A DNA stretch of 64,000 bases from Mycolicibacterium phocaicum (GTDB lineage: Bacteria; Actinomycetota; Actinomycetes; Mycobacteriales; Mycobacteriaceae), in the NCBI RefSeq assembly GCF_010731115.1, contig NZ_AP022616.1, positions 5,456,001-5,520,000 on the forward strand, in the 5' to 3' direction. The notes beneath the pieces were generated by a model. The model had not been told where the DNA came from and searched no databases. It saw nothing but the letters and a program-made list of their open reading frames with translations. Shown here piece after piece: positions 1 through 64,000 of this stretch. The translations under genes were made by a program, and so were the position numbers. How positions within the stretch are numbered: position 1 is the stretch's first letter; each line of letters opens with the position of its first letter.

Positions 1-537
1 CTCGACCCCGGTGATCAGCTCCAGCCGCGCGTCGGCGGTGATGGTGTCGAACTGCCGGGAGACGCCCCGGGTGCGCCGGTGATCAGGTGCGACGCCGAAG
101 CGCGCAAGCCCGCCGGGCTGGGGCAGGCGCTCGTACATCCGGACGCGGGCCGCGGGGATGGTCAGTACCTCGTCGGCGGCGTACATGGCGGCCGGGCCGG
201 AGCCGACGATCGCCACCCTGAGGGCTCCAGGTGCCCGGACCTGCAGCGGCGGCACGACGGGCGCCAGCAGCGCACGGGGCCGGGGCTCCTTGTAGAAATC
301 GGCGTTGAGCTCGAGGAACACCTTCTCGGTCGGATCCAGCGAACCGTCGTGCTTGATGGCGTCGACCGGACAAGCGGTGACGCACGCGCCGCAGTCGACG
401 CACTCCACCGGGTCGATGTAGAGCATCTCGGCGGTGTGGAAGTCGGGCTCGTCGGGCGTGGGGTGAATGCAGTTGACCGGACAGGCGTAGACGCACGACG
501 CGTCGCTGCAGCAGGACTGCGTGATGACGTGGGGCAT
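1..537 (-). CDS. fprB: Ferredoxin-NADP(+) reductase with N-terminal 2x[4Fe-4S] ferredoxin domain (3' part outside window)
   Basis: The 179 codons in the window give the N-terminal part of a flavoprotein that moves electrons between NADPH and ferredoxin. Residues about 8-60 carry two ferredoxin cysteine clusters (CCSDASCVYACPV and CVDCGACVTACPV), and an FAD-binding GSGPAAMYAA motif starts near residue 112. A bacterial ferredoxin domain fused to an adrenodoxin-reductase-like flavoprotein is the FprB architecture of mycobacteria. The start ATG (537-535) shares its A with the TGA of the upstream di-iron oxygenase gene (TGATG), so the two are translationally coupled. The NADP-binding half lies beyond the left edge. 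Family assignment is secure; the electron partner is not visible. Confidence 0.9.
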   Translation of the reverse strand, partial: MPHVITQSCCSDASCVYACPVNCIHPTPDEPDFHTAEMLYIDPVECVDCGACVTACPVDAIKHDGSLDPTEKVFLELNADFYKEPRPRALLAPVVPPLQVRAPGALRVAIVGSGPAAMYAADEVLTIPAARVRMYERLPQPGGLARFGVAPDHRRTRGVSRQFDTITADARLELITGVE

Positions 538-1514
538 CAGGCGATCAACTGTGCCTCGCGGCTGGGGGCGCTGCGATAGCGGGCCGTCTCACCGGCGATG
601 CCGCAGCGCTTCCACATCCAGCGGCCGACGCGGTTCATCAGGCCGATCTCCTCGGCCAGCGCGCGGGTCTCGTCGAAGAAGCTCGCCATGATCTTGCGCG
701 ACTGCGGGCTGCGCCAGAATGCTTGCCGCATAACGTCTTCCGGAATGCCGAACTGCTTGCCGAACGACTTCGACGACCCCATGATCTCGTGCGCCAGCCA
801 GCGCAACGTCAGCGGGAAGGCGACGGTGGCGAAGGCCTTGAAGCGCCACGAGCGTTCGGGCATGTGCGTCTTGAGGAATTCGTTGGCCCACGAGATGTGG
901 CGGGCTTCCTCGGCGATGTGAATCTGCATGGTGCGCAGCACGGCCGGCGGCAGGTTGGCGCCCTCGCGGATCATGCCCTTCTGGAAGTGATCGATGGGCT
1001 CTTCACCGGCGAGGATGCCGGCCATGAACGCCGTCGGCGAGTACTGGCCGACCAAGCCGATGTACGGCGACAACTTGAAGAACAGCTTCCGCATGCCGGG
1101 CACGTCGGTCCCCGAGCGGTTGACCAGCTCCTGGAACATCTGGATGTGGTTGCACTCCTCGGTCATCTCGTGCAACGCGTACCGGAACTCGGGAGAGTTG
1201 TTGGGCAGCTTCATGATGAAGGCCATCAGCCCGCGGATCAGGATGCTCTCGAACGCCGCGCCCACCTTGACGGTGTTGAGCGTGCGCCAGCGGCCGATCT
1301 CGATCTGCCGTTCGAGCGGCTGGTTCTGGTACCACTCGGTGGCGCCCAGCGGGTCGATGGCAGGGGAGAGCACCCACCGTGGATCGTGCAGGTCGATCGC
1401 CATGTCCGGCGAATCCCACGCGATGTCGAGGTAGGGGTCGAACCGGCGTCGCACCGAACCTTCGGACAGCACGTCGAGCAGATTCTGGTAACCGGGCTTC
1501 ATTGCCTGAGTCAT
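537..1514 (-). CDS. AurF-type di-iron oxygenase family protein
   Basis: A 325-residue soluble protein with two carboxylate/histidine motifs typical of ferritin-like di-iron oxygenases: EECNH at 119-123 and EEARH at 202-206. The length and spacing fit the AurF family (p-aminobenzoate N-oxygenase and relatives). Its stop overlaps the fprB start by one base, so a ferredoxin/ferredoxin-reductase pair may supply its electrons; that is inference from the coupling. It resembles the M. tuberculosis gene beside fprB (Rv0885), whose substrate I do not know. The start follows a short leader at the head of the transcript, and a hairpin repeat lies upstream at 1575-1619. Confidence 0.8.
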   Translation of the reverse strand: MTQAMKPGYQNLLDVLSEGSVRRRFDPYLDIAWDSPDMAIDLHDPRWVLSPAIDPLGATEWYQNQPLERQIEIGRWRTLNTVKVGAAFESILIRGLMAFIMKLPNNSPEFRYALHEMTEECNHIQMFQELVNRSGTDVPGMRKLFFKLSPYIGLVGQYSPTAFMAGILAGEEPIDHFQKGMIREGANLPPAVLRTMQIHIAEEARHISWANEFLKTHMPERSWRFKAFATVAFPLTLRWLAHEIMGSSKSFGKQFGIPEDVMRQAFWRSPQSRKIMASFFDETRALAEEIGLMNRVGRWMWKRCGIAGETARYRSAPSREAQLIA

Positions 1515-1574
1515 GTCTCCAATTTACCGGGAACAGCGGTCTCAGTAAATACCTGCCGATCGATCCGCCGAGAC

Positions 1575-1619
1575 TGAGCTTGTGTGTCAACTTCTTGCCG
1601 CATTTGGCACACAAGCTCA
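1575..1619. repeat. Hairpin repeat, left copy flanking DUF559 gene
   Basis: An imperfect palindrome with arms TGAGCTTGTGT (1575-1585) and ACACAAGCTCA (1609-1619). Pairing continues inward for about five more positions, one of them G-T. The same arm sequence forms the hairpin just after the DUF559 gene (2517-2573), so the gene is bracketed by two members of one repeat family. Here the repeat lies between the divergent starts of the di-iron oxygenase and DUF559 genes. Confidence 0.8.
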
Positions 1620-1667
1620 TGTTCGGTGTAGATGGAACCGGGCGCGGCGCGTAGCCGTCATATTCGT

Positions 1668-2516
1668 ATGCCATTTCTGGGCTCCGAGGCGCGGGCGGCC
1701 GGCATCGCCAACCGGTACCAGCTCAGGACCCGCTATCGGCAGGTCTATCGCGACGTCTACGTGCCGCGCGATGCCGAGCTGACGGCGGCCGACAAGGCGG
1801 AGGCGGCTTGGTTGTGGTCGAGGCGGCGAGGCGTGGCGGCCGGCTTGTCGGCGTCGGCCCTGCACGGATCGCGGTGGATTGGCGACCATGAACCCGCCGA
1901 ACTCAACCAGAAGAGCATGCATGGGCAGGCCGGCATCGTGTTGCACAGCGATGAGCTCACCGAGGATGAGATTTGTCTGGTCCGGGGGATACAGGCCACC
2001 ACACCCGCCCGGACTGCTTTCGATCTCGGTCGTTGTAATGGACTCACGGCTGCAGTCATTCGGGTCGACGCTTTGCTCCAGGCCACGCGATTGAAAATCC
2101 CCGAGGTGCGCGCACTTGCCGAGCGGCATCCCGGAGTTCGGGGACTGAGGCAACTCGGGCAGGTGCTCGACCTCGCCGACTACGGCGGAGAGTCGCCGCA
2201 GGAGACGCGGCTACGACTGTTGTTCACCGACAACGGTATGCGGCCGACCCACACCCAGATCGAGGTGTTCGACGGCAGATACCAGGTGGGCCGCATCGAT
2301 ATGGGCTGGCCGGAATGGAAAGTCGGCGTCCAGTACGACGGCATCCAGCATTGGACCGACCCGAATCAACGGACGAGGGACATCGATCAGACAGTCGAAT
2401 ACGAGGACCTCGGTTGGCGAATCATCCGGGTGGGCGCGGATCTGTTGCGCTACCGCCAGCCCGTCATCATTGCCCGAACCCGGGCCCAGCTCCGGGCTGC
2501 TGGCGGACCCTACTGA
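1668..2516 (+). CDS. DUF559 (Vsr-like endonuclease fold) protein with AbiEi-like N-terminal region
   Basis: 282 residues from the ATG at 1668; an in-frame start at 1632 would add 12. The N-terminal half (YRDVYVPRDAEL, then TPARTAFDLGR) resembles the winged-helix/AbiEi-like region common in actinobacterial members. The C-terminal part, about residues 175-270, has the DUF559/Vsr-like pattern: QETRLRLLF, then R-IDMGWPEWKVGVQYDG, then WRIIRVGADLL. Members are usually annotated only as hypothetical or as putative antitoxin/endonuclease, and no cellular role can be assigned. The gene stands alone between two copies of a hairpin repeat, the right one starting at its stop codon. A second diverged family member with the same layout is at 23187. 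Confidence 0.75.
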   Translation: MPFLGSEARAAGIANRYQLRTRYRQVYRDVYVPRDAELTAADKAEAAWLWSRRRGVAAGLSASALHGSRWIGDHEPAELNQKSMHGQAGIVLHSDELTEDEICLVRGIQATTPARTAFDLGRCNGLTAAVIRVDALLQATRLKIPEVRALAERHPGVRGLRQLGQVLDLADYGGESPQETRLRLLFTDNGMRPTHTQIEVFDGRYQVGRIDMGWPEWKVGVQYDGIQHWTDPNQRTRDIDQTVEYEDLGWRIIRVGADLLRYRQPVIIARTRAQLRAAGGPY

Positions 2517-2573
2517 CGAAACTGAGCTTGTGTCCCAAATCCTTGCGAGATTTGGTACACAAGCTCAGTTTCG
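2517..2573. repeat. Hairpin repeat, right copy flanking DUF559 gene; possible terminator
   Basis: Begins directly after the DUF559 stop codon. Arms 2517-2540 and 2550-2573 pair over 24 positions with a single mismatch (C2534/T2556) around a 9-base loop; the outer 17 pairs are perfect (CGAAACTGAGCTTGTGT). It sits between the convergent DUF559 and sdhB genes, so it could end transcription in both directions, although there is no long T tract. The arm sequence is shared with the hairpin at 1575-1619. Confidence 0.85.
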
Positions 2574-2588
2574 GCGGAAGCGAAAGCC

Positions 2589-3374
2589 CTAGCGGGCAAA
2601 CATCAAGGCGCGCTTGACTTCCTGGATCGCCTTGGTCACCTGGATGCCGCGGGGGCAGGCCTCGGTGCAGTTGAAGGTGGTGCGGCAGCGCCACACACCG
2701 TCGACCTCGTTGAGGATGTCGAGGCGCTCGGCGGCGGCCTCGTCACGCGAGTCGAAGATGAACCGGTGCGCGTTGACGATGGCGGCGGGGCCGAAGTACG
2801 AGCCCTCGCTCCAGTACACCGGGCACGAGGTGGTGCAGCAGGCGCACAGGATGCACTTGGTGGTGTCGTCGAAGCGGGCGCGGTCGGTCTGCGACTGGAT
2901 GCGCTCACGGGTCGGGGGGTTGCCCGACGTGATGAGGAACGGCTTCACGGCGCGGTAGGCGTCGAAGAACGGCTCCATGTCCACCACGAGGTCCTTCTCC
3001 ACGGGCAGGCCGCGGATGGGCTCGATGGTGATGGTCAGGTCCTTGCCGGGCTTCTTCGGCAGCAGGTCGCGCATGAGGACCTTGCAGGCCAGCCGGTTCA
3101 CGCCGTTGATGCGCATGGCGTCCGAGCCGCACACGCCGTGCGCGCAGGACCGACGGAACGTCAGCGTGCCGTCCAGGTAGCCCTTCACGTACAGCAGCAG
3201 GTTCAGCAACCGGTCGCTGGGCAGGCACGGCACGCGGAAGCTCTGGAAACCGGCGGCGTCCGGGTTCTCCGGGTTGAACCGGGCGATCTTCAGCGTGACC
3301 ATGACGGCGCCTTCGGGCACCGGGGGCAGCGGCGGGTCGCCGGCTTCGGGCTTGTCCAATACGGGTGCACTCAT
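2589..3374 (-). CDS. sdhB: Succinate dehydrogenase iron-sulfur subunit
   Basis: 261 residues from the ATG at 3374. SdhB carries electrons from the flavoprotein subunit to the membrane anchor through [2Fe-2S], [4Fe-4S] and [3Fe-4S] centres. The three cysteine groups are visible: SCAHGVCGSDAM followed by the C of RLAC, then CILCACCTTSCPV, then CRTTFNCTEACPRGI. A longer upstream reading frame exists, but translation should begin at MSAPVL, one base after the sdhA stop. It is the last gene of an sdhC-sdhD-sdhA-sdhB operon matching the Rv3316-Rv3319 arrangement (the second succinate dehydrogenase of M. tuberculosis). Confidence 0.97.
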   Translation of the reverse strand: MSAPVLDKPEAGDPPLPPVPEGAVMVTLKIARFNPENPDAAGFQSFRVPCLPSDRLLNLLLYVKGYLDGTLTFRRSCAHGVCGSDAMRINGVNRLACKVLMRDLLPKKPGKDLTITIEPIRGLPVEKDLVVDMEPFFDAYRAVKPFLITSGNPPTRERIQSQTDRARFDDTTKCILCACCTTSCPVYWSEGSYFGPAAIVNAHRFIFDSRDEAAAERLDILNEVDGVWRCRTTFNCTEACPRGIQVTKAIQEVKRALMFAR

Positions 3375-3375
3375 G

Positions 3376-5130
3376 TCAGTACTTCCGTTCCATCGGCTCG
3401 TACCGGGTCTGGACGACAGGCTTGTAGTCCAACCGGATATCGGACAGGAGGTCGGCGCCCTGCTTGTAGGCCATGGTGTGGCGCATGTAGTTGGTGTCGT
3501 CGCGGTCCGGGTAGTCCTCGCGGGCATGGCCGCCGCGCGATTCCTTGCGGTTCAGCGCACCGACGACGGTGACCTCGGCCAGCTCGAGCAGGAAGCCCAG
3601 CTCGATGGCCTCGAGCAGGTCGCTGTTGTAGCGCTTGCCCTTGTCGTGCACCGTGATTCGGCTGTACCGCTCCTTGAGCGCGTGGATGTCCGTCAGCGCC
3701 TGCTTGAGGGTCTCCTCGGTGCGGAACACGGCGGCGTTGTTGTCCATCGACTGCTGCAGCGCGGTGCGGATGTCCGCGACACGCTCGTTGCCGTGGTCGG
3801 ACAGGATGTCGCCGACCCAGCCGGTGACCATGTCGGCCGGGTTGTCCGGCAGATCCACGAAATTGTGGTTCTGGGCGTACTCGGCGGCGGCGATGCCGGC
3901 CCGGCGGCCGAACACGTTGATGTCCAGCAGCGAGTTGGTGCCCAGGCGGTTGGATCCGTGGACCGACACACAGGCGCATTCACCAGCGGCGTACAGACCG
4001 GGGACCACGTTGACGTTGTCCCGCAGCACCTGGCCGTTGACGGTGGTCGGGATACCGCCCATGACGTAGTGGCACGTCGGGTACACCGGCACCAGTTCGG
4101 TGACGGGGTCGACGCCCAGGTAGGTGCGGGCGAACTCGGTGATGTCCGGCAGCTTGGCCTCCAGCACCTCTTCGCCGAGGTGGCGCACGTCGATGTAGAC
4201 GTAGTCCTTGTTCGGTCCGGCGCCGCGGCCCTCGAGGACCTCCAGCACCATCGAGCGGGCCACGATGTCACGCGGCGCCAGGTCGACGATGGTGGGGGCG
4301 TAGCGCTCCATGAAGCGCTCGCCTTCGGCGTTGAGCAGACGACCACCTTCACCACGCACGGCTTCCGAGATCAGGATGCCCAGGCCGGCCAGGCCTGTCG
4401 GGTGGAACTGGTGGAACTCCATGTCCTCCAAGGGAAGTCCCTTGCGGAAGATGATGCCCAGGCCGTCACCGGTCAGGGTGTGGGCGTTGGAGGTGGTCTT
4501 GTACATCCGGCCCGAGCCGCCCGTGGCGAACACGATCGACTTCGCGTGGAAGATGTGGATGTCGCCGGTCGCGAGCTCGTAGGCGATGATGCCGGTGGCC
4601 ACCGGGCCGCCCGCGGTCTCGGTGAGCACCAGGTCCAGGGCATAGAACTCGTTGAAGAACTGCACGTCGTGCTTGACGCAGTTTTGGTACAGCGTCTGCA
4701 GGATCATGTGGCCGGTGCGGTCGGCGGCGTAGCAGGCGCGGCGGACCGGGGCCTTGCCGTGGTCACGGGTGTGGCCGCCGAAGCGACGCTGGTCGATGCG
4801 GCCCTCGGGCGTCCGGTTGAACGGCATGCCCATCTTCTCGAGGTCCAGCACCGCGTCGATGGCTTCCTTGCACATGATCTCGACGGCGTCCTGGTCAGCG
4901 AGGTAGTCGCCACCCTTGACGGTGTCGAAGGTGTGCCACTCCCAGTTGTCGTCCTCGACATTGGCGAGCGCGGCGCACATGCCACCCTGCGCGGCACCGG
5001 TGTGCGAACGCGTCGGGTACAGCTTGGTCAGCACGGCGGTGCGCACGCGCGGGCCGGCTTCCACGGCTGCGCGCATACCTGCGCCACCGGCACCGACGAT
5101 GACGACGTCGTAGCGATGTTCCTGAATCAT
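3376..5130 (-). CDS. sdhA: Succinate dehydrogenase flavoprotein subunit
   Basis: 584 residues, the usual SdhA length. The N-terminus has the FAD dinucleotide-binding motif VVIVGAGGAGMRAA, followed by SHTGAAQGG around the histidine that normally carries covalent FAD. Other conserved blocks are RTGHMILQTLYQ, the HQFHPTGL active-site segment and GSNRLGTNSLLD. It oxidises succinate to fumarate in the TCA cycle and passes electrons to SdhB. It lies one base before sdhB and about 11 bases after sdhD in one transcription unit. Confidence 0.98.
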   Translation of the reverse strand: MIQEHRYDVVIVGAGGAGMRAAVEAGPRVRTAVLTKLYPTRSHTGAAQGGMCAALANVEDDNWEWHTFDTVKGGDYLADQDAVEIMCKEAIDAVLDLEKMGMPFNRTPEGRIDQRRFGGHTRDHGKAPVRRACYAADRTGHMILQTLYQNCVKHDVQFFNEFYALDLVLTETAGGPVATGIIAYELATGDIHIFHAKSIVFATGGSGRMYKTTSNAHTLTGDGLGIIFRKGLPLEDMEFHQFHPTGLAGLGILISEAVRGEGGRLLNAEGERFMERYAPTIVDLAPRDIVARSMVLEVLEGRGAGPNKDYVYIDVRHLGEEVLEAKLPDITEFARTYLGVDPVTELVPVYPTCHYVMGGIPTTVNGQVLRDNVNVVPGLYAAGECACVSVHGSNRLGTNSLLDINVFGRRAGIAAAEYAQNHNFVDLPDNPADMVTGWVGDILSDHGNERVADIRTALQQSMDNNAAVFRTEETLKQALTDIHALKERYSRITVHDKGKRYNSDLLEAIELGFLLELAEVTVVGALNRKESRGGHAREDYPDRDDTNYMRHTMAYKQGADLLSDIRLDYKPVVQTRYEPMERKY

Positions 5131-5141
5131 CCTGCGAGCCC

Positions 5142-5633
5142 CTATTTGATGTTCGCGTCGAAGGTGACGAGCACGTAGCTGCCCAGCACCAGGGTGAATC
5201 CGGTGGCCAGCAGCAGAATCGAGTTCAGCCAGAACTTGGTGGTGTTCTTGCGGGCGTAGTCACCGATGATGGTGCGCATGCCGTTGGCGCCGTGCACCAG
5301 CGCCAGCCACAGCAGGGCCATGTCCCAGATCTGCCAGAACGGCGAGGCCCAGCGCTGCGCGACGTAGTTGAAGTCGATGCGGTAGACGCCGTTCTGCCAG
5401 ATCAGCCCGATGAACAGGTGACCGAGGGCGAGCAGCACCAGCGCGGCGCCGGAGAAGCGCATGAACAGCCAGGCGTACTTCTCGAAGTACGGGATGCCAC
5501 GGGCGCGCCGGGGAGCGCGCGGGTGATCGAGGGCGGCGGGGCGGTCGTGCTCGCGCTCCATGACCGGGGCCGGACGGCCCCCGCGGCGCGCCTCGGCGGC
5601 GCCGGAATCGGTATGCGTGGTCACTTGAGCCAC
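5142..5633 (-). CDS. sdhD: Succinate dehydrogenase membrane anchor subunit D
   Basis: 163 residues with a hydrophilic, arginine-rich N-terminal extension (about 1-50) and then three hydrophobic segments: about 57-78, a middle helix containing WDMALLWLALVHGANGMRTI, and a final helix ending VLVTFDANIK. The LVHGANG segment places a histidine where the anchor's heme or quinone ligand is expected. The start at 5633 lies 13 bases inside the end of sdhC, giving a coupled overlap. It anchors SdhAB and contributes to quinone reduction. Confidence 0.92.
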   Translation of the reverse strand: MAQVTTHTDSGAAEARRGGRPAPVMEREHDRPAALDHPRAPRRARGIPYFEKYAWLFMRFSGAALVLLALGHLFIGLIWQNGVYRIDFNYVAQRWASPFWQIWDMALLWLALVHGANGMRTIIGDYARKNTTKFWLNSILLLATGFTLVLGSYVLVTFDANIK

Positions 5634-6058
5634 CCGTAGTGCTCAACCATGTGCATGCCCTCTACCCCAACTGCGGCGATGACGACCGCGATCCAGATGG
5701 CCAGGATGGTCCACAGCATGACCCGCTGGTACTTGGGTCCCTGCTGCCAGAAGTCGATCAGAATGACTCGCACGCCGTTGAGGGCGTGGTAGAGCACCGC
5801 CGCGACCAGGCCCATCTCCATGAACCCGATGATCGGCGTCTTGTAGGTGTTGATCACCTCGTTGTAGGCCTCGGGGCTGACCCGGACCAGCGCCGTGTCC
5901 AGCACGTGGACCAGCAAGAAGAAGAAGATGGTGGCACCGGTGATGCGGTGTAGCACCCAGGACCACATGCCCGGATCTCCGCGATACAGGGTGCGCCTCT
6001 TCTGTGGTGCTGAACGCGGCGCGGGTATGGCGGATTCCGCGGCTGCCGCTGTACTCAT
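5621..6058 (-). CDS. sdhC: Succinate dehydrogenase cytochrome b556 subunit
   Basis: 145 residues from the ATG at 6058. An upstream in-frame ATG exists, but 6058 is preceded by an excellent ribosome-binding site (GGAGGTCGAA directly before ATG). Motifs include SWVLHRITGATIFFFLLVHVLDTALV (helix 1 with conserved HR and heme-ligand-type H), LVAAVLYHALNGVRVI (helix 2) and a C-terminal helix near LAIWIAVVIAAVG. It is the first gene of the sdh operon. The 225-base gap to the divergent cdd gene should hold both promoters; an IdeR-box-like stretch lies there at 6202-6220. Confidence 0.95.
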   Translation of the reverse strand: MSTAAAAESAIPAPRSAPQKRRTLYRGDPGMWSWVLHRITGATIFFFLLVHVLDTALVRVSPEAYNEVINTYKTPIIGFMEMGLVAAVLYHALNGVRVILIDFWQQGPKYQRVMLWTILAIWIAVVIAAVGVEGMHMVEHYGWLK

Positions 6059-6201
6059 TTCGACCTCCAACGCCGTCGGTGGACGCATGACCCGGCAGCA
6101 ACTTTTTCGCGTGCCGAGCCCAAACCTCGGGGCGACTCTAATCCCAATTTGCGCACAGTCAGAACTAGCGTGTGGGGGGAATGGTGAACCCGCGTCGGAA
6201 A

Positions 6202-6220
6202 TTAGGTTTGCCTACATTAA
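6202..6220. promoter_or_regulatory. IdeR-box-like sequence (weak)
   Basis: TTAGGTTTGCCTACATTAA matches the mycobacterial IdeR 19-mer (TTAGGTTAGGCTAACCTAA, from memory) at 14 of 19 positions by eye, with the left half intact. It lies between sdhC and cdd. Iron control of an Fe-S/heme enzyme is plausible, but the right half-site is poor and the site is far from the sdhC start. Confidence 0.3.
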
Positions 6221-6283
6221 CTTACTTGGCGGTCGGGTCGGGTTTCGGGGCGGCGTTGGGGTGCCGGGAACGGGGTATTGGTG

Positions 6284-6679
6284 ATGCCGGAGATTGACTG
6301 GAAACTGTTGCGGGACAAGGCAATAGCTGCATCCCGGGGCGCCTACGCGCCCTACTCGAACTTCCCGGTGGGGGCGGCGGCGCTGGTCGACGACGGCCGA
6401 ATCGTGCTGGGCTGCAATGTGGAAAATGTCTCATATGGCCTTGGCCTCTGCGCGGAGTGTGCTGTGGTCTGTGCCCTACATTCCGGCGGTGGTGGACGGC
6501 TGCTCGCGCTGGCGTGCGTCGACGGCTCCGGGGCGGTGCTGATGCCGTGCGGACGCTGTCGGCAAGTGCTGCTCGAGCACGGTGGGCCGGCCATGCTGAT
6601 CGACCACGTGGCGGGTCCGCGGCCGCTGGCCGAACTGCTGCCTGATGCTTTCGGGCCGGACGACCTGAACCGCCGGTAA
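6284..6679 (+). CDS. cdd: Cytidine deaminase
   Basis: About 131 residues from the ATG at 6284; GTG at 6281 or TTG at 6278 would add one or two residues. This is the small tetrameric zinc cytidine deaminase that converts cytidine and deoxycytidine to the uridines in pyrimidine salvage. The zinc site shows as the CAE motif (GLCAECAVVCAL), with the second pair in MPCGRCRQVLLEHG; GCNVENVSYGL is also conserved. It runs divergently from the sdh operon and is followed at short distance by deoA, the cdd-deoA-add order known from M. tuberculosis. Confidence 0.97.
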   Translation: MPEIDWKLLRDKAIAASRGAYAPYSNFPVGAAALVDDGRIVLGCNVENVSYGLGLCAECAVVCALHSGGGGRLLALACVDGSGAVLMPCGRCRQVLLEHGGPAMLIDHVAGPRPLAELLPDAFGPDDLNRR

Positions 6680-6748
6680 CGCCAAGCGGGGCAACGCTTC
6701 TGGCGGGGGTTGCGGTTACTGGCGGGTAACTTGGCTAGCATTCCGGGT

Positions 6749-8065
6749 GTGGCGTTCGATGCACTACATCACGGGTCGCAGTTCGATGCGCCGACGGTCA
6801 TTCGCACCAAGCGCGACGGCGGCGTGCTGTCCGATGCCGCGATCGACTGGGTGATCGACGGCTACACCCACGGGCGCGTCGCCGACGCGCAGATGTCGGC
6901 ACTGCTGATGGCGATCTTCCTGCGCGGCATGACACCGGCCGAGATCGCCCGCTGGACGGCGGCCATGGTGGACTCGGGCGAGCGCTTCGATTTTACCGAC
7001 CTGCGGCGCGACGGCCGGCCGCTCGCGCTGGTGGACAAGCACTCCACCGGTGGCGTCGGCGACAAGATCACCATCCCGCTGGTGCCCGTCATCCTGGCCT
7101 GTGGCGGCGCCGTCCCGCAGGCCGCCGGCCGCGGCCTCGGGCACACCGGCGGCACCTTGGACAAGCTGGAGGCGATCCCCGGATTCACCGCCGAGCTGTC
7201 GAAAGGCCGTATCCGCCAACAACTTTCCGACATCGGCGCGGCGATCTTCGCGGCCGGGGACCTGGCGCCGGCCGACCGCAAGATCTATGCACTGCGCGAC
7301 GTCACCGGCACGACGGAGTCGCTACCGCTGATCGCCAGCTCGATCATGAGCAAGAAGCTGGCCGAAGGCGCCCGCTCGCTGGTGCTGGATGTCAAGGTCG
7401 GTCGCGGGGCGTTCCTCAAGACCGAGGCCGAGTCGAGGGAGCTGGCGCGGACCATGGTCGATCTCGGCGTCGCCTACGGCGTCCCGACCCGGGCGCTGCT
7501 CACCGACATGGACCGGCCGCTGGGCCGCGCTGTCGGCAACGCGGTAGAGGTCGCCGAATCGCTGGATGTCCTGGCCGGCGGCGGCCCGGACGACGTCGTC
7601 GCACTGACCGTCGCGCTGGCCCGCGAGATGCTCGACGTGGCCGGCATCGACGGCGTCGACCCCGCCCAGACCCTGGCCGACGGCACCGCGATGGACTGCT
7701 TCCGGCAATTGATCGCCGCGCAGGGCGGCGATCCCGAGGCGCCCCTGCCACTGGGAACGCACACCGAGACCGTCGTGGCGTCGCGCAGCGGGGTCATGGG
7801 TGACATCAACGCGATGTCGGTCGCCATGGCGGTCTGGCGGCTCGGCGCCGGACGGGCCCAGCCCGGCGACCCGGTGCAGGCCGGGGCTGGGCTGTACCTC
7901 CACCGCCGCAGCGGTGAGCCCGTCGCCGCCGGCGAGACCCTGTTCACGCTGTACACCGAGACCCCTGGGCGGCTGCCATCGGCGCTCGCCGAACTCGACG
8001 GCGGATGGTCGGTGGACGACGCGGCGCCGACCCAGCGACCCGTGGTGCTCGACCGCATCGAATAG
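6749..8065 (+). CDS. deoA: Thymidine phosphorylase
   Basis: 438 residues from the GTG at 6749 (MAFDALHHGS). The open frame extends to 6710, but the protein family starts just before FDAPTVIRTKRDGG. It cleaves thymidine with phosphate to thymine and deoxyribose-1-phosphate. The glycosyltransferase-family signature DKHSTGGVGDK occupies about residues 96-106, followed by GRGLGHTGGTLDKLE and SSIMSKKLAEG. Length and motifs are normal. It lies about 70 bases downstream of cdd. Confidence 0.95.
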   Translation: MAFDALHHGSQFDAPTVIRTKRDGGVLSDAAIDWVIDGYTHGRVADAQMSALLMAIFLRGMTPAEIARWTAAMVDSGERFDFTDLRRDGRPLALVDKHSTGGVGDKITIPLVPVILACGGAVPQAAGRGLGHTGGTLDKLEAIPGFTAELSKGRIRQQLSDIGAAIFAAGDLAPADRKIYALRDVTGTTESLPLIASSIMSKKLAEGARSLVLDVKVGRGAFLKTEAESRELARTMVDLGVAYGVPTRALLTDMDRPLGRAVGNAVEVAESLDVLAGGGPDDVVALTVALAREMLDVAGIDGVDPAQTLADGTAMDCFRQLIAAQGGDPEAPLPLGTHTETVVASRSGVMGDINAMSVAMAVWRLGAGRAQPGDPVQAGAGLYLHRRSGEPVAAGETLFTLYTETPGRLPSALAELDGGWSVDDAAPTQRPVVLDRIE

Positions 8066-8129
8066 CCGCATCGAATAGCCGCGAAACCAACTGTGGCCGC
8101 CGGCCGCGCCCGCCACTAGGGTCGTCCGC

Positions 8130-8951
8130 ATGGCTGACGATGACCTCCGCGACTTCGAGCGCACCGAGTTCACCCACGATGGCACGACCCGCACCGTGTT
8201 CCGCCGCGGGACCGGTCCGGCCGTCATCGTGATCGCCGAGATACCCGGCATCACGCCCAAGGTTCTCGACTTCGCCCGCAAGGTCGCCGACCTGGGTTGT
8301 ACCGCCGTCCTGCCGCACCTGTTCGGCATCCCCGGACTGGACCCCAACGCCAGCAATCTGGCGGCACTCAAGGCGATGGGGTCGGCGCTGCCGTCGTGCA
8401 TCAGCAAGGAATTCACCATCCTGGCGACCGGCAAGACGTCGCCGGTCGTCGACTGGCTGCGGGCACTGGCCCGCGCCGAGCACGAGCGCTGCGGGGGACC
8501 CGGCGTCGGTGCGATCGGGATGTGCTTCACCGGGGGCTACGCCCTGGCGATGGCCACCGACGACGTCATCCTGGCTCCGGTGCTGTCGCAGCCGTCGTTG
8601 CCGTTGGGCCTGACCGCCAAGCAGCGCCGCAACATCGACATCTCGCCGGCGGACCTGGAGGTCGTCAAGGGTCGGTGCGCCGCGGGGCTCAACGTCATCG
8701 GCATGCGGTTCAAGAGCGACAAGCTGGTGCCGGCAGAGCGTTTCGATTTCCTGCGCGAGCAGCTGGGCGACGCCTTCATCGCCGTCGAACTCGAGGACGC
8801 CGACGCCAATCCCGATGCGCGCCTCGCACCGCACTCGGTGGTCACCGAGCACCTGATCGACGAGCCGGGTCAGCCCACGCGAGCCGCACTGGATCAGGTT
8901 CTGGACCTGTTCCGGACACGGCTGCTGCTGGCAGACGAGCCGGCGGGCTAA
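8130..8951 (+). CDS. Dienelactone hydrolase family protein
   Basis: 273 residues with an alpha/beta-hydrolase fold. The nucleophile region is [10 protein letters not shown] with cysteine 132, the Cys in place of Ser that marks dienelactone hydrolases. [26 protein letters not shown] near the N-terminus is the family's first strand-turn-helix, and a candidate His is in RLAPHSVV near the C-terminus. The substrate cannot be read from sequence. It lies between deoA and add in the same orientation and may be co-transcribed, but a role in nucleoside salvage is not implied. Confidence 0.8.
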
Positions 8952-8979
8952 AAGCCACCATCCGGCGCAAGATGGATTG

Positions 8980-10065
8980 ATGACCACCCTCACGCTGGAT
9001 CAGATCAAGCAGGCACCCAAAGCGCTGTTGCACGATCACCTGGACGGCGGCCTGCGGCCCGCCACGGTGGTGGAGTTGGCCGAGCAGAGCGGCTACGGCG
9101 ACCTGCCCACCATGGACGTCGACGAGCTCGCGAAGTGGTTCCGCACCCAGGCGCACAGCGGATCGCTGGTCCGCTATCTGGAGCCGTTCGCGCACACCGT
9201 CGGCGTCATGCAGACCACCGATGCGCTGTACCGCGTCGCGTACGAATGCGTCGAGGATCTGGCGGCCGACAACGTCGTGTACGCCGAGGTGCGGTTCGCG
9301 CCCGAACTGCACATCGACGGCGGTCTGGTGCTCGACGAGGTCGTCGACGCGGTGCTGGCCGGGTTCGCCGATGGAGAGAAGGCCGCGGCCGCGGCAGGGC
9401 AGGCGATCTCGGTCCGCTGCCTCGTCACCGCCATGCGGCATGCCGCCCGGTCCCGCGAGATCGCCGAGTTGGCCATCCGGTTCCGCGACCGGGGCGTCGT
9501 CGGGTTCGACATCGCCGGCGCCGAGGCCGGCTACCCTCCGACCCGCCACCTCGACGCCTTCGAGTACATGCGGGGCAACAACGCCCGGTTCACGATCCAC
9601 GCCGGGGAGGCCTTCGGCCTGCCGTCCATCCACGAGGCCATCGCCTTCTGCGGCGCCGACCGGCTGGGTCACGGCGTGCGCATCGTCGACGACATCGAGG
9701 AGGGGCCCGACGGCACCTTCCGGCTCGGCCGGGTGGCGAACATCGTGCGGGACAAGCGAATTCCGCTGGAGATGTGCCCGAGTAGCAATGTGCAGACCGG
9801 CGCCGCGGCCAGCATCTCCGAGCACCCGTTCGACCAGCTGGCGCGGCTGCGCTTCCGCGTCACCGTCAACACCGACAACCGGCTGATGAGCGACACCACC
9901 ATGACGCAGGAGATGGCGCTCCTGGTGAACGAGTTCGGCTACGGCTGGACCGACCTGCAGCGGTTCACCATCAACGCCATGAAATCGGCCTTCATCCCAT
10001 TCGACGAGCGGCTGGCGATCATCGACGACATCATCAAACCGCGCTACGCGGTGCTGGTCGGGTAG
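8980..10065 (+). CDS. add: Adenosine deaminase
   Basis: 361 residues from the ATG at 8980; a TTG one codon earlier is possible. Zinc ligands H18 and H20 lie in LLHDHLDGG, the catalytic HAGE is at about 207-210, RLGHGVRI follows, and the final SSNVQTGA...NTDNRLMS block carries the metal-binding aspartate. It deaminates adenosine to inosine in purine salvage, feeding purine nucleoside phosphorylase (deoD is also in this window). Its last 22 bases overlap the convergent mmpL stop region. Confidence 0.96.
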
Positions 10066-12998
10066 CTGTCTGTCGGGGCGTCGTCGACGAAGCCGGACCT
10101 CCCGGCGGCGCCCGCGGACACCGGCTCCTGCCGCGGCTGCTGGAACGCCTTCGGCACGAACCTCTCGGTGTTGTACCTGCCGCGCGGATGCACCACCTGC
10201 GGCCACCAGAACCAGCGGCCGAGCAGCACCGCGATCGACGGCATCAGCAGTGACCGCACGATGAAGGTGTCGATCAGCAGACCGATGGCGATGGTCGAAC
10301 CCATCTGGGCGAGCACGACCAGATCGCTGTAGAGCATGCCTGCCATCGTGGCCGCGAACACAAGGCCAGCGGATGTGACGACACCGCCGGTGCCGGCCAT
10401 GGACCGGATGATGCCGGTCTTCAGGCCCTCGTGGATCTCGTCCTTGAACCGGGAGACCAGCAGCAGGTTGTAGTCGGAGCCGACGGCCAACAGGATGATG
10501 ACCGACATCAGCATGACCAGCCACTCCACCTGGATGCCGAACAAGTCCTGCCACAGCAGCACCGAGACGCCGAACGACGCGGCGATGGAGCTGCCGGCCG
10601 TCCCGACGATCGTCAACGCTGCTACGGCGCTGCGCGTCAGGATGAGCATGATCATGAAGATCAGCGTCAGCGAAGACACGACGGCGATCATCAGGTCGTA
10701 ACGGGCGCCGTCTGCCATGTCCCGGTAGGTGGCCGCGACGCCGCCGAGGTAGATCTTGGCGTCCGATAGCGACGACATCTTCAAGGCCTCTTGCGCAGCC
10801 TTGCGCTCAGACGCCACACGGTTGATCCCCTCGACCGTTGCCGGGTCACTCTGGTGCGTGATGAACATGCGGGCGGACTTGCCGTCCGGCGACATGAACA
10901 TCTTCAATCCGCGCTGGAAATCGGGGTTCTGGAAGGCCTCCGGCGGCAGGTAGAACAGGTCGTCGTTCTTGGCGCCGTCGAACGCGGCACCCATCGACAG
11001 TGCGGTGTCGTTCATGGCCTGCATCTGGTCGATGAGGGCCTTCTGCGAGTTGTACGACGCCAGCGACAGGTCCCGGCTGGTCTTCATCGACGCAATGGTC
11101 TGGGGGAGCAGCGCCGTCAGCTTCGGCGCCAGGTCGGCCAGTTTGTCGGTGTTGACCTGGACGTCGCCGGTCCGGTCGGTCAGCTCGTCGATACCGTCCA
11201 GCGCGTCGAACACCGACCGCACCGCCGCACACATGGGGATGTCGAAGCAGTGCGGTTCCCAGTAGAAGTAGTTGCGCATCGGCCGGAACTGGTCGTCGAA
11301 GTTCGCGATGTTGTTGCGCATCTCCTCGGTGACCTGCAGGAGCGCTTCCGACTTCTTGGCCGAGTCTTGGGTCAGCTTGGTCTGCTCAAGCGACAGTGCG
11401 TACTGCTTCTCCAGGATGCCGATCGACACGTTGGTCGCGTCGACCATCCGCAGCTGGTCTTCGAGCTGCTTGCGCTGGAACGGCAGATTCATGTTGCTGG
11501 TCTGGCCCGAGACACTCGTCTGGAATGGAATCGAGCTGTGCTGGATGGGGATGCCCAGCGGCCGGGTGATGCTCTGCACCATCGCGATGCCCTCGGTGTG
11601 CATCACGTTGCTCGCGATCTTGTTCATCACCAACATGTCCGCGGGATTGCGCATGTCGTGGGTGGACTCGACCATCAGGATGTCGGGGTTCATCCGGGCC
11701 TGCGTGAAGTGCCGGTCGGCCGCGGCGAAGCCGATGTTGACCGGGGCATCGGCAGGCAGGTAATAGCGGTCGTTGTAGGCCGGCTTGTAGCCCGGGATGG
11801 CGACGACGCCAACCAGCACGATGAACAGGCTGGCCACCAGAATCGGTGCGGGCCAACGCACCACGGCGGTGCCGACGCGGCGCCAGAACCTGCTCTGCGG
11901 CGGTCGCTTGGATTCGTACAGTCCCACCTTGCTGCCGAGGAACAGGACGGCCGGGCCGAGGGTGACCGAGATGGCCACCACCACGATCATGCCGATCGCG
12001 ACGGGGGCACCCATCGTGGTGAAGTACGGCAGGCGGCAGAAGCTCAAGCAGTACGTCGCTCCGGCGATGGTCAATCCGGACCCCACGATGACGGGTGCGA
12101 CGGACGTGAACGTCGCGTAGTACGAGTCGTCCCGGTCCAGGCCGATGCCGCGGTCTTCGCGATACCGCCCGAAGATGAAGATCCCGTAGTCGGTGGCCGC
12201 CGCGATGGCCAGCATCGTGAGGATGTTGCCCGCGAACGTCGTCAGCCCGAAGACGTCATGGGTGGCGAGCACCGACACCACGCCGCGGGCGGTCAGCAGC
12301 GCCAGGAAGGTCAGGAACAACTGGACCAGGGTGGTCCTGATCGAGCGGTAGACCACCAGCAACATGCCGGCGATGGCGACCAGGGTGATCAGCGTGATCA
12401 TGGCCAGGCTCGCGTTGCCGATGACGTGCAGGTCGTCGGTCAGGGCGGCGGGGCCCGCGACATAGGCCTGCACGCCCGGCGGTGCCGTCGTCTCCTCGAT
12501 GGCCTTGCGGACGGCCTCCACGCCTTCGTTGGCGAGCGTCATGCCCTGCTCGCCGGCGAGGTTGATCATCACGTACGACGCCTTGCCGTCGGCGCTCTGT
12601 GCGCCGGCCGCGGTCAGCGTGTCGCCCCAGAAGTCCTGGATGTGCTGGATGTGCTCGGGATCGCGCTGCAGCTTGCGGATGATCTCGTCGTAGTACTTGT
12701 GGGCGTCCGGGCCGAGCGCTTCCTTGCCTTCGACGACGACCATGATCGTGCTGTTGGAGTTGAACTCCTTGAAGTTGGCGCCCATCAACTTCATGGCCTT
12801 CATCGAAGGCGCGTCCTCGGGGGCCATCGGTGCGGCGTGCAGCTCGCCGACGACCTCGAGCTGCGGTGCCGCGACGTTCACCAGGACCGCGATTGCGACC
12901 CAGAACAGGATGATCGGCACCGACAGGATGCGCAGCGCATGGGCGAACTTCGGCCGCTTGTCTGCCGTCTTGTGTTGTGTCTCAAGTGTTTCGGTCAT
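10044..12998 (-). CDS. MmpL family RND transporter (system 1)
   Basis: 984 residues, the normal MmpL length. An N-terminal membrane helix (about 24-46) is followed by a periplasmic domain and a multi-helix block containing the RND signature [16 protein letters not shown] second large periplasmic domain with predicted helical or coiled content ([28 protein letters not shown]) precedes the C-terminal helices with [15 protein letters not shown]. The paired DY motifs are the proton-relay residues of mycobacterial MmpL proteins. It overlaps the upstream mmpS by four bases (ATGA-type). The MmpS partner suggests the MmpL4/5-type group, which exports siderophores or drugs; the cargo here is unknown. 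Confidence 0.92.
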
Positions 12999-13444
12999 GC
13001 GGACTTCACCAGGCAGTAGGTCTGGGCGTTGACGCCATTGGCGGATTGCTCCTCGCGGACGGTGCCGTTCACCGTGACACGGCAGCCGATGTGGTCGCTG
13101 CTCTGCTCACTGTCGCTGCGCGCCATCAGGTTCGCGCTGACGGTCGGCAACGTGGTGGACAGGGTGATGGACCAGGGGAGCGCGGCGCTCACCGAGTGCA
13201 CGTTGGCATCAGGGTCGAAATAACTGATCTCGGCCGAGCTTCCGGGCGGGCCGTAGACCTCGTACACGAGGACCTTGGGATTGAACTGGACGATCTCGAT
13301 GCCCGCGCCGGCATGGGCGTTGAGGTTCTCCGACCCGAACTTTTCGTGCAGGCGGGACACCACGAGGCCCGACACCGCCAGCACGGCCACCAGGACAAGC
13401 GGTATCCAGACCTTTTTCAGCAGGCCTTTCGACTCCGACCGCAC
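12995..13444 (-). CDS. MmpS family accessory protein (system 1)
   Basis: 149 residues: a short basic cytoplasmic start, one membrane helix (about 12-32, VWIPLVLVAVLAVSGLVV) and a periplasmic beta-rich domain with the MmpS hallmarks VYEVYGPPGSSAEISYFD and LPWSITLST. Two cysteines (IGCRVTVNG and AQTYCLVKS) could form the conserved disulfide. It is the first gene of an mmpS-mmpL pair. The 190-base region upstream holds an AT-rich inverted repeat TTGC-N11-GCAA at 13562-13580 that may be a promoter or operator; no regulator gene is adjacent. Confidence 0.9.
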   Translation of the reverse strand: MRSESKGLLKKVWIPLVLVAVLAVSGLVVSRLHEKFGSENLNAHAGAGIEIVQFNPKVLVYEVYGPPGSSAEISYFDPDANVHSVSAALPWSITLSTTLPTVSANLMARSDSEQSSDHIGCRVTVNGTVREEQSANGVNAQTYCLVKSA

Positions 13445-13637
13445 CCGACCACCTTCCGCTCAACGCGCGCTGATCGAATCCCCGACGATCAAGCTGCTGC
13501 CTCGCCTGCCCGGGGCAGGCGGCTCCGCTCACTCAGCGGATTCTTGGGAAATTCTTACGCCTTGCTAACTAATTTTGCAACGCGGCGTAGTTGTGTGTCG
13601 GCTGTGAGCGCGGGCGGTGGCCGGGTGACGTGGGGGT

Positions 13638-14477
13638 TCAGTCGGACAGAACGGTCCGCAGCGCGTCGGCGAATTCGCCGGGCGCGCTCATGAACCCGCC
13701 GTGATCACCGGGGAAGATGACGGGCTCGACGCCCAGTAGGCGGCACAGTGCCATCGAGGTGCCATGGGTGATGAGGGGATCGGACTCGGCGCCGATGCCC
13801 ACGATCACCCGGCTTGCCCGCAGCGCGTCGAGGTCGGGCACATACGTTGTGGTGCAGAGCAATTCATGATTGAAGAACCGGGACAGGTCGGCGAGTTGCT
13901 TACGCATCTCGTCCGATGAGGGCGCCGGTCCCGGCGGCACCGGCGCCCCGTTCTCGGAGTCATCGAAGCCCGCGGTGGCCATGAACTTCGCCATCGTCGC
14001 GCCGGGGCCGTCGCTGTGGAAGGTCGCGATGATGTCCTGTGTCGCGGCGCGCTGCTTGGCGGCCTCCGATGCGGGCAGCAACTCCAGCAGCGGCGGCTCG
14101 TGCGCGACCAGCGTCCGGACCCAGCCGGGGTACCTGGCGGCCAGCGCCAGGCCGGTGACGGCGCCGCCACTCGAACCGAACACGTGGGCCGGGCCGGCGC
14201 CCAGGTCGTCGAGGATCGCGGCGACGTCGTCGGCCCGCAGTTCGGGGGTGGAGTCCTGCGCGGGATCGTCGATGGGACTGGCGCCGAGCCCGCGCGGGTC
14301 GTACGTCACGACGGTGTGGTCGACGGCCAGGGCGTCGGCCACCGCGGCGAACTCGGACGCCGTCATGGGGGAACCGATGACGGCCAGCACCGGCCCGTCG
14401 CCACGCACCTCGTACTGCAGCGTGGCGCCGGGGACGGCGAGGTTTCGGACGATGGGCTGGGCGCTGGTCTGGGTCAT
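13638..14477 (-). CDS. Alpha/beta hydrolase
   Basis: 279 residues. The fold is visible as the oxyanion region VIGSPM, the nucleophile elbow GSSGG (Ser103 as nucleophile) and a C-terminal PGDHGGFM histidine. The helical cap contains LSRFFNHELLCTTTYVPDLDALRASRVIVGIGAESDPL, which also supplies the likely acid. No substrate can be named. It is transcribed alone, downstream of and in the same direction as the Rv3311-like gene. Confidence 0.8.
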   Translation of the reverse strand: MTQTSAQPIVRNLAVPGATLQYEVRGDGPVLAVIGSPMTASEFAAVADALAVDHTVVTYDPRGLGASPIDDPAQDSTPELRADDVAAILDDLGAGPAHVFGSSGGAVTGLALAARYPGWVRTLVAHEPPLLELLPASEAAKQRAATQDIIATFHSDGPGATMAKFMATAGFDDSENGAPVPPGPAPSSDEMRKQLADLSRFFNHELLCTTTYVPDLDALRASRVIVGIGAESDPLITHGTSMALCRLLGVEPVIFPGDHGGFMSAPGEFADALRTVLSD

Positions 14478-14522
14478 GTCAGTGCAGACCCGACCGGCGG
14501 CCCTAACTCATCGCGGCGCGCG

Positions 14523-15806
14523 TCATTCCTGACGCAGGCGCGACTCGACGAAGCGCTCCAGCGTCTCCCACTGGGCGACAGCTTCGGCATACGGCTTCGA
14601 CGGGGCGCCCACGGTCTCGGGCTCCAGCACGTGACCGACGAACTTGCCCAGCGGCTGGCTGGTCGTCAGGTACTTGTCGGCGGTGCCGTCCTCGGCGTAG
14701 TCGCAGACATCGCGGACGAACTCCACTGCCAGGTCCAGCTGCTCGCGGTCGACGGCCTCGGGGCCGTCGGCGATGTCGTCGGACAGACCGCTCAGCACGT
14801 AGACGTTGTCCTCGGTGACGCGGATCTGCAGCGAGCCGTCGGTGGCCGCGGTGCGGATGTCGCTGTACGCCTCGAAGCTGGACAGGTCGCTCTCGTGCTC
14901 GTCGGCCAGGTAGCGGGCCAGGGTGCGCTCCGAGCCGAACACACTGATGCGGCCGTTGCGGCCGAGGAACCGCGGCTGGTCGTTGTAGTAGCAGCGCAGC
15001 GTGTAGAGGGTGCCGCCCTTGGTCATGATGCGGATCGGGTCGATGCCGACGCGCTCCCAGAAGTCCTCGTCGCTGCCGAGCAGCTGCCGCTCGGCCTGCG
15101 CGGTGAGCGCTGCCTCTTCGGAGTCGGTGTCGACCTCGTCCTCGATGACGACATCGTCGACGTCGGTCTCCTCGACCTCGTCGAGTTCGTCTTCCTCCGG
15201 CTCGGGTGCGGGCGCGTCGAGCTCGGCCTGGGCCTTCTCGGCAGCCTTGGCGTCGACGTCGGGGGTGGTCACCAGGGCGTCGATGGCGTCGAGCACGTGG
15301 TCCCAGCTGCGGCCGACGGCGGCCTCGATGTCGGCCCAGCGCTTGCGGCCGGCCCGGCCCGAGTAGGCCTCGGCGCCGCCGCCGAGCGTCGACAACACGG
15401 GGTTGCCGTTGAAGAACTTCGCGACGGCGATCAGGTCGCAGACCGAGCCGAGGGCGCCGACCACCTGGAGCGTGCGTCGCAGCGCGGTGACGGACTCCTC
15501 GGTGGGCTTCTCGGCGACCAGCTCGGGCACGCCGACGAGGTCGTGCAGGTGGCTCTCGTCAGGGTTCAGGCGGTGGGCGTTGGCTTCGCCGAGCGCCTTC
15601 CACTTCGGGTGGTCGGCGAGGTCGTTGTCGGTGTTGGTCCGCACGAAAGCGGCCAGGTCCGCGACGGATTCGAAGGCGTAGAGGTCGTCCTCGTGGCCGA
15701 GGAACGCCTCCCACTCGTCGTCGGAGTCGCGCCACAGCGGCGCCCACAGGGTGTACAGATCGCCATTGGTCAACCCGAGCCGAACCGGCACGATGTCAGC
15801 AGCCAT
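14523..15806 (-). CDS. Rv3311-like conserved mycobacterial protein with acidic linker
   Basis: 427 residues from the ATG at 15806; the frame is open 60 codons further but that part is not protein-like. Two similar domains (each with LYTLWAPLWRDSDDEWEAFLGHEDDLYAF- or LYTLRCYYNDQPRFLGRNGRISVF-type openings) flank a strongly acidic linker at about residues 185-235 that is rich in E, D and V. The domain duplication can be seen from 'LYTL...FLG...F.S...LA' repeated. It corresponds to Rv3311, sometimes labelled primosomal protein; I see no basis for that label. It sits between the NlpC/P60 gene group and a hydrolase. Confidence 0.75.
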   Translation of the reverse strand: MAADIVPVRLGLTNGDLYTLWAPLWRDSDDEWEAFLGHEDDLYAFESVADLAAFVRTNTDNDLADHPKWKALGEANAHRLNPDESHLHDLVGVPELVAEKPTEESVTALRRTLQVVGALGSVCDLIAVAKFFNGNPVLSTLGGGAEAYSGRAGRKRWADIEAAVGRSWDHVLDAIDALVTTPDVDAKAAEKAQAELDAPAPEPEEDELDEVEETDVDDVVIEDEVDTDSEEAALTAQAERQLLGSDEDFWERVGIDPIRIMTKGGTLYTLRCYYNDQPRFLGRNGRISVFGSERTLARYLADEHESDLSSFEAYSDIRTAATDGSLQIRVTEDNVYVLSGLSDDIADGPEAVDREQLDLAVEFVRDVCDYAEDGTADKYLTTSQPLGKFVGHVLEPETVGAPSKPYAEAVAQWETLERFVESRLRQE

Positions 15807-15816
15807 GCGGCACAGC

Positions 15817-16026
15817 CTATCGACGTGTGGGTTGGGGCACGCTGGGGGCATCTTGTCGTCGGGTGGCGGGCGGGCCGTGTTGAAGGAGATCGTCGCGCAG
15901 GTTGTGCAGGGCGGCGGTGACGTCGGCGGCGGCGTCGGCTCTCGACAGTTCGGCAGCCGTACGCCTGAACACCGCGAGTGCCGCACGCGCCCGGGCCATC
16001 GCGTCGTCGTATTCGGCGGTGATCAT
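15817..16026 (-). CDS. Small conserved-type protein coupled to NlpC/P60 gene
   Basis: 69 residues, MITAEYDD to QPTRR. The start ATG overlaps the stop of the C40 peptidase gene as ATGA, strong evidence that it is a real, coupled gene although short. The sequence is mostly helical (MARARAALAVFRRTAAELSRADAAADVTAALHNLRDDLL) with a basic, proline-rich tail. No family is recognised; it may be a chaperone-like or WXG-like partner of the preceding proteins, which is inference only. Confidence 0.6.
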   Translation of the reverse strand: MITAEYDDAMARARAALAVFRRTAAELSRADAAADVTAALHNLRDDLLQHGPPATRRQDAPSVPQPTRR

Positions 16027-17129
16027 GCCGTCGGGCGGAAGAAGCCGTGGAAACCCTGATTCAGGTTGGTCGTTCGGATCGGGGACAGCTGAACGGGATC
16101 GCCCGCCTCCACCATGAGGCCATTCCCCACGATCATCGCGACGTGGCCATCCCAAACCGCCAGATCGCCAGGACGCAGCGAGCCACGGTCGACGGCGGCG
16201 CCGACGTCCTGCTCCTGCGCCAGCCGCGGCAGGTCGAGCCCGGCTTCGCGATAGGCCCACTGCGTCAGCCCGCTGCAGTCCAGTCCGACGCCGGGCGTCG
16301 TGCCACCCCACACGTACGGCACGCCGAGTTGAGTGAGCGCGTGCCGAACCGCATCGGCCGCAACTTTGTTCGGCGCCGTGGCGGTGCTGCCGTCGGGCAG
16401 TGTCACCGCCTCGCCGGCCCCGAATTTCTCTGGATCGGGCGGCCGGCGGTGGTTTCGTGCGCCGAGGGCGGCCTGGGCGGCATGCGCCGCCGGTGCGGCG
16501 AGTGCGCCGAGACCGCCGAATCCGCCGGCCCAGTTCGCACCCTGACCCCCGGACGTGTCGAGGCTGGGGCTCATGCCCGCGCCTGATCCTGATCCGTCTG
16601 TCTCCCAAGGTGATCCGTGGCTCTGGGGCGCAGGGGCACGCACGGTTGCGGTGATCTGCTCGGCCTGTGCCGCGAGTTCGGTGTGCAGCTCGTCGACGAC
16701 GGTGATGGCCTCATCGAGAGCGTGGCTGGCTTCGTCGATGAGTGCTGCGGCGTCAGTGGGGGATTCGAGAGTGGCTTCGAGCTCGGCGGCTCGGGTCTCG
16801 AAATTTCGCAGAATGGCGTCGAGTCGTTCGCGTGCCCGTGCCACGGCGGCAGCGGCTTGCTCGGTGTGCGTGCTCAGCTGACCGGCGGTCATCGCCATTG
16901 CCACGATCGCGGTGACGGCGGCGTTCGCGAACTGACCGGCGCCGCCCGCCGCGGCGCCGGTCCACTCGCCCTGGGCCCGCTGCCACGCGCCGTCGGCAGC
17001 GGCGGCGACACCGTCGAGCCCGGACTGCACCGCACGCAGGGCTTCGGCTGGATCGGGGCCGGTCGGACCGACCAGCGCACGCACCTCCCGGATCGGTGCG
17101 GCCAGCGCTGCGGTCAGTGCACCCGTCAC
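16023..17129 (-). CDS. NlpC/P60 (C40) cell-wall peptidase with helical N-terminal region
   Basis: 368 residues from the GTG at 17129, chosen because it makes a GTGA overlap with the upstream EspC-like stop. Residues 1-200 form long helices of ESX-substrate style (QGEWTGAAAGGAGQFANAA, RARERLDAILRNFETRAAELEATLES), followed by a Gly/Pro-rich linker. The C-terminal peptidase domain has YVWGGTTPGVGLDCSGLTQWAY (catalytic Cys in DCSG) and LAVWDGHVAMIVG (catalytic His). Such enzymes cut peptidoglycan stem peptides. No Sec signal is visible, so the adjacent EspC-like gene suggests type VII secretion. Confidence 0.85.
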   Translation of the reverse strand: MTGALTAALAAPIREVRALVGPTGPDPAEALRAVQSGLDGVAAAADGAWQRAQGEWTGAAAGGAGQFANAAVTAIVAMAMTAGQLSTHTEQAAAAVARARERLDAILRNFETRAAELEATLESPTDAAALIDEASHALDEAITVVDELHTELAAQAEQITATVRAPAPQSHGSPWETDGSGSGAGMSPSLDTSGGQGANWAGGFGGLGALAAPAAHAAQAALGARNHRRPPDPEKFGAGEAVTLPDGSTATAPNKVAADAVRHALTQLGVPYVWGGTTPGVGLDCSGLTQWAYREAGLDLPRLAQEQDVGAAVDRGSLRPGDLAVWDGHVAMIVGNGLMVEAGDPVQLSPIRTTNLNQGFHGFFRPTA

Positions 17130-17431
17130 CACCAGGCTCCGATCCGGCCGCCGGCGTTGTGGTCGGTGTCGATGAAGGTGTCCGCGGTGGCGACGGCGGT
17201 GGTGGCGCCGGCATCGAGATGCGCGCTGAGGTGGTGGGCCAGCTGGGCCTGGTGGCAGGTCGCCGCTGTCAGTGCGGCCGCGAAGGCGGCGCCGACTGGT
17301 CCGAACACGCCGACCTGGCCGCCGATTGCGGCCAGATCCGCGGCGTGCGCGGCGAGTTCGGTGCTGTGGCCGCGGTAGTCCGCGGCCAGGGTGTGCAGGG
17401 CCGACGGGGCCACGGTCAGGTTTCGCGTCAT
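17126..17431 (-). CDS. EspC-like type VII secretion target
   Basis: 101 residues from the ATG at 17431 (MTRNLTVAPSALHTLAADY). The two-helix pattern with AAHAADLAAIGGQVGVFGPVGAAFAAALTAAT fits the small EspC/DUF2580 family of ESX-associated secreted proteins. It is the first gene of a coupled run: GTGA overlap into the C40 peptidase, then ATGA overlap into a 69-residue ORF. Pairing such a protein with a long-helix C40 peptidase suggests co-secretion. The divergent upp gene starts 50 bases away, so both share a short promoter region. Confidence 0.7.
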   Translation of the reverse strand: MTRNLTVAPSALHTLAADYRGHSTELAAHAADLAAIGGQVGVFGPVGAAFAAALTAATCHQAQLAHHLSAHLDAGATTAVATADTFIDTDHNAGGRIGAWW

Positions 17432-17481
17432 GTGGATAAGACGGCCGTCGGGCTCGTTCGGTTCCACTAATGTTTGCGCGC

Positions 17482-18105
17482 ATGGACGTCCGGATCGTCG
17501 ATCATCCGCTTGCCGCCGCGCGGCTCACCACCCTGCGCGACGAGCGCACCGACAATGCCGGGTTCCGGGCTGCGCTACGCGACCTGACGCTGATGCTGGT
17601 CTACGAGGCCACTCGCTCGTTGGCCTGCGAGGAACTGCCGGTGCAGACGCCGGTGGCCTCGACGACCGGGTCGTGCCTGGCGAACCCACCGCTGTTGGTC
17701 CCGGTGCTGCGGGCCGGTCTGGGCATGGTCGATCAGGCGCACGCGCTGATTCCGGAGGCGCAGGTCGGCTTCGTCGGCATGGCGCGTGACGAGTCGACGC
17801 ACCAACCGACGCCGTACCTGGAGTCGCTGCCGGCGAACCTCAGTGGCCGGCCGGTGATGGTGCTCGACCCCATGCTGGCCACCGGCGGGTCGATGGCGTA
17901 CACCCTGCAACTCCTGGTCGACCGCGGGGCCGACGACATCACCGCGGTGTGCGTGGTGTGTGCGCCCGAGGGAATTGCGTTGGTGGAGAAGGCAGTTCCG
18001 TCGCTGAAGTTGTTCACCGCCACCATCGACGCCGAGCTGAACGACGATGCCTACATCGTGCCGGGCCTGGGCGATGCGGGGGATCGGCAGTTCGGTCCGC
18101 GCTAG
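17482..18105 (+). CDS. upp: Uracil phosphoribosyltransferase
   Basis: 207 residues from the ATG at 17482; the in-frame codon at 17470 adds four. It makes UMP from uracil and PRPP in pyrimidine salvage. Family features: [23 protein letters not shown] opening, [11 protein letters not shown], the PRPP-binding loop [14 protein letters not shown], and the C-terminal uracil-binding [15 protein letters not shown]. Length is normal. It complements cdd and deoA elsewhere in the window, which release uracil and thymine precursors. Confidence 0.97.
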
Positions 18106-18275
18106 TGGACGACCGGGCCGGTCGGGGTCGATTCCGCCGATCATGACTGTCGCCGCGCTACCGCAGCGTCGAACGAGTGCGTTGTCCAACATGCCGACAC
18201 CTCTTTCCTCCGATGAGTCGAGGCTAGGTCGCAGCGGAGCCCGCGGGATATAAGGGATTTCCCTATGGTTCGTTG

Positions 18276-19784
18276 TCAGACTGGGGCCAGCAGGCCGGTG
18301 ACGGCGGCCTCGATGTCGCGTAGTTCGGACTCGGCGATAGTGCCGCTCGCTGCGCCATCGGCGGTCGGCGGCTTGCTGACCTCGATGTAGCACTTGACCT
18401 TTGGCTCGGTGCCCGACGGGCGCACGGCGACGCGTAAGCCCTCGCCGGTGAAGATCAGGGCGTCGGTGCGACGTTGACCGCGAAGCTGGTCCAGGTCTTC
18501 GACACTGACGGAGATACCGGCAATCTGAGCCGGCGGTTCGGCACGAAGCCGGGCCATCACCGCGTCGGCGTCGGTGTGGACCGAGACCGCGCCGGTGAGG
18601 TGGACGCCGTACTTCGCAGCCAGGGCGTCCAACCTGTCCTGCACCGTCTGGCCTTGATTCCGCAGTGCCACAACCAGATCACAGAACACCACAGCCGCGC
18701 TGATGCCGTCCTTGTCGCGCACGGCATCGGGGTCGACGCAGTGCCCGATGGCCTCTTCGTAGGCATACCGCAACGTGGCACCGGGGATGTCCTGGTCGGC
18801 GCGCGCCAGCCATTTGAAACCGGTCAGGGTTTCGACGTGGTGGGCGCCGTGGTCGGCGGCGATCGCGGCGAGCAACTGCGACGAGACGAGTGAGCTGGCG
18901 ACGACGGTCTGCCGGGCTTCTTCGGGGGTCAGGTTCGACAGCAGGTATTCGCCCAGAAGCCAACCGGTTTCGTTGCCCGACAGCAGGCGCCAGCCTTGTG
19001 CCGTCGGGATGCCCACGGCGCAGCGGTCGGCGTCTGGGTCCAGGGCGATGGCGACTTCGGCGCCGGTCTCGGCCGCGAGGGCGAGCAGGAGGTCGGTGGC
19101 GCCGGGTTCCTCGGGGTTGGGGAACGCCACGGTGGGAAAGTCTGGGTCTGGGTTGAATTGTGTTGCGACCGTGTGGATGTCTGCGATGCCGGCACGATTC
19201 AGGGCGTCGACCGCCAGTGCGCCCCCGACGCCGTGCATGGGCGTCAGCGCCACCCGGACATCGCCTCGGGTCCGGCGTAGCGAGCCGGCCTGCCGGGCGT
19301 ACTGCTCGATGAGCGTCTCGTCGGTAGGGGTGACGGGCTGCCGGGCGATGTCGGTCGGCGCCTGCCGCATGGCTGTCTCGATATCCCGGTCGGTGGGCGG
19401 GACGATCTGGATGCCGCCGTCGAAATACACCTTGTACCCATTGTCGGCCGGTGGATTGTGCGACGCGGTGATCTGCACGCCGGCGACGGCGTTGAGCCGG
19501 CGTACCGCATACGCCACGACCGGGGTCGGTGCCGGGTACGGGAGGAGGATGACGGAAAAGCCTTCGGCGGCAAAGATTTCGGCTGTCGCCGTGGCGAATT
19601 CGTCGGAGTGGTGCCGCGCGTCGCGGCCGACCACGACCGTCGAGCCGCCCAGGCAACGATCCTTGAGCACCTTCGCCACCGCCCAGGTCGCACGACTGAC
19701 GGTGGTGACATTCATGGCGTCGAGGCCCGCACGCATGGGGCCGCGCAGGCCGGCGGTACCAAAGGTCAGGGGTGTGCCGGTCAC
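18276..19784 (-). CDS. pmmB: Phosphoglucomutase/phosphomannomutase family protein
   Basis: 502 residues with a GTG start that overlaps the deoD stop as GTGA. The alpha-D-phosphohexomutase domains are visible: an N-terminal [10 protein letters not shown], the active-site serine loop TASHNP at 106-111, the metal-binding DPDADR, the sugar-binding EEAIGH segment and the C-terminal phosphate-binding [10 protein letters not shown]. Coupling to purine nucleoside phosphorylase, as in M. tuberculosis deoD-pmmB, would fit phosphopentomutase activity on ribose-1-phosphate released by that enzyme; this is inference, since the annotated family name is hexose-based. Confidence 0.92.
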
Positions 19785-20587
19785 AACCGCGCCAACACCT
19801 CGGCCAGCAGCGTCCCCATCCGCGTCGCGGACTGGCGTCCGGCTTCCAGCACCTCGGCGTGGCTGAGCGGCTCGCCCGTCATACCGGCGGCCAGGTTGGT
19901 CACCATCGAGATGCCCAGCACTTCCGCGCCGCCGGCGCGGGCCGCGATGGTCTCGTGCACCGTCGACATCCCGACCAGATCGGCGCCCAGGGTGCGCAGC
20001 ATCCGGATTTCGGCGGGCGTCTCGTAGTGCGGACCCGGCAGACCGGCATACACGCCTTCGGTCAGCGTCGGGTCGACCGCGCGGGACAGTGCCCGCAGCC
20101 GCGGCGAATAGGCGTCGACGAGGTCGACGAACTGTGCCCCCACCAGGGGTGAGCGCGCCGTCAGGTTCAGGTGATCACTGATCAGCACCGGCTGGCCCAC
20201 CGAATACTCCTCGCGCAGGCCGCCGGCGGCGTTGGTCAGCACCACGGTGCTCACGCCGACGGCGATGGCGGTGCGCACGGGGTGGACGACGTGCCGCAGG
20301 TCATGGCCCTCATAGGCGTGGATACGGCCCAGCAGGACCAGCACATTGCGGCCGCCGATCTGCAACGCCAGCGCCTGCCCGCCATGTCCCGACGCCGTCG
20401 GGGGAGTGAATCCGGGCAGGTCACCCATGGCGATGGTGGCTGTGGGCTCGCCGAGTACAGCCGCGGCCGGCGCCCAGCCGGAACCGAGCACGACAGCGAC
20501 ATCGAAGCCGGCGATTCCGGTGCGGTCACGGATGGCGGCGGCGGCCGCAGCGGCGGCGAAGTCAGGGGTGGCCTGCGGATCGGTCAC
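19781..20587 (-). CDS. deoD: Purine nucleoside phosphorylase
   Basis: 268 residues from the GTG at 20587 ([10 protein letters not shown]); an upstream ATG frame to 20674 runs into the divergent amiB1 start and is unlikely. It cleaves purine nucleosides with phosphate. Motifs of the trimeric PNP family: [61 protein letters not shown], and [28 protein letters not shown]. The stop overlaps the pmmB start by four bases. It shares a short divergent promoter region with amiB1. Confidence 0.96.
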
Positions 20588-20639
20588 GGCGTCCACCTTA
20601 GTTGCCGACCGCCGCCGAACGGGCCGGTGCGATACTTCC

Positions 20640-21854
20640 ATGATGCCCACGGGAGACGCCCTGCAGACGGTCACCGATGCCGTCGCGCGTCACCGTGCCG
20701 ATTTGATCTCGCTATCGCACTCGATCCACGCCGAGCCGGAACTGGCTTTCGCGGAGCACCGCAGCTGCGCCAAGACCCAGGCGCTCGTGGCCGAACGCGG
20801 CTTCCACGTCACCCCGGCCGCCGGAGGTCTGGACACCGCGTTCCGTGCCGACTACGGCAGCGGCGAGCTGGTGATCGGCATCTGTGCCGAGTACGACGCG
20901 TTGCCCGGCATTGGACATGCGTGCGGGCACAACATCATTGCCGCGTCGGCGGTCGGCACGGCGCTGGCGCTGGCCGAGGTCGCCGACGAGATCGGCATCA
21001 CCGTGGCACTCATCGGCACGCCCGCCGAGGAGGCCGGGGGCGGAAAAGCGTTGCTGCTGAACGCCGGCGTGTTCGACGACGTCGCGGCATCGGTGATGCT
21101 GCACCCCGGTCCGGTGGACATCGCGGGAGCGCGGTCCCTGGCGCTGTCCGAGGTGTCGGTGGCCTACCGCGGGCGCGAGTCACACGCCGCCGTCGCTCCC
21201 TACCTGGGCATCAACGCCGCTGATGCGGTGACGGTCGCGCAGGTGGCGATCGGGTTGTTGCGTCAGCAGTTGACGCCCGGTCAGATGATGCACGGCATCG
21301 TCACCGACGGCGGTCAGGCGCCGAATGTCATTCCGGCGCATGCGGAATTGCTCTACACGATGCGGGCCACGGACTCGGCGTCGCTGGACGAGCTGGAAGA
21401 TCGGATGTTCTCGTGCTTCGCGGCCGGCGCGCTGGCGGCCGGCTGCACGCACGAGGTGACCGAGGTGTCGCCGCGGTACGACGCGCTGACGCCCGATCCG
21501 TGGTTGACGACGGTGTTCCGCGCCGAGATGGAGCGGCTCGGCCGTGCGCCGCTGCCGATGGACCTGGAAGTGTCTGTGCCCCTTGGCAGTACCGACATGG
21601 GTAACGTCACGCGGGTGATGCCGGGGATTCACCCGGTGGTCGGGATCGAGGCCAACGGGGCATCGATCCACCAACCCGAGTTCACCGCGGCCGCAGCCGG
21701 ACCGAGTGCGGACAAGGCCGTCGCCGAAGGTTCGATCATGTTGGCGCGCACCGTGGTTGCGCTGGCGCTGGCGCCTGACGAGCGGGCCCGGGTTTTGCAG
21801 AAGATGGCGGACCGGGCAGCGGTTCAGCAACAAGTGAAGGCAGGGCGCGGATGA
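20640..21854 (+). CDS. amiB1: M20-family amidohydrolase (AmiB1-like)
   Basis: About 404 residues from the ATG at 20640 (second ATG at 20643). A zinc M20/amidohydrolase peptidase: metal ligands in [14 protein letters not shown] in [11 protein letters not shown], plus the dimerisation region starting [26 protein letters not shown]. Members hydrolyse N-acyl amino acids or aminobenzoyl-glutamate-like amides; the substrate is not evident. It overlaps amiA1 by four bases (ATGA), matching the amiB1-amiA1 tandem next to deoD in M. tuberculosis. Confidence 0.9.
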
Positions 21855-23020
21855 CCCTCTCGGACCACGCCGAGCACTGGCTGGCCACGAACTACGGTGA
21901 CCTGGTCGGGTGGCGGCGGCATCTGCACGCCAACCCCGAGTTGGGCCGGCAGGAGTTCGAGACCACCAAGTTCGTCGCGACGCGACTGGCCGAAGCCGGG
22001 TTGAACCCGAAGATTCTGCCCGGCGGTACCGGCCTGACGTGTGATTTCGGCCCCGAGGACCGACCGCGGATCGCCCTGCGCGCCGACATGGACGCGTTGC
22101 CGATGGACGAGCGCACCGGCCTGCCGTTCGCCTCGACAGTCCCCAACGTGGCACACGCCTGTGGGCACGACGCCCACACCGCGGTGCTGCTCGGCACCGG
22201 GCTGGCGCTCGCGTCGGCGCCGACGCTGCCGGTCGGCGTGCGCCTGGTGTTCCAGGCGGCCGAAGAGCTGATGCCCGGCGGCGCGCTGGACGCGATATCT
22301 GCGGGCGCACTGGCCGGTGTGTCGAGAATCTTTGCGCTGCACTGTGATCCGCGACTCGAGGTCGGCAAGGTCGCCACCATTCCGGGGCCCATCACCTCGG
22401 CGGCCGATCAGATGGAGATCACCCTGCACTCACCGGGTGGGCATACGTCCCGCCCGCATCTGACGGGTGATCTTGTCTACGCGCTCGGTGCGCTGATCAC
22501 GGGGGTGCCCGGCATCCTGTCGCGTCGCGTCGACCCGCGGCACAGCACCGTGATGGTGTGGGGCGCGGTCAACGCCGGTTTCGCCTCGAACGCCATTCCA
22601 CAGACCGGAACCCTGGCCGGCACCATCCGCACCGCCAGTCGGGACGCCTGGGTGGAGATGGAATCGATTGTGCGCGAGATCGTTTCGTCGCTGCTCGCGC
22701 CGCTCAACGTCGATCACACGGTGCTGTACCGCCGTGGCGTTCCGCCGGTGGTCAACGAAGAATTGTCGACGCGGATCATGACGCACGCCATCGAGGCGCT
22801 GGGCCCGGACGCCCTGGCCGACACCAAGCAATCCGGTGGCGGCGAAGACTTCTCGTGGTACCTGGAAGAGGTGCCGGGAGCCATGGCGCGCCTGGGCGTG
22901 TGGCCCGGCGTCGGCCCGCAGCTGGACCTTCATCAGCCGACCTTCGACCTCGACGAACGTGCCCTCGGCGTCGGCGTCCGGGTCCTGGTCAACATCATCG
23001 AGCAGGCCGCTGCTTTTTAA
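21851..23020 (+). CDS. amiA1: M20-family amidohydrolase (AmiA1-like)
   Basis: 389 residues. M20D features: WRRHLHANPELGRQEFET, RADMDALPMDE, HACGHDAHTAVLLG (zinc ligands), AAEELMPGGA and SGGGEDFSWYLEEVPGAMARLG near the C-terminus. Likely an N-acyl-amino-acid or hippurate-type hydrolase. The start is set by the ATGA overlap with amiB1; the two paralogues probably form one unit. The insertion region with the second DUF559 gene begins right at its stop codon (23018-23020), where the left 78-base repeat arm starts. Confidence 0.9.
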   Translation: MTLSDHAEHWLATNYGDLVGWRRHLHANPELGRQEFETTKFVATRLAEAGLNPKILPGGTGLTCDFGPEDRPRIALRADMDALPMDERTGLPFASTVPNVAHACGHDAHTAVLLGTGLALASAPTLPVGVRLVFQAAEELMPGGALDAISAGALAGVSRIFALHCDPRLEVGKVATIPGPITSAADQMEITLHSPGGHTSRPHLTGDLVYALGALITGVPGILSRRVDPRHSTVMVWGAVNAGFASNAIPQTGTLAGTIRTASRDAWVEMESIVREIVSSLLAPLNVDHTVLYRRGVPPVVNEELSTRIMTHAIEALGPDALADTKQSGGGEDFSWYLEEVPGAMARLGVWPGVGPQLDLHQPTFDLDERALGVGVRVLVNIIEQAAAF

Positions 23021-23021
23021 C

Positions 23022-23099
23022 CGCGAGCGGCCGTGTTTGTACCGCGACACGCCGCATTTCGCGTGCATTTCGGGGTCGCTCGCGGCCGACGAGCGCGAC
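23022..23099. repeat. Left arm of ~78-bp inverted repeat enclosing DUF559 gene and IS
   Basis: Matches the reverse complement of 25694-25771 with scattered differences by eye; the outer CGCGAGCGGCCGTGTTTGTA block is identical. The arm is itself partly self-complementary (CCGCGAGCGGCC near its start, GGTCGCTCGCGG at about 23073-23084). It begins two bases after the amiA1 stop. Confidence 0.8.
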
Positions 23100-23186
23100 G
23101 AAAGTGCGCGTTGATCCGTCGGTCATGAAATTCCACAGTTCGTGATTGATCCACAGATCGCCTGAAGCGCCTTTCGGCCCGGCCCA

Positions 23187-24278
23187 TTGACGCCGACCAT
23201 CGGTGTCGTGAACGTCGACCTCGAAGCACTGCTCGACCGCCAGGAGGGCGTCGCAACCAGCGCGCAGATTCTGCAGACGCTGTCGCGCCGGGCCTTTGAC
23301 GCGCACCTGAGAACAGGTGCGCTGGAACGTATTTGGCAAGGCATCTACTCGCGGGGTGCGCCCGACGATTGGACTCGTCTGCGTGGACTCGATCTCACAG
23401 CGGGCAAACCGGTGCCCGTGTGTCTCGGTACGGCGGCGGCGCTCTACGGATTCGACACCGAGGAGCCGAAGGACCTGCATGTGCTGAACCCGGTGGGTTC
23501 ACATCTACGGCATGCAGACGGACTGGTGATCCACCGGCGCGACGGTGCCCCGATGGCAATCGCTCAGGGGCGGCCGGCTACTGCGCCGGCGTGGACAGCG
23601 ATCGAAGTCGCGCGCTCGCTGCGCAGGCCACGTGTGCTGGCGACACTGGACGCCGCGTTACGTTCGGGAACCTGCGATCGGGTCGAGTTGTCGCGGACGG
23701 TGATCAAGCAGTCAGGGCGGCGCGGCATCGTCGTGGTCAGGGAGCTACTGCCTCTCGCTGATCCGGGCGCGGAGTCCCCGATGGAGAGTGAGGCACGTTT
23801 GGTGATGATCGACGGTGGCCTGCCGATGCCCGAACTGCAGTACGAAGTCGTCGACGGCCGGGGAAAACTGCGCCGGCTGGATTTCGCGTGGCCGCAGTAC
23901 AAAGTCGCTGCCGAGTACGACGGTTTGGATTGGCACAGCGGAGCAGACGCGATGTTGGCCGACCGCGAGCGGACCTCGGCACTGATGGATGTCGGCTGGA
24001 CCGCGATCTCGATGGTGTTCGAGGACGTCCGTTACCGCCCGGATGATCTCGTCGCGCGCATTAACCTCGATCTTTCATGTGGGTGGTGTCGGGGCCGAGG
24101 GCTGCTCGTTGGTTGGTGGATAAGTCGTTGGGCGGCAGGGGGTTCCGGCGTTGCTTATCGCCGGCGCTCCTGGTCCTTGGTTGTCGGGATGTGGGCGGGT
24201 GGTCAGGTGGTCTGTAGTGCGTGCCAGCCAGTTTCGATGAGGTCACTCCATGGCCATCCGTGGGGTAGGCGTAGGTAG
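23187..24278 (+). CDS. DUF559 protein (AbiEi-like N-terminus), 3' end replaced by IS insertion
   Basis: The start is TTG at 23187 or GTG at 23208 (MNVDLEALLDRQEG). The N-terminal part (TSAQILQTLSRRAFDAHLRTGALERIWQGIYSR) resembles the AbiEi antitoxin winged helix. The C-terminal part (SESEARLVMIDGGLP-like stretch, then RRLDFAWPQYKVAAEYDGLDWH) is the DUF559/Vsr-like fold. The native frame runs to 24064, where an IS entered the codon for N after VARI. The present frame continues about 70 codons into the IS. If the IS plus one TTAA copy is removed, the frame continues NGQFGRARAA and stops at 25711-25713, giving a 302-residue protein. Only the last ten residues are changed, so activity could survive. 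Confidence 0.75.
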   Translation: MTPTIGVVNVDLEALLDRQEGVATSAQILQTLSRRAFDAHLRTGALERIWQGIYSRGAPDDWTRLRGLDLTAGKPVPVCLGTAAALYGFDTEEPKDLHVLNPVGSHLRHADGLVIHRRDGAPMAIAQGRPATAPAWTAIEVARSLRRPRVLATLDAALRSGTCDRVELSRTVIKQSGRRGIVVVRELLPLADPGAESPMESEARLVMIDGGLPMPELQYEVVDGRGKLRRLDFAWPQYKVAAEYDGLDWHSGADAMLADRERTSALMDVGWTAISMVFEDVRYRPDDLVARINLDLSCGWCRGRGLLVGWWISRWAAGGSGVAYRRRSWSLVVGMWAGGQVVCSACQPVSMRSLHGHPWGRRR

Positions 24279-25682
24279 CGGCGTCGGCCTGAGGTGATGA
24301 TGCGTCCGGCCACGGCCAGCAGGCGCAGGCGTAGTCGTTTAGGTTCCCAACGTCTGGCGGGTTGCCCGGCGAATGCCAACACTTGAGTCCAGACCAACAG
24401 GTCAGCGGCCAGCAGGGTGATCTCCAGCCAGATCTGATTCTGAGCGAACCCGTGAAAGGGCAGATTGGTCAGCCCGGTGTCTTTGAGGTTGCGGATGCGA
24501 TCCTCTGCCCGGGCGCGTTGGCGGTGGCGCACCTCCAGATCCGCGATCGACCAACCGACGGTGTTGGTGGCAAAGCAGGTGATGCGCCACCCGTTGTCGT
24601 CAGTGAGGCGCAGCTGGGCACCGGGGTGGGGACGTTCACGGCGAGCGATGACCCGCATCCCGGGCGGCCAGCCCCGCAGCGTGGTCGGTAGGTAGCGGGT
24701 CAGCTCGGCGACCTGGGCGCCCTCGCGCGGTGCGCCATCGCCATCGAGGGCTGCGCGCCATGCCTGCCGTGGCACCTTCGAGAGGGCTTCCACGATCGGG
24801 GCATGCCGTAGAACCCGATGCTGTACTGCAATCCCAACGCCGTGATGTGGTGCAGGAAATCTTTGACCCCGCCACCGGTATCGGTGCGCACCACCACGTT
24901 CGGTCGTTCGTGTTCGGGCAACTGGGCCAGCGCGGCATCGAGCACGGTGATGTGGTCAGCTGCGCTGTTGGAGCCGGCGCAGCCCGGCGCAGCAGCCCGG
25001 CGAGGGCTTCTCCAGATCCGGCGTCGCCGTGATCGACGAACGCGAGCATCGGGTGAAATCCATACCCGTACTTGAACGTCGGGTGGCCCCTGTTTGTCGC
25101 TGTGGGCGGTAACCAAAGTGGCATCCAGATCGATGATCACCTGATCGCCCACCGCGCCACCAACAGGCCGTCGACGGGCCCAGACCCGAGCACGGGCGGC
25201 GGCCCGCGCGGTGCCGATCGCTGCGATCACCGCATCGACGTCGCCACCGAGGGTGGTGATCAATCGGGACACGGTGGCATCGGAGGCCACGTGACCGAAC
25301 ACCTGCGGCTGGGCCCGCGCCACGGCGATGTCGGCGGCGCAGTCACCGCCCAACGCGACCGCGGTCGCCAGATCAATCAGAACCTTGGCCGGATCGTGGG
25401 TCGACCGCGGCGCCCGCCACGGCGCCAACGCCGCTGACATGGCCTTATCCAGTCCCGAACAGCGCACCGTCTGCCGCAGCAGAACACCACCGGCTGAGGA
25501 GACCAACTGTTCGCGAGTGGCATCAACCACCACAGCACCACCTGGGCTACGCTTCACCTACGGAGTGCCTTTCCGCTCGGAGTTACTTTGGACGTCGCAA
25601 TCCCAAGTTTCCCAAGCAGGACAGGCACTTCCGTGCATTAACAGCCCGTGTCACCGACCAAATCGTGAAACATCGAGGTTAA
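24061..25682 (-). mobile_element. IS1380-family-like insertion sequence with TTAA target duplication
   Basis: The element proper is 24065-25678 (1614 bases). It is bounded by TTAA at 24061-24064 and 25679-25682, a 4-base target duplication of the size usual for IS1380 elements. Terminal inverted repeats start CCTCGATCTTTCATG on the left and CCTCGATGTTTCACG read inward from the right (two differences in 15). Size, end structure and the encoded transposase fit the family. It inserted into the last codons of the DUF559 gene. Confidence 0.88.
24203..25557 (-). pseudogene. IS1380-like transposase, broken by three frameshifts
   Basis: Reading from 25557 leftward, the protein is spread over three frames. 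The first segment runs to about 25090 (VIIDLDATLVTAHSDKQG). The second, about 25085-24990, is FKYGYGFHPMLAFVDHGDAGSGEALAGLLR. The reading then returns to the first frame (GSNSAADHITVLDAALAQLPEHERPNVVVRTDTGGGVKDF) and shifts again near 24800 into EALSKVPRQAWRAALDGDG through to 24203. Each break looks like a single missing base in or beside a C/G run. The DDE-type acidic residues (DLDAT, RTDTGG) are present. The frame shifts suggest an inactive copy, unless they are sequencing errors at homopolymers. Confidence 0.85.
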
Positions 25683-25693
25683 TGGGCAGTTTG

Positions 25694-25771
25694 GTCGCGC
25701 TCGCGCCGCGTGAGGGGCCCCGAATAGCACACGAAACACGGTGTGTCGCTGTACAAACACGGCCGCTCGCG
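25694..25771. repeat. Right arm of ~78-bp inverted repeat enclosing DUF559 gene and IS
   Basis: Inverted counterpart of 23022-23099. It overlaps the original last codons and stop of the DUF559 gene (stop at 25711-25713), so the gene and the repeat end evolved as one unit. Confidence 0.8.
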
Positions 25772-25780
25772 GGAAAAGGG

Positions 25781-25816
25781 TTGCGCGGTCTGCGCGGGTT
25801 GCGCGGGCTGCGCGGG
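25781..25816. repeat. Four tandem 9-bp units
   Basis: TTGCGCGGT, CTGCGCGGG, TTGCGCGGG, CTGCGCGGG in succession, immediately outside the right inverted-repeat arm and just past the convergent gene's stop at 25823. Confidence 0.7.
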
Positions 25817-25822
25817 AAGTGA

Positions 25823-26290
25823 CTACGGCCCGATGTTGCGGGAGGGGCGGGTGCGGAGGTGGTGGACGTAGTCGGCGGGGGCGCCGGCGATCTCGGCGGC
25901 CTCGGCCATGACGCCGAGGTAGCGCGCTGAGGGCAGGCCGCCCTCCCACGCGTCGACGACGTACATCCAGGCCAGCACCGGGTCGGTCGTGGTGTCCGAC
26001 GACACCCGGTGCACCCGGCAGCGGATCTTCTTGTGGATCCCCAGCTCGGAGCCTTCCCAGCGGTCCAGGCGTTCCTCGTCCTCGCGGGTCATGTCGTAGA
26101 GCACGACGAAGACCTTCGAGAGCGGATCCTCGACCAGCGTCGCCAGCGCGCCCTCCCAGCCGATGTCCGCGCCGGCGAACGTCAGTCGCCAGCCGTGCAG
26201 CCACCCCGTGGCCGCCATCGGAGAATGAGGGGCCCGCTGAAGCATCTGCTCCGGATGCATGTTCGATCCGTAAGCGGCGTAGAGCGGCAC
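25823..26290 (-). CDS. Gamma-glutamylcyclotransferase-like protein (Rv3304-like)
   Basis: 155 residues. MPLYAAYGSNMHPEQM carries the YGSN phosphate/substrate loop of the gamma-glutamylcyclotransferase (BtrG/AIG2) fold. A candidate catalytic Glu lies in LDRWEGSELGIHKK, and WMYVVDAWEGG resembles the family's second conserved block. The substrate is unknown. It is divergent from lpdA, as Rv3304 is from Rv3303c; the gap of about 60 bases holds both promoters. Confidence 0.75.
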   Translation of the reverse strand: MPLYAAYGSNMHPEQMLQRAPHSPMAATGWLHGWRLTFAGADIGWEGALATLVEDPLSKVFVVLYDMTREDEERLDRWEGSELGIHKKIRCRVHRVSSDTTTDPVLAWMYVVDAWEGGLPSARYLGVMAEAAEIAGAPADYVHHLRTRPSRNIGP

Positions 26291-26350
26291 CCGGCAAGCC
26301 TACGGCTTGTTGTCCGGCGACCAACACCCAACTCAGGGTTAGATGTAGCC

Positions 26351-27766
26351 GTGGCTACCCGCATCGTGATCATCGGCGGCGGTCCCGCCGGATATGAGGC
26401 AGCCCTGGTGGCCGCCGGTTATGGCCGTGAGGCGACCGAGGTCACCGTCGTCGACCGTGACGGCATCGGTGGTGCCTGCGTGCTCTGGGACTGTGTGCCG
26501 TCGAAAACCTTCATCGCGTCCACCGGGGTGCGCACCGAGCTGCGCCGCGCCGACGGGTTGGGCTTCGACATCAAGATCGAGGACGCCAAGATCTCGTTGC
26601 CGCAGATCAACAACCGCGTCAAGACGCTGGCGCGGAGCCAGTCGGTCGACATCGGCGGGCAGCTGCTGCGCGCCGGCGTCAACGTGGTGGCCGGCTGCGG
26701 CGAGCTCGTCGACAGCATCCCGGGCATGGCGCACCACCGGGTCAAGGTCACGACGCCCGACGGGCGGTCCGGCGTGCTGAAGGCCGATGTGGTGCTGATC
26801 GCCACCGGCGCGAGCCCCCGGGTGCTGCCCAACGCGGTGCCCGACGGCGAACGCATCCTGAACTGGCGTCAGCTGTACGACCTGACCGAACTGCCGGAGC
26901 ACCTGGTGATCGTCGGCTCCGGTGTCACCGGCGCCGAGTTCTGCAACGCCTACACCGAACTGGGCGTCAAGGTCACGGTCGTGGCCAGCCGCGACCAGAT
27001 CCTGCCGCACGAAGACTCTGACGCCGCCGCGGTACTGGAGGAGGTGTTCTCCGAGCGCGGTGTGACGTTGGTCAAGAACGCCCGCGCCGATTCGGTCGTC
27101 CGTACCGAAACCGGCGTCAAGGTCAGCCTCGCCGACGGCCGTGTCGTCGAGGGCAGCCACGCGCTGATGAGCATCGGTTCGGTCCCGAACACCTCGGGCC
27201 TGGGCCTGGAGAAGGTCGGCATCGAGCTCGGACCGGGCAACTACCTGACGGTCGACCGGGTGTCGCGCACCAAGGCGTCGGGCATCTACGCCGCCGGTGA
27301 CTGCACGGGGCTGTTGCCGCTGGCCTCGGTCGCTGCCATGCAGGGCCGCATCGCGATGTATCACGCACTGGGTGAAGGGGTTTCGCCGATCAAGCTGCGG
27401 ACGGTGGCCGCGGCGGTGTTCACCCGCCCGGAGATCGCCGCGGTCGGCGTGCCGCAATCGGCGATCGACGCCGGCACGGTTCCGGCCCGCACCCTCATGC
27501 TGCCGCTGAACACCAACGCGCGGGCCAAGATGTCGCTGCTCGAGCACGGCTTCGTCAAGATCTTCTGCCGCCCGGCCACCGGCGTGGTGATCGGCGGCGT
27601 CGTGGTCGCGCCGATCGCGTCCGAGCTGATCCTGCCGATCGCGCTGGCGGTGCAGAACCGGATCTCGGTGACCGATCTGGCGCAGACGCTGTCGGTCTAC
27701 CCGTCGCTGTCGGGCTCGATCATCGAGACCGCCCGCCGGCTCATGGCTCACGATGATCTGGACTGA
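26351..27766 (+). CDS. lpdA: LpdA-type flavoprotein disulfide reductase / quinone reductase
   Basis: 471 residues from the GTG at 26351 (MATRIVIIGGGPAGYEAAL). FAD motif GGGPAGYEAA, NAD(P) motif VIVGSGVTGAEFC, GIYAAGDCTG and the C-terminal dimer domain are in order. Redox centre CVLWDC keeps two cysteines, C43 and C48, with the standard four-residue spacing. M. tuberculosis LpdA is known to lack one of this pair. The usual HPT histidine of dihydrolipoamide dehydrogenases is replaced (SVYPSLSGSI), so it is unlikely to be a genuine lipoamide dehydrogenase. Family members reduce quinones with NAD(P)H. It precedes glpD as in M. tuberculosis. Confidence 0.93.
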   Translation: MATRIVIIGGGPAGYEAALVAAGYGREATEVTVVDRDGIGGACVLWDCVPSKTFIASTGVRTELRRADGLGFDIKIEDAKISLPQINNRVKTLARSQSVDIGGQLLRAGVNVVAGCGELVDSIPGMAHHRVKVTTPDGRSGVLKADVVLIATGASPRVLPNAVPDGERILNWRQLYDLTELPEHLVIVGSGVTGAEFCNAYTELGVKVTVVASRDQILPHEDSDAAAVLEEVFSERGVTLVKNARADSVVRTETGVKVSLADGRVVEGSHALMSIGSVPNTSGLGLEKVGIELGPGNYLTVDRVSRTKASGIYAAGDCTGLLPLASVAAMQGRIAMYHALGEGVSPIKLRTVAAAVFTRPEIAAVGVPQSAIDAGTVPARTLMLPLNTNARAKMSLLEHGFVKIFCRPATGVVIGGVVVAPIASELILPIALAVQNRISVTDLAQTLSVYPSLSGSIIETARRLMAHDDLD

Positions 27767-27839
27767 CACACGAACCGGGCCGACCACGTAGGCTCGGTCA
27801 CGCAAGGCCTACCGACGAGTAACCACGAGGAGTTCCGCC

Positions 27840-29585
27840 GTGAGTGACCCGATTCCCGGTCCGGGCAACGGTCAGACCCTGCTGAGCCCCGGGCAACGCG
27901 ACACCGCGTGGAAGCGGTTGGGCTCCGAGCAGTTCGACGTCATCGTGATCGGTGGCGGTGTCGTCGGCGCCGGTGCGGCGCTCGACGCGGCGACGCGCGG
28001 GCTCAAGGTCGCCCTGGTCGAGGCACGCGACTTCGCCTCCGGCACCTCCAGCCGCAGCAGCAAGATGTTCCACGGCGGCCTGCGCTACCTCGAGCAGCTC
28101 GAGTTCGGCCTGGTTCGTGAGGCGCTGTACGAACGCGAACTGTCCCTGACCACGCTGGCACCGCACCTCGTCAAGCCGCTGCCGTTCCTGTTCCCGCTGA
28201 CCAAGCGGGTCTGGGAGCGCCCCTACATCGCCGCCGGCATCTTCCTGTACGACCAGCTCGGCGGGGCGAAGTCGGTGCCCGCGCAGAAGCACCTGCTCAA
28301 GGCCGGCGCGCTGCGGCTGGCTCCGGGCCTCAAGCGCAGTTCGCTGATCGGCGCGATTCGCTACTACGACACCGTCGTCGACGACGCGCGGCACACCATG
28401 ACCGTCGCCCGCACTGCGGCGCACTACGGCGCCGTCGTCCGCACCTCGACGCAGGTCGTGGCATTGCTCCGCGAAGGCGATCGCGTCACCGGTGTGCGGG
28501 TCCGCGACTCGGAGACCGGTGCGGTGACCGAGGTCTGCGGACATGTGGTGGTCAACGCCACCGGCGTGTGGACCGACGAGATTCAGGCCCTGTCGAAGCA
28601 GCGCGGCCGGTTCCGGGTCCGCGCCTCGAAGGGCGTGCACATCGTCGTCCCGCGGGACCGCATCGTCAGCGAAGTGGCGATCATCCTGCGCACCGAGAAG
28701 TCGGTGCTGTTCGTCATCCCGTGGGGCACGCACTGGATCATCGGCACCACCGACACCGACTGGAACCTCGACCTCGCGCACCCGGCGGCCACCAAGGCCG
28801 ACATCGACTACATCCTCGGGCACGTCAACAAGGTGCTGGCCACGCCGCTCAACCATGACGACATCGACGGCGTCTACGCGGGCCTGCGCCCGCTGCTGGC
28901 CGGGGAGAGCGAGGAGACCTCCAAGCTGTCCCGCGAGCACGCCGTCGCGGTGCCGGCCCCGGGTCTGGTGGCCATCGCCGGCGGCAAGTACACCACCTAC
29001 CGGGTCATGGGCGAGGACGCCATCGACGCGGCCAGCGAGTTCGTGCCGACGCGCGTGGCGCCGTCGATCACGGAGAAGGTGCCGCTGCTCGGGGCCGACG
29101 GCTACTTCGCGCTGATCAACCAGACCGAACACGTGGGCCAGCACTATGGTCTGCATCCCTACCGGGTGCGGCACCTGCTGGACCGCTACGGCTCGCTGAT
29201 CGGCGAGGTGCTGGACATGGCGGCCGACAGGCCCGAGCTGCTGGAACCCATCACCGAGGCGCCGGTGTACCTGAAGGTGGAAGCCTGGTACGCGGCCGCG
29301 GCCGAGGGCGCGCTGCACCTCGAGGACATCCTGGCCCGCCGCATGCGGATTTCCATCGAGTACCAGCACCGCGGCGTCGACTGCGCCCGCGAGGTCGCGG
29401 AAGTCGTTGCGCCCGTGCTGGGTTGGAGTGCCGAGGACATCGACCGCGAGGTCGCGACGTACCTGGCCCGCGTCGAAGCCGAGGTGCTGTCACAGACGCA
29501 GCCCGACGACGAATCGGCAGATGCGTTGCGCGCGGCGGCTCCCGAGGCCCGTTCGGAGATCCTTGAGCCGGTTCCGCTCGATTGA
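27840..29585 (+). CDS. glpD2: Glycerol-3-phosphate dehydrogenase (FAD, respiratory)
   Basis: 581 residues from the GTG at 27840. VIGGGVVGAGAALDAATRG is the FAD fold, SSRSSKMFHGGLRYLEQLEFGLVREAL the DAO/GlpD block, GTTDTDWNLDLAHP and GGKYTTYRVMGEDAID later conserved segments; the C-terminal helical GlpD domain is present. It oxidises glycerol-3-phosphate to DHAP and passes electrons to menaquinone at the membrane. It lies 74 bases after lpdA, and its stop overlaps the start of the RluA-like gene. Confidence 0.96.
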   Translation: MSDPIPGPGNGQTLLSPGQRDTAWKRLGSEQFDVIVIGGGVVGAGAALDAATRGLKVALVEARDFASGTSSRSSKMFHGGLRYLEQLEFGLVREALYERELSLTTLAPHLVKPLPFLFPLTKRVWERPYIAAGIFLYDQLGGAKSVPAQKHLLKAGALRLAPGLKRSSLIGAIRYYDTVVDDARHTMTVARTAAHYGAVVRTSTQVVALLREGDRVTGVRVRDSETGAVTEVCGHVVVNATGVWTDEIQALSKQRGRFRVRASKGVHIVVPRDRIVSEVAIILRTEKSVLFVIPWGTHWIIGTTDTDWNLDLAHPAATKADIDYILGHVNKVLATPLNHDDIDGVYAGLRPLLAGESEETSKLSREHAVAVPAPGLVAIAGGKYTTYRVMGEDAIDAASEFVPTRVAPSITEKVPLLGADGYFALINQTEHVGQHYGLHPYRVRHLLDRYGSLIGEVLDMAADRPELLEPITEAPVYLKVEAWYAAAAEGALHLEDILARRMRISIEYQHRGVDCAREVAEVVAPVLGWSAEDIDREVATYLARVEAEVLSQTQPDDESADALRAAAPEARSEILEPVPLD

Positions 29586-30436
29586 GCCTGCCCGTCCGTC
29601 CCGGATACGAGGGGATCGGGCCTGCTCGGCTGCGGGTGCACGGCGGGCCGGTGCAGGCTGAGCTGCGGGCGCGGTTCGGCGACGACGCGGCCGCGAAAGT
29701 CCTTGCCGGCGAGGTGGTTTGCGCTGACGGGTCAGTGGTCGACGAGGCGACCGAGCTGCCGGCCGGTGCGTTCATCTACTGGTATCGGGACCTGCCCGAC
29801 GAGGTCGTCGTGCCGTTCGACGTGCCGGTGCTGTACCGCGACGAGAACATCGTCGTGGTCGACAAGCCGCACTTCCTGGCCACCATGCCGCGCGGTGGGC
29901 ACGTGGTGCAGACGGCCCTGGTGCGGCTGCGCCGGGCCTTGGGATTGTGGGAACTGTCCCCGGCGCACCGTTTGGACCGGCTGACCGCCGGCGTCCTGGT
30001 GTTCACCGCGCGACGCGAGGTCCGCGGGGCGTATCAGACGATGTTCGCTTCTGGCGGGGCGTCCAAGACGTATCTGGCGCGGTCGTCGGCCGGGACACTG
30101 ACCGAGCCCGTCGAGCTGCGCAATCGAATCGTGAAGCGGCGCGGGTCTTTACAGGCCGTCATCGAGCCCGGTGAGGTGAATGCGGTGACGCTGATCGAGC
30201 CCTTGGGTTCCGGGTTGTTCCAGCTGACGCCCGCGACCGGCCGCACCCATCAACTGCGGGTGCACATGAACTCACTGGGGCTGCCCATTGACGGGGATCC
30301 GTTGTACCCCACGGTGCTCGACGTCGCCGCCGGTGACTTCTCGACGCCGCTGCAGTTGTTGGCGCACCGGCTGGCGTTCGTCGATCCGGTGACCGGTGTG
30401 GAGCGGGAGTTTGTCAGCGGGCGCGAATTTCAGTAG
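29582..30436 (+). CDS. RluA-family pseudouridine synthase
   Basis: 284 residues beginning at a TTG that overlaps the glpD stop (TTGA). Catalytic HRLDRLTAG has Asp132; VVDKPHFLATMPRGG, LTPATGRTHQLRVHM and GDPLYP complete the RluA pattern. It isomerises uridine in rRNA or tRNA; the target site cannot be told. The N-terminal about 80 residues form a short S4-like extension. It is the Rv3300c counterpart. The 26-base palindrome at 30478 may end the transcript. Confidence 0.88.
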   Translation: MSLPVRPGYEGIGPARLRVHGGPVQAELRARFGDDAAAKVLAGEVVCADGSVVDEATELPAGAFIYWYRDLPDEVVVPFDVPVLYRDENIVVVDKPHFLATMPRGGHVVQTALVRLRRALGLWELSPAHRLDRLTAGVLVFTARREVRGAYQTMFASGGASKTYLARSSAGTLTEPVELRNRIVKRRGSLQAVIEPGEVNAVTLIEPLGSGLFQLTPATGRTHQLRVHMNSLGLPIDGDPLYPTVLDVAAGDFSTPLQLLAHRLAFVDPVTGVEREFVSGREFQ

Positions 30437-30477
30437 TCCGTCGCCTCTCCCTTGGCATGTTCGATCTGAAGCCGTCA

Positions 30478-30503
30478 ACTTTCCCTGACGCGTCAAGGAA
30501 AGT
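30478..30503. terminator. 26-base palindrome after RluA-like gene
   Basis: ACTTTCC, then a perfect TGACGCGTCA core, then GGAAAGT, with one mismatched pair (C30485/A30496). It lies 42 bases after the pseudouridine synthase stop and 138 before the SDR start. There is no T tract, so it could equally be a protein-binding site. Confidence 0.45.
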
Positions 30504-30640
30504 CGACCGCTCCAAATCGCAAGTGCCGCAGGAGAGCCGACACGCCGCCGGGTGACACGCCGAGATTCGCTTGGCGCATTGTGCCCGCTCAATGGTGCGA
30601 CCCGGTCGGCACCGCAAAACCCTGTGATCTACTGCTAGCC

Positions 30641-31411
30641 ATGGACCGCACCACATTTGACCGCCTGTTCGACATGACCGACCGCACCGTCATCGTGACC
30701 GGCGGGACGCGCGGTATCGGCCTCGCCATGGCCGAGGGGTTCGCGCTGGCCGGCGCCAATCTGGTGGTCGCCAGCCGTAAGCCCGACGCGTGCGAGGCCG
30801 CGGCTGAGCACCTGCGCGGTCTGGGTGGCAAGGCGATCGGCGTGCCCGTGAACATGGGCAACCTCGACGATCTCGATCGGCTGGTCGAGGCCACCGTCGC
30901 GGAGTTCGGCGGCCTCGATGTACTGGTCAACAACGCGGCCAACGCACTGGCTCAGCCGCTGGGGGAGATGACGCCCGAGGCGTGGGCCAAGTCGTACGAC
31001 GCCAACCTGCGTGGACCGGTGTTCCTGGTGCAGAAAGCGTTGCCGCACTTGAAGGTAAGCCCGGCCGCCGCGGTCCTGAACATGGCATCGATCGGTGCCT
31101 TCCAGTTCGCGCCTTTCGTGTCGATGTACGCCGCGGGCAAGGCGGCGCTGCTGTCGTTCACCCGCTCGATGGCAGCCGCCTACGCGGCCGACGGCATCCG
31201 GGTCAACGCCATCGCGCCCGGCCCTGTCGACACCGACATGGTGCGCAACAACCCGCAGGCGGCCATCGATGCGATGGCCGCCAACACGCTGCTGAAGCGC
31301 CTGGCCAGCCCCGACGAAATGGTGGGCACGGCGCTGCTGTTGTGTTCGGGTGCAGGCAGTTACATCACCGGGCAGGTCGTCATCGTCGACGGCGGCGGGA
31401 CGCCGCGGTAG
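30641..31411 (+). CDS. Short-chain dehydrogenase/reductase
   Basis: 256 residues from the ATG at 30641. Classical SDR: cofactor loop GGTRGIG, NNAAN, the catalytic S of NMASIGAF, YAAGK (Tyr and Lys), then the post-catalytic APGPVDTDM and the C-terminal ITGQVVIVDGGGTPR. Substrate unknown; RKPDACE after the second strand suggests an NADP preference through a basic residue. It converges on the geranylgeranyl-reductase-like gene with a 6-base gap. Confidence 0.88.
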   Translation: MDRTTFDRLFDMTDRTVIVTGGTRGIGLAMAEGFALAGANLVVASRKPDACEAAAEHLRGLGGKAIGVPVNMGNLDDLDRLVEATVAEFGGLDVLVNNAANALAQPLGEMTPEAWAKSYDANLRGPVFLVQKALPHLKVSPAAAVLNMASIGAFQFAPFVSMYAAGKAALLSFTRSMAAAYAADGIRVNAIAPGPVDTDMVRNNPQAAIDAMAANTLLKRLASPDEMVGTALLLCSGAGSYITGQVVIVDGGGTPR

Positions 31412-31417
31412 GCGCCG

Positions 31418-32599
31418 TCAGTACGTGTGCAGGGGGCCGTACGACTTCCCGTACATCACCCGGAGGGCGCCGTCGCGGACGAATCCTTTGTCGAGGAGCT
31501 TGATGCCCGTGTTCGGAATGGCCGGGATACCGGCGAGCTTGTGGCCGAAGCGGCCCATCCGGTACTCCCGGCCCCAAGCAGCCTCCAGACGCCGGGTGTA
31601 GTTGGTGAAGTCGTCGGGGCCACCGTTCTGCAGGGCCGCGGTGACGCATTCGCCGGCGACCAGGCCGGCCTCGAGCGCCTTCGAAATGCCCGCTCCGGAA
31701 ACCGGTTTGGCGGCACCGAGTGCGTCGCCGGTGAAGACGACGCCCGGACGCCACGGCGGCCACGCGGTGAAACCCATCGGCAGCCGCCACGCCCGCACGC
31801 TCTTGCTCTTCTTCAATTCCGCGATCGATGGCAGCTCCCACTCATACCGCAGCGACCGCAGGAATTCGCCGAGTAGCTGCGTGGCGTTGATGGCTTGCCA
31901 GTTCCGGTAGCAGTTGACATAGCCCACGCCGATGTTGAGCACACCATTGCCCATCGGGAACACCCAGCCGTAGCCGGGCAACTGATCGCCCTGGAACTGC
32001 AGCTTGAGGTAGATGTCGAGCGAATCGGTGTCGGGCCGGTTGGTGTGCATCTCCGCGCGGATCGCGATGGCCGAGTAGCCGTTGTACTCCGAATCGATGT
32101 TCAGCGCGCGCTTGACGGGCGAGTACGCGCCGTCGGCGGCGACGACGGCGTCTGCGGAGATCTTCTCCCCGCTCTTGAGGACCACGCCGACCACCCGGCC
32201 GTCGGCATCGAGTTCAGGTCCCGCCACTTCGGCACCTTCGCGTACCTCTGCGCCGGCCTTTTCGGCGTGCCTGAGCAATACCGTGTCCAAATGCGTACGG
32301 CTGGCCGTATGTCCGTGATCGGGCATGCCGGGGCGCCGCGGGAAGGACATCTCCCATCGGCTCGGGCTGAACACCGTGACGCGGTCGACCCGGTGGAAGG
32401 TGGCGACTTCGTCGGCCAGGCCCATCTTCTGCAGGTAACTGACGGCGCGGGCGGTCAGTCCGTCGCCGCAGGGTTTGTCGCGGGGAAACTCGGCCTTGTC
32501 GACGACCAGCACCTTGGCGCCCACCCGCGCGGCCTGCCAGGCGGCGGCGGAGCCCGACGGACCACCACCGGCGACGACGACGTCATACCGCTGTGCCAT
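31418..32599 (-). CDS. Geranylgeranyl reductase family FAD-dependent oxidoreductase
   Basis: 393 residues: VVVAGGGPSGSAAAWQAAR (FAD fold), FPRDKPCGDGLTARAV (family signature), VVAADGAYSPVKRALN and VFTGDALGAAKPVSGAGISKALEAG. Members saturate isoprenoid chains, such as menaquinone side chains or polyprenyl lipids. It does not read like mycobacterial MenJ in its N-terminal half, so it is probably a paralogue with another polyprenyl or unknown substrate. It points away from the zinc-finger remnant and the defence island. Confidence 0.82.
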   Translation of the reverse strand: MAQRYDVVVAGGGPSGSAAAWQAARVGAKVLVVDKAEFPRDKPCGDGLTARAVSYLQKMGLADEVATFHRVDRVTVFSPSRWEMSFPRRPGMPDHGHTASRTHLDTVLLRHAEKAGAEVREGAEVAGPELDADGRVVGVVLKSGEKISADAVVAADGAYSPVKRALNIDSEYNGYSAIAIRAEMHTNRPDTDSLDIYLKLQFQGDQLPGYGWVFPMGNGVLNIGVGYVNCYRNWQAINATQLLGEFLRSLRYEWELPSIAELKKSKSVRAWRLPMGFTAWPPWRPGVVFTGDALGAAKPVSGAGISKALEAGLVAGECVTAALQNGGPDDFTNYTRRLEAAWGREYRMGRFGHKLAGIPAIPNTGIKLLDKGFVRDGALRVMYGKSYGPLHTY

Positions 32600-32783
32600 C
32601 GTTTCCCGCCCCGTCCGTCCCGAAGTGGCTCCAGTTCATCAGCTTTCGTGCGGAGCCGCCAGGTGACCAACTTACCGATGCGGGTCGTCGACTTTCAGGC
32701 TGTCCCCGCTGTTCGAGATGTTCCCGGCCGACGTGTCGCGCGCGTCCCGGTAATCCGGGCGTACCGGGGCTACCGTGGATGGC

Positions 32784-32995
32784 GTGGCATCCATCTTCGG
32801 CGACTCGCATCTGAAGAACGTCCGCCTGGTCACCCCGCAGACCACGAAGGGCTGCCAGGACTGCATCGCGGCCGGCACCCGCTGGGTGCACCTGCGGCTG
32901 TGCCTGACATGCGGTCCGTCGGGTGCTGCGATTCGTCGCCGATGCGCCGTGCCAGTGCCCATGCGAAGACGCCGGGCCGCGAGATCCAGCACTCC
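32784..32995 (+). pseudogene. UBP-type zinc-finger protein, broken left copy
   Basis: Starts with GTG at 32784 and matches the intact gene at 41324. By eye there are only about eight differences over the first ~125 bases, more after that. After LCLTCG a single missing base shifts the frame; in the shifted frame the sequence continues VGCCDSSPM-like and then ASAHAKTPGREIQHS before similarity stops near 32995. The last about 15 residues of the domain are missing. It marks the left edge of the restriction island. Confidence 0.8.
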
Positions 32996-33110
32996 ATAAG
33001 GCTTAGTACTGTCGGTTGGATGCCTCGGAGGGCACCACTTTGTGCTCCGTTGTGGGTATGACTCGTTTGATACTGGCTTTCCATACGATCGAAGTCGATA
33101 AGCTGTGCTA

Positions 33111-35834
33111 ATGAGCGACGTGGGGGACGATTCTCGGCTGCCGGCCGAGGCGCGTGCGCGACGGCTGATCGATGAGCAGCTCACCCAGGCGGGCTGGGTA
33201 GTCCAATATAAGAAGGACTTGAACCTCTTCGTGGGTTCGGGCATTGCTGTTCGCGAAGTGGTGATGAAGCCAAGCCACGGACGGGTCGATTATTTGCTTT
33301 ACGTCGATAAGGCAGTGGTCGGCGTCATTGAGGCGAAACCAGTCGGTACGCCGTTGTCTGGGGTCGAGTGGCAGTCAGCAATGTATGCCGAGGGTCTGCC
33401 AGCCGATGTGCGGATCGCCGCGAAGACGCGTGAAGGACGCTTGCCATTCGTGTTCGAGGCTTCGGGCGTCGAAACTCATTTCACGAACGGTTTCGATCCG
33501 GAACCACGCGCGCGGCTGATCTTCAATGTGCCTAGGCCCGAGGCGTTGGCCCGCATTCTGCGTGACGCCGAAGCGGACCCACGGCGACCGACATGGCGGG
33601 CTAAGGTGCAGAACCTGCCTCCGCTCGATACTGCTCCGCTTCGCCCGGCCCAGATCGAGGCTATCAATGGCGTCGAAAAGAGTTTGGCTGCACAGCAGTT
33701 CGATCGTTCGCTGATCCAGATGGCCACTGGCGCCGGCAAGACATACACCGCGGTGACGCAGTCGTACCGCTTGCTCAAACACGGTGGTTTCAATCGGATT
33801 CTGTTCGTGGTCGACCGAAACAACCTGGCCGAACAGACACTTGCTGAATTCCAGAACTATCGCACGCCTGACGACGGTCGGCGTTTCACGGAGCTGTACA
33901 ACGTCGCCAAGCTGTCCAAGGCGGGATTGTTGGGGTCGACGAAGGTCTCGATTTCGACGATTCAGCGGGTTTTCAAGGCCATCAAGGTTGGCGAAGTCAG
34001 CGACACCGACGACCCGGACATCGACGATTACATCCCGGACGTGCCGGTGACTGTTTCGTACAGCTGTGAAATCCCACCGGAAACATTCGATCTCATCGTT
34101 GTCGATGAAGCTCATCGGAGCATCTACGGGGTTTGGCGGGGTGTCCTCGAGTATTTCGACGCCCACGTGGTCGGGCTGACGGCCACTCCCGGTAAACAGA
34201 CGTTCGCGTTCTTCCGGCAGAACCTGGTGGCGGACTACACCTATCCCGAATCCGTAGCTGACGGCGTCAACGTCGACTTCGACGTGTACCGGATCCGCAC
34301 GAAGATCAGCGATGCGGGATCGCGGATTGAGGCAGGCACCATCGTGCCGAAGGTTGACCGGCGTACTCGTGAACAGCGGCTTGAGGCGCTCGACGATGAT
34401 CTGGATTACGGTGCAGCACAGCTCGATCGGGCAGTGACCGCGACCGATCAGATCCGGACGGTGCTCGAAATATTCCGGGACCGGCTCTTCACCGAGATTT
34501 TCCCGGGACGTAGCACGGTGCCGAAAACGCTGATTTTCGCCAAGGATGACAACCATGCGGAGGAGATCGTCAAGCAAGTACGTGAAGTGTTCGGTAAGGG
34601 CAACGATTTCGCTGCGAAGATCACCTACAACGCGCGAAATGCCAAGGAGCAGTTACAAGCCCTGCGGACCAGCCCGAACCTGCGCATCGCCGTCACTGTC
34701 GACATGATCGCCACCGGTACCGACGTTAAACCACTGGAATGTGTGTTCTTTATGCGCGACGTGCGCTCAGCACAGTACTTCGAGCAGATGAAAGGTCGTG
34801 GCGCACGTACTATTGCGGATGCTGACTTCCAATCTGTCACGCCGGATGCGCAGACGAAGACGCGGTTTGTGATCGTAGATGCCGTCGGCGTCACCGAGCA
34901 CGATTTCGTGGAGCCGCCGCTGAACCGGCAGCGGTCGGTGCCGCTCAAGAAGCTGCTGGAGAAAGCGGCCAATCTAACGATCACCGAGGATGAAGCAGCC
35001 ACGCTTGCTTCGCGTTTAGCAAAACTGGAGCTCGACCTCACCGATGCGGAGCGGGTCGAACTCGATGAGGTCGCGTCCGGTCGGGTTCGTGACATCATCC
35101 GGAACCTCGTTGATGCGGTCGAACCAGCGACCACAACGCGAGAAGCCATTGATCGTGCGATTGAACCGCTGGCCTCGAACCCTGAGCTGCGCAACCGTAT
35201 TTTGGAGCTCCGGGCTGCGCATGATCGAGTGATCGACGAGGTCAGTCGCGACGAACTGATCGAAGCTGGGGGTGTGGTCGACACGGACAAGGCTCGCTCG
35301 GTGGTGGAGTCGTGGTCCGCTTATCTGGCTGAACATCGCGACGAGATCACCGCACTGCAAGTGGGTTATGAGGCGGGCGAACGGCGTATCGACTTCGCGG
35401 TCATCGAGGGGCTGGCGGCGAGAATCTCACGGCCACCGCACAATTGGACAACCGACGTGATCTGGAACGCCTATGCCGCGGTGGACGGGGTGAAGGTGCG
35501 CAAGAGCGCCACCCACACGCTCACAGATCTGGTGTCGTTGATCCGCTACGCCACTGGTGTTGATGACGAGCTGGTGCCCTACGGTGAGCGGGTGCGTGAA
35601 CGATATGCCGCCTGGCTGACGCAACAGGATCAGTCGGGTGCAGTTTTCACCGAGATCGAGCGGTGGTGGCTGGACCGGATGGTGTCGGTGATCGCGAGTT
35701 CCGCGGGTATCCGGGTCGAAGACCTGGACGACGCACCGTTCACTGAGCGTGGCGGAACTGACGGGGCGATAAGGGATTTGGGTGAGCGAGCAGCGGAGTT
35801 GATCGACGAATTGAACGCGGAGTTGACGGCGTGA
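33111..35834 (+). CDS. hsdR: Type I restriction enzyme, R subunit
   Basis: 907 residues from the ATG at 33111; a GTG two codons earlier is possible. The N-terminal nuclease of PD-(D/E)xK type is visible as D60 in GRVDYLLYV and E74-A-K76. A superfamily-2 translocase follows: Walker A ATGAGKTYT near 204-212, DEAH at 332-335, and later VTVDMIATGTDVKPLECV and QMKGRGART (motifs V and VI). The C-terminal part carries helical segments that bind the M2S core. It is the first gene of the island operon and overlaps hsdS by four bases (GTGA). It cuts unmethylated foreign DNA after ATP-driven translocation. Confidence 0.95.
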   Translation: MSDVGDDSRLPAEARARRLIDEQLTQAGWVVQYKKDLNLFVGSGIAVREVVMKPSHGRVDYLLYVDKAVVGVIEAKPVGTPLSGVEWQSAMYAEGLPADVRIAAKTREGRLPFVFEASGVETHFTNGFDPEPRARLIFNVPRPEALARILRDAEADPRRPTWRAKVQNLPPLDTAPLRPAQIEAINGVEKSLAAQQFDRSLIQMATGAGKTYTAVTQSYRLLKHGGFNRILFVVDRNNLAEQTLAEFQNYRTPDDGRRFTELYNVAKLSKAGLLGSTKVSISTIQRVFKAIKVGEVSDTDDPDIDDYIPDVPVTVSYSCEIPPETFDLIVVDEAHRSIYGVWRGVLEYFDAHVVGLTATPGKQTFAFFRQNLVADYTYPESVADGVNVDFDVYRIRTKISDAGSRIEAGTIVPKVDRRTREQRLEALDDDLDYGAAQLDRAVTATDQIRTVLEIFRDRLFTEIFPGRSTVPKTLIFAKDDNHAEEIVKQVREVFGKGNDFAAKITYNARNAKEQLQALRTSPNLRIAVTVDMIATGTDVKPLECVFFMRDVRSAQYFEQMKGRGARTIADADFQSVTPDAQTKTRFVIVDAVGVTEHDFVEPPLNRQRSVPLKKLLEKAANLTITEDEAATLASRLAKLELDLTDAERVELDEVASGRVRDIIRNLVDAVEPATTTREAIDRAIEPLASNPELRNRILELRAAHDRVIDEVSRDELIEAGGVVDTDKARSVVESWSAYLAEHRDEITALQVGYEAGERRIDFAVIEGLAARISRPPHNWTTDVIWNAYAAVDGVKVRKSATHTLTDLVSLIRYATGVDDELVPYGERVRERYAAWLTQQDQSGAVFTEIERWWLDRMVSVIASSAGIRVEDLDDAPFTERGGTDGAIRDLGERAAELIDELNAELTA

Positions 35835-37054
35835 GTTGGCCGTGGCAGTTACCTGACGGTTGGCGGTGGACTGAATGGGAGGCAGTTGCGCGCGTCGCCA
35901 GTAACCTCGTAGAGCCGGAGGATTACCGTGCGATGCCGCATATTGCGCCAAACCATATAGAGGCACATACAGGTCGCCTTCTGCCGTACCGGACAGTCGG
36001 TGACGACGAGGTCGTCAGTGCTAAGCATCGTTTTAGACCTGGGCAGATCCTGTACAGCAAGATTCGTCCGTATTTGGGCAAGGTCGTCCTTGTCGATTTC
36101 GATGGGCTTTGCAGTGCCGACATGTATCCGGTCGACACAGAACTTGAGCCGCGGTACCTGAAATGGTGGATGCTCACCCCCGAGTTCACCCGTCGTGCGT
36201 CTGGACAGCAGGCCCGTACCGTTCTGCCCAAGATAAACAAACGGGCGCTGGGACGATTGCCTGTGCCGGTCGCACAGCCCGGCGATCAGGAACGCATCGT
36301 AGAGATTCTCGATGATCACCTATCGCGCCTCGACGCCGCGGCGGATTACCTTCGCGCAGCAGAACGCCGGCTGGACACGTTTGTGACTGCCACTCTCATG
36401 AACCTGATCCCTGATGTTGACGACTACCCAGCGAAGTGGGAGAGAAGCTGCGTCGGCGATGCCGGTGTCGTAGAACTGGGGCGTCAGCGTCACCCTGATT
36501 GGCATTCAGGACCGAATATGAAGCCCTATTTGCGTGTGGCAAATGTATTCGAGGACAGGATCGATACTCGCGATGTGATGGAGATGCATTGGCCTGCCGA
36601 GACATTCGATCGGTTCAAACTACATGTGGGTGATGTTCTCCTTAACGAAGGGCAGACACCCGAACTGCTCGGACGCCCGGCGTTATATCGGGGTGAGCCG
36701 GCGGAGGTTGCTTTCACGAACAGCCTTCTCCGTTTCGTTGCATCTGATCGAGTCCTACCTGAGTTCGCACTCCTCGTTTTCAGACGCCACATGCGAGCTG
36801 GTAGGTTCAAGCGGGAGTCACGGATTACGACGAACATTGCGCATTTGTCCGCCTCTCGGCTCAAACCTATTGAATTCCCGATTCCCGATCTCGCCGAACA
36901 AGCGGCTATCGTCGCGTCCGCCCAGCGGTCCTTTGAGGCGGTCGAGCGTCAGCGCGCGCAGCTTGCTATCGCTAAGTTGCGTCGGGAGCAGCTACGGAAG
37001 TCAATGTTGTCCGCAGCTTTCTCCGGCCACCTCACGGGTTCTCGACTGAGTTGA
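35831..37054 (+). CDS. hsdS: Type I restriction-modification specificity subunit S
   Basis: 407 residues from a GTG overlapping the hsdR stop. Two target-recognition domains are visible: the first opens LPDGWRWTEWEAVARVASNLVEP and ends TVLPKINKRALGRLPVPVAQPGDQERIVEILDDHLSRLDAAADYLRAAERRL (conserved helix). The second, about 195-370, ends ASRLKPIEFPIPDLAEQAAIVASAQRSFEAVERQRAQLAIAKLRREQL (second helix), giving the normal bipartite layout. It sets the DNA target of both the nuclease and methylase. The DNA here is more AT-rich than the chromosome around it. Confidence 0.92.
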   Translation: MSWPWQLPDGWRWTEWEAVARVASNLVEPEDYRAMPHIAPNHIEAHTGRLLPYRTVGDDEVVSAKHRFRPGQILYSKIRPYLGKVVLVDFDGLCSADMYPVDTELEPRYLKWWMLTPEFTRRASGQQARTVLPKINKRALGRLPVPVAQPGDQERIVEILDDHLSRLDAAADYLRAAERRLDTFVTATLMNLIPDVDDYPAKWERSCVGDAGVVELGRQRHPDWHSGPNMKPYLRVANVFEDRIDTRDVMEMHWPAETFDRFKLHVGDVLLNEGQTPELLGRPALYRGEPAEVAFTNSLLRFVASDRVLPEFALLVFRRHMRAGRFKRESRITTNIAHLSASRLKPIEFPIPDLAEQAAIVASAQRSFEAVERQRAQLAIAKLRREQLRKSMLSAAFSGHLTGSRLS

Positions 37055-37070
37055 AAGAACTCGAAACTGT

Positions 37071-37970
37071 ATGAGCGGCAAGCAGATCAAGCTCTTTCTT
37101 GTCGACGGTAGTGCCGGTGGACTCACCACCGCTGAGATCACCAATTGGACTGGGCATGTGCTGTCGGCGCCACGGTCAGAACTGGCCGATCTCCTCAAAC
37201 GCGAAGAGTCTCAACGCACCGGCGCCTACCTGTTGATGGGCGAAGACGAAGCTGTTGTTGGAAACACTCGTTGCTACATCGGTGAGGCCGACGTCGTCGC
37301 TGAGCGCTTGCGGTATCACCAACGGGAGAAAGACTTTTGGGATCGCGTCGTCGTGATCACGTCGAAGGACGCGAATCTGACGAAGGCCCATGGTCGCTAT
37401 CTTGAGTCACGCCTCATCGATCTGGCGACAAGAGCTGGGCGCGTCAAGGTTGAGAACGGTACGGCTCCGTCGCCGCCGGCGTTGCCCGAAGCGGATGCCT
37501 CCGACATGGACTACTTCGTTTCGCAACTTGAGATCGTGCTGCCGGTTCTTGGCGTCAACGCCATCCGCATCCCGCTCCCGAAGCCCGGAATCCGAGACGC
37601 CGTGGACTCGGATTCGCCTGTATTTCACCTGCGCAACGCCAAGCAAGGCGTCGACGCTAAGGCCCAGCAGATCGACGGCGAGTTCACCATGCTCGCCGGG
37701 TCAATTGTCGTGGCGGTCTGGCAGGGCATCGGCAAGGCTCAGAGCACGATTAAATCGTATGCGTCGTACCGTGCGCACCATGAGCAGTTGATCGCCGACG
37801 GGGCGATCGTCATCGAAGCTGGGAAGGGCGTGGTCACCCGGAGCATCCCGTTCAGCTCACCTTCCACGGCGGGCGCTGTTGCATGGGGGCACTCCTGCAA
37901 TGGGCGCCGAGAGTGGATCGCCTCGGACGGTTCAACCTTTGGCGACTGGGAGAGTCGCGGCGTCGAGTAG
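37071..37970 (+). CDS. GIY-YIG nuclease family protein with DUF4357-type C-terminus
   Basis: 299 residues. The region 48-125 fits a GIY-YIG domain: TGAYLLMG, then CYIGEADVVAERLRYH, a conserved WDRVVVITSKD and LTKAHGRYLESRLIDLA with the catalytic-type Glu. The C-terminal part (VDAKAQQIDGEFTMLAGSIVVAVWQ, then SYASYRAHHEQLIADGAI and TAGAVAWGHSCNGRREWI) resembles DUF4357, often seen fused to this nuclease fold beside restriction genes. It follows hsdS by 16 bases, inside the R-M operon. A DNA-cleavage or anti-phage accessory role is inference. Confidence 0.8.
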   Translation: MSGKQIKLFLVDGSAGGLTTAEITNWTGHVLSAPRSELADLLKREESQRTGAYLLMGEDEAVVGNTRCYIGEADVVAERLRYHQREKDFWDRVVVITSKDANLTKAHGRYLESRLIDLATRAGRVKVENGTAPSPPALPEADASDMDYFVSQLEIVLPVLGVNAIRIPLPKPGIRDAVDSDSPVFHLRNAKQGVDAKAQQIDGEFTMLAGSIVVAVWQGIGKAQSTIKSYASYRAHHEQLIADGAIVIEAGKGVVTRSIPFSSPSTAGAVAWGHSCNGRREWIASDGSTFGDWESRGVE

Positions 37971-38092
37971 TGGCGCGAGCAGCTCGTCGGTGGGCACTGC
38001 AATTATTCTGTGAGCGAGAGCGGCTTCGCGCGGCACAATGGTCCGGAGGCGACTGACCGACCTCATGGAATCGCAGATGGGAGGCGATGGTC

Positions 38093-38950
38093 ATGATCAA
38101 GCAGATCGAACTGCGCCTCGTCGGCGGCTCTGCGCCCAGCGGCGAGATCACACTGAAAGACCTGAGCGCCATATCGGCTGCGCTGCAGGAGTTGGTCACC
38201 AGACTCAGCCGTGATGCAGCAGATGCGGCTGGCCCTGGGCGATCTAAGCAGTACGTGGAGGAGTTCGCCGAACTGCGGTTGGGCGCCATTCAGCAGGGGA
38301 GCACGGTGCTCCAGTTCAGCAAGGGACCGACCGACAAGCTCGACGTCGAGGTTCCCGGGCTGGCCGATGCCGACGACAGGTTCTGGGAGGTACTGACGGC
38401 GATCAGCACCGACCATCGGCCGGACTGGGTCAGTGAATTGATCGCCGAGTCGGCAGGCAAGCTGACTCTCGCGATGAGGGCTGCCGCAGACACCGTCGTC
38501 GTAGCCTCGCCGTCCCGCGGGGACATTCGTATCGAGGCCTCAAACGCCCATCCCGAGACTTGGGCAACGACCCGACAGACTGCTGGTGGCGCCGGCACTG
38601 CGGCTGGGCGGCTCGAGAAGGTGGACCTGCATTCCCACAAGTTCCGACTCCGCGACGACGTCGGCAACACAGTCGAATTGCGCCGCGTCGCCGATGACGC
38701 AGCTGCTGCGCGGCTCGTCGGACAATGGGTTTATGCCGAGGGCCTGGCAATGCTCAGTCCGTCTGGACGGGTAGTGGTCTTGGATGACGCACGGGTACAC
38801 GAAACAGTCGATCCGGTCGCCGAGTTTCGGCGGCGCGACGTCGTTTCTCCGGACGAAATTCTTGCGAGTGCTCCCGGGCCGGATCCGAACGGCGGTGTTG
38901 ACCCCACAGACGAGGAATGGGCCGCTTTCCTTCAGGCAATTCGCTCATGA
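38093..38950 (+). CDS. Unrecognised protein coupled to a PIN-domain toxin (candidate antitoxin/partner)
   Basis: 285 residues from the ATG at 38093, chosen because GGAGG lies eight bases before it; an ATG at 38087 is too close. I recognise no family. The N-terminal third is mixed (IKQIELRLVGGSAPSGEITLKDLSAISAALQELVTRLSRDAADAA), the middle helical, and the C-terminal part beta-rich (KVDLHSHKFRLRDDVGNTVELRRV, then GRVVVLDDARVHETVDPVAEFRR), ending in an acidic tail. Its stop overlaps the PIN gene start as ATGA, the usual arrangement for an antitoxin with its toxin. It is much larger than standard VapB antitoxins, so this would be an unusual pair. Confidence 0.65.
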   Translation: MIKQIELRLVGGSAPSGEITLKDLSAISAALQELVTRLSRDAADAAGPGRSKQYVEEFAELRLGAIQQGSTVLQFSKGPTDKLDVEVPGLADADDRFWEVLTAISTDHRPDWVSELIAESAGKLTLAMRAAADTVVVASPSRGDIRIEASNAHPETWATTRQTAGGAGTAAGRLEKVDLHSHKFRLRDDVGNTVELRRVADDAAAARLVGQWVYAEGLAMLSPSGRVVVLDDARVHETVDPVAEFRRRDVVSPDEILASAPGPDPNGGVDPTDEEWAAFLQAIRS

Positions 38951-39369
38951 GCCGGCCGGGAGCGACGGTCGTGGATACCGATGTGTTTAGTCGTGTCTAC
39001 GTCAATCCAGTAGCTGCCGATTCGCGCGCGCAGGAATGGCGTGACGTCTTGGCGGGGCGGCCCACGGTCATTTCCTTTCAGACTCAAGGCGAGGTCCTCA
39101 GCGGTGCCCGCCAAGCGAATTGGGGCGCTGCCCGGATGGTGCGTCTGCTCGAAGTGCTTCAACGCACGCCGACGATCTATGCAGATGTCGACGTAGTCGG
39201 GGCGTATGCCGCGCTCTCAGCAGATTGCCGCGCCGAGGGTCATCCGCTCCACGACAAGATTCACACTGCTGATCGCTGGATCGCAGCTTGCGCCATCGCC
39301 AAGCACTTCGAGCTGTTATCTGGAGACGCAATTTTTCAGGGTGCTCCAAACCTCAATGTTCTCAACTGA
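38947..39369 (+). CDS. PIN-domain (VapC-like) ribonuclease toxin
   Basis: 140 residues from the ATG at 38947; an earlier in-frame start at 38917 would overlap the partner gene further. PIN fold acidic residues are in place: D10/D12 in VVDTDVFS, E49 in TQGEVLSGA, D109 in HTADRWIAACAIA and D127 in LLSGDAIF. Such proteins are Mg-dependent RNases, usually toxins of VapBC pairs. Here the expected small VapB is absent and the coupled upstream gene encodes a 285-residue protein. It is followed by hsdM after only 14 bases, so it is embedded in the R-M operon. Confidence 0.82.
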   Translation: MSRPGATVVDTDVFSRVYVNPVAADSRAQEWRDVLAGRPTVISFQTQGEVLSGARQANWGAARMVRLLEVLQRTPTIYADVDVVGAYAALSADCRAEGHPLHDKIHTADRWIAACAIAKHFELLSGDAIFQGAPNLNVLN

Positions 39370-39383
39370 TTTCGAAGGAACGC

Positions 39384-40871
39384 ATGTCTGAATCGCGTCG
39401 CCTCGTCGACAAGCTGTGGTCGTACTGCAATGTGCTGCGCGACGACGGCGTTGGTGTCATCGAGTACACCGAGCAGCTCACGTACCTGCTGTTCCTGAAA
39501 ATGGCGCACGAGCGGGCGACGCGGAGACTAAACCCGCAGAAGATCGTTCCCAACGAGTTCTCCTGGCAGAAGCTCCTTGATGCCGAGGGAACCGATCTCG
39601 AAGTCGAGTACACCAAGATTCTCGTCGGGCTCGGTCAGCAGCCAGGAACATTGGGCACCATCTACCGCAAGGCCCAGAACCGGATTCAGGATCCAGCCAA
39701 GCTCAAGCGACTGATTGTTGACCTCATCGACAAAGAGAACTGGTCCGCATCGGGTACGGACCTCAAAGGCGACGCATATGAGGAGTTGCTTGCCAAGGGT
39801 GCCTCAGACAAGGGTTCTGGCGCCGGACAGTACTTCACGCCACGTGATCTCATCCGCGCTATCGTCGACGTCATCGATCCTTCAGTGGCAGACACCGTCG
39901 TCGATCCTGCATGCGGCACAGGCGGATTCCTCCTTGTCGCGCACGAACACGTAGCCGAAGCGGCGGGTAAGCTCACGCCGACGCAGCGGGCTCATCTTCG
40001 CGATAGCTTAGTCGCCGGCTACGAACTCGTTGATGGTACTGCCCGGTTGGCTGCGATGAATCTGCTGTTGCACGGTATCGGCGCTGCGGATGGCGCGTCG
40101 CTGATTGAGGTGCGTGACGCATTGATTGCTGACCCCGGCCGTCGGTGGTCGGTCGTGCTGTCCAACCCTCCGTTCGGGCGCAAGTCATCGCTGTCGATGA
40201 TTGGCGCGGACGGACGCGAGGTCCGCGACGATATCGAAATCGAGCGTCAAGACTTCGTCGTCACTACGAGCAACAAGCAGCTCAACTTCCTGCAACACAT
40301 CATGACAATCCTGGATATCAATGGCCGCGCGGCGGTTGTGCTGCCCGATAATGTGTTGTTCGAAGGTGGTGCAGGAGAGACACTGCGCCGGAAACTTCTG
40401 GCTGACTTCGAACTACACACCATGCTGCGGCTGCCGACAGGCATTTTCTACGCACAGGGTGTGAAGGCCAACGTGCTGTTCTTCGACAAGAAGCCGGCGT
40501 CGGAGCACCCGTGGACCAGTAGGCTCTGGGTGTACGACTTGCGTACCAACCAGCACTTCACGCTCAAGCAAAACCCGTTGCGGCGCATCCACCTTGATGA
40601 CTTCGTCGAGTCATATCTGTCGGGCAAACCCCGTGACGAACGGGTCGAATCCACTCGCTGGCACGCGTACTCATATGACGATCTCCTCGCCCGCGACAAG
40701 GTCAACCTCGATATCACTTGGTTGCGCGACGAGTCACTTGAGGACGCGAACAACCTTCCGGCACCTGAGGTGATTGCCAGGGAAATCGTCGAAGACTTGA
40801 CGGCGGCGCTCGCAGAGTTCGAGGCAGTAGTCGCGGCCCTCGAAGCTTCGGCCGGCGGCGAGGATCTGTAA
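39384..40871 (+). CDS. hsdM: Type I restriction-modification methylase subunit M
   Basis: 495 residues from the ATG at 39384, preceded by GAAGGAACGC; the open frame starts earlier but that part reads out of the PIN gene. An HsdM N-terminal helical domain (LVDKLWSYCNVLRDDGVGVIEYTEQLTYLLFLKM) is followed by the N6-adenine methylase motifs: DPACGTGGF at 174-182 (AdoMet) and NPPF at 261-264 (catalytic). ANVLFFDKK and WVYDLRTNQ are also typical. It methylates adenine at the site chosen by HsdS. Its position last in the operon, behind the PIN module, is unusual for type I systems. Confidence 0.95.
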   Translation: MSESRRLVDKLWSYCNVLRDDGVGVIEYTEQLTYLLFLKMAHERATRRLNPQKIVPNEFSWQKLLDAEGTDLEVEYTKILVGLGQQPGTLGTIYRKAQNRIQDPAKLKRLIVDLIDKENWSASGTDLKGDAYEELLAKGASDKGSGAGQYFTPRDLIRAIVDVIDPSVADTVVDPACGTGGFLLVAHEHVAEAAGKLTPTQRAHLRDSLVAGYELVDGTARLAAMNLLLHGIGAADGASLIEVRDALIADPGRRWSVVLSNPPFGRKSSLSMIGADGREVRDDIEIERQDFVVTTSNKQLNFLQHIMTILDINGRAAVVLPDNVLFEGGAGETLRRKLLADFELHTMLRLPTGIFYAQGVKANVLFFDKKPASEHPWTSRLWVYDLRTNQHFTLKQNPLRRIHLDDFVESYLSGKPRDERVESTRWHAYSYDDLLARDKVNLDITWLRDESLEDANNLPAPEVIAREIVEDLTAALAEFEAVVAALEASAGGEDL

Positions 40872-41323
40872 GCACGGTGCGTGTGCTTGTTCCTTCTCGA
40901 TGAGTTGTCAGGCACGCAGCTGCTAGATCGTGATCAGTGGTATTTGCGTCGCTTGTAGAGGGATTGTCGGGCGCGGTATTGGTGTTGTCGGCGTTATCGT
41001 GACCAGGCCAGCAGGGTGGTGACGGTGTTGCTGGAAGGGAAGGCCGCTGCCCAAAGACAAGGAAGTCTGCCAACCCGACCGGAATGGGGTGGCGGAGAGG
41101 CTCGTAGTAAAGCTGGCGACGACCCTGATCCAGGCAAACGGAACGGCGCGTGCAGTCCACGCGGAGATGGCGTGAAGCTCAACCAAGGTATTCGCGCGCA
41201 GTCGCTGCAGCCCTGGCAGCGTCCTGAGCGTGTCTCGGCGAAGCGGATGGACTTTCGCGCGCTACGGTGGATTGATCGCGGGTGCGCTACCGTAAGCGTC
41301 GACAGTCGGAGGAGGGCACGGCC
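40872..41323. other. Non-coding stretch between hsdM and the zinc-finger gene
   Basis: About 450 bases without a convincing gene. No tRNA, transposase or integrase sequence was recognised. The last ~90 bases probably hold the promoter of the zinc-finger gene: GCTACCGT near 41286-41293 resembles a -10 region, and a similar GCTACCGT stands before the left pseudogene copy. GGAGGAGG at about 41309-41316 is a ribosome-binding site. Confidence 0.4.
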
Positions 41324-41590
41324 GTGGCATCCATCTTCGGCGACTCGCACTTGAAGAACGTCCGCCTGGTCACCCCGCAGACCACCAAGGGCTGCCAGGA
41401 TTGCATTGCGGCCGGCACCCGCTGGGTGCACCTGCGGTTGTGTCTGACGTGCGGGCATGTCGGCTGTTGCGATTCGTCGCCGATGAAACATGCGAGTGCG
41501 CACGCGCAGACGCCGGGGCACGAGATCGTGCAGTCCTTCGAGCCGGGTGAGAACTGGCGGTGGTGCTACGTGCACGAGAAGTACGTCTGA
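41324..41590 (+). CDS. UBP-type zinc-finger protein
   Basis: 88 residues from the GTG at 41324 (MASIFGDSHLKNVRLV), with GGAGGAGG upstream. Zinc ligands: C24 and C27 in GCQDC, C40 and C43 in LCLTCG, C48/C49 and the histidines of HASAHAQTPGHE. This is the free-standing bacterial version of the ubiquitin-hydrolase zinc finger (zf-UBP). Its role in bacteria is not established. A frameshifted partial copy lies at 32784, so the R-M island sits between two copies. Confidence 0.82.
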   Translation: MASIFGDSHLKNVRLVTPQTTKGCQDCIAAGTRWVHLRLCLTCGHVGCCDSSPMKHASAHAQTPGHEIVQSFEPGENWRWCYVHEKYV

Positions 41591-41697
41591 TCATGTCCTG
41601 ATCTGTGGGATGCGTGGCATTGTGCGCCCTGTGAGTCTGGCCGATCCGCGGACAAAATGGATTGTATCCAATTTAGTCCGATGGAAGGTTGACGATC

Positions 41698-42336
41698 ATG
41701 CCCGAAGTCATTGCAGGAGTGACAATTCCGGATACTGAGCTGGTCCGGGAGGCCACCTCGATCGTCCGGAAGGCGACCGACGACACCTTGTTCAACCACT
41801 CCCGCCGGGTGTTCCTGTGGGGATCGTTGAAGGCCGCTGCACGGGGCCTCGATGTCGACCCGGAACTTGCCTACGTGGGCGGCATGTTCCACGACCTGGG
41901 CCTCACGACGGAGTACGGCACCAAGCACCAGCGGTTCGAGATCGACGGTGCCGACATGGCTCGAAAACTGTTGCTGGACTTCGGTCGTAGCGAGCAGGAA
42001 GCGACGAACGTGTGGTTGGCAATCGCGCTGCACACCACGCCGGAGGTCCCGCATCACCTGGCGCCCGAGGTCGCGGTGGTGATCATGGGCGTCGAAACCG
42101 ACGTCATCGGTCTGGGGCTCGACGAGATCAGCGACCGGCAGCGCGCCGAGGTGGTTGCCGCCCATCCGCGTCCCGATTTCAAGAACCGCATCCTGCGGGC
42201 GTTCAACGCCGGCATGGCCGACCGTCCGCTCACCACGTTCGGGACGATGAACGACGACGTGCTGGCGCACTTCGACCCGTCGTTCGAACGGATCAACATG
42301 GTTGACCTCATCCAGGGCAACGCCTGGCCGGAATGA
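41698..42336 (+). CDS. HD-domain hydrolase
   Basis: 212 residues from the ATG at 41698. Metal-binding histidines follow the HD order: NHSRRVFLWG (first His), GGMFHDLGLT (HD), and later candidates in TKHQRFEIDGADMARKL and LAIALHTTPEVPHH. This pattern fits cyanamide-hydratase-like or other phosphohydrolase HD proteins of mycobacteria. The substrate is unknown. It converges on yceI, with a strong 17-bp terminator hairpin between them. Confidence 0.78.
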   Translation: MPEVIAGVTIPDTELVREATSIVRKATDDTLFNHSRRVFLWGSLKAAARGLDVDPELAYVGGMFHDLGLTTEYGTKHQRFEIDGADMARKLLLDFGRSEQEATNVWLAIALHTTPEVPHHLAPEVAVVIMGVETDVIGLGLDEISDRQRAEVVAAHPRPDFKNRILRAFNAGMADRPLTTFGTMNDDVLAHFDPSFERINMVDLIQGNAWPE

Positions 42337-42354
42337 ACGCAGATGATGGCGATG

Positions 42355-42405
42355 GACAACGCCGGGCCGGGCGACAGGCAGGGGAAAACCCGGCCCGGCG
42401 TTGTC
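42355..42405. terminator. Bidirectional intrinsic terminator
   Basis: A perfect 17-bp stem, GACAACGCCGGGCCGGG (42355-42371) against 42389-42405, with a 17-base loop. It lies in the 76-base gap between convergent genes (HD protein and yceI) and can serve both. Confidence 0.9.
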
Positions 42406-42412
42406 TCTTCGA

Positions 42413-42958
42413 TCAGGCCTGCTTGACGGCCTCGATGTCGAGGGTGATGGTCACCTTGTCGCCGACGACGGCGCCACCGGTCTCCATCGGCAGGTCGAGG
42501 TCGACGCCGAAGTCCTTGCGGTTGATGACAACTGACGCTTCGTAGCCGGAGACCTCGCCGTTGCCCATGCCGGGGCTCACGCCGTTGAATTCCAGGTTCA
42601 GGGTGACCGGGCGGGTGTTGCCCTTGATGGTCAGGTTGCCGTCGAGAAGGTACGACGACCCGTTGGGCCGCACGGCGGTCGAGACGAATGTCGCGATGGG
42701 GTGGTTCTCGGCGTCGAAGAAGTCTGCCGACTTCACGTGGCCGTCGCGCTGTTCGTTGCCGGTGTTGAGCGATGTCACGTCGATCTCGGCGGTGACCGAC
42801 GGCGTGCCGTCCGCGTCGACGGTGATGGTGCCACTGAAGTTCTCGAACTTCCCGCGGACCTTGCTGACCATCAGGTGGCGTACCGAGAACTCGACTGTCG
42901 AGTGGGCGGTGTCGATCGCCCAGGTGCCGACGCTGAGGGGAGCGGTTGCGGTGGTCAT
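42413..42958 (-). CDS. YceI family protein
   Basis: 181 residues from the ATG at 42958. The YceI lipocalin-like signature is clear: WAIDTAHSTVEFSVRHLMVSKVRGKFENFSGTI, then TSLNTGNEQRDGHVKSADFFDAENHP, and GNLTIKGNTRPVTLNLEFNG. Members bind isoprenoid or amphiphilic ligands. No signal peptide is visible, so this form is cytosolic. It is divergent from the CobW gene, with the 128-base gap carrying a Zur-like box at the CobW side. Confidence 0.9.
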   Translation of the reverse strand: MTTATAPLSVGTWAIDTAHSTVEFSVRHLMVSKVRGKFENFSGTITVDADGTPSVTAEIDVTSLNTGNEQRDGHVKSADFFDAENHPIATFVSTAVRPNGSSYLLDGNLTIKGNTRPVTLNLEFNGVSPGMGNGEVSGYEASVVINRKDFGVDLDLPMETGGAVVGDKVTITLDIEAVKQA

Positions 42959-43059
42959 GTGCCTGTCCTTTGTCTCGTGTGTGAGCACCGGCTCGTCCGG
43001 ACTCTGCACTGCCCAACCGGACCGCAGTCCGGATTATTCCGACCGTCGACTCGCATTCC

Positions 43060-43082
43060 TTAATGAAAATGATTATCGTTAA
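43060..43082. promoter_or_regulatory. Zur-box-like palindrome before CobW GTPase
   Basis: A 23-base near-palindrome: TTAATGAAAA at its left, ATGATT in the centre and ATCGTTAA at its right. It lies four bases before the ATG at 43087. TGAAAATGATTATC-type sequences are what mycobacterial Zur (FurB) binds. The position over the start region is right for a repressor site. Confidence 0.7.
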
Positions 43083-43086
43083 GGTC

Positions 43087-44232
43087 ATGTCCTCGACCTC
43101 AGCTGACCTCATCCCGGTGACCGTGCTTTCGGGCTTCCTGGGAGCAGGCAAGACGACGCTGCTCAACCACATCCTCGCCAACCGGGAGGGGCGCCGGGTG
43201 GCGGTGATCGTCAATGACATGAGCGAGGTGAACATCGACGCGGCGCTCATCGCGGGGCAGGGGCATCTCGACCGGACCGAAGAGAAGCTCGTCGAGCTCA
43301 CCAATGGATGCATCTGCTGCACCCTGCGTGAAGACCTCATCACCGCGGTCGCGGATCTGGCCCGACAGAACCGATTCGACCAGATCATGATCGAATCGAC
43401 GGGCATCTCCGAGCCGATGCCGGTGGCGGCGACCTTCAGTTGGGAGTTCGAGGACGGTTTCGTCCTGTCCGAGCTGGCCCGACTCGACACCATGGTCACC
43501 GTCATCGACGCGTGCACCTTCCTGCCGGAGTTGGCGCGCGGGGAGGCGCTCGCCGACCGGAACCTGGCGGTGGCCGACGGCGACGGCCGCAACATCGCCG
43601 ATCTGCTGGTCGATCAGATCGAGTTCGCCGACGTCATCCTCGTCAACAAGACCGACCTGGTGAGCGCCAAGACGATCGCGACCGTCGAGGCCGTCGTACG
43701 GCGCCTCAACCCCACCGCGCGGATCGAGCACACCGAGCACGGGATCGTCCCGCTGACAACCGTTTTGGACACCGGTTTGTTCGATCCGGAACTGGCCGCG
43801 GAAGCGCCCGGGTGGGATGAGGAGATCGCCAATGGGCACACCCCCGAAACCGAGGAATACGGCATCAGCAGCATGACGTTCCGCGCTGCCCGCCCGTTCC
43901 ATCCGCAACGTCTCGCCGACGCCCTCGACCAGGTGCGAGGCCTGTTGCGCAGCAAGGGTTTCTGCTGGATCGCGACCCGGCCGAACATCGCCGCCATCTG
44001 GTCGCAGGCCGGCCCCAACCTCACGATCGAGCCCGCGCAGTACTGGACGAGCACCGACATCGAGCCGGGTCAGGAGATCGTCTTCATCGGTATCCGCCTC
44101 GAAACAAGTTCGGTACGAGCGCTTCTCGACTCCGCGCTCCTCACCGACGACGAAATGGCGGCCGGCACGAGTGCTTGGCTGCGCTACGCGGATCCCCTGC
44201 CGGCGTGGACCGCGGCGCACAGCCACGTCTGA
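43087..44232 (+). CDS. CobW/COG0523-family GTPase, probable zinc metallochaperone
   Basis: 381 residues from the ATG at 43087; the frame opens earlier, but that would place the start inside the Zur-like box. G-domain: GFLGAGKTT at 16-24, ESTGISEP, and NKTD. The metal-binding CICC sits at 75-78 (NGCICCTLR). The C-terminal CobW domain starts near [13 protein letters not shown] Zur-like site directly upstream suggests expression under zinc starvation, as for zinc-delivering family members such as ZigA; the client protein is unknown. Confidence 0.88.
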
Positions 44233-44440
44233 GCGTGTCGCGGCGGCGCTGCGGTGTGCTCACCGGCGCGTCAACTGGTGCAAGCCCACCACTGCACCGA
44301 TGTCAGGCACTACGTTGGTCGGTATGACACGTGTGCGCCGGCCTGATCCGCCGAACGCGACCGCGACTCCTGCCGCACCGTTGCGGAACGCCTGAAAACG
44401 AGAACTGAACAACACATCACACGATGAGAGGGACCGCCCG

Positions 44441-44725
44441 ATGTCGATTCACCCAGCACTGATCAAGGCCACCCGGACCGTGGCCACCGGCGTCATCGGC
44501 GTGGCGGCATACGATGTGCTGCGGAAGGCGCTGCGCGCGGCGCCGGTCCACGAAGCGAGCGTCACCACCGCAGCGTGGGCGCTGCGCGGCACGCGCAAAG
44601 CCGAGGAAGCCGCAGAGAACGCCCGGCTGAAGGTCGCCGACGTGATGGCCGAGGCGCGCGAGCGGATCGGCGAAGAAGTGCCCCCGCCGTCGGTGGCCGA
44701 CGCCGAACATTCCCATGACCACTGA
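44441..44725 (+). CDS. PacL-type (DUF1490) small membrane metallochaperone
   Basis: 94 residues. It matches the Rv3269/PacL1 pattern: N-terminal helix ATRTVATGVIGVAAYDVLRKAL, then VHEASVTTAAWALRGTRKAEEAAENARLKVADVMAEARERIGEE, ending in a His/Asp tail (EHSHDH, 89-94) that would bind zinc. In M. tuberculosis PacL1 scaffolds and assists CtpC in zinc efflux. The stop overlaps the ctpC start by 11 bases, so they are made together. The 208 bases upstream should hold the promoter. Confidence 0.88.
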   Translation: MSIHPALIKATRTVATGVIGVAAYDVLRKALRAAPVHEASVTTAAWALRGTRKAEEAAENARLKVADVMAEARERIGEEVPPPSVADAEHSHDH

Positions 44726-46931
44726 TGTGCTGACCGACGTGGCCGATGCGCCCAGCATCGATGCCGACGCCGATCTGGTGGTGATATCCGTTGCAGCGGG
44801 GCGGATTCGGGTTCACGCGCCGTGGCTGCGGGGTGACGCCGTCCGTGCGGTGGCGATCGAAGACGCCGTCGACAAGGTCGGTGGCGTCAGAACCGTCCAC
44901 GCGTACCCGCGCACGGCGTCGGTGGTGATCTGGTACTCGCCGCAGCGCTGCGACACCGCGGCGCTGCTGACCGCGATCAGGGCCGCGCACGCCACCCCGG
45001 CCCAGCTGGTGCCCGCCCGTTCGCCGCGTTCGGCCGACATTCACAATGCCGATGTACTGCGGATGGCGCTCGGCGCGTTGGCTCTGGCGCTCTTGGGCGT
45101 CCGTCGCTACGGGCTGTCCCGGCCGCGGCTGCTCGGGCCCGCCGCGCGGACATTCGCGACCGGCGCGACCATCGTCACCGGATACCCGTTCCTGCGCGGG
45201 GCGCTGCGCGCACTGCGTGGCGGCAAGTCGCCTGGCACTGATCTGCTGGTGTCCGCGGCGACCATAGCGAGTCTGGTCCTGCGCGAGAACGTCGTCGCAC
45301 TCACGGTGCTGTGGCTGCTGAACATCGGTGAATACCTTCAGGATCTGACGCTGCGGCGTACGCGCCGAGCCATCGCGGACCTGCTGCGCGGCGTTCAGGA
45401 CACCGCGTGGGTGCAGTTGGACGACGGCACCGAAGTGCAGGTCAACGCCGAGGCGCTACGGATCGGCGATCTGGTCGTCGTTCACGAGCAGGTCGCGATT
45501 CCCGTCGACGGCGACGTCGTCGAGGGCGAGGCGATCGTCGACCAGTCGGCCATCACCGGCGAGACCCTGCCCGTGACCATGGCGCCGGGTGCGGCCGTCC
45601 ACGCGGGATCAGTGGTCGTGCGGGGCCGTGTGGTGGTGCGGGCCCGGGCGGTGGGCAGTCACACCGTGCTGGGCCGCATCGTGGCGAGAGTCGAAGAGGC
45701 GCAACGTGATCGGGCGCCGATCCAGACGGTGGGCGAGAACTTCTCCCGTCGCTTCGTGCCCGCCTCGTTCGTCCTGGCAACGGCGACGTTCCTCGTCACC
45801 GGCGATGTACGCCGGGCGATGACCATGCTGCTGGTGGCATGCCCGTGCGCGGTGGGGCTGGCCACGCCGACCGCGATCAGCGCGGCGATCGGCAACGGCG
45901 CCCGGCGCGGCATTCTGATCAAGGGCGGTTCGCACCTGGAAGCGGCCGGCCGGGCCGACGCCGTGGTCTTCGACAAGACCGGCACCCTGACTCTCGGCCG
46001 GCACATTGTCACGAACATCGTCTCTTTCCAGGAGAGTTGGACTCCCGAGGAAATTCTCGCGTACGCGGCGAGTTCGGAGATTCACTCACGGCATCCGTTG
46101 GCCGAGGCGGTGATCCGCTCGACCGAGGACAAACACATCGTGATTCCGCCGCACGAGGAGTGCGAGGTGCTCGTCGGTCTGGGCATGCGGACCCGCGCCG
46201 ATGGCCGCACGTTGCTGCTCGGCAGCCCGTCGCTCCTGGATCGGGAGAACGTCACCGTGTGCGGCGAAGCCGATGAGTGGGTGCAGCGCCTGCGCCGTCA
46301 GGCCGAGACGCCGCTACTGCTCGCCGTCGACGGCGAACTGGTGGGTTTGATCAGCCTTCGCGACGAGGTGCGCCCCGAAGCGGCGGAAGTGCTTGCGCGC
46401 CTGCGGTCCTCGGGGGTGCGCCGGATCGTCATGCTCACCGGTGATCACGCCGAGACCGCGCAGGCAGTCGCCGCCGAACTCGGCATCACAGAGTGGAAGG
46501 CCAACGCGCTGCCCGAGGACAAGCTGGCACTGGTGCGCACGCTGCATGACGAGGGTTACACCGTTGCGGTGGTGGGGGACGGGGTCAACGACGCACCCGC
46601 ACTGGCCGCGGCGGACATCGGTATCGCAATGGGATTGGCCGGCACCGACGTCGCCGTCGAGACCGCAGACGTAGCACTGTCGACAGACGACCTGCGACGG
46701 TTGCTCGACGTCCGAGGGCTCAGCGACCATGCGGTCGGAGTGATCCGGCAGAACTACGCCATGTCGATCGCGGTGAACGCCGTCGGGCTGCTACTCGGAG
46801 CGGTCGGCGGGCTGTCCCCGGTCCTGGCCGCGATCCTGCACAACGCGTCGTCCGTCGCCGTTGTCACCAACAGCTCGCGCCTCATCCGCCATGAGCTGGC
46901 TCAGTCCGGCGCGAGCTCACCGAGCAGATAA
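44715..46931 (+). CDS. ctpC: P1B-type metal-transporting ATPase CtpC
   Basis: 738 residues. Membrane helices flank the usual P-type domains: actuator VDQSAITGETLPV, transmembrane CPC at 376-378 (ACPCAVGLATPT), phosphorylation site DKTGTLT from D420, then MLTGDHAETAQAVA and VGDGVNDAPALAAADIGIAMG. The N-terminal ~120 residues resemble a degenerate metal-binding domain without a CxxC. With PacL upstream it fits the zinc-efflux CtpC of M. tuberculosis (older annotations give Mn). It ends 31 bases inside the convergent TetR gene. Confidence 0.93.
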   Translation: MTTDVLTDVADAPSIDADADLVVISVAAGRIRVHAPWLRGDAVRAVAIEDAVDKVGGVRTVHAYPRTASVVIWYSPQRCDTAALLTAIRAAHATPAQLVPARSPRSADIHNADVLRMALGALALALLGVRRYGLSRPRLLGPAARTFATGATIVTGYPFLRGALRALRGGKSPGTDLLVSAATIASLVLRENVVALTVLWLLNIGEYLQDLTLRRTRRAIADLLRGVQDTAWVQLDDGTEVQVNAEALRIGDLVVVHEQVAIPVDGDVVEGEAIVDQSAITGETLPVTMAPGAAVHAGSVVVRGRVVVRARAVGSHTVLGRIVARVEEAQRDRAPIQTVGENFSRRFVPASFVLATATFLVTGDVRRAMTMLLVACPCAVGLATPTAISAAIGNGARRGILIKGGSHLEAAGRADAVVFDKTGTLTLGRHIVTNIVSFQESWTPEEILAYAASSEIHSRHPLAEAVIRSTEDKHIVIPPHEECEVLVGLGMRTRADGRTLLLGSPSLLDRENVTVCGEADEWVQRLRRQAETPLLLAVDGELVGLISLRDEVRPEAAEVLARLRSSGVRRIVMLTGDHAETAQAVAAELGITEWKANALPEDKLALVRTLHDEGYTVAVVGDGVNDAPALAAADIGIAMGLAGTDVAVETADVALSTDDLRRLLDVRGLSDHAVGVIRQNYAMSIAVNAVGLLLGAVGGLSPVLAAILHNASSVAVVTNSSRLIRHELAQSGASSPSR

Positions 46932-47506
46932 CGCTGGAGCGTCACGCCGAGGTCGGCGGCGAGTTGCTGGTTCGAGCGGTTGACCAGCGGTTCGAGCCCG
47001 AAGACATAGCGCGCCAGCGCGAAACCGTTGACCTGCGACATCACCAGGGCGGCGCGGTACTCGGCGTCCGCTGACCCCAGGCCTTCGGCAATCGGCGCAA
47101 TGATGTTACGCGCCAAGAAATCTCGCACCAACTTTGCCGCCTCCGGCTCGGAGGTGGCGGCGCGCACCATGCCGATCATGGGCCGTCTGCTGACTTCATC
47201 CTCCAGGGCGTTGAGAATGAACGTCGCCAGTCGCAGGCCGGCCTCGTCCTTGTCGCCGTCGAGTACCCGGCCGATGACCACGGCGGGTTCGACCGGTAAT
47301 TCGACCACCGCGAGGAACAGATCCCACTTTTTGCCGTAGAAGTGGCTGACCAGCGCGGGGTCGACGCCGGCCTGCAACGCGACCTGCCGCAGGGACGTCT
47401 TCTCGTATCCGAGTTCCGCGAACAGCTTTCGTGCGGTCTGCTCGATCGCCTCGCGGGTCTCGTTGGGTCCCGGGCGACGTCCGCCGCGGGTAGGTCGCTG
47501 CGTCAT
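46901..47506 (-). CDS. TetR family regulator, likely controlling the adjacent mmpS-mmpL operon
   Basis: 201 residues from the ATG at 47506 (MTQRPTRGGRRPG); a further ATG lies at 47518. Helix-turn-helix: ARKLFAELGYEKTSLRQVALQAGVDPALVSHFYGKKWDLFLAVVE. The C-terminal ligand domain includes YRAALVMSQVNGFALARYVFGLEPL. It is divergent from mmpS with a 134-base gap containing an inverted repeat CGGGGTT-N14-AACCCCG (47555-47582), the likely operator, so local repression of the transporter is probable. Its 3' end overlaps ctpC. Confidence 0.87.
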   Translation of the reverse strand: MTQRPTRGGRRPGPNETREAIEQTARKLFAELGYEKTSLRQVALQAGVDPALVSHFYGKKWDLFLAVVELPVEPAVVIGRVLDGDKDEAGLRLATFILNALEDEVSRRPMIGMVRAATSEPEAAKLVRDFLARNIIAPIAEGLGSADAEYRAALVMSQVNGFALARYVFGLEPLVNRSNQQLAADLGVTLQRYLLGELAPD

Positions 47507-47554
47507 TCGACTCCCCACTCACAGAATTCTTTACGTGTTGAATTATAGCCCCGG

Positions 47555-47582
47555 CGGGGTTAATGTCATACCGTCAACCCCG
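47555..47582. promoter_or_regulatory. Inverted-repeat operator candidate for TetR / mmpS
   Basis: CGGGGTT at 47555-47561 and AACCCCG at 47576-47582, 14 bases apart, in the divergent promoter region. The length is typical for a TetR dimer site. The flanking bases extend the symmetry partly. Confidence 0.6.
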
Positions 47583-47640
47583 TTGATGAACCAGGAAGTA
47601 GAGACGTTCCGCGCAGTTCACCCGTGCGAAAGGTTCACGG

Positions 47641-48087
47641 ATGCAGCGACTTTCGATCAGACGCCGGCTCGGTCAGCACTGGATGTACGTGGTGGCCGTG
47701 ATGGTGGTCGTGGTCGCCGGGTTCGCGGTGTACCGGCTGCAGGGCATCTTCGCCTCGCATGACGTCACCTCGACGCCGAGTGGCGCGGTGAACGACATCG
47801 TGCCCTTCAACCCCAAGCACGTGGTGATGGAGGTGTACGGGCCGCCGGGAACGGTCGCCACCGTCACCTACCTGGACGTCAATGCCCAACCGCAGCGCGC
47901 CGACGTCGTCACGTTGCCGTGGACCTACGACACGACCACCACGCAGCCTGCGGTGTTCGTCAATCTCCAGGCCCAGGGCGACAGCGACTCGATCGGCTGC
48001 CGCATCACCATCGATGACGCCGTCAAGGACGAGAGAACGGTCAACACCGTGCACGCCTTCACCTACTGTCTGGACAAATCAGGATGA
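47641..48087 (+). CDS. MmpS family accessory protein (system 2)
   Basis: 148 residues: a basic start, a membrane helix (about 15-31, YVVAVMVVVVAGFAVY) and a periplasmic MmpS domain with VVMEVYGPPGTVATVTYLDV and LPWTYDTTT; two cysteines (IGCRITIDD, FTYCLDKS) can pair. The stop overlaps mmpL by four bases (ATGA). It resembles the MmpS of system 1 in the same window but is clearly diverged. Confidence 0.9.
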   Translation: MQRLSIRRRLGQHWMYVVAVMVVVVAGFAVYRLQGIFASHDVTSTPSGAVNDIVPFNPKHVVMEVYGPPGTVATVTYLDVNAQPQRADVVTLPWTYDTTTTQPAVFVNLQAQGDSDSIGCRITIDDAVKDERTVNTVHAFTYCLDKSG

Positions 48088-50993
48088 GCGCGGGCCGCGT
48101 ACCCGACTTCATCCGCCGATATGCGGTGCTGATCGCCTTCTTCTGGCTGGGCCTGGCGGTCGTCACGAACGTCTTTGTGCCGCAGCTGGAGACCGTGGCC
48201 GAGTCGCACAACGTGTCACTGAGCCCGACGGACGCACCGTCGCTGCAGGCGGCGAAGCAGATCGGCAAGGTGTTCCACGAATTCGATTCCGACAGTTCGG
48301 CCATGATCGTCCTGGAAGGCGATCAGCCATTGGGCGCCGCTGCGCACCACTACTACGACGGCTTGATCGACAAGCTCACCGCCGACACCAAACACGTCCA
48401 GCACGTGCAGAACTTCTGGGGTGACCCGCTGACCGCGGCCGGTTCGCAGAGCGCCGACGGCAAGGCCGCGCTGGTGCAGGTGTATCTCGCCGGCAATCAG
48501 GGTGAATCCTTGGCCAACGAATCCGTCGACTCCGTCCGCAGGATCATCGAAACCACGCCGCCGCCAACGGGTTTGAAGGTGTATCTCACCGGCGCCGCAC
48601 CGCTGATCACCGACCAGTTCGAGGTGGGTCGGCACGGGACGCTGAAGACCACGCTGATCACCATCGGGGTCATCATGGTGATGCTGTTCTCGCTCTACCG
48701 CCGTGTCACGACGGTGATCATGGTGATCTTCACGGTGATGATCGAGCTGACCGCATCCCGCGGTGTCGTCGCAGTGCTCGCCAACGCCGGCATCATCGAG
48801 CTGTCGACGTACTCGACGAACCTCTTGACACTCTTGGTCATTGCCGCCGGCACCGATTACGCGATCTTCCTCCTCGGCCGCTTCCACGAGGCCCGCTATG
48901 CGGGAGAAGACCGGATCTCCGCCTACCACACCATGTACCGCGGTACCTCTCACATCATCCTGGGGTCGGGCCTGACCATTGCCGGGGCGGTGTTCTGCCT
49001 GACGTTCACCCGGTTGCCCTACTTCGAGAGCCTCGGAATTCCGGCCGGCACAGGTGTTCTCGTCGCCGTGGTGGCCGCGTTGACGCTCGCGCCCGCGCTG
49101 CTGTGCATCGGCCGGCACTTCGGCCTATTCGAACCCGTGCGTCAGCTGCAGACGCAGGGCTGGCGGCGCATCGGTACCGCCATCGTGCGCTGGCCCGGCC
49201 CCATCCTGGTCGCGACCGTCGCGGTGGCCCTCATCGGCCTGATCGCCCTACCCGGCTACAAGACGAGTTACGACACCCGCCCGTACATGCCCGCCGATGC
49301 GCCCGCCAACATCGGCTACGCCGCGGCCGAACGGCACTTCTCGCAGGCCCGGCTCAATCCCGAATTGCTGATGATCGAAGCCGACCACGACCTGCGCAAC
49401 TCCACCGACATGATCCTGCTCGAGCGCGTCGCTAAAGCGGTGTTCCACACCGACGGCATCGCTCAGGTGCAGTCGATCACCCGGCCATTGGGGACGCCGC
49501 TGGACCACTCGTCGATACCGTTCCTGATCAGTGCCGGAAACGCCGGGCAGATCAACAACCTGCCCTTCCAGCAGGCGCGCAGCGCCGACCTGCTCAAGCA
49601 GGTCGAGGTGATCAACAATTCGATCGACATTCTGCGACAGCAGTATTCGCTGCAACAGCAGTCGAGCGGCATCACGCACGAGCAGGCCACGGCATTTCAG
49701 CAGACGGTCGCGACCGCCCAGGACCTGCGTGACAAGATCGCCAACTTCGACGACTTCTTCCGCCCGCTGCGCAACTACTTCTACTGGGAGCCGCACTGCT
49801 ACGACATCCCCGTCTGTGCTGCCTTGCGGTCCATATTCGACGCGCTCGACGGCATCGACGACCTGACCGACCAACTGAATGACGTCGCGGGGAGCATCGC
49901 CAAACTCGATGCGCTGCAGCCGAAGTTGCTCGCGCTGATCCCACCGCAGATCGCCAGCCAGCAGACCAACCGCGAACTGACGATGACGAACTACGCCACG
50001 AACAAGGGTCTCAACGACCAGGCTGCCGCGTCGCTGCAGAACGCCACCGCGCTGGGCCAGGCATACGACGCGTCGAAAACCGACGACTCCTTCTATCTCC
50101 CGCCGGAGGCGTTCACCAATCCCGAGTTCCAGCGCGGGATGAAGCTGTTCATGTCGCCGGACGGCAAGGCCGCCCGGATGATCATCACGCACGACGGCGA
50201 TCCCGCGACGCCCGAGGGCATTTCGCACATCGCCGAGATCAGGCATGCCGCGCAACAGGCTGTCAAGGGCACACCGCTGGGCGGGTCGAAGATCTATCTC
50301 GCGGGAACTGCGGCCACCTACAAGGACATTCAGGACGGCGCCAAATACGACCTCATGATCGCCGGCATCGCCGCGCTGAGCCTGATCCTGCTGGTGATGA
50401 TGTTCATCACCCGAAGCATCGTTGCGGCCGTCATCATCGTCGGTACCGTGGCGCTGTCGTTGGGCGCCTCGTTCGGACTCTCCGTGTTGATCTGGCAGGA
50501 CATCTTCGGCATCGAGCTGTACTGGATCGTGTTGGCACTGGCCGTCATTCTGCTGTTGGCGGTGGGCTCGGACTACAACCTGCTGCTGGTGTCGCGGTTC
50601 AAGGAAGAGATCCACGCCGGCATCAACACCGGCATCATCCGGGCGATGGCAGGGTCCGGCGCGGTGGTGACCTCGGCCGGGCTGGTGTTCGCCGCCACCA
50701 TGGCGTCCTTCGTGTTCGCCGACCTTCGGGTCCTCGGCCAGATCGGCACGACCATCGCCCTCGGTCTGCTGTTCGACACGTTGATCGTGCGGTCGTTCAT
50801 GACACCGGCCATCGCGGCGCTGCTCGGACGGTGGTTCTGGTGGCCGCTGAAGGTGCGGCCGCGCCCCGCCAGCCAGATGCTGCAGCCCTACGGATCCCGC
50901 TCGGCCGTGCGCCAACTGCTGTTGTGGGAAGACGGCGATCCTGCGGTCACGGGATCGGGTGCAGGTGCGCGACGGCATGGAGGAGACGCATGA
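48084..50993 (+). CDS. MmpL family RND transporter (system 2)
   Basis: 969 residues. It has the same architecture as system 1: an N-terminal helix, periplasmic domain 1, a helix bundle with AAGTDYAIFLLGRFHEA, a second periplasmic domain with a long helical stretch (QARSADLLKQVEVINNSIDILRQQYSLQQQ) and a final bundle with [15 protein letters not shown]. Together with MmpS it should export a lipid, siderophore or drug-like molecule. It overlaps the downstream membrane gene by four bases. A divergent TetR gene suggests inducible expression. Confidence 0.93.
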   Translation: MSAGRVPDFIRRYAVLIAFFWLGLAVVTNVFVPQLETVAESHNVSLSPTDAPSLQAAKQIGKVFHEFDSDSSAMIVLEGDQPLGAAAHHYYDGLIDKLTADTKHVQHVQNFWGDPLTAAGSQSADGKAALVQVYLAGNQGESLANESVDSVRRIIETTPPPTGLKVYLTGAAPLITDQFEVGRHGTLKTTLITIGVIMVMLFSLYRRVTTVIMVIFTVMIELTASRGVVAVLANAGIIELSTYSTNLLTLLVIAAGTDYAIFLLGRFHEARYAGEDRISAYHTMYRGTSHIILGSGLTIAGAVFCLTFTRLPYFESLGIPAGTGVLVAVVAALTLAPALLCIGRHFGLFEPVRQLQTQGWRRIGTAIVRWPGPILVATVAVALIGLIALPGYKTSYDTRPYMPADAPANIGYAAAERHFSQARLNPELLMIEADHDLRNSTDMILLERVAKAVFHTDGIAQVQSITRPLGTPLDHSSIPFLISAGNAGQINNLPFQQARSADLLKQVEVINNSIDILRQQYSLQQQSSGITHEQATAFQQTVATAQDLRDKIANFDDFFRPLRNYFYWEPHCYDIPVCAALRSIFDALDGIDDLTDQLNDVAGSIAKLDALQPKLLALIPPQIASQQTNRELTMTNYATNKGLNDQAAASLQNATALGQAYDASKTDDSFYLPPEAFTNPEFQRGMKLFMSPDGKAARMIITHDGDPATPEGISHIAEIRHAAQQAVKGTPLGGSKIYLAGTAATYKDIQDGAKYDLMIAGIAALSLILLVMMFITRSIVAAVIIVGTVALSLGASFGLSVLIWQDIFGIELYWIVLALAVILLLAVGSDYNLLLVSRFKEEIHAGINTGIIRAMAGSGAVVTSAGLVFAATMASFVFADLRVLGQIGTTIALGLLFDTLIVRSFMTPAIAALLGRWFWWPLKVRPRPASQMLQPYGSRSAVRQLLLWEDGDPAVTGSGAGARRHGGDA

Positions 50994-51436
50994 CGGGCAT
51001 CGAACTGTGGGGCGGCCTGACCATCCTCGCCGGGCTGATGGCACTGATCTGTCTCGCATGCGTCTTCGTGTACATCCGCGGGCTGGAGCGGCGGCCACCC
51101 GCCGCACTGGGTGAACAGGTGGGCGCCCACAAAGCCGTACTGGTCAAAGTGCGCGAGGGCCAACCGATGTCGCAGGACGAGATCGACTACGCGAAGGAGC
51201 TGGTGTCCGACGCCGGCTCGCCGCTCGCCTATGCGATCCCCGCGCTGCTGTTCACCATGGGCTTCTTCTACGTGGTCGGCTGTATGTATGAACTCCAGGT
51301 CCACGGCGGCCATCCGTCGTTCCGCACTTTCATCGGCGGCATCCCGATGCTCACCTCGTTCAACATCTTCGGTCAGCTGCACCGGGTGGCACGTCTGAAG
51401 AAGCGGGTGCCGACAAGTCCGACCCTGGTGGCGTAG
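50990..51436 (+). CDS. Small two-helix membrane protein, third gene of mmpS-mmpL operon
   Basis: 148 residues from an ATG that overlaps the mmpL stop (ATGA). Helix one is about 6-30 (LWGGLTILAGLMALICLACVFVYI) and helix two about 78-102 (AYAIPALLFTMGFFYVVGCMYELQV). A charged cytosol-side loop (GAHKAVLVKVREGQPMSQDEIDYAKELVSDAG) lies between them and a basic end follows. No family is recognised. Its coupling suggests a subunit or assembly factor of the transporter, which is inference. Confidence 0.7.
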   Translation: MTGIELWGGLTILAGLMALICLACVFVYIRGLERRPPAALGEQVGAHKAVLVKVREGQPMSQDEIDYAKELVSDAGSPLAYAIPALLFTMGFFYVVGCMYELQVHGGHPSFRTFIGGIPMLTSFNIFGQLHRVARLKKRVPTSPTLVA

Positions 51437-51440
51437 TCAT

Positions 51441-52214
51441 TTACCGATTGCCGAAAGCCTTTGCCGCCAAATCGATTTGGGTGGAGGCGGCGAGAATCTG
51501 GCTGCGGTTCTCGACGTGGAGAGCGGCCTGCAGGCTGGGGGCCTCGAGGTTGGCCCACAGGACCTGCTTGGTCGACTCGACACCGAATTTCCCGTAGCTG
51601 CACAGGGTTTCGGCGATAGCCAGGGCGTCGGCGACGACGTCGTCCGCCGACAGGCGCGAGACCAGCCCCAGGCGCAGCGCCTCGTCGGCCTCGACCGTCC
51701 GGGCCGTGAGAATCAGATCGAACGCCTGCCCCGCGCCGACGATCCGGGGGAGCGTGTAGCTCACCCCGATGTCGCAGCCGCCGATGCCCAGCTTGATGAA
51801 CTGGGTGCAGAACCGTGCGCCGGGTCCCGCGAGGCGGATGTCGGCGGCCAGCGCGACGGCGAAGCCGCCGCCGTATGCGGGCCCGTTGACCGCGGCGATC
51901 ACCGGCTGGCGCAGGTTCTGGATGCGGGTCGTCAGCTCGGCGATACGTTCCTGCCAGCGCATGCCCGACCGCGGAAATTCCAGTCCGCCACCGGCTTCCG
52001 GCGGGTTGGGGTCGGAAAGGTCCAGGCCGGAACAGAATCCGCGGCCGGCGCCGGTGAGTACGACGACGCGGCACTCGTTGTTGCGGTGGATGTCCTCGAG
52101 GGTGCTGTGCAGTGCTTCGACGAGGTCGAAGTTCAGGGCGTTGAGTTTTTCCGGCCGGTTCAGGGTGAGGACCGCGATCTCGGGGCGGGGATAGGCGAGC
52201 GACAGCGTTGTCAT
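51441..52214 (-). CDS. Enoyl-CoA hydratase/isomerase (crotonase) family protein
   Basis: 257 residues. Crotonase features: LNRPEKLNALN, the oxyanion glycine region NGPAYGGGFAVALAADIRLAG, and FIKLGIGGCDIGVSYTLPRIVG, where an Asp stands in place of one of the usual Glu residues. Acts on an acyl-CoA double bond, probably in fatty-acid or sterol-side-chain catabolism; exact reaction unknown. It converges on the mmpL-operon membrane gene with a 4-base gap, and its start faces the TetR gene stop. Confidence 0.87.
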   Translation of the reverse strand: MTTLSLAYPRPEIAVLTLNRPEKLNALNFDLVEALHSTLEDIHRNNECRVVVLTGAGRGFCSGLDLSDPNPPEAGGGLEFPRSGMRWQERIAELTTRIQNLRQPVIAAVNGPAYGGGFAVALAADIRLAGPGARFCTQFIKLGIGGCDIGVSYTLPRIVGAGQAFDLILTARTVEADEALRLGLVSRLSADDVVADALAIAETLCSYGKFGVESTKQVLWANLEAPSLQAALHVENRSQILAASTQIDLAAKAFGNR

Positions 52215-52224
52215 GCGCCTGACG

Positions 52225-52905
52225 TTAGCCGCTGTGCCACCCGGCCACGCCGACGGCGATCATGCGCAACTGCTTGCGTGCGGTCCGTTTGACGTCGTCC
52301 AGTGCTTTGGCGTCATTGGCGTCGTCGATGGATTCGGCGGTGGTCATCATCGTGTTGACGAACAGTCCGGCCACGATGTTGAGGTCCTCGGCGCTCCAGG
52401 TGGTGAGCCCGGGCAGCCGGCCCAGGTCGATCGCGAGCTCCGAGGTGATCAACCGGATTTCCGTGCGGATCGCATAGCGCAGCGCGGTGACACCGCTGTT
52501 GCGTTCACGGCTGATGAAGCGCCAGTGCTCGGGGCGTTCGGCGACGCTGTTGAACAGGATGTCGACCGAGGACTCGATGATGCGCTTGGGGTCGAGTTGG
52601 CCGGCGCGGCCGCCGCGGAGCATTTCCCGCAGGGCGCGGAACGACTCGTCGATCAGGACCAGGCCGAGAGCGTCCATGGTCTCGAAGTGCCGGTAGAAGG
52701 CCGCAGGCACGATGCCGGCCTCGCGGGTGACCTCACGCAGGCTGAGTGCGCTGAAACTGTCCTCGTCGAGCAGCTTGAGGGCGGCCGCGATGATGGCGCG
52801 GCGGGTGGCTTCCTTGCGCTCTTCGCGAGAGAGGTTGTCCTGGACGCGGGAGCTTGATGAGCGGCTGGACCTCCGGTCGCGTGAACCAGGGGTACGACTG
52901 TTCAC
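52225..52905 (-). CDS. TetR family regulator, probable repressor of the desaturase genes
   Basis: 226 residues from the GTG at 52905. A Ser/Arg-rich lead precedes the HTH (RRAIIAAALKLLDEDSFSALSLREVTREAGIVPAAFYRHFETMDALG). The divergent reductase-desaturase pair next to it follows the layout of DesT-controlled acyl desaturase systems. The intergenic DNA carries a TGTTC-N3-GAACA palindrome covering this gene's own start (52899-52911) and two further TGTTCACCG copies near 52974 and 53053. Autoregulation and acyl-CoA sensing are inference. Confidence 0.82.
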   Translation of the reverse strand: MNSRTPGSRDRRSSRSSSSRVQDNLSREERKEATRRAIIAAALKLLDEDSFSALSLREVTREAGIVPAAFYRHFETMDALGLVLIDESFRALREMLRGGRAGQLDPKRIIESSVDILFNSVAERPEHWRFISRERNSGVTALRYAIRTEIRLITSELAIDLGRLPGLTTWSAEDLNIVAGLFVNTMMTTAESIDDANDAKALDDVKRTARKQLRMIAVGVAGWHSG

Positions 52906-52911
52906 CGAACA
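52899..52911. promoter_or_regulatory. TGTTCACCGAACA palindrome with repeated TGTTCACCG half motif
   Basis: Perfect TGTTC-N3-GAACA over the TetR start codon. TGTTCACCG occurs again at about 52974-52982 and 53053-53061 (the latter over the ATG of the reductase). Three occurrences within 165 bases of a divergent promoter point to operator sites. Confidence 0.55.
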
Positions 52912-53050
52912 AAGTTTACACAGCGCGGCGAAACCGCAGATCGATACAGATGTGTATGAGTTAACAGTACGTATGTTCACCGTGTGATCCGGGCAACAAC
53001 CTGCGATTTAACCCTTGACGCGAACGGTTGGAGTCGGTCACTGTGTACAC

Positions 53051-54103
53051 ATGTTCACCGAAACTTTGAGCCGCCGAGTACGGCGCTCCGCCCTGGTTGG
53101 CATCCTCACCGGCCCGCATGGCGTGGACCGGTACACCGAGGTTTTCGACCGCACCTGGACTGTCAACGATGCCCGCGCCAAGGTGGTCGCGGTCCGCCGG
53201 CAGACGCCGCGCAGCGTCACCCTGACCCTGCAGCCCAACGACGCCTGGCAGGGCTTCAAAGCCGGCCAGCACATCAACCTGACCGTCGAGATCGACGGCC
53301 GTCGCCGCACCCGGTGCTACTCGCCGGCCAACTCCGAGGGCAGCCCCGTCATCGAGCTGACCGTCGGTCTGCACGACGGCGGCCTGGTCTCCAGCCACCT
53401 GTTCGAGCACGCCGAGCCCGGCATGGTCGTTCACCTCGACTCCGTCGGTGGTGACTTCGTCCTGCCCGCGCAGCGTCCCCGCCGCATCCTGCTGGTCTCC
53501 GGCGGCAGCGGCATCACCCCGGTGCTCTCCATGCTGCGCACACTGCGCGAGGAGAACTTCGACGGCGAGGTGGCGTTCATCCACTACGCCCGCAACCCCG
53601 AAGAGGCCGCGTACGCCACCGAGCTGGCGGCCACGCCCGGGGTCAAGGTGCTGCACAGCTACACCCGATCCAACCGCGGTGACCTCAGCGGCCACTTCGG
53701 CCCAGACCACCTGGCCGCCGCCATGCCCAACCCCGACGCGGTGTTCGTCTGCGGCCCGCCGGCACTGGTCGACGCGGTAAAGGACCTCCTGCCGGGCGCG
53801 CAGTCCGAGAGCTTCGTGCCCCCGGTCATCGCGGTCCCGACCGAGGCCTCCGGCGGCAGCGTCGCCTTCACCGAGAGCAAGGTCGACGTCGTCGACGACG
53901 GCCGCTCGATCCTCGAGCAGGCCGAGGCCGCGGGCCTGAACCCGACCAACGGCTGCCGCATGGGCATCTGCCACACCTGCACCCGCAAGAAGATCAGCGG
54001 CCCCGTGAAGAACCTGATCACCGGCGCCGTCTCGACCGCCCCCGACGAAAACATCGAAATCTGCGTGACCGCCCCGTGCGGCGACGTCCAGATCGACCTC
54101 TAG
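53051..54103 (+). CDS. Ferredoxin reductase-type electron-transfer protein for acyl desaturase (Rv3230c-like)
   Basis: 350 residues from the ATG at 53051. An FAD domain (RRRTRCYSPANSEGSP with the RxYS motif), NAD(P) domain (LLVSGGSGITPVLSMLRTL, VFVCGPPALV) and C-terminal plant-type [2Fe-2S] domain with C302, C307 and C310 in NGCRMGICHTC plus a final Cys in TAPCGDV. It passes electrons from NAD(P)H to the neighbouring desaturase, as Rv3230c does for DesA3. The 38-base gap to the desaturase supports one operon. Confidence 0.9.
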   Translation: MFTETLSRRVRRSALVGILTGPHGVDRYTEVFDRTWTVNDARAKVVAVRRQTPRSVTLTLQPNDAWQGFKAGQHINLTVEIDGRRRTRCYSPANSEGSPVIELTVGLHDGGLVSSHLFEHAEPGMVVHLDSVGGDFVLPAQRPRRILLVSGGSGITPVLSMLRTLREENFDGEVAFIHYARNPEEAAYATELAATPGVKVLHSYTRSNRGDLSGHFGPDHLAAAMPNPDAVFVCGPPALVDAVKDLLPGAQSESFVPPVIAVPTEASGGSVAFTESKVDVVDDGRSILEQAEAAGLNPTNGCRMGICHTCTRKKISGPVKNLITGAVSTAPDENIEICVTAPCGDVQIDL

Positions 54104-54141
54104 ACCACCCCACCAGCCCACACACCCAAAGGAGACGAACC

Positions 54142-55287
54142 ATGGCTCAACGTCCCGCCCCCATGACCCCCGAGCAGTTCGACGAGTTCGGCCGCGCGCT
54201 CGACGCCATCCGCGAGCGCCATCTCGCCGACCTCGGCGACCGCGACTCCGACTACATCCGCAACATCATCGCCATGCAGCGCAAGCTGGAGGTCGGTGGC
54301 CGCGCCCTGCTGTTCCTGCCGCCGGCCTGGCCCGTCGGCACCGTGATGCTCGGTCTGTCGAAAATCCTCGACAACATGGAGATCGGCCACAACGTCATGC
54401 ACGGCCAGTACGACTGGATGGGTGACCCGGCGCTGCGCGGCCAGAACTTCGAATGGGATTCGGCCTGCCCGTCCAACCAGTGGCGGCACTCGCACAACTA
54501 CATGCACCACACCTACACCAACATCGTCGACATGGACCGCGACATCGGCTACGGCATCCTGCGGATGAGTGAGGACCAGAAGTGGAGCCCGTACTTCCTG
54601 GGCAACCCGGTCTACGCCTTCCTGCTGATGGTGTTCTTCCAGTACGGCGTTGCGCTGCACGAGCTGGAGGCCGAGCGCATCCGCACCGGTGAAATCCGCC
54701 TGCGGGACAAGAAGGACATGCTGCGCGAGATGTGGGCCAAGGTCCGCAGGCAGACCATCAAGGACTACGTGGCGTTCCCGCTGCTGGCCGGACCGTTCCT
54801 GCCGTTCGTCTTCGCCGGCAACATGACCGCTAACCTGATGCGCAACGTCTGGTCGTACGTCATCATCTTCTGCGGCCACTTCCCCGAGGGCACGCACGAG
54901 TTCACCATCGAGGAGACCAAGAGCGAGACCCGCGGCCAGTGGTACTACCGCCAGCTGCTGGGTTCGGCGAACCTGTCCGGCGGCAAGTGGTTCCACATCT
55001 TCAGCGGCAACCTGTCGTTCCAGATCGAGCACCACCTGTTCCCCGACATCCCGGCGCACCGCTACGCGGAAATCTCCCCGGAGGTCAAGGCACTGTGCGA
55101 GAAGTACGACCTGCCCTACAACACCGGGCCGATCCACAACCAGTTCTTCTCGGTGGTCAAGAAGATCTGCCGCCTGGCCCTGCCGGACTCATGGCTGACA
55201 AAGCGGGCACCAGAAGGTGATCCGGTCCGTGAGGTTGTTGAGGTCGCCGACCACGTCGAGGTTCTCGTGCCGGTGTCGGCCGGCTGA
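54142..55287 (+). CDS. Membrane fatty-acyl desaturase (DesA3-like)
   Basis: 381 residues from the ATG at 54142, with AAAGGAGACGAACC upstream. Histidine boxes: HNVMH at 83-87, HSHNYMHH at 116-123, and QIEHH at 294-298. Membrane helices surround [16 protein letters not shown] and [20 protein letters not shown]. It introduces a double bond into acyl-CoA or acyl lipids using O2 and the electrons of the preceding protein. The last ~33 codons overlap the 3' end of the convergent nei gene by 99 bases; the homologous part seems to end at PDSWLT, so the tail may be an extension after loss of the original stop. Confidence 0.9.
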
Positions 55288-55989
55288 TTCGATCAGCGTC
55301 CCGCATCTGCGACACGCTTGCCCGGCCCGGCCGTACACCCAGAGTTGACGGCCGGGTCGGGTATCGCCCGTTGTGGTCCTGCTCCATCTGTTTCTGTTCA
55401 GCCACAACATGTCCCGGGCCCGCTGCGCCAGCCGCAGCGGGTCTTTCACTGTGCCGACCGGGGCCGTCGGGCGGCGGCCGACAATGAAGCACAGCTCATT
55501 GGCGTAGACGTTGCCGACGCCCGCGAGGTTGCGTTGGTCGAGTAGTGCTTCGTGCAGCGGCCGGTCGGGGAGCTGGGTGAGGTTCTGCGCTGCTCGGTGC
55601 GGATCCCAGTCCGGGCCAAGGAGATCGGGGCCGAGGTGTTTGACGGGTTCGTCGTCGTGGTCCCGGTGGAGGACTTCCAGGGTGCCCAGTTCGGAGCCCA
55701 CCGCCTGAATATCCTTGGTTTCCAGGATGATCCGGGTCTTGTGATCGGGGCGGCGGGGCCTGGTGTTGACCTGCCACTTGCCCTCCATCTTGAGGTGCGA
55801 GTGGATGCTGGCCTCGGCCGTGCGGATGAACAGGTGCTTACCCCGGCTGATGACTTCGTCGACCGTCTGGCCGGTGAGGTCGACGGTGGCGAACTTCGGG
55901 ACGCGAATGTCGCAGCGCGTCAGCATCTTTCCCTGCAGCGCCGCGCGGAGGATGGCCGCGGTGTGCCAGACGGTGTCACCTTCGGGCAT
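55189..55989 (-). CDS. nei: Endonuclease VIII-type DNA glycosylase (Nei2)
   Basis: 266 residues. The N-terminal [11 protein letters not shown] supplies catalytic Pro2 and Glu3; ISRGKHLFI contains the conserved Lys; [20 protein letters not shown] is the helix-two-turn-helix. The zinc finger is complete with CRRC and a final CPLC. It removes oxidised pyrimidines in base-excision repair. Its start shares one base with the stop of the nitronate-monooxygenase-like gene (TGATG). Its 3' end overlaps the desaturase gene. Confidence 0.94.
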
Positions 55990-56960
55990 CAGCGGATGTA
56001 GGCGTTGGCCCGGGCCAGCGCGCGTTCGGCATCGTGCGCGATCTTCTGAACCAGGTCGCTTGCGAGTTCCAGCTCATCGATGAGGTCGAGGGCCTCGCCG
56101 GCCCAGATGGGGACGTAATCCATGTCCATCTTGGCTGCCCGGTCGCGGAACTCCTGTTTCGCTTTGGGATCTGCGTCGAGCTCGGCGTCGCGGTCCTGCC
56201 ACTCGTCGGTGAAGACGCTGCGCAAGGTGCGCGCCGGATACTCGGCCGGCCAACGCGTTTCGACGGGCCGGGCCGCGATGTCGATGGCCCGGCCGCTGGT
56301 GGTGTCCGCCGCCCTGGCCTTGAGCATGACCTTCGACTCGGCGGCGCTGAGCAGGGACTCGTGGGTGGCTTCGAATCGGGTGCCGATCATGGCGCCCGCG
56401 GCGCCGAGGGTCAGTGCCGCGGCCAGACCGCGGCCGTCGGCGATGCCACCGGCCGCCAGGACCGGAACGTCGTGGGCCAGGTCGACGACGGCGGGGACGA
56501 ACGGCAGCGTCGACCGGCCGCCGTGGTGCCCCCCGGCCTCCCGGCCCTGCGCGACCAGAACCTGGACTCCGGCGTCGAGCGCCTGCTTGGCCTCATCGAG
56601 GGTGTGGACCTGGGACAGCAGCGGGATTCCGGCGTCGTGGATGGCTTTGGCGAACGGGGCCGGGTCGCCGAACGACAAGATGATGGCGGCGGGCTGCTGC
56701 GCGATGACCCAGCCGATGATCTCCGGAGTCACCGCCCACGTGAGTAGACCCACGCCCCAGGGCTTTTCGGTGCCCTGCTTGGCCAGTTGGCATTCGGTGG
56801 CGAGCATGGTCAGGTCACCGCGGCCGCCACCGATCAGACCCAGTCCGCCGCCCTCGGACACCGCGGCGGCCAGCCGGCCACCGGATACGTCGCCCATCGG
56901 GGCCAGGACGATCGGGTGGTCGATGCCGAACAGTTCGGTGAGCGGGGTGTGCAGGGCCAT
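55989..56960 (-). CDS. Nitronate monooxygenase family FMN protein
   Basis: 323 residues in a TIM barrel: [34 protein letters not shown] (FMN phosphate region), [22 protein letters not shown] (with the catalytic-type His) and [32 protein letters not shown]. Family enzymes oxidise nitronates such as propionate 3-nitronate to aldehydes or acids. It is coupled to nei by a one-base overlap. A paralogue lies at 61325. The upstream gap to the MerR fusion holds a large palindrome (57017-57091). Confidence 0.88.
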
Positions 56961-57016
56961 GACTTCACTCTATGACTCGGTCGGGGGCGCTCTCTGTCGT
57001 CATGTGCTGCGGCGGT

Positions 57017-57091
57017 CCCTACGGCGAGTGTGCAGCTTCGGAGCGATCTGGCCACGTGAACGCGGACAACAACTGCACACTCGCCATAGGG
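57017..57091. repeat. Long inverted repeat between divergent genes
   Basis: 19-base arms (57017-57035 and 57073-57091; CCCTACGGCGAGTGTGCAG on the left) with one mismatch and a 37-base spacer. It lies between the divergent nitronate monooxygenase and MerR-peroxiredoxin genes. Too long for a simple regulator site; it looks like a dispersed repeat or hairpin. Confidence 0.75.
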
Positions 57092-57129
57092 CCGGGGATC
57101 GGTGTCAATGGATCCAGCGGGTCGGAAAT

Positions 57130-57161
57130 TTGACCTTGCCCCTGGCGGCAATGTTTACCCT
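57130..57161 (+). promoter_or_regulatory. MerR-type promoter of the MerR-peroxiredoxin gene
   Basis: TTGACC (57130-57135) and TACCCT (57156-57161) are 20 bases apart, longer than the normal 17 and typical of MerR-activated promoters. Between them lies TTGCC-N6-GGCAA (57136-57151), a dyad where a MerR dimer would bind. A GAGGA ribosome-binding site follows, then ATG at 57182. Confidence 0.65.
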
Positions 57162-57181
57162 CTGGGCTGAGGACATTGACC

Positions 57182-58126
57182 ATGCAGATTTCTGAGCTGG
57201 CCCGGCTGACGGGCGCGTCGACCAAGGCCGTGCGGTACTACGAGGACCTCGGCCTCCTGGAGCCGTCGCGCCTGGCCAACGGCTATCGGGACTATTCCGA
57301 AGAGGACGTCCAGATCGTCAGCGAGGTGCGTGCGCTGGCCGCGGTGGGCATCGCCCCGTCGAAGGCCGGGCCGTTCATCGACTGCCTGCGCCACGGCCAC
57401 GAACACAGCGACGAGTGCCCCGAGTCGCTGGCGGCGTATCGCGACAGCATCGCGGTTCTCGACGAGACCATCGCGGCGTTGACGCAGCGACGACAGGTCC
57501 TCACGGCGCGGCTCAACGCTGCCGCGTGCCGCGAATTCGACAAGGAGTACGAGCAGGTGACGGACTACACGACGCTTCCCGCGGGCCTCCCGGTTCCCGA
57601 AAATGACGGCGCGGCCGACCATCTGGTGGGACTGCGGGTACCCGATATCACGCTGAAGTCCAGCGGTGGTGGCCCCGTCCACCTTCGGAGCCTGCCGATG
57701 GGACGGACGATTCTGTATCTGTACCCGCTCACCGGTCGTCCCGGCACCGACCTCCCCGAAGGGTGGGACGCGATACCAGGAGCGCGTGGCTGTTCGACGG
57801 AGGCATGCGATTTCCGCGACCACTTCGCCGAGCTGAAAGACGCCGGTGCAGAAGAGGTCTGGGGCCTTTCCAGCCAGGACGTCGACTATCAGGCGGAAGT
57901 GGTGCGGCGGCTGCGGCTGCCGTTCCACATGCTGTCCGATGAGACGTTCGCGCTGGCCGAGGCGCTACGGCTCCCGACGTTCGCCGCCGACGGACATCCC
58001 CGGCTTTACACCCGGCTCACCATGGTGATCCGCGACGGCCGCATCGAGCACGTCTTCTACCCGATCTTCCCGCCGAACACACATGCGCAGCAGGTGCTGG
58101 ACTGGTTGCGCGCACATCCGGTGTAG
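57182..58126 (+). CDS. MerR-family regulator fused to a BCP/PrxQ-type peroxiredoxin
   Basis: 314 residues from the ATG at 57182 (TTG at 57176 adds two). Residues 1-70 are a MerR DNA-binding domain (ISELARLTGASTKAVRYYEDLGLL, then NGYRDYSEEDV). A dimerisation helix with two extra cysteines (C68 in FIDCLRHG, C79 in DECPES) and C116 follow. From about 145 a thioredoxin-fold peroxiredoxin begins (VGLRVPDITLKSSGGGPVHL), with the active site GCSTEACDF: C204 as peroxidatic and C209 as resolving Cys in the BCP CX4C layout. A redox enzyme fused to its own DNA-binding domain suggests a one-protein peroxide sensor. Neighbours are unrelated in function. Confidence 0.85.
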   Translation: MQISELARLTGASTKAVRYYEDLGLLEPSRLANGYRDYSEEDVQIVSEVRALAAVGIAPSKAGPFIDCLRHGHEHSDECPESLAAYRDSIAVLDETIAALTQRRQVLTARLNAAACREFDKEYEQVTDYTTLPAGLPVPENDGAADHLVGLRVPDITLKSSGGGPVHLRSLPMGRTILYLYPLTGRPGTDLPEGWDAIPGARGCSTEACDFRDHFAELKDAGAEEVWGLSSQDVDYQAEVVRRLRLPFHMLSDETFALAEALRLPTFAADGHPRLYTRLTMVIRDGRIEHVFYPIFPPNTHAQQVLDWLRAHPV

Positions 58127-58200
58127 AGAGCTGACGGATCGCCTGCTGCCGGAGCGGCGCCGGCGGTACGCTCGCCTCGACATCGAGCGGGAGACGGCTG

Positions 58201-59439
58201 ATGACAGAAGCATTTGTGCTTGGTGGTGTCCGCACTCCATTTGCGCGGTACGGCAGTTCGCTGTCGCACATCCGCACCGACGACCTCCTCGGCATGACCA
58301 TGAAGGGCGCGTGCGAACGTGTCGGCGTCGAGCTCGGCGCCATCGAGGACGTCGTCGCCGGCTGCGTCAATCCCGCGCACGAGGGGATGGGCGACGTCGC
58401 GCGCTGGGCCGCGCTCGCCGCCGGATTCCCCGACACCGTGGCCGGGACGACCATCAACCGGTTCTGCGGTTCGTCGCTGAGCGCCACGATCAACGTCGCG
58501 CACGCGATCAGGGCCGGCGACCTCGGTGTCGGTATGGCCTGCGGCGTCGAATCGATGTCGCGATCGGGCTGGGCCTACATGAAAGGCGACGCGCCGTTCG
58601 CGCCGCGCGGGCCGGTGATCCTGCTCGACACCATGTGGGCCGGCGCCGGCGGCCCGCCCAACCCCGCGCTGCTGGCGCGTAACGCCTACATCAGCATGAT
58701 CGAGACCGCGCAGAAGGTGGCCGATCGTTACGGCCTGACGCGCGAGGAGATCGACGCCTTCGCGCTGCGAACGCAGCGAAATGCCAAGGCGGCCCGCGAT
58801 TCCGGGCGACTGGCCAAGGAGATCATGCCGGTCGAGATCGCGGCGACGAAGAAGGCACCGGCGCGGCTTTTCGAACACGACGAATTCATCCGCGACGAGA
58901 CCACGGCCGAGCAGCTGGCGGCACTACGACCGCAGCCGGGTACGACCCAGATGACCGCGGCAAATTCGACGCCCCTCACCGATGGCGCCAGCGCCCTGGT
59001 GCTGGCGTCGGGGGAGCGCGCGGCGGAACTCGGTGTCGAGCCGTTGGCGCGGGTCGTGTCCTCGGCGGTGTACGGGATCGATCCGCTGTTCATGGGTCTC
59101 GCCCCGGCGTGGGCCCTGCCTCTGGCCATCAAACGTGCCGGGCTGACGCCTGAGCAGATCGATGTCTGGGAGGTCCACGAAGCGTTCAGCGCGCAGGCCC
59201 TCGGTGTGCTGCGGGAACTGCCCAATCAGCTCGGCGGGTTCGTCGTTCCCGATGAGAAGCTCACACCCAACGGCGGCGCCGTGGCGATCGGCCACCCGTT
59301 CGGCGCCACCGGTGCCCGGTATGTCCTGACCCTGGCCACCGAACTGCGCGAGCGCAATGTCCGCTACGGGGCCATCGGGGTCTGCGTCGGATCGGGTCAA
59401 GGCGTTGCCATTGTGCTCGAAAATCCCTCTGCTGCTTGA
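58201..59439 (+). CDS. Thiolase family acetyl-CoA acetyltransferase
   Basis: 412 residues. Active-site Cys in NRFCGSSLSA, the HEAFSAQALG block, GGAVAIGHPFGATGARY with the catalytic His, and the final CVGSGQG with the second Cys. It either condenses or cleaves acyl-CoA in beta-oxidation; specificity unknown. It lies 74 bases after the MerR-peroxiredoxin gene and may have its own promoter. Confidence 0.93.
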   Translation: MTEAFVLGGVRTPFARYGSSLSHIRTDDLLGMTMKGACERVGVELGAIEDVVAGCVNPAHEGMGDVARWAALAAGFPDTVAGTTINRFCGSSLSATINVAHAIRAGDLGVGMACGVESMSRSGWAYMKGDAPFAPRGPVILLDTMWAGAGGPPNPALLARNAYISMIETAQKVADRYGLTREEIDAFALRTQRNAKAARDSGRLAKEIMPVEIAATKKAPARLFEHDEFIRDETTAEQLAALRPQPGTTQMTAANSTPLTDGASALVLASGERAAELGVEPLARVVSSAVYGIDPLFMGLAPAWALPLAIKRAGLTPEQIDVWEVHEAFSAQALGVLRELPNQLGGFVVPDEKLTPNGGAVAIGHPFGATGARYVLTLATELRERNVRYGAIGVCVGSGQGVAIVLENPSAA

Positions 59440-59497
59440 GGAGTACGCGAGCGGCTGGGTGCGATTTTTTGTCGTACCCTTCTGCTTTGATGGTGTC

Positions 59498-60754
59498 ATG
59501 TCCAGCACCGCAACGGCTTTCGATGTTGAGTCGTCGCCGTGCGAGCGCATGGATGCGTACTTCGCGGAGATCGGTGAGCTGACCGGTCAGCGCAACGCGA
59601 TCGACGCACGGCTGGTGCAGATTGCGGCCGAGATCGACCGTGACGGGCTCTGGGGTGCCACCGGTGCCCGGTCGATGGCGTCGATGATGGCATGGAAAAC
59701 CGGTGTGTCACCGCGCAATGCGGAAGTGATGATGGCGGTGGCGCACCGCCTGGAGGAGTTCCCGCGCTGCGCCGAAGCGATGCGCGCGGGCCGGTTGTCG
59801 CTGGACCAGGTCGGGGTGGTCGCCGAACACGCAGCCGAGGGTTCTGACGAGCATTACGCCCAGTTCGCCGAAAGCGCCACCGTCACCCAGCTGCGCACGG
59901 CCGTGAAACTCGAGCCCCGCCCGGAGCCCGATCCCAAGCCCGAGGCGCCGCGGTCGATCGCCAAGACCAGCCACGACGACGGCTCGGTCACGTACAAGAT
60001 CCGGCTGCCGAAGCTGGAAGCCGCCAAGGTTGATGCGGCGATGGCGTCGCATCAGGATGCATTGGTGGCCGACTGGAAACGCGACCACGAAGACACCGAA
60101 GGGGCAGTGTCGGAGCAGGCACCGCCGTTCCCGAACCAGGTCGATGGGTTCATGAGCCTGATCGAGGCCGGCTGGGACAGCGATGTGGAACGTCGTCCGC
60201 ATGGGCAGCACACCACCGTGGTGGTGCACTTTGACCTCGAAAAGCGCACGGCTGCGTTGCATTTAGGGTCAGTGCTCACCGATGAGGAACGCCGGCTGCT
60301 GTTGTGCGACGCCACGTGCGAGGTGTGGCTCGAGAAACATGGTCAGCCGATCGGGGCCGGGCGCAGCACCCGCACCATCAGCCGCCGGCTGCGCCGCGCT
60401 CTGGAACACCGCGACCGCTGCTGCCGGGTCCCCGGGTGCGGGGCGACCCGCGGCTTGCACGCACATCACATCATTCATTGGGAGAACGGCGGGGAAACCG
60501 AACTGCACAACCTGGTGCTGGTGTGCCCCTACCATCACCGGTTGCACCACCAGCGGGTCATCACCATCACCGGTCCGGCCGATCGGCTGGTCGTCACCGA
60601 CGCCGCGGGCCGACAACTCGACGGCGGATCCCTTGCGCGGCCACCCACTACGGCCCGCCCTGATGTGCCGCCCTGCCCCGGGCCGACCGGTGAACGCGCC
60701 CAATGGTGGTGGTACCAACCCTTCGAACCACCACCCACACCGTCGACCAACTAG
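59498..60754 (+). CDS. DUF222/HNH endonuclease (13E12 repeat family)
   Basis: 418 residues from the ATG at 59498; the open frame begins earlier inside the thiolase gene. N-terminal DUF222 helices (MASMMAWKTGVSPRNAEVMMAVAHRLEEFPRCAEAMRAG RLSLDQV in two parts) precede a C-terminal HNH: CCRVPGCGATRGLHAHHIIHW, ENGGETELHNLVLVCPYHH. Members are numerous in mycobacterial genomes and poorly understood; some sit at mobile-intron-like repeats. Its stop overlaps the convergent membrane gene stop by four bases. Confidence 0.87.
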   Translation: MSSTATAFDVESSPCERMDAYFAEIGELTGQRNAIDARLVQIAAEIDRDGLWGATGARSMASMMAWKTGVSPRNAEVMMAVAHRLEEFPRCAEAMRAGRLSLDQVGVVAEHAAEGSDEHYAQFAESATVTQLRTAVKLEPRPEPDPKPEAPRSIAKTSHDDGSVTYKIRLPKLEAAKVDAAMASHQDALVADWKRDHEDTEGAVSEQAPPFPNQVDGFMSLIEAGWDSDVERRPHGQHTTVVVHFDLEKRTAALHLGSVLTDEERRLLLCDATCEVWLEKHGQPIGAGRSTRTISRRLRRALEHRDRCCRVPGCGATRGLHAHHIIHWENGGETELHNLVLVCPYHHRLHHQRVITITGPADRLVVTDAAGRQLDGGSLARPPTTARPDVPPCPGPTGERAQWWWYQPFEPPPTPSTN

Positions 60755-61311
60755 GGCAGCAGCGGCAGCCGCCACAGCGGCGCACCGGGTTCGAGGAACC
60801 ACAGCCGCGTCGCGGTCAGGCGCAGTATCCGGATGGCGCCGGTCATCATGAGCACCGCCAGTGGCAGCTCGATCAACACCGCGGTGATCAACGGGATGGT
60901 CGAATCGTGGCCGAAATCCGAAGTCATGACGTCGAACCAGGCGTCGCACACCAACAGCACGCCGGTCGTGAACGCGGTGAGCAGCACGAGCTGCCTGCGC
61001 AACCAACCGAGCACGGCCGTCGTGGCCATGAAGGCGACCAGCAGGCCGTCGAACCCGATCCAGGTGGCCGGCCAGTTGTGCGCGGTGTAGTTTTCCGGAA
61101 GCGTGAATCCGAGGTAGACGACCCACGGGATCAGCACGATGCAGCTGCCGGTCATCACCGTCAGCCGGATGCGTCGCATCCTCCTGGCCATCGCAGGCGG
61201 AAACACTTCGTCCAGCGGACGCTGCAACCGCATGATCAGGTCGTGCCGCTGCGCCGGCGTCATCGCGGCGATGGCGGCGTCTGACAACGCCTGGTCTGCG
61301 TGCTCGGTCAC
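60751..61311 (-). CDS. Hypothetical multi-pass membrane protein
   Basis: 186 residues from the GTG at 61311 (MTEHADQALSDAAIAAMTPAQRHDLI). About four hydrophobic segments: LTVMTGSCIVLIPWVVYLGF, TWIGFDGLLVAFMATTAVLGWL, LVLLTAFTTGVLLVCDAWF and LITAVLIELPLAVLMMTGAI. The last two are separated by DVMTSDFGHDSTI. No family recognised. It is nearly adjacent to the downstream end of the second nitronate monooxygenase gene. Confidence 0.65.
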   Translation of the reverse strand: MTEHADQALSDAAIAAMTPAQRHDLIMRLQRPLDEVFPPAMARRMRRIRLTVMTGSCIVLIPWVVYLGFTLPENYTAHNWPATWIGFDGLLVAFMATTAVLGWLRRQLVLLTAFTTGVLLVCDAWFDVMTSDFGHDSTIPLITAVLIELPLAVLMMTGAIRILRLTATRLWFLEPGAPLWRLPLLP

Positions 61312-61324
61312 GCCCTTTATTGTC

Positions 61325-62305
61325 CTACTTCGCGGCCTCGGACAGTCTTCCGAAAATGGTGGCGGACTCTCGCGCCATGCGTGCCAGCACCTCAGCTGCA
61401 GTCGGATTGTCATGGATCATGCCGACACCTTCGCCGATATGAACCTCAGCGGTGTCGAAGTCTGACGCTTCGACCGCGGCGCGGTAATCACGCTGGAGCT
61501 CAGCGAGATTGGCGCGTAGCGCGTCCTCGGTCCCATACCAGCGGCTGACGAAATCATTGCGCAAAGCGCGACCACCGTAGCCCTGCGGCCACGGATAGCC
61601 GCGCACGATGTCGAACACGGTTGAGCGAATGGTGTCGTCGGAGCCTGCGGCGATGGCGCGCTCCCGGGCCACTGGGTTAACCGGCGACTCCTGCACCGCC
61701 CACAGCCTGGAGCCGGCGAGGGCTCCGTCAGCACCGAGCGAGAGTGCCGCCGCAAGGCCACGACCGTCGGCGATGCCTCCGGCGGCGAGGACAAGGGTAT
61801 CCGGTGCCCGGTCGGCGACCAGGTCGGCGACCTCCGGGACCAGGGTGAAGGTGGAACGAATCCCCTTACCGTGACCACCCGCTTCGCCGCCTTGCGCAAT
61901 CAGTACGTCAGCTCCGATGTCGACGCCGCGTCGTGCCTCTTCCAGATCGTTGACCTGATTGAACAGAGGAACATTCGCATTGCGAATCTTCGACGCGAAC
62001 GGCGTGGGATCGCCGAATGAGAGCGCTACAGCAGCGGGGTTGTGTGCGAGTACTGCATCCAATAGCTCCGGGCGTTGAGCGAGCTTCCAGGCGATGAAGC
62101 CGACGCCGATGCGGGTATCTCCAGCCGTGGCGAACTGTGCATTGAGCCAGGCGGCATCGTCATAGCCGGCGCCCAACAGTCCGAGACCGCCTGCCTTTGT
62201 GACTGCGGCGGCCAAGCGGCCATCGGCGAACTTGGCCATCGGGGCCAGCACGACGGGCACTGACAGGCCGAACCTCGAAGTGAGTCTCGTCGTGATCATG
62301 TTCAC
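61325..62305 (-). CDS. Nitronate monooxygenase family protein, second copy
   Basis: 326 residues from the GTG at 62305, which makes a GTGA overlap with the tautomerase stop; an ATG two codons later (62299) is the alternative. FMN TIM barrel: VPVVLAPMAKFADGRLAAAVTKAGGLGLLGAGY, ALSFGDPTPFA, IAQGGEAGGHGKG and [31 protein letters not shown]. It is only moderately similar to the copy at 55989. Being operonic with a tautomerase suggests a small catabolic or detoxification unit. Confidence 0.86.
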   Translation of the reverse strand: MNMITTRLTSRFGLSVPVVLAPMAKFADGRLAAAVTKAGGLGLLGAGYDDAAWLNAQFATAGDTRIGVGFIAWKLAQRPELLDAVLAHNPAAVALSFGDPTPFASKIRNANVPLFNQVNDLEEARRGVDIGADVLIAQGGEAGGHGKGIRSTFTLVPEVADLVADRAPDTLVLAAGGIADGRGLAAALSLGADGALAGSRLWAVQESPVNPVARERAIAAGSDDTIRSTVFDIVRGYPWPQGYGGRALRNDFVSRWYGTEDALRANLAELQRDYRAAVEASDFDTAEVHIGEGVGMIHDNPTAAEVLARMARESATIFGRLSEAAK

Positions 62306-62694
62306 GCGAGTTCGCCGGTGACAAACTGTGCCCGGCCCGCGCCGAACGACCAATCGGCGTCGCCGTTTTCGGTGATCGACACGATCAGGTCTTTGGCGTC
62401 CAAACCGCAGTCCCTATGCAGGTGCTCGGCCAGCAGCTCGTAGAACCGCTGCTTCATCTCTGCGGTGCGGCGGCGGCTGACCACCTGGATGATCACTAGC
62501 TGGTCTGATCGTTCGAATCCCAGTCCAGTGTCTTGCGCGACAACGTCATCGGGCTCGCGGACGTCGACGACCTGGTAGCGGTCCCGTTCGGGGATGCCGA
62601 ACGCCTCCACAACAGCCCGGTGGGCGCTGTCCAGCAGCTGACGGAGTTCTTCGGGGGTGCGGCCCCGGATCACGGTGATGTTGAGCAATGGCAT
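62302..62694 (-). CDS. Tautomerase family protein
   Basis: 130 residues from the ATG at 62694, so that Met removal exposes Pro2 (MPLLNITVIRGR), the catalytic base of the 4-oxalocrotonate tautomerase/MIF fold. RYQVVDVREPDDVV and LVIIQVVSRRRTAEMKQRFYELLAEHL fit two-repeat members. It is first in a two-gene operon with the nitronate monooxygenase homologue. The palindrome at 62733-62747 lies 38 bases upstream of the start, in the likely promoter. Confidence 0.83.
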   Translation of the reverse strand: MPLLNITVIRGRTPEELRQLLDSAHRAVVEAFGIPERDRYQVVDVREPDDVVAQDTGLGFERSDQLVIIQVVSRRRTAEMKQRFYELLAEHLHRDCGLDAKDLIVSITENGDADWSFGAGRAQFVTGELA

Positions 62695-62732
62695 TGTCCC
62701 CAACCTTTCTTGTGCCCTGAAGACTCCAACGT

Positions 62733-62747
62733 CGTTGAACTACAACG
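62733..62747. promoter_or_regulatory. CGTTG-N5-CAACG palindrome before the tautomerase operon
   Basis: CGTTGAACTACAACG is a perfect dyad with a 5-base centre, the size and type of MarR/HxlR-family operators. It sits in the 150-base gap between tautomerase and lhr. No regulator gene of that family is adjacent. Confidence 0.5.
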
Positions 62748-62844
62748 TATTGCGAGTGCAGTGCCACAAGTTGCGACCGGGATCCTCTCAGCTGGGAGCG
62801 TCAGCCTCTCATCGTGCCCGCGGCACTGATCCATGGCGGAGGGC

Positions 62845-64000
62845 CTAGCGCAGCCGTAGCCCCCGCGGTGTCCGGGAGAAGCCGGCGTCGGCCAGCGCAG
62901 CATGGACCTGGGCCTGCTCGGCGTCAGGGGTGGGTGCCAATACCGGCTGCCCGTTGACCTTCTCGATCAACAGCGACTGCAGCCGCCCCGCGCTCACCAG
63001 GTCGGCCAGCGCACCGGCCGCCGCGCGTTGTTGTTCCGGCGTGGCGTCGAACGACAGCAACGACTTTCCGCCCCGTTCCAGGAACCACACCAACTCGCCG
63101 TCGACCAACGCCACCAGTGCGCCTGCCTTGCGGCCCGGCCGGTGGCCCGCGACCTCGGGCCAGGGGAGCGCGACGCCGTAGGGATTTCCGGGGTCGGTGG
63201 CGGCGAGCACGATGGCGGTGTAGTCGGGGCTGCTCTGGTCGACATTGTCGAGGTAGTTGCGCAGCCGGTCCACCGTTGACGCCACTGCGAACTGTGCACC
63301 ACCAAGCGATTCGATGAAATACCCGCGCTGGCAGCGGCCGGCTTCCTCGAAAGCCGTCAACACCTTGTACAGCGTGGCGAACCCGCCGGGCAGGCCGTCG
63401 GCCGCGCCGCGGGTGACGACGCCGTAGCGGTTCAGCAGCAGCTCGGCCTGAAAGTGCGCCCGCGTCGTGGATTCCGGCTCGGCGGGTGGCAGGGCCGACC
63501 ACCGGCCGGCGACCGTCGGGTCGACGGTGCGGGTCTGCGGCCGGGCGACGCTGTAGCGGCTGAGCCGGGGCGGGCGCTGCTGCCGTTGCCGGTGCGCACC
63601 TCCTGGTTTGCGTCCCGCGTTGCCGAGCAGCGCCCGCACCGGGGCGAAGGTGTCGCCGGTGACCCAGCCGGCCCAGATCAGTTCCCACAGAGCCTGTTTC
63701 GTGTCGGTGCCGTCTTCGGCCGCCAGCTGCCGGAAGAAGTACGCCCCACCGCTGCCGAGTGTGTCGAGCAGCTCGCGATGCGTGTCGGTGAACTCGATCT
63801 CGGTGCCCGGCGCCAGCGAAAGCGGCGCGGTGTCGGCACGGTGGAACACGACCCAGCCGTCGTTGCTACCGATCTGACCGGCGCCAGACCACATGACCTC
63901 ACCGGAGGCCAGGAGTTCGTCAAGCATCGCCGGCTGGTAGTCCGAGACCCGCTGGCCGAACACGAGCGGCTCGACCGCCGACGCCGGAATCGGCACGCCG
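62845..64000 (-). CDS. lhr: Lhr-type ATP-dependent helicase, C-terminal part (5' end outside window)
   Basis: About 385 codons up to the window edge. VEPLVFGQRVSDYQPAMLDELLASGEVMWSGAG and ELIWAGWVTGDTFAPVRAL match the winged-helix and C-terminal regions of the large Lhr helicase, as does GRWSALPPAEPESTTRAHFQAELLLNRYGVVTRGA. The helicase motor itself would be to the right. Lhr is a DNA-damage-associated 3'-5' helicase. In M. tuberculosis lhr adjoins nei; here several genes (55.9-62.7 kb) lie between them. Confidence 0.9.
   Translation of the reverse strand, partial: GVPIPASAVEPLVFGQRVSDYQPAMLDELLASGEVMWSGAGQIGSNDGWVVFHRADTAPLSLAPGTEIEFTDTHRELLDTLGSGGAYFFRQLAAEDGTDTKQALWELIWAGWVTGDTFAPVRALLGNAGRKPGGAHRQRQQRPPRLSRYSVARPQTRTVDPTVAGRWSALPPAEPESTTRAHFQAELLLNRYGVVTRGAADGLPGGFATLYKVLTAFEEAGRCQRGYFIESLGGAQFAVASTVDRLRNYLDNVDQSSPDYTAIVLAATDPGNPYGVALPWPEVAGHRPGRKAGALVALVDGELVWFLERGGKSLLSFDATPEQQRAAAGALADLVSAGRLQSLLIEKVNGQPVLAPTPDAEQAQVHAALADAGFSRTPRGLRLR

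Follow-up and report, generated by a model that had tools for sequence, protein, structure and literature searches.

MerR-type transcriptional regulators are described, in the portions of the review PMC9909328 considered here, as sensing metals, drugs and redox signals through small sites or drug pockets. The 64,000 nt stretch of the Mycolicibacterium phocaicum genome that was analysed in this study, and to which we refer as the window, contains a reading frame in which a MerR DNA-binding domain is joined to a redoxin domain. This arrangement raises the question of whether a regulator and an enzyme can form a single device that senses an oxidant as well as removing it, and by which cysteines the signal would then pass from one half to the other. 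The original prediction regarded the protein as a peroxide sensor in which oxidation of the peroxidatic cysteine acts directly on promoter DNA. Our analysis favours, with a probability of roughly 0.6, a different reading, namely that the locus is a self-contained, autoregulated redox module resembling TipA, which would combine one operator, two products and a relay from a cysteine pair in the redoxin half (C204/C209) to another pair in the MerR half (C68/C79).

The gene itself is described by two features, of which the first was delimited by its uninterrupted frame, Pfam and its relatives, and the second by Pfam (MerR_1/MerR) and an alignment with CueR:

57182..58126, forward strand: MerR + redoxin fusion gene encoding 314 aa
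57182..57535, forward strand: MerR half, residues 1-118, with the helix-turn-helix (HTH), the C68-x10-C79 pair and the dimerisation helix

The frame runs from the ATG at 57182 to the stop at 58126 without any internal stop codon. Pfam places MerR_1 at residues 1-58 (E 3e-14) and Redoxin at residues 149-301 (E 9e-13), both above the gathering score, and AhpC-TSA is also matched in the redoxin half (PF08534/PF00578). The MerR half aligns over residues 1-114 with CueR, its best structure match, while structures of BCP/PrxQ peroxiredoxins match the redoxin half mainly downstream from the first active-site cysteine. Two sets of relatives underlie most of the following counts: 242 distinct full-length fusions of at least 270 residues (window included), which were drawn from best-hit lists and are hence a non-random sample, and 81 fusion loci, i.e. 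the window and the best 80 of at least 541 GTDB relatives, chosen as best full-length hits. An ATG or GTG occupies the codon of 57182 in 80 of the 81 aligned loci, including the window; the list of open reading frames gives TTG at 57176. The predicted union of MerR and redoxin in one intact frame is thus confirmed, and the 242 distinct full-length fusions rule out that a frameshift or an assembly error has joined two genes.

A literature search of open-access PMC found no paper on a MerR-peroxiredoxin fusion, in agreement with the initial statement that no characterised example was known, and the portions considered of PMC9416670, PMC7762955, PMC9909328, PMC6078987, PMC5361795 and PMC7950203 do not describe one. 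Proteins of this kind are already named in databases. Among 8000 candidates scored in a protein search, 3408 were relatives of either half, and the best 120 of these 3408 share 62-97% identity with the query across 94-100% of its length, their names (where the source gave one) being MerR regulator, redoxin, peroxiredoxin or 'peroxiredoxin/DNA-binding transcriptional MerR regulator'.

The fusion is widespread, and its occurrence is uneven. A scan of GTDB species genomes confirmed at least 541 relatives among 597 stretches, the best 80 of which come from Mycobacterium/Mycolicibacterium, Nocardia, Streptomyces, Leucobacter, Leifsonia, Brevibacterium and others, and include one Sporosarcina and one Acidobacteria MAG. 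Of 297 genomes from the window's own genus, 17 gave a match at E 1e-50; 11 of them carry the complete fusion, and in the other 6 only the peroxiredoxin part matches. A Streptomyces-like genus yielded matches in 31 of 295 genomes (27 fusions, one of them aligned only up to residue 285, 1 match in part and 3 of the peroxiredoxin part alone). An even draw across the phylum (E 1e-15) gave matches in 55 of 396 genomes, of which just 2 carry the fusion, while in the other 53 the match is limited to the peroxiredoxin half (42) or to the MerR half (9), or both halves are encoded by separate genes (2). Finally, matches were present in 49 plasmid records; in 6 of these, all from Streptomyces, they extend over 80% or more of the query, at 49-58% identity. 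These genus and phylum counts, together with the plasmid copies, suggest that the fusion gene is patchily distributed and probably mobile.

How such a gene is controlled can be approached from the sequence directly in front of it, where a candidate regulatory site is found:

57130..57161, forward strand: candidate autoregulatory MerR-type operator/promoter, consisting of TTGACC, a 20-base spacer with the dyad TTGCC..GGCAA, and TACCCT (TANNNT)

TTGACC starts at 57130 and TACCCT ends at 57161. MerR-type promoters are recognised by a spacer of 19-20 bases with a central dyad, and the original prediction of such a promoter, with 20 bases, holds well beyond the window: TTGACCtTgCCCccggGGGCAaGGTTTAgCGT lies upstream of 80 of the 81 fusion genes, with a gap of exactly 20 bases between TTGACN and TANNNT, and the 81st locus (L038) has a similar upstream sequence that the search pattern missed. 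In 72 of these 80 loci, the distance from the end of the operator to the start codon is 16-21 nt. Further fusions have operator scores of 29 to 56 in a position weight matrix (PWM), with the exception of L161 (11.5). A search for inverted repeats with arms of at least 8 bases found none at 57040-57200, because the arms of the dyad are shorter.

The same site is hardly seen elsewhere. Its 28-base core occurs a single time in the 5.85 Mb of the window's own genome, and among 35 genome rows the 32-base site was found once in 27, not at all in 8 and twice in none (G238 and G476, which coincide in position, evidently represent a single genome; L043 was left out), the mismatch limit of all genome-wide searches being 3. 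When 1.04 Mb, made up of the entire window plus the 81 loci and their flanking DNA, was scanned with the PWM, the only hits were the promoters of the fusion genes themselves and, for some of these, the opposite strand of the site, and the standalone peroxiredoxins L159, L162, L163, L173-L176, L007 and L008 have no operator within 600 nt upstream (PWM < 0). Neighbouring reading frames were clustered (ORFs with a minimum length of 90 aa and a minimum GC3 of 0.75, up to 4.5 kb from the 81 loci), and the only clusters shared by more than 6 of 81 loci, found in 14 and 8 loci, overlap the fusion gene in antisense, so that there is no constant neighbour which could be another target. A wider regulon is therefore ruled out within the 1.04 Mb PWM scan, and no second site appears in the 35 genome rows (8 of which have none at all). 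Given that the operator is found once in its own genome and never twice in the 35 rows, the gene seems to regulate mainly itself, with no other strong site, and judging from these patterns its autoregulation is very highly probable.

The surroundings of the gene show some features of their own. Two nitronate monooxygenase (NMO) genes (PF03060) lie in the window at 55989-56960 and 61325-62353, both inside a section of about 6.4 kb. Among 90 loci searched, NMO and thiolase genes adjoin the fusion in L009, L010, L164, L166 and L167, and NMO alone in L165; these neighbours are limited to the window's closest relatives. The DNA that separates the fusion promoter from the divergent NMO gene contains a 17-base inverted repeat (57019-57035 and 57073-57089, 16 of 17 positions matching, 37-base gap), which recurs at just three places elsewhere in the genome with 2 mismatches and might serve the NMO gene as operator or as hairpin. 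Five of 81 loci (L014, L026, L032, L051, L069) have a dihydrodipicolinate synthase-like gene, recognised by eye, downstream of the fusion and in the same orientation, and on a Streptomyces plasmid (L179:5015-5914) an annotated gene of the dihydrodipicolinate synthase family lies downstream of the fusion.

The redox chemistry of the protein would presumably involve two sites, the first defined by conservation among the 242 fusions and the second additionally by alignment to BCP/PrxQ structures:

57383..57418, forward strand: codons 68-79, the invariant cysteine pair with G72
57791..57808, forward strand: C204-STEA-C209, the presumed peroxidatic and resolving cysteines

The cysteines initially listed (C204 and C209 in a CX4C arrangement, and C68, C79 and C116 as extra cysteines of a linker helix) are all at their assigned positions. 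C68, C79, C204 and C209 are each retained in 242 of 242 distinct fusions and are exactly the four invariant cysteines, all others averaging 0.36 per protein; each half, in short, has an invariant pair of its own. C116, on the other hand, is kept in just 21 of 242, and is incidental and ruled out as a sensor. Alignments of 27 and of 89 sequences contain no invariant cysteine at residues 80-203. G72 is likewise found in 242 of 242 fusions, while H73 (199 of 242) and H75 (226 of 242) vary, which weakens the idea of a universal zinc site C68/H73/H75/C79. In two fusions (L154, L155) the MerR cysteine pair is one residue closer (C-x9-C) than in most.

The protein could also be a CueR/ZntR-like metal sensor to which a redoxin domain is attached. 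CueR is the best structure match of the MerR half, C68 and C79 flank two histidines (H73 and H75), and the operator half sites ACCTTGCCC/GGGCAAGGT presumably resemble CueR operators. Yet the C-terminal metal loop has no conserved cysteine besides the sporadic C116, the two histidines vary, the CueR equivalog score of 50.1 falls far below the NCBIfam cut-off of 147.4, and the gene has no conserved neighbour of any kind, so that we regard a metal sensor as very improbable.

A second possibility is the one originally predicted, in which oxidation of C204 (with C209) alone alters the DNA-binding half by conformation and C68/C79 are structural. It accords with the presence of C204 and C209 in 242 of 242 fusions and with the direct attachment of the redoxin to the dimerisation helix, and also with fusions of a related redoxin to HxlR, which have no MerR half and hence no C68/C79 pair. 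It leaves aside, however, that C68 and C79 are equally invariant, and that a cysteine pair persists at this place in relatives of the MerR half which lack any redoxin (14 of 14 loci). These two observations do not favour the view of the peroxidatic cysteine as the only sensor that acts on DNA, and we consider it quite improbable. The relay from C204/C209 to C68/C79 is preferred because both pairs are invariant and the MerR pair exists also without the enzyme.

The enzyme half is not a standard peroxiredoxin. The canonical motif of these enzymes is PxxxT(S)xxC, and BCP/PrxQ proteins have a catalytic arginine in a later strand. In the fusions, a cysteine pair of the expected spacing, the second five residues after the first, is present in 242 of 242 (C204/C209), and R278, kept in 241 of 242, presumably takes the place of the BCP arginine, with which it was matched by eye. 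By contrast, the motif itself is lacking, position -3 of C204 being alanine (A201) in 242 of 242; the nearest conserved threonine, T184 (231 Thr and 10 Ser of 242), lies 20 residues upstream of C204. Since the usual threonine is missing at -3, peroxidase activity is not assured. The fusion thus shares with BCP/PrxQ (atypical 2-Cys) peroxiredoxins the CX4C pair and the match to the redoxin profile, and differs from them in lacking Thr/Ser at -3 and in a 15-residue insertion, ending IPGARGC, which precedes C204 in the alignment to DOT5. Its scores stay below the NCBIfam cut-offs (47.6 bits against 140 for PRK09437, 40.1 against 260 for PrxQ), and the thiol-peroxidase cut-off is not reached either. 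From its sequence, the redoxin half is a divergent BCP-like redoxin.

The closest comparisons for oxidant-responsive members of the MerR family are SoxR and NmlR. SoxR has a four-cysteine cluster at the C-terminal end of its MerR half, for which the fusion, without an invariant cysteine at residues 80-203, offers no counterpart, and the SoxR score of the fusion is 27.3 against an NCBIfam cut-off of 116.9. In the portions of PMC9909328 considered, SoxR is said to use a [2Fe-2S] cluster, whereas NmlR works by thiol according to a title cited there; both respond to oxidative signals, as is presumed for the fusion. No enzyme domain is mentioned for either protein in those portions, and the words 'peroxid' and 'thioredoxin' are absent from the text of the review.

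The junction between the two halves contains signals for a second product, the enzyme in free form:

57542..57547, forward strand: internal Shine-Dalgarno sequence AAGGAG, duplex energy -7.8
57557..57559, forward strand: predicted internal start codon GTG at residue 126, from the alignment column of 81 loci
57557..58126, forward strand: predicted second product, a free peroxiredoxin of 189 aa, which begins where standalone relatives of the subfamily begin

An in-frame internal start preceded by a Shine-Dalgarno sequence is present in 70 of the 81 loci (55 ATG, 10 GTG, 5 TTG) when the strongest start-type codon within 7 codons of the junction is counted, and the fixed column of residue 126 has start-type codons in 63 of 81 (49 ATG, 9 GTG, 5 TTG); that of the window is GTG, not ATG. 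Shine-Dalgarno pairing with the 16S tail averages -7.9 in the 70 loci as opposed to -2.3 at 982 other in-frame start-type codons, comparable to the -8.25 of the primary starts. Similarly, the mRNA is open at this point, with a folding energy of -6.4 kcal/mol compared with -13.8 in other parts of the genes, -9.2 around the primary starts and -12.4 where the 11 loci that have no internal start have their junction. These statistics are taken over related sequences, and their p-values ignore ancestry. Each of 21 groups formed by genus has at least one locus with the internal start, which is missing in 5 of 9 Leucobacter and 3 of 11 Mycobacterium loci. Among close relatives, L164 and L165 keep AAGGAG and GTG, and L166-L168 and L006 have TTG. 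The absence from 11 of 81 loci means that the second product is not needed everywhere. Annotations among the matches listed give the long product only.

The internal start might nevertheless be a functionless remnant from the time before fusion, when the peroxiredoxin gene had a start codon of its own, in which case the fusion protein would be the sole product. The junction does coincide with the start of the standalone relatives, and part of the Shine-Dalgarno signal is due to the linker residues, because synonymous shuffles retain much of it (-6.8 against -7.9 in the real sequences; at the median locus 41% of the shuffles are equally strong). A relic would, however, hardly explain the choice of codons, which fits start codons and not residues: leucine at residue 126 is always encoded by TTG (5 of 5, with a background of 6.0% of Leu codons; the five come from two genera, 4 from Mycolicibacterium/Mycobacterium and 1 from Microbacterium, and are not five independent events), and valine always by GTG (9 of 9, background 43%). 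Nor would it explain that the Shine-Dalgarno is found in two codon frames, its core being distributed over the frames as 32, 32 and 2 of 70 loci (4 have no core) with linker residues poorly conserved, or that codon and Shine-Dalgarno are mostly lost jointly. Under one rule of three offsets applied to both sets, the 11 loci without an internal start have a mean pairing of -2.8 against -7.9, and the value is -4.0 or weaker in 10 of them, the remaining one, L038, still having -9.5. Moreover, the MerR halves have a single origin in a quick tree and the linker has diverged, yet start codon, Shine-Dalgarno and open mRNA persist. A dead relic is accordingly improbable; it is very likely, on these sequence signals, that the internal start is used, and the gene appears to yield a free peroxiredoxin besides the full fusion.

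The TipA genes of Streptomyces served as a positive control for these signals. In 29 of 30 Streptomyces loci measured, the best start in a 30-codon stretch was taken, a choice that favours strong sites, and TGGAGG with ATG precedes the TipAS part in 29 of 29 genes. The Shine-Dalgarno mean is -9.3 against -3.2 for 193 other codons, and mRNA folding -8.5 against -13.9. In 26 of 29 genes the highest score belongs to the TipAS ATG, at about residue 110, and in the other 3, which possess TGGAGG and ATG too, to a GTG 12 codons later. This position agrees with the published TipAS range, G111-P253, and with the two alternate in-frame products that tipA is reported to encode in the portions of PMC6078987 considered. 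There and in portions of PMC7762955, TipA is presented as a minimal system that is autoregulated and yields two translation products. Like TipA, the fusion is one gene with a MerR half and an effector half, possesses the N-terminal MerR HTH and dimerisation helix, and carries sequence signals that point to the same two properties, autoregulation and a free effector half as second in-frame product. It differs in that its effector is a redoxin (PF08534/PF00578) instead of the drug-binding TipAS domain (PF07739), which Pfam did not find in the fusion at E 1, and in that the presumed signal is an oxidant and the presumed cure catalysis, whereas TipA traps. With PF07739 missing, the fusion would work like TipA and yet be no member of the TipA class.

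In a quick tree, the 81 fusions are separated by their MerR halves from 12 standalone MerR rows, with all fusions on one side (SH-aLRT 100; the standalone rows L003, L005, L130 and L131 were left out by the start pattern). A quick peroxiredoxin tree groups the 81 fusions with 4 standalone sequences (support 92) and places the standalone peroxiredoxins from other actinobacteria outside this group. The sequences fit one fusion event followed by a few losses of the MerR half, the 4 standalone sequences having likely lost theirs later. More distant fusions (L157, L158, L160, L161) have redoxin halves 51-54% identical to that of the window and operator scores of 11-32, and AAGGAG precedes an in-frame ATG at the junction in 3 of these four. 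Separate adjacent genes as a present state were discarded, no MerR match being found beside the 28 standalone peroxiredoxins L090-L117 within flanks of up to about 1.5 kb on each side.

Both halves have relatives in other redox contexts. Standalone MerR relatives without a redoxin have a cysteine pair at the place of C68/C79 in 14 of 14 loci, and in 10 of these the motif CLRAGHxxGDxC occurs with a thioredoxin gene directly downstream (L119, L120, L121, L123-L128, L132; a dyad is seen by eye before the start). These thioredoxin-linked regulators are about 40-45% identical to the fusion's MerR half and keep C68, H73 and C79, though not H75; unlike the fusion they are unfused, their output is a thioredoxin and the core of the dyad is another. 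No paper on a MerR-thioredoxin operon stood out in a listing of open-access PMC. As for the redoxin, two Streptomyces-like genomes have an HxlR domain (PF01638) fused to a related one (L122:1746-2630, L133:1937-2812), about 41-42% identical to that of the window and with a similar insertion, seen by eye, ahead of the first cysteine, differing in the winged helix that replaces MerR and represented by the two examples seen. At the junction of L133 there are GGGAG and an in-frame ATG (2267); L122 has neither, and lacks the second cysteine. On a plasmid of Microvirga ossetica (L177:1486-2340), the same peroxiredoxin subfamily is joined to a glutaredoxin and annotated as just glutaredoxin 3. The thioredoxin-linked MerR genes and the glutaredoxin and HxlR fusions together indicate a thiol-redox background for both halves, and redoxins of this kind have, by sequence comparison, joined DNA-binding domains at least twice.

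These relatives also allow for a simpler arrangement, in which the MerR half is the whole sensor, with C68/C79 as a thiol switch (possibly for disulfide stress or electrophiles), and the peroxiredoxin merely the output of a fused operon without any relay. The cysteine pair of all 14 standalone MerR loci, 10 of them with CLRAGHxxGDxC and a thioredoxin gene, is what this would predict, and with its internal start the locus is, in formal terms, an operon of two genes. Under such an arrangement, though, the 11 of 81 fusions without an internal start would yield no free enzyme, a separate MerR might be expected beside the standalone peroxiredoxins L090-L117 and is not found within about 1.5 kb, and the fusion of a related redoxin to HxlR is rather what is expected of a redoxin that is part of the sensor. 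The presence of the fusion throughout the 81 loci does not count against it, as these loci were selected as best full-length hits. We hold a sensor confined to the MerR half to be unlikely, and slightly favour a relay that runs via the peroxiredoxin.

In the preferred reading, a cycle of the following kind would operate. One MerR-type promoter with a single operator would give rise to the full MerR-peroxiredoxin regulator and, from the internal start, to free peroxiredoxin. The resting dimer would occupy the overlong 20-base promoter. An oxidant, which is likely to be the signal, would attack C204 and lead to a C204-C209 disulfide, and the oxidation would be relayed to the C68-C79 pair of the MerR half, turning the dimer into a DNA-distorting activator. 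Both products would then increase, the free enzyme would remove the oxidant, and the reduced dimer would close the promoter again. What the sequence itself establishes is the fusion, one strong operator, four invariant cysteines and the signals of an internal start; we infer that the promoter is activated by oxidation, that the relay connects C204/C209 with C68/C79 and that the signal is of an oxidative nature. Orp1-Yap1 is a known redox relay from a peroxidase to a transcription factor. Another is Prx2-STAT3, in which a peroxiredoxin is reported to hand its oxidation to the transcription factor. Both are made of separate eukaryotic proteins, while the fusion would, by analogy, be one bacterial polypeptide.

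In its fullest form, the idea is that of a one-gene homeostat, in which a non-canonical redoxin captures the oxidation and passes it to the MerR cysteine pair, the regulator acts on the sole strong operator, the internal start frees the peroxidase, and the gene moves alone; taken together, these elements fall somewhat short of even odds. By analogy, this design would have been invented a second time in the HxlR-redoxin genes. If true, an enzyme that removes its own signal as the effector, and a second start that frees this enzyme, would extend the principle of TipA to oxidative stress. The fusion would then also be a bacterial single-chain case of a relay from peroxiredoxin to regulator, and could provide a compact reporter for oxidants.
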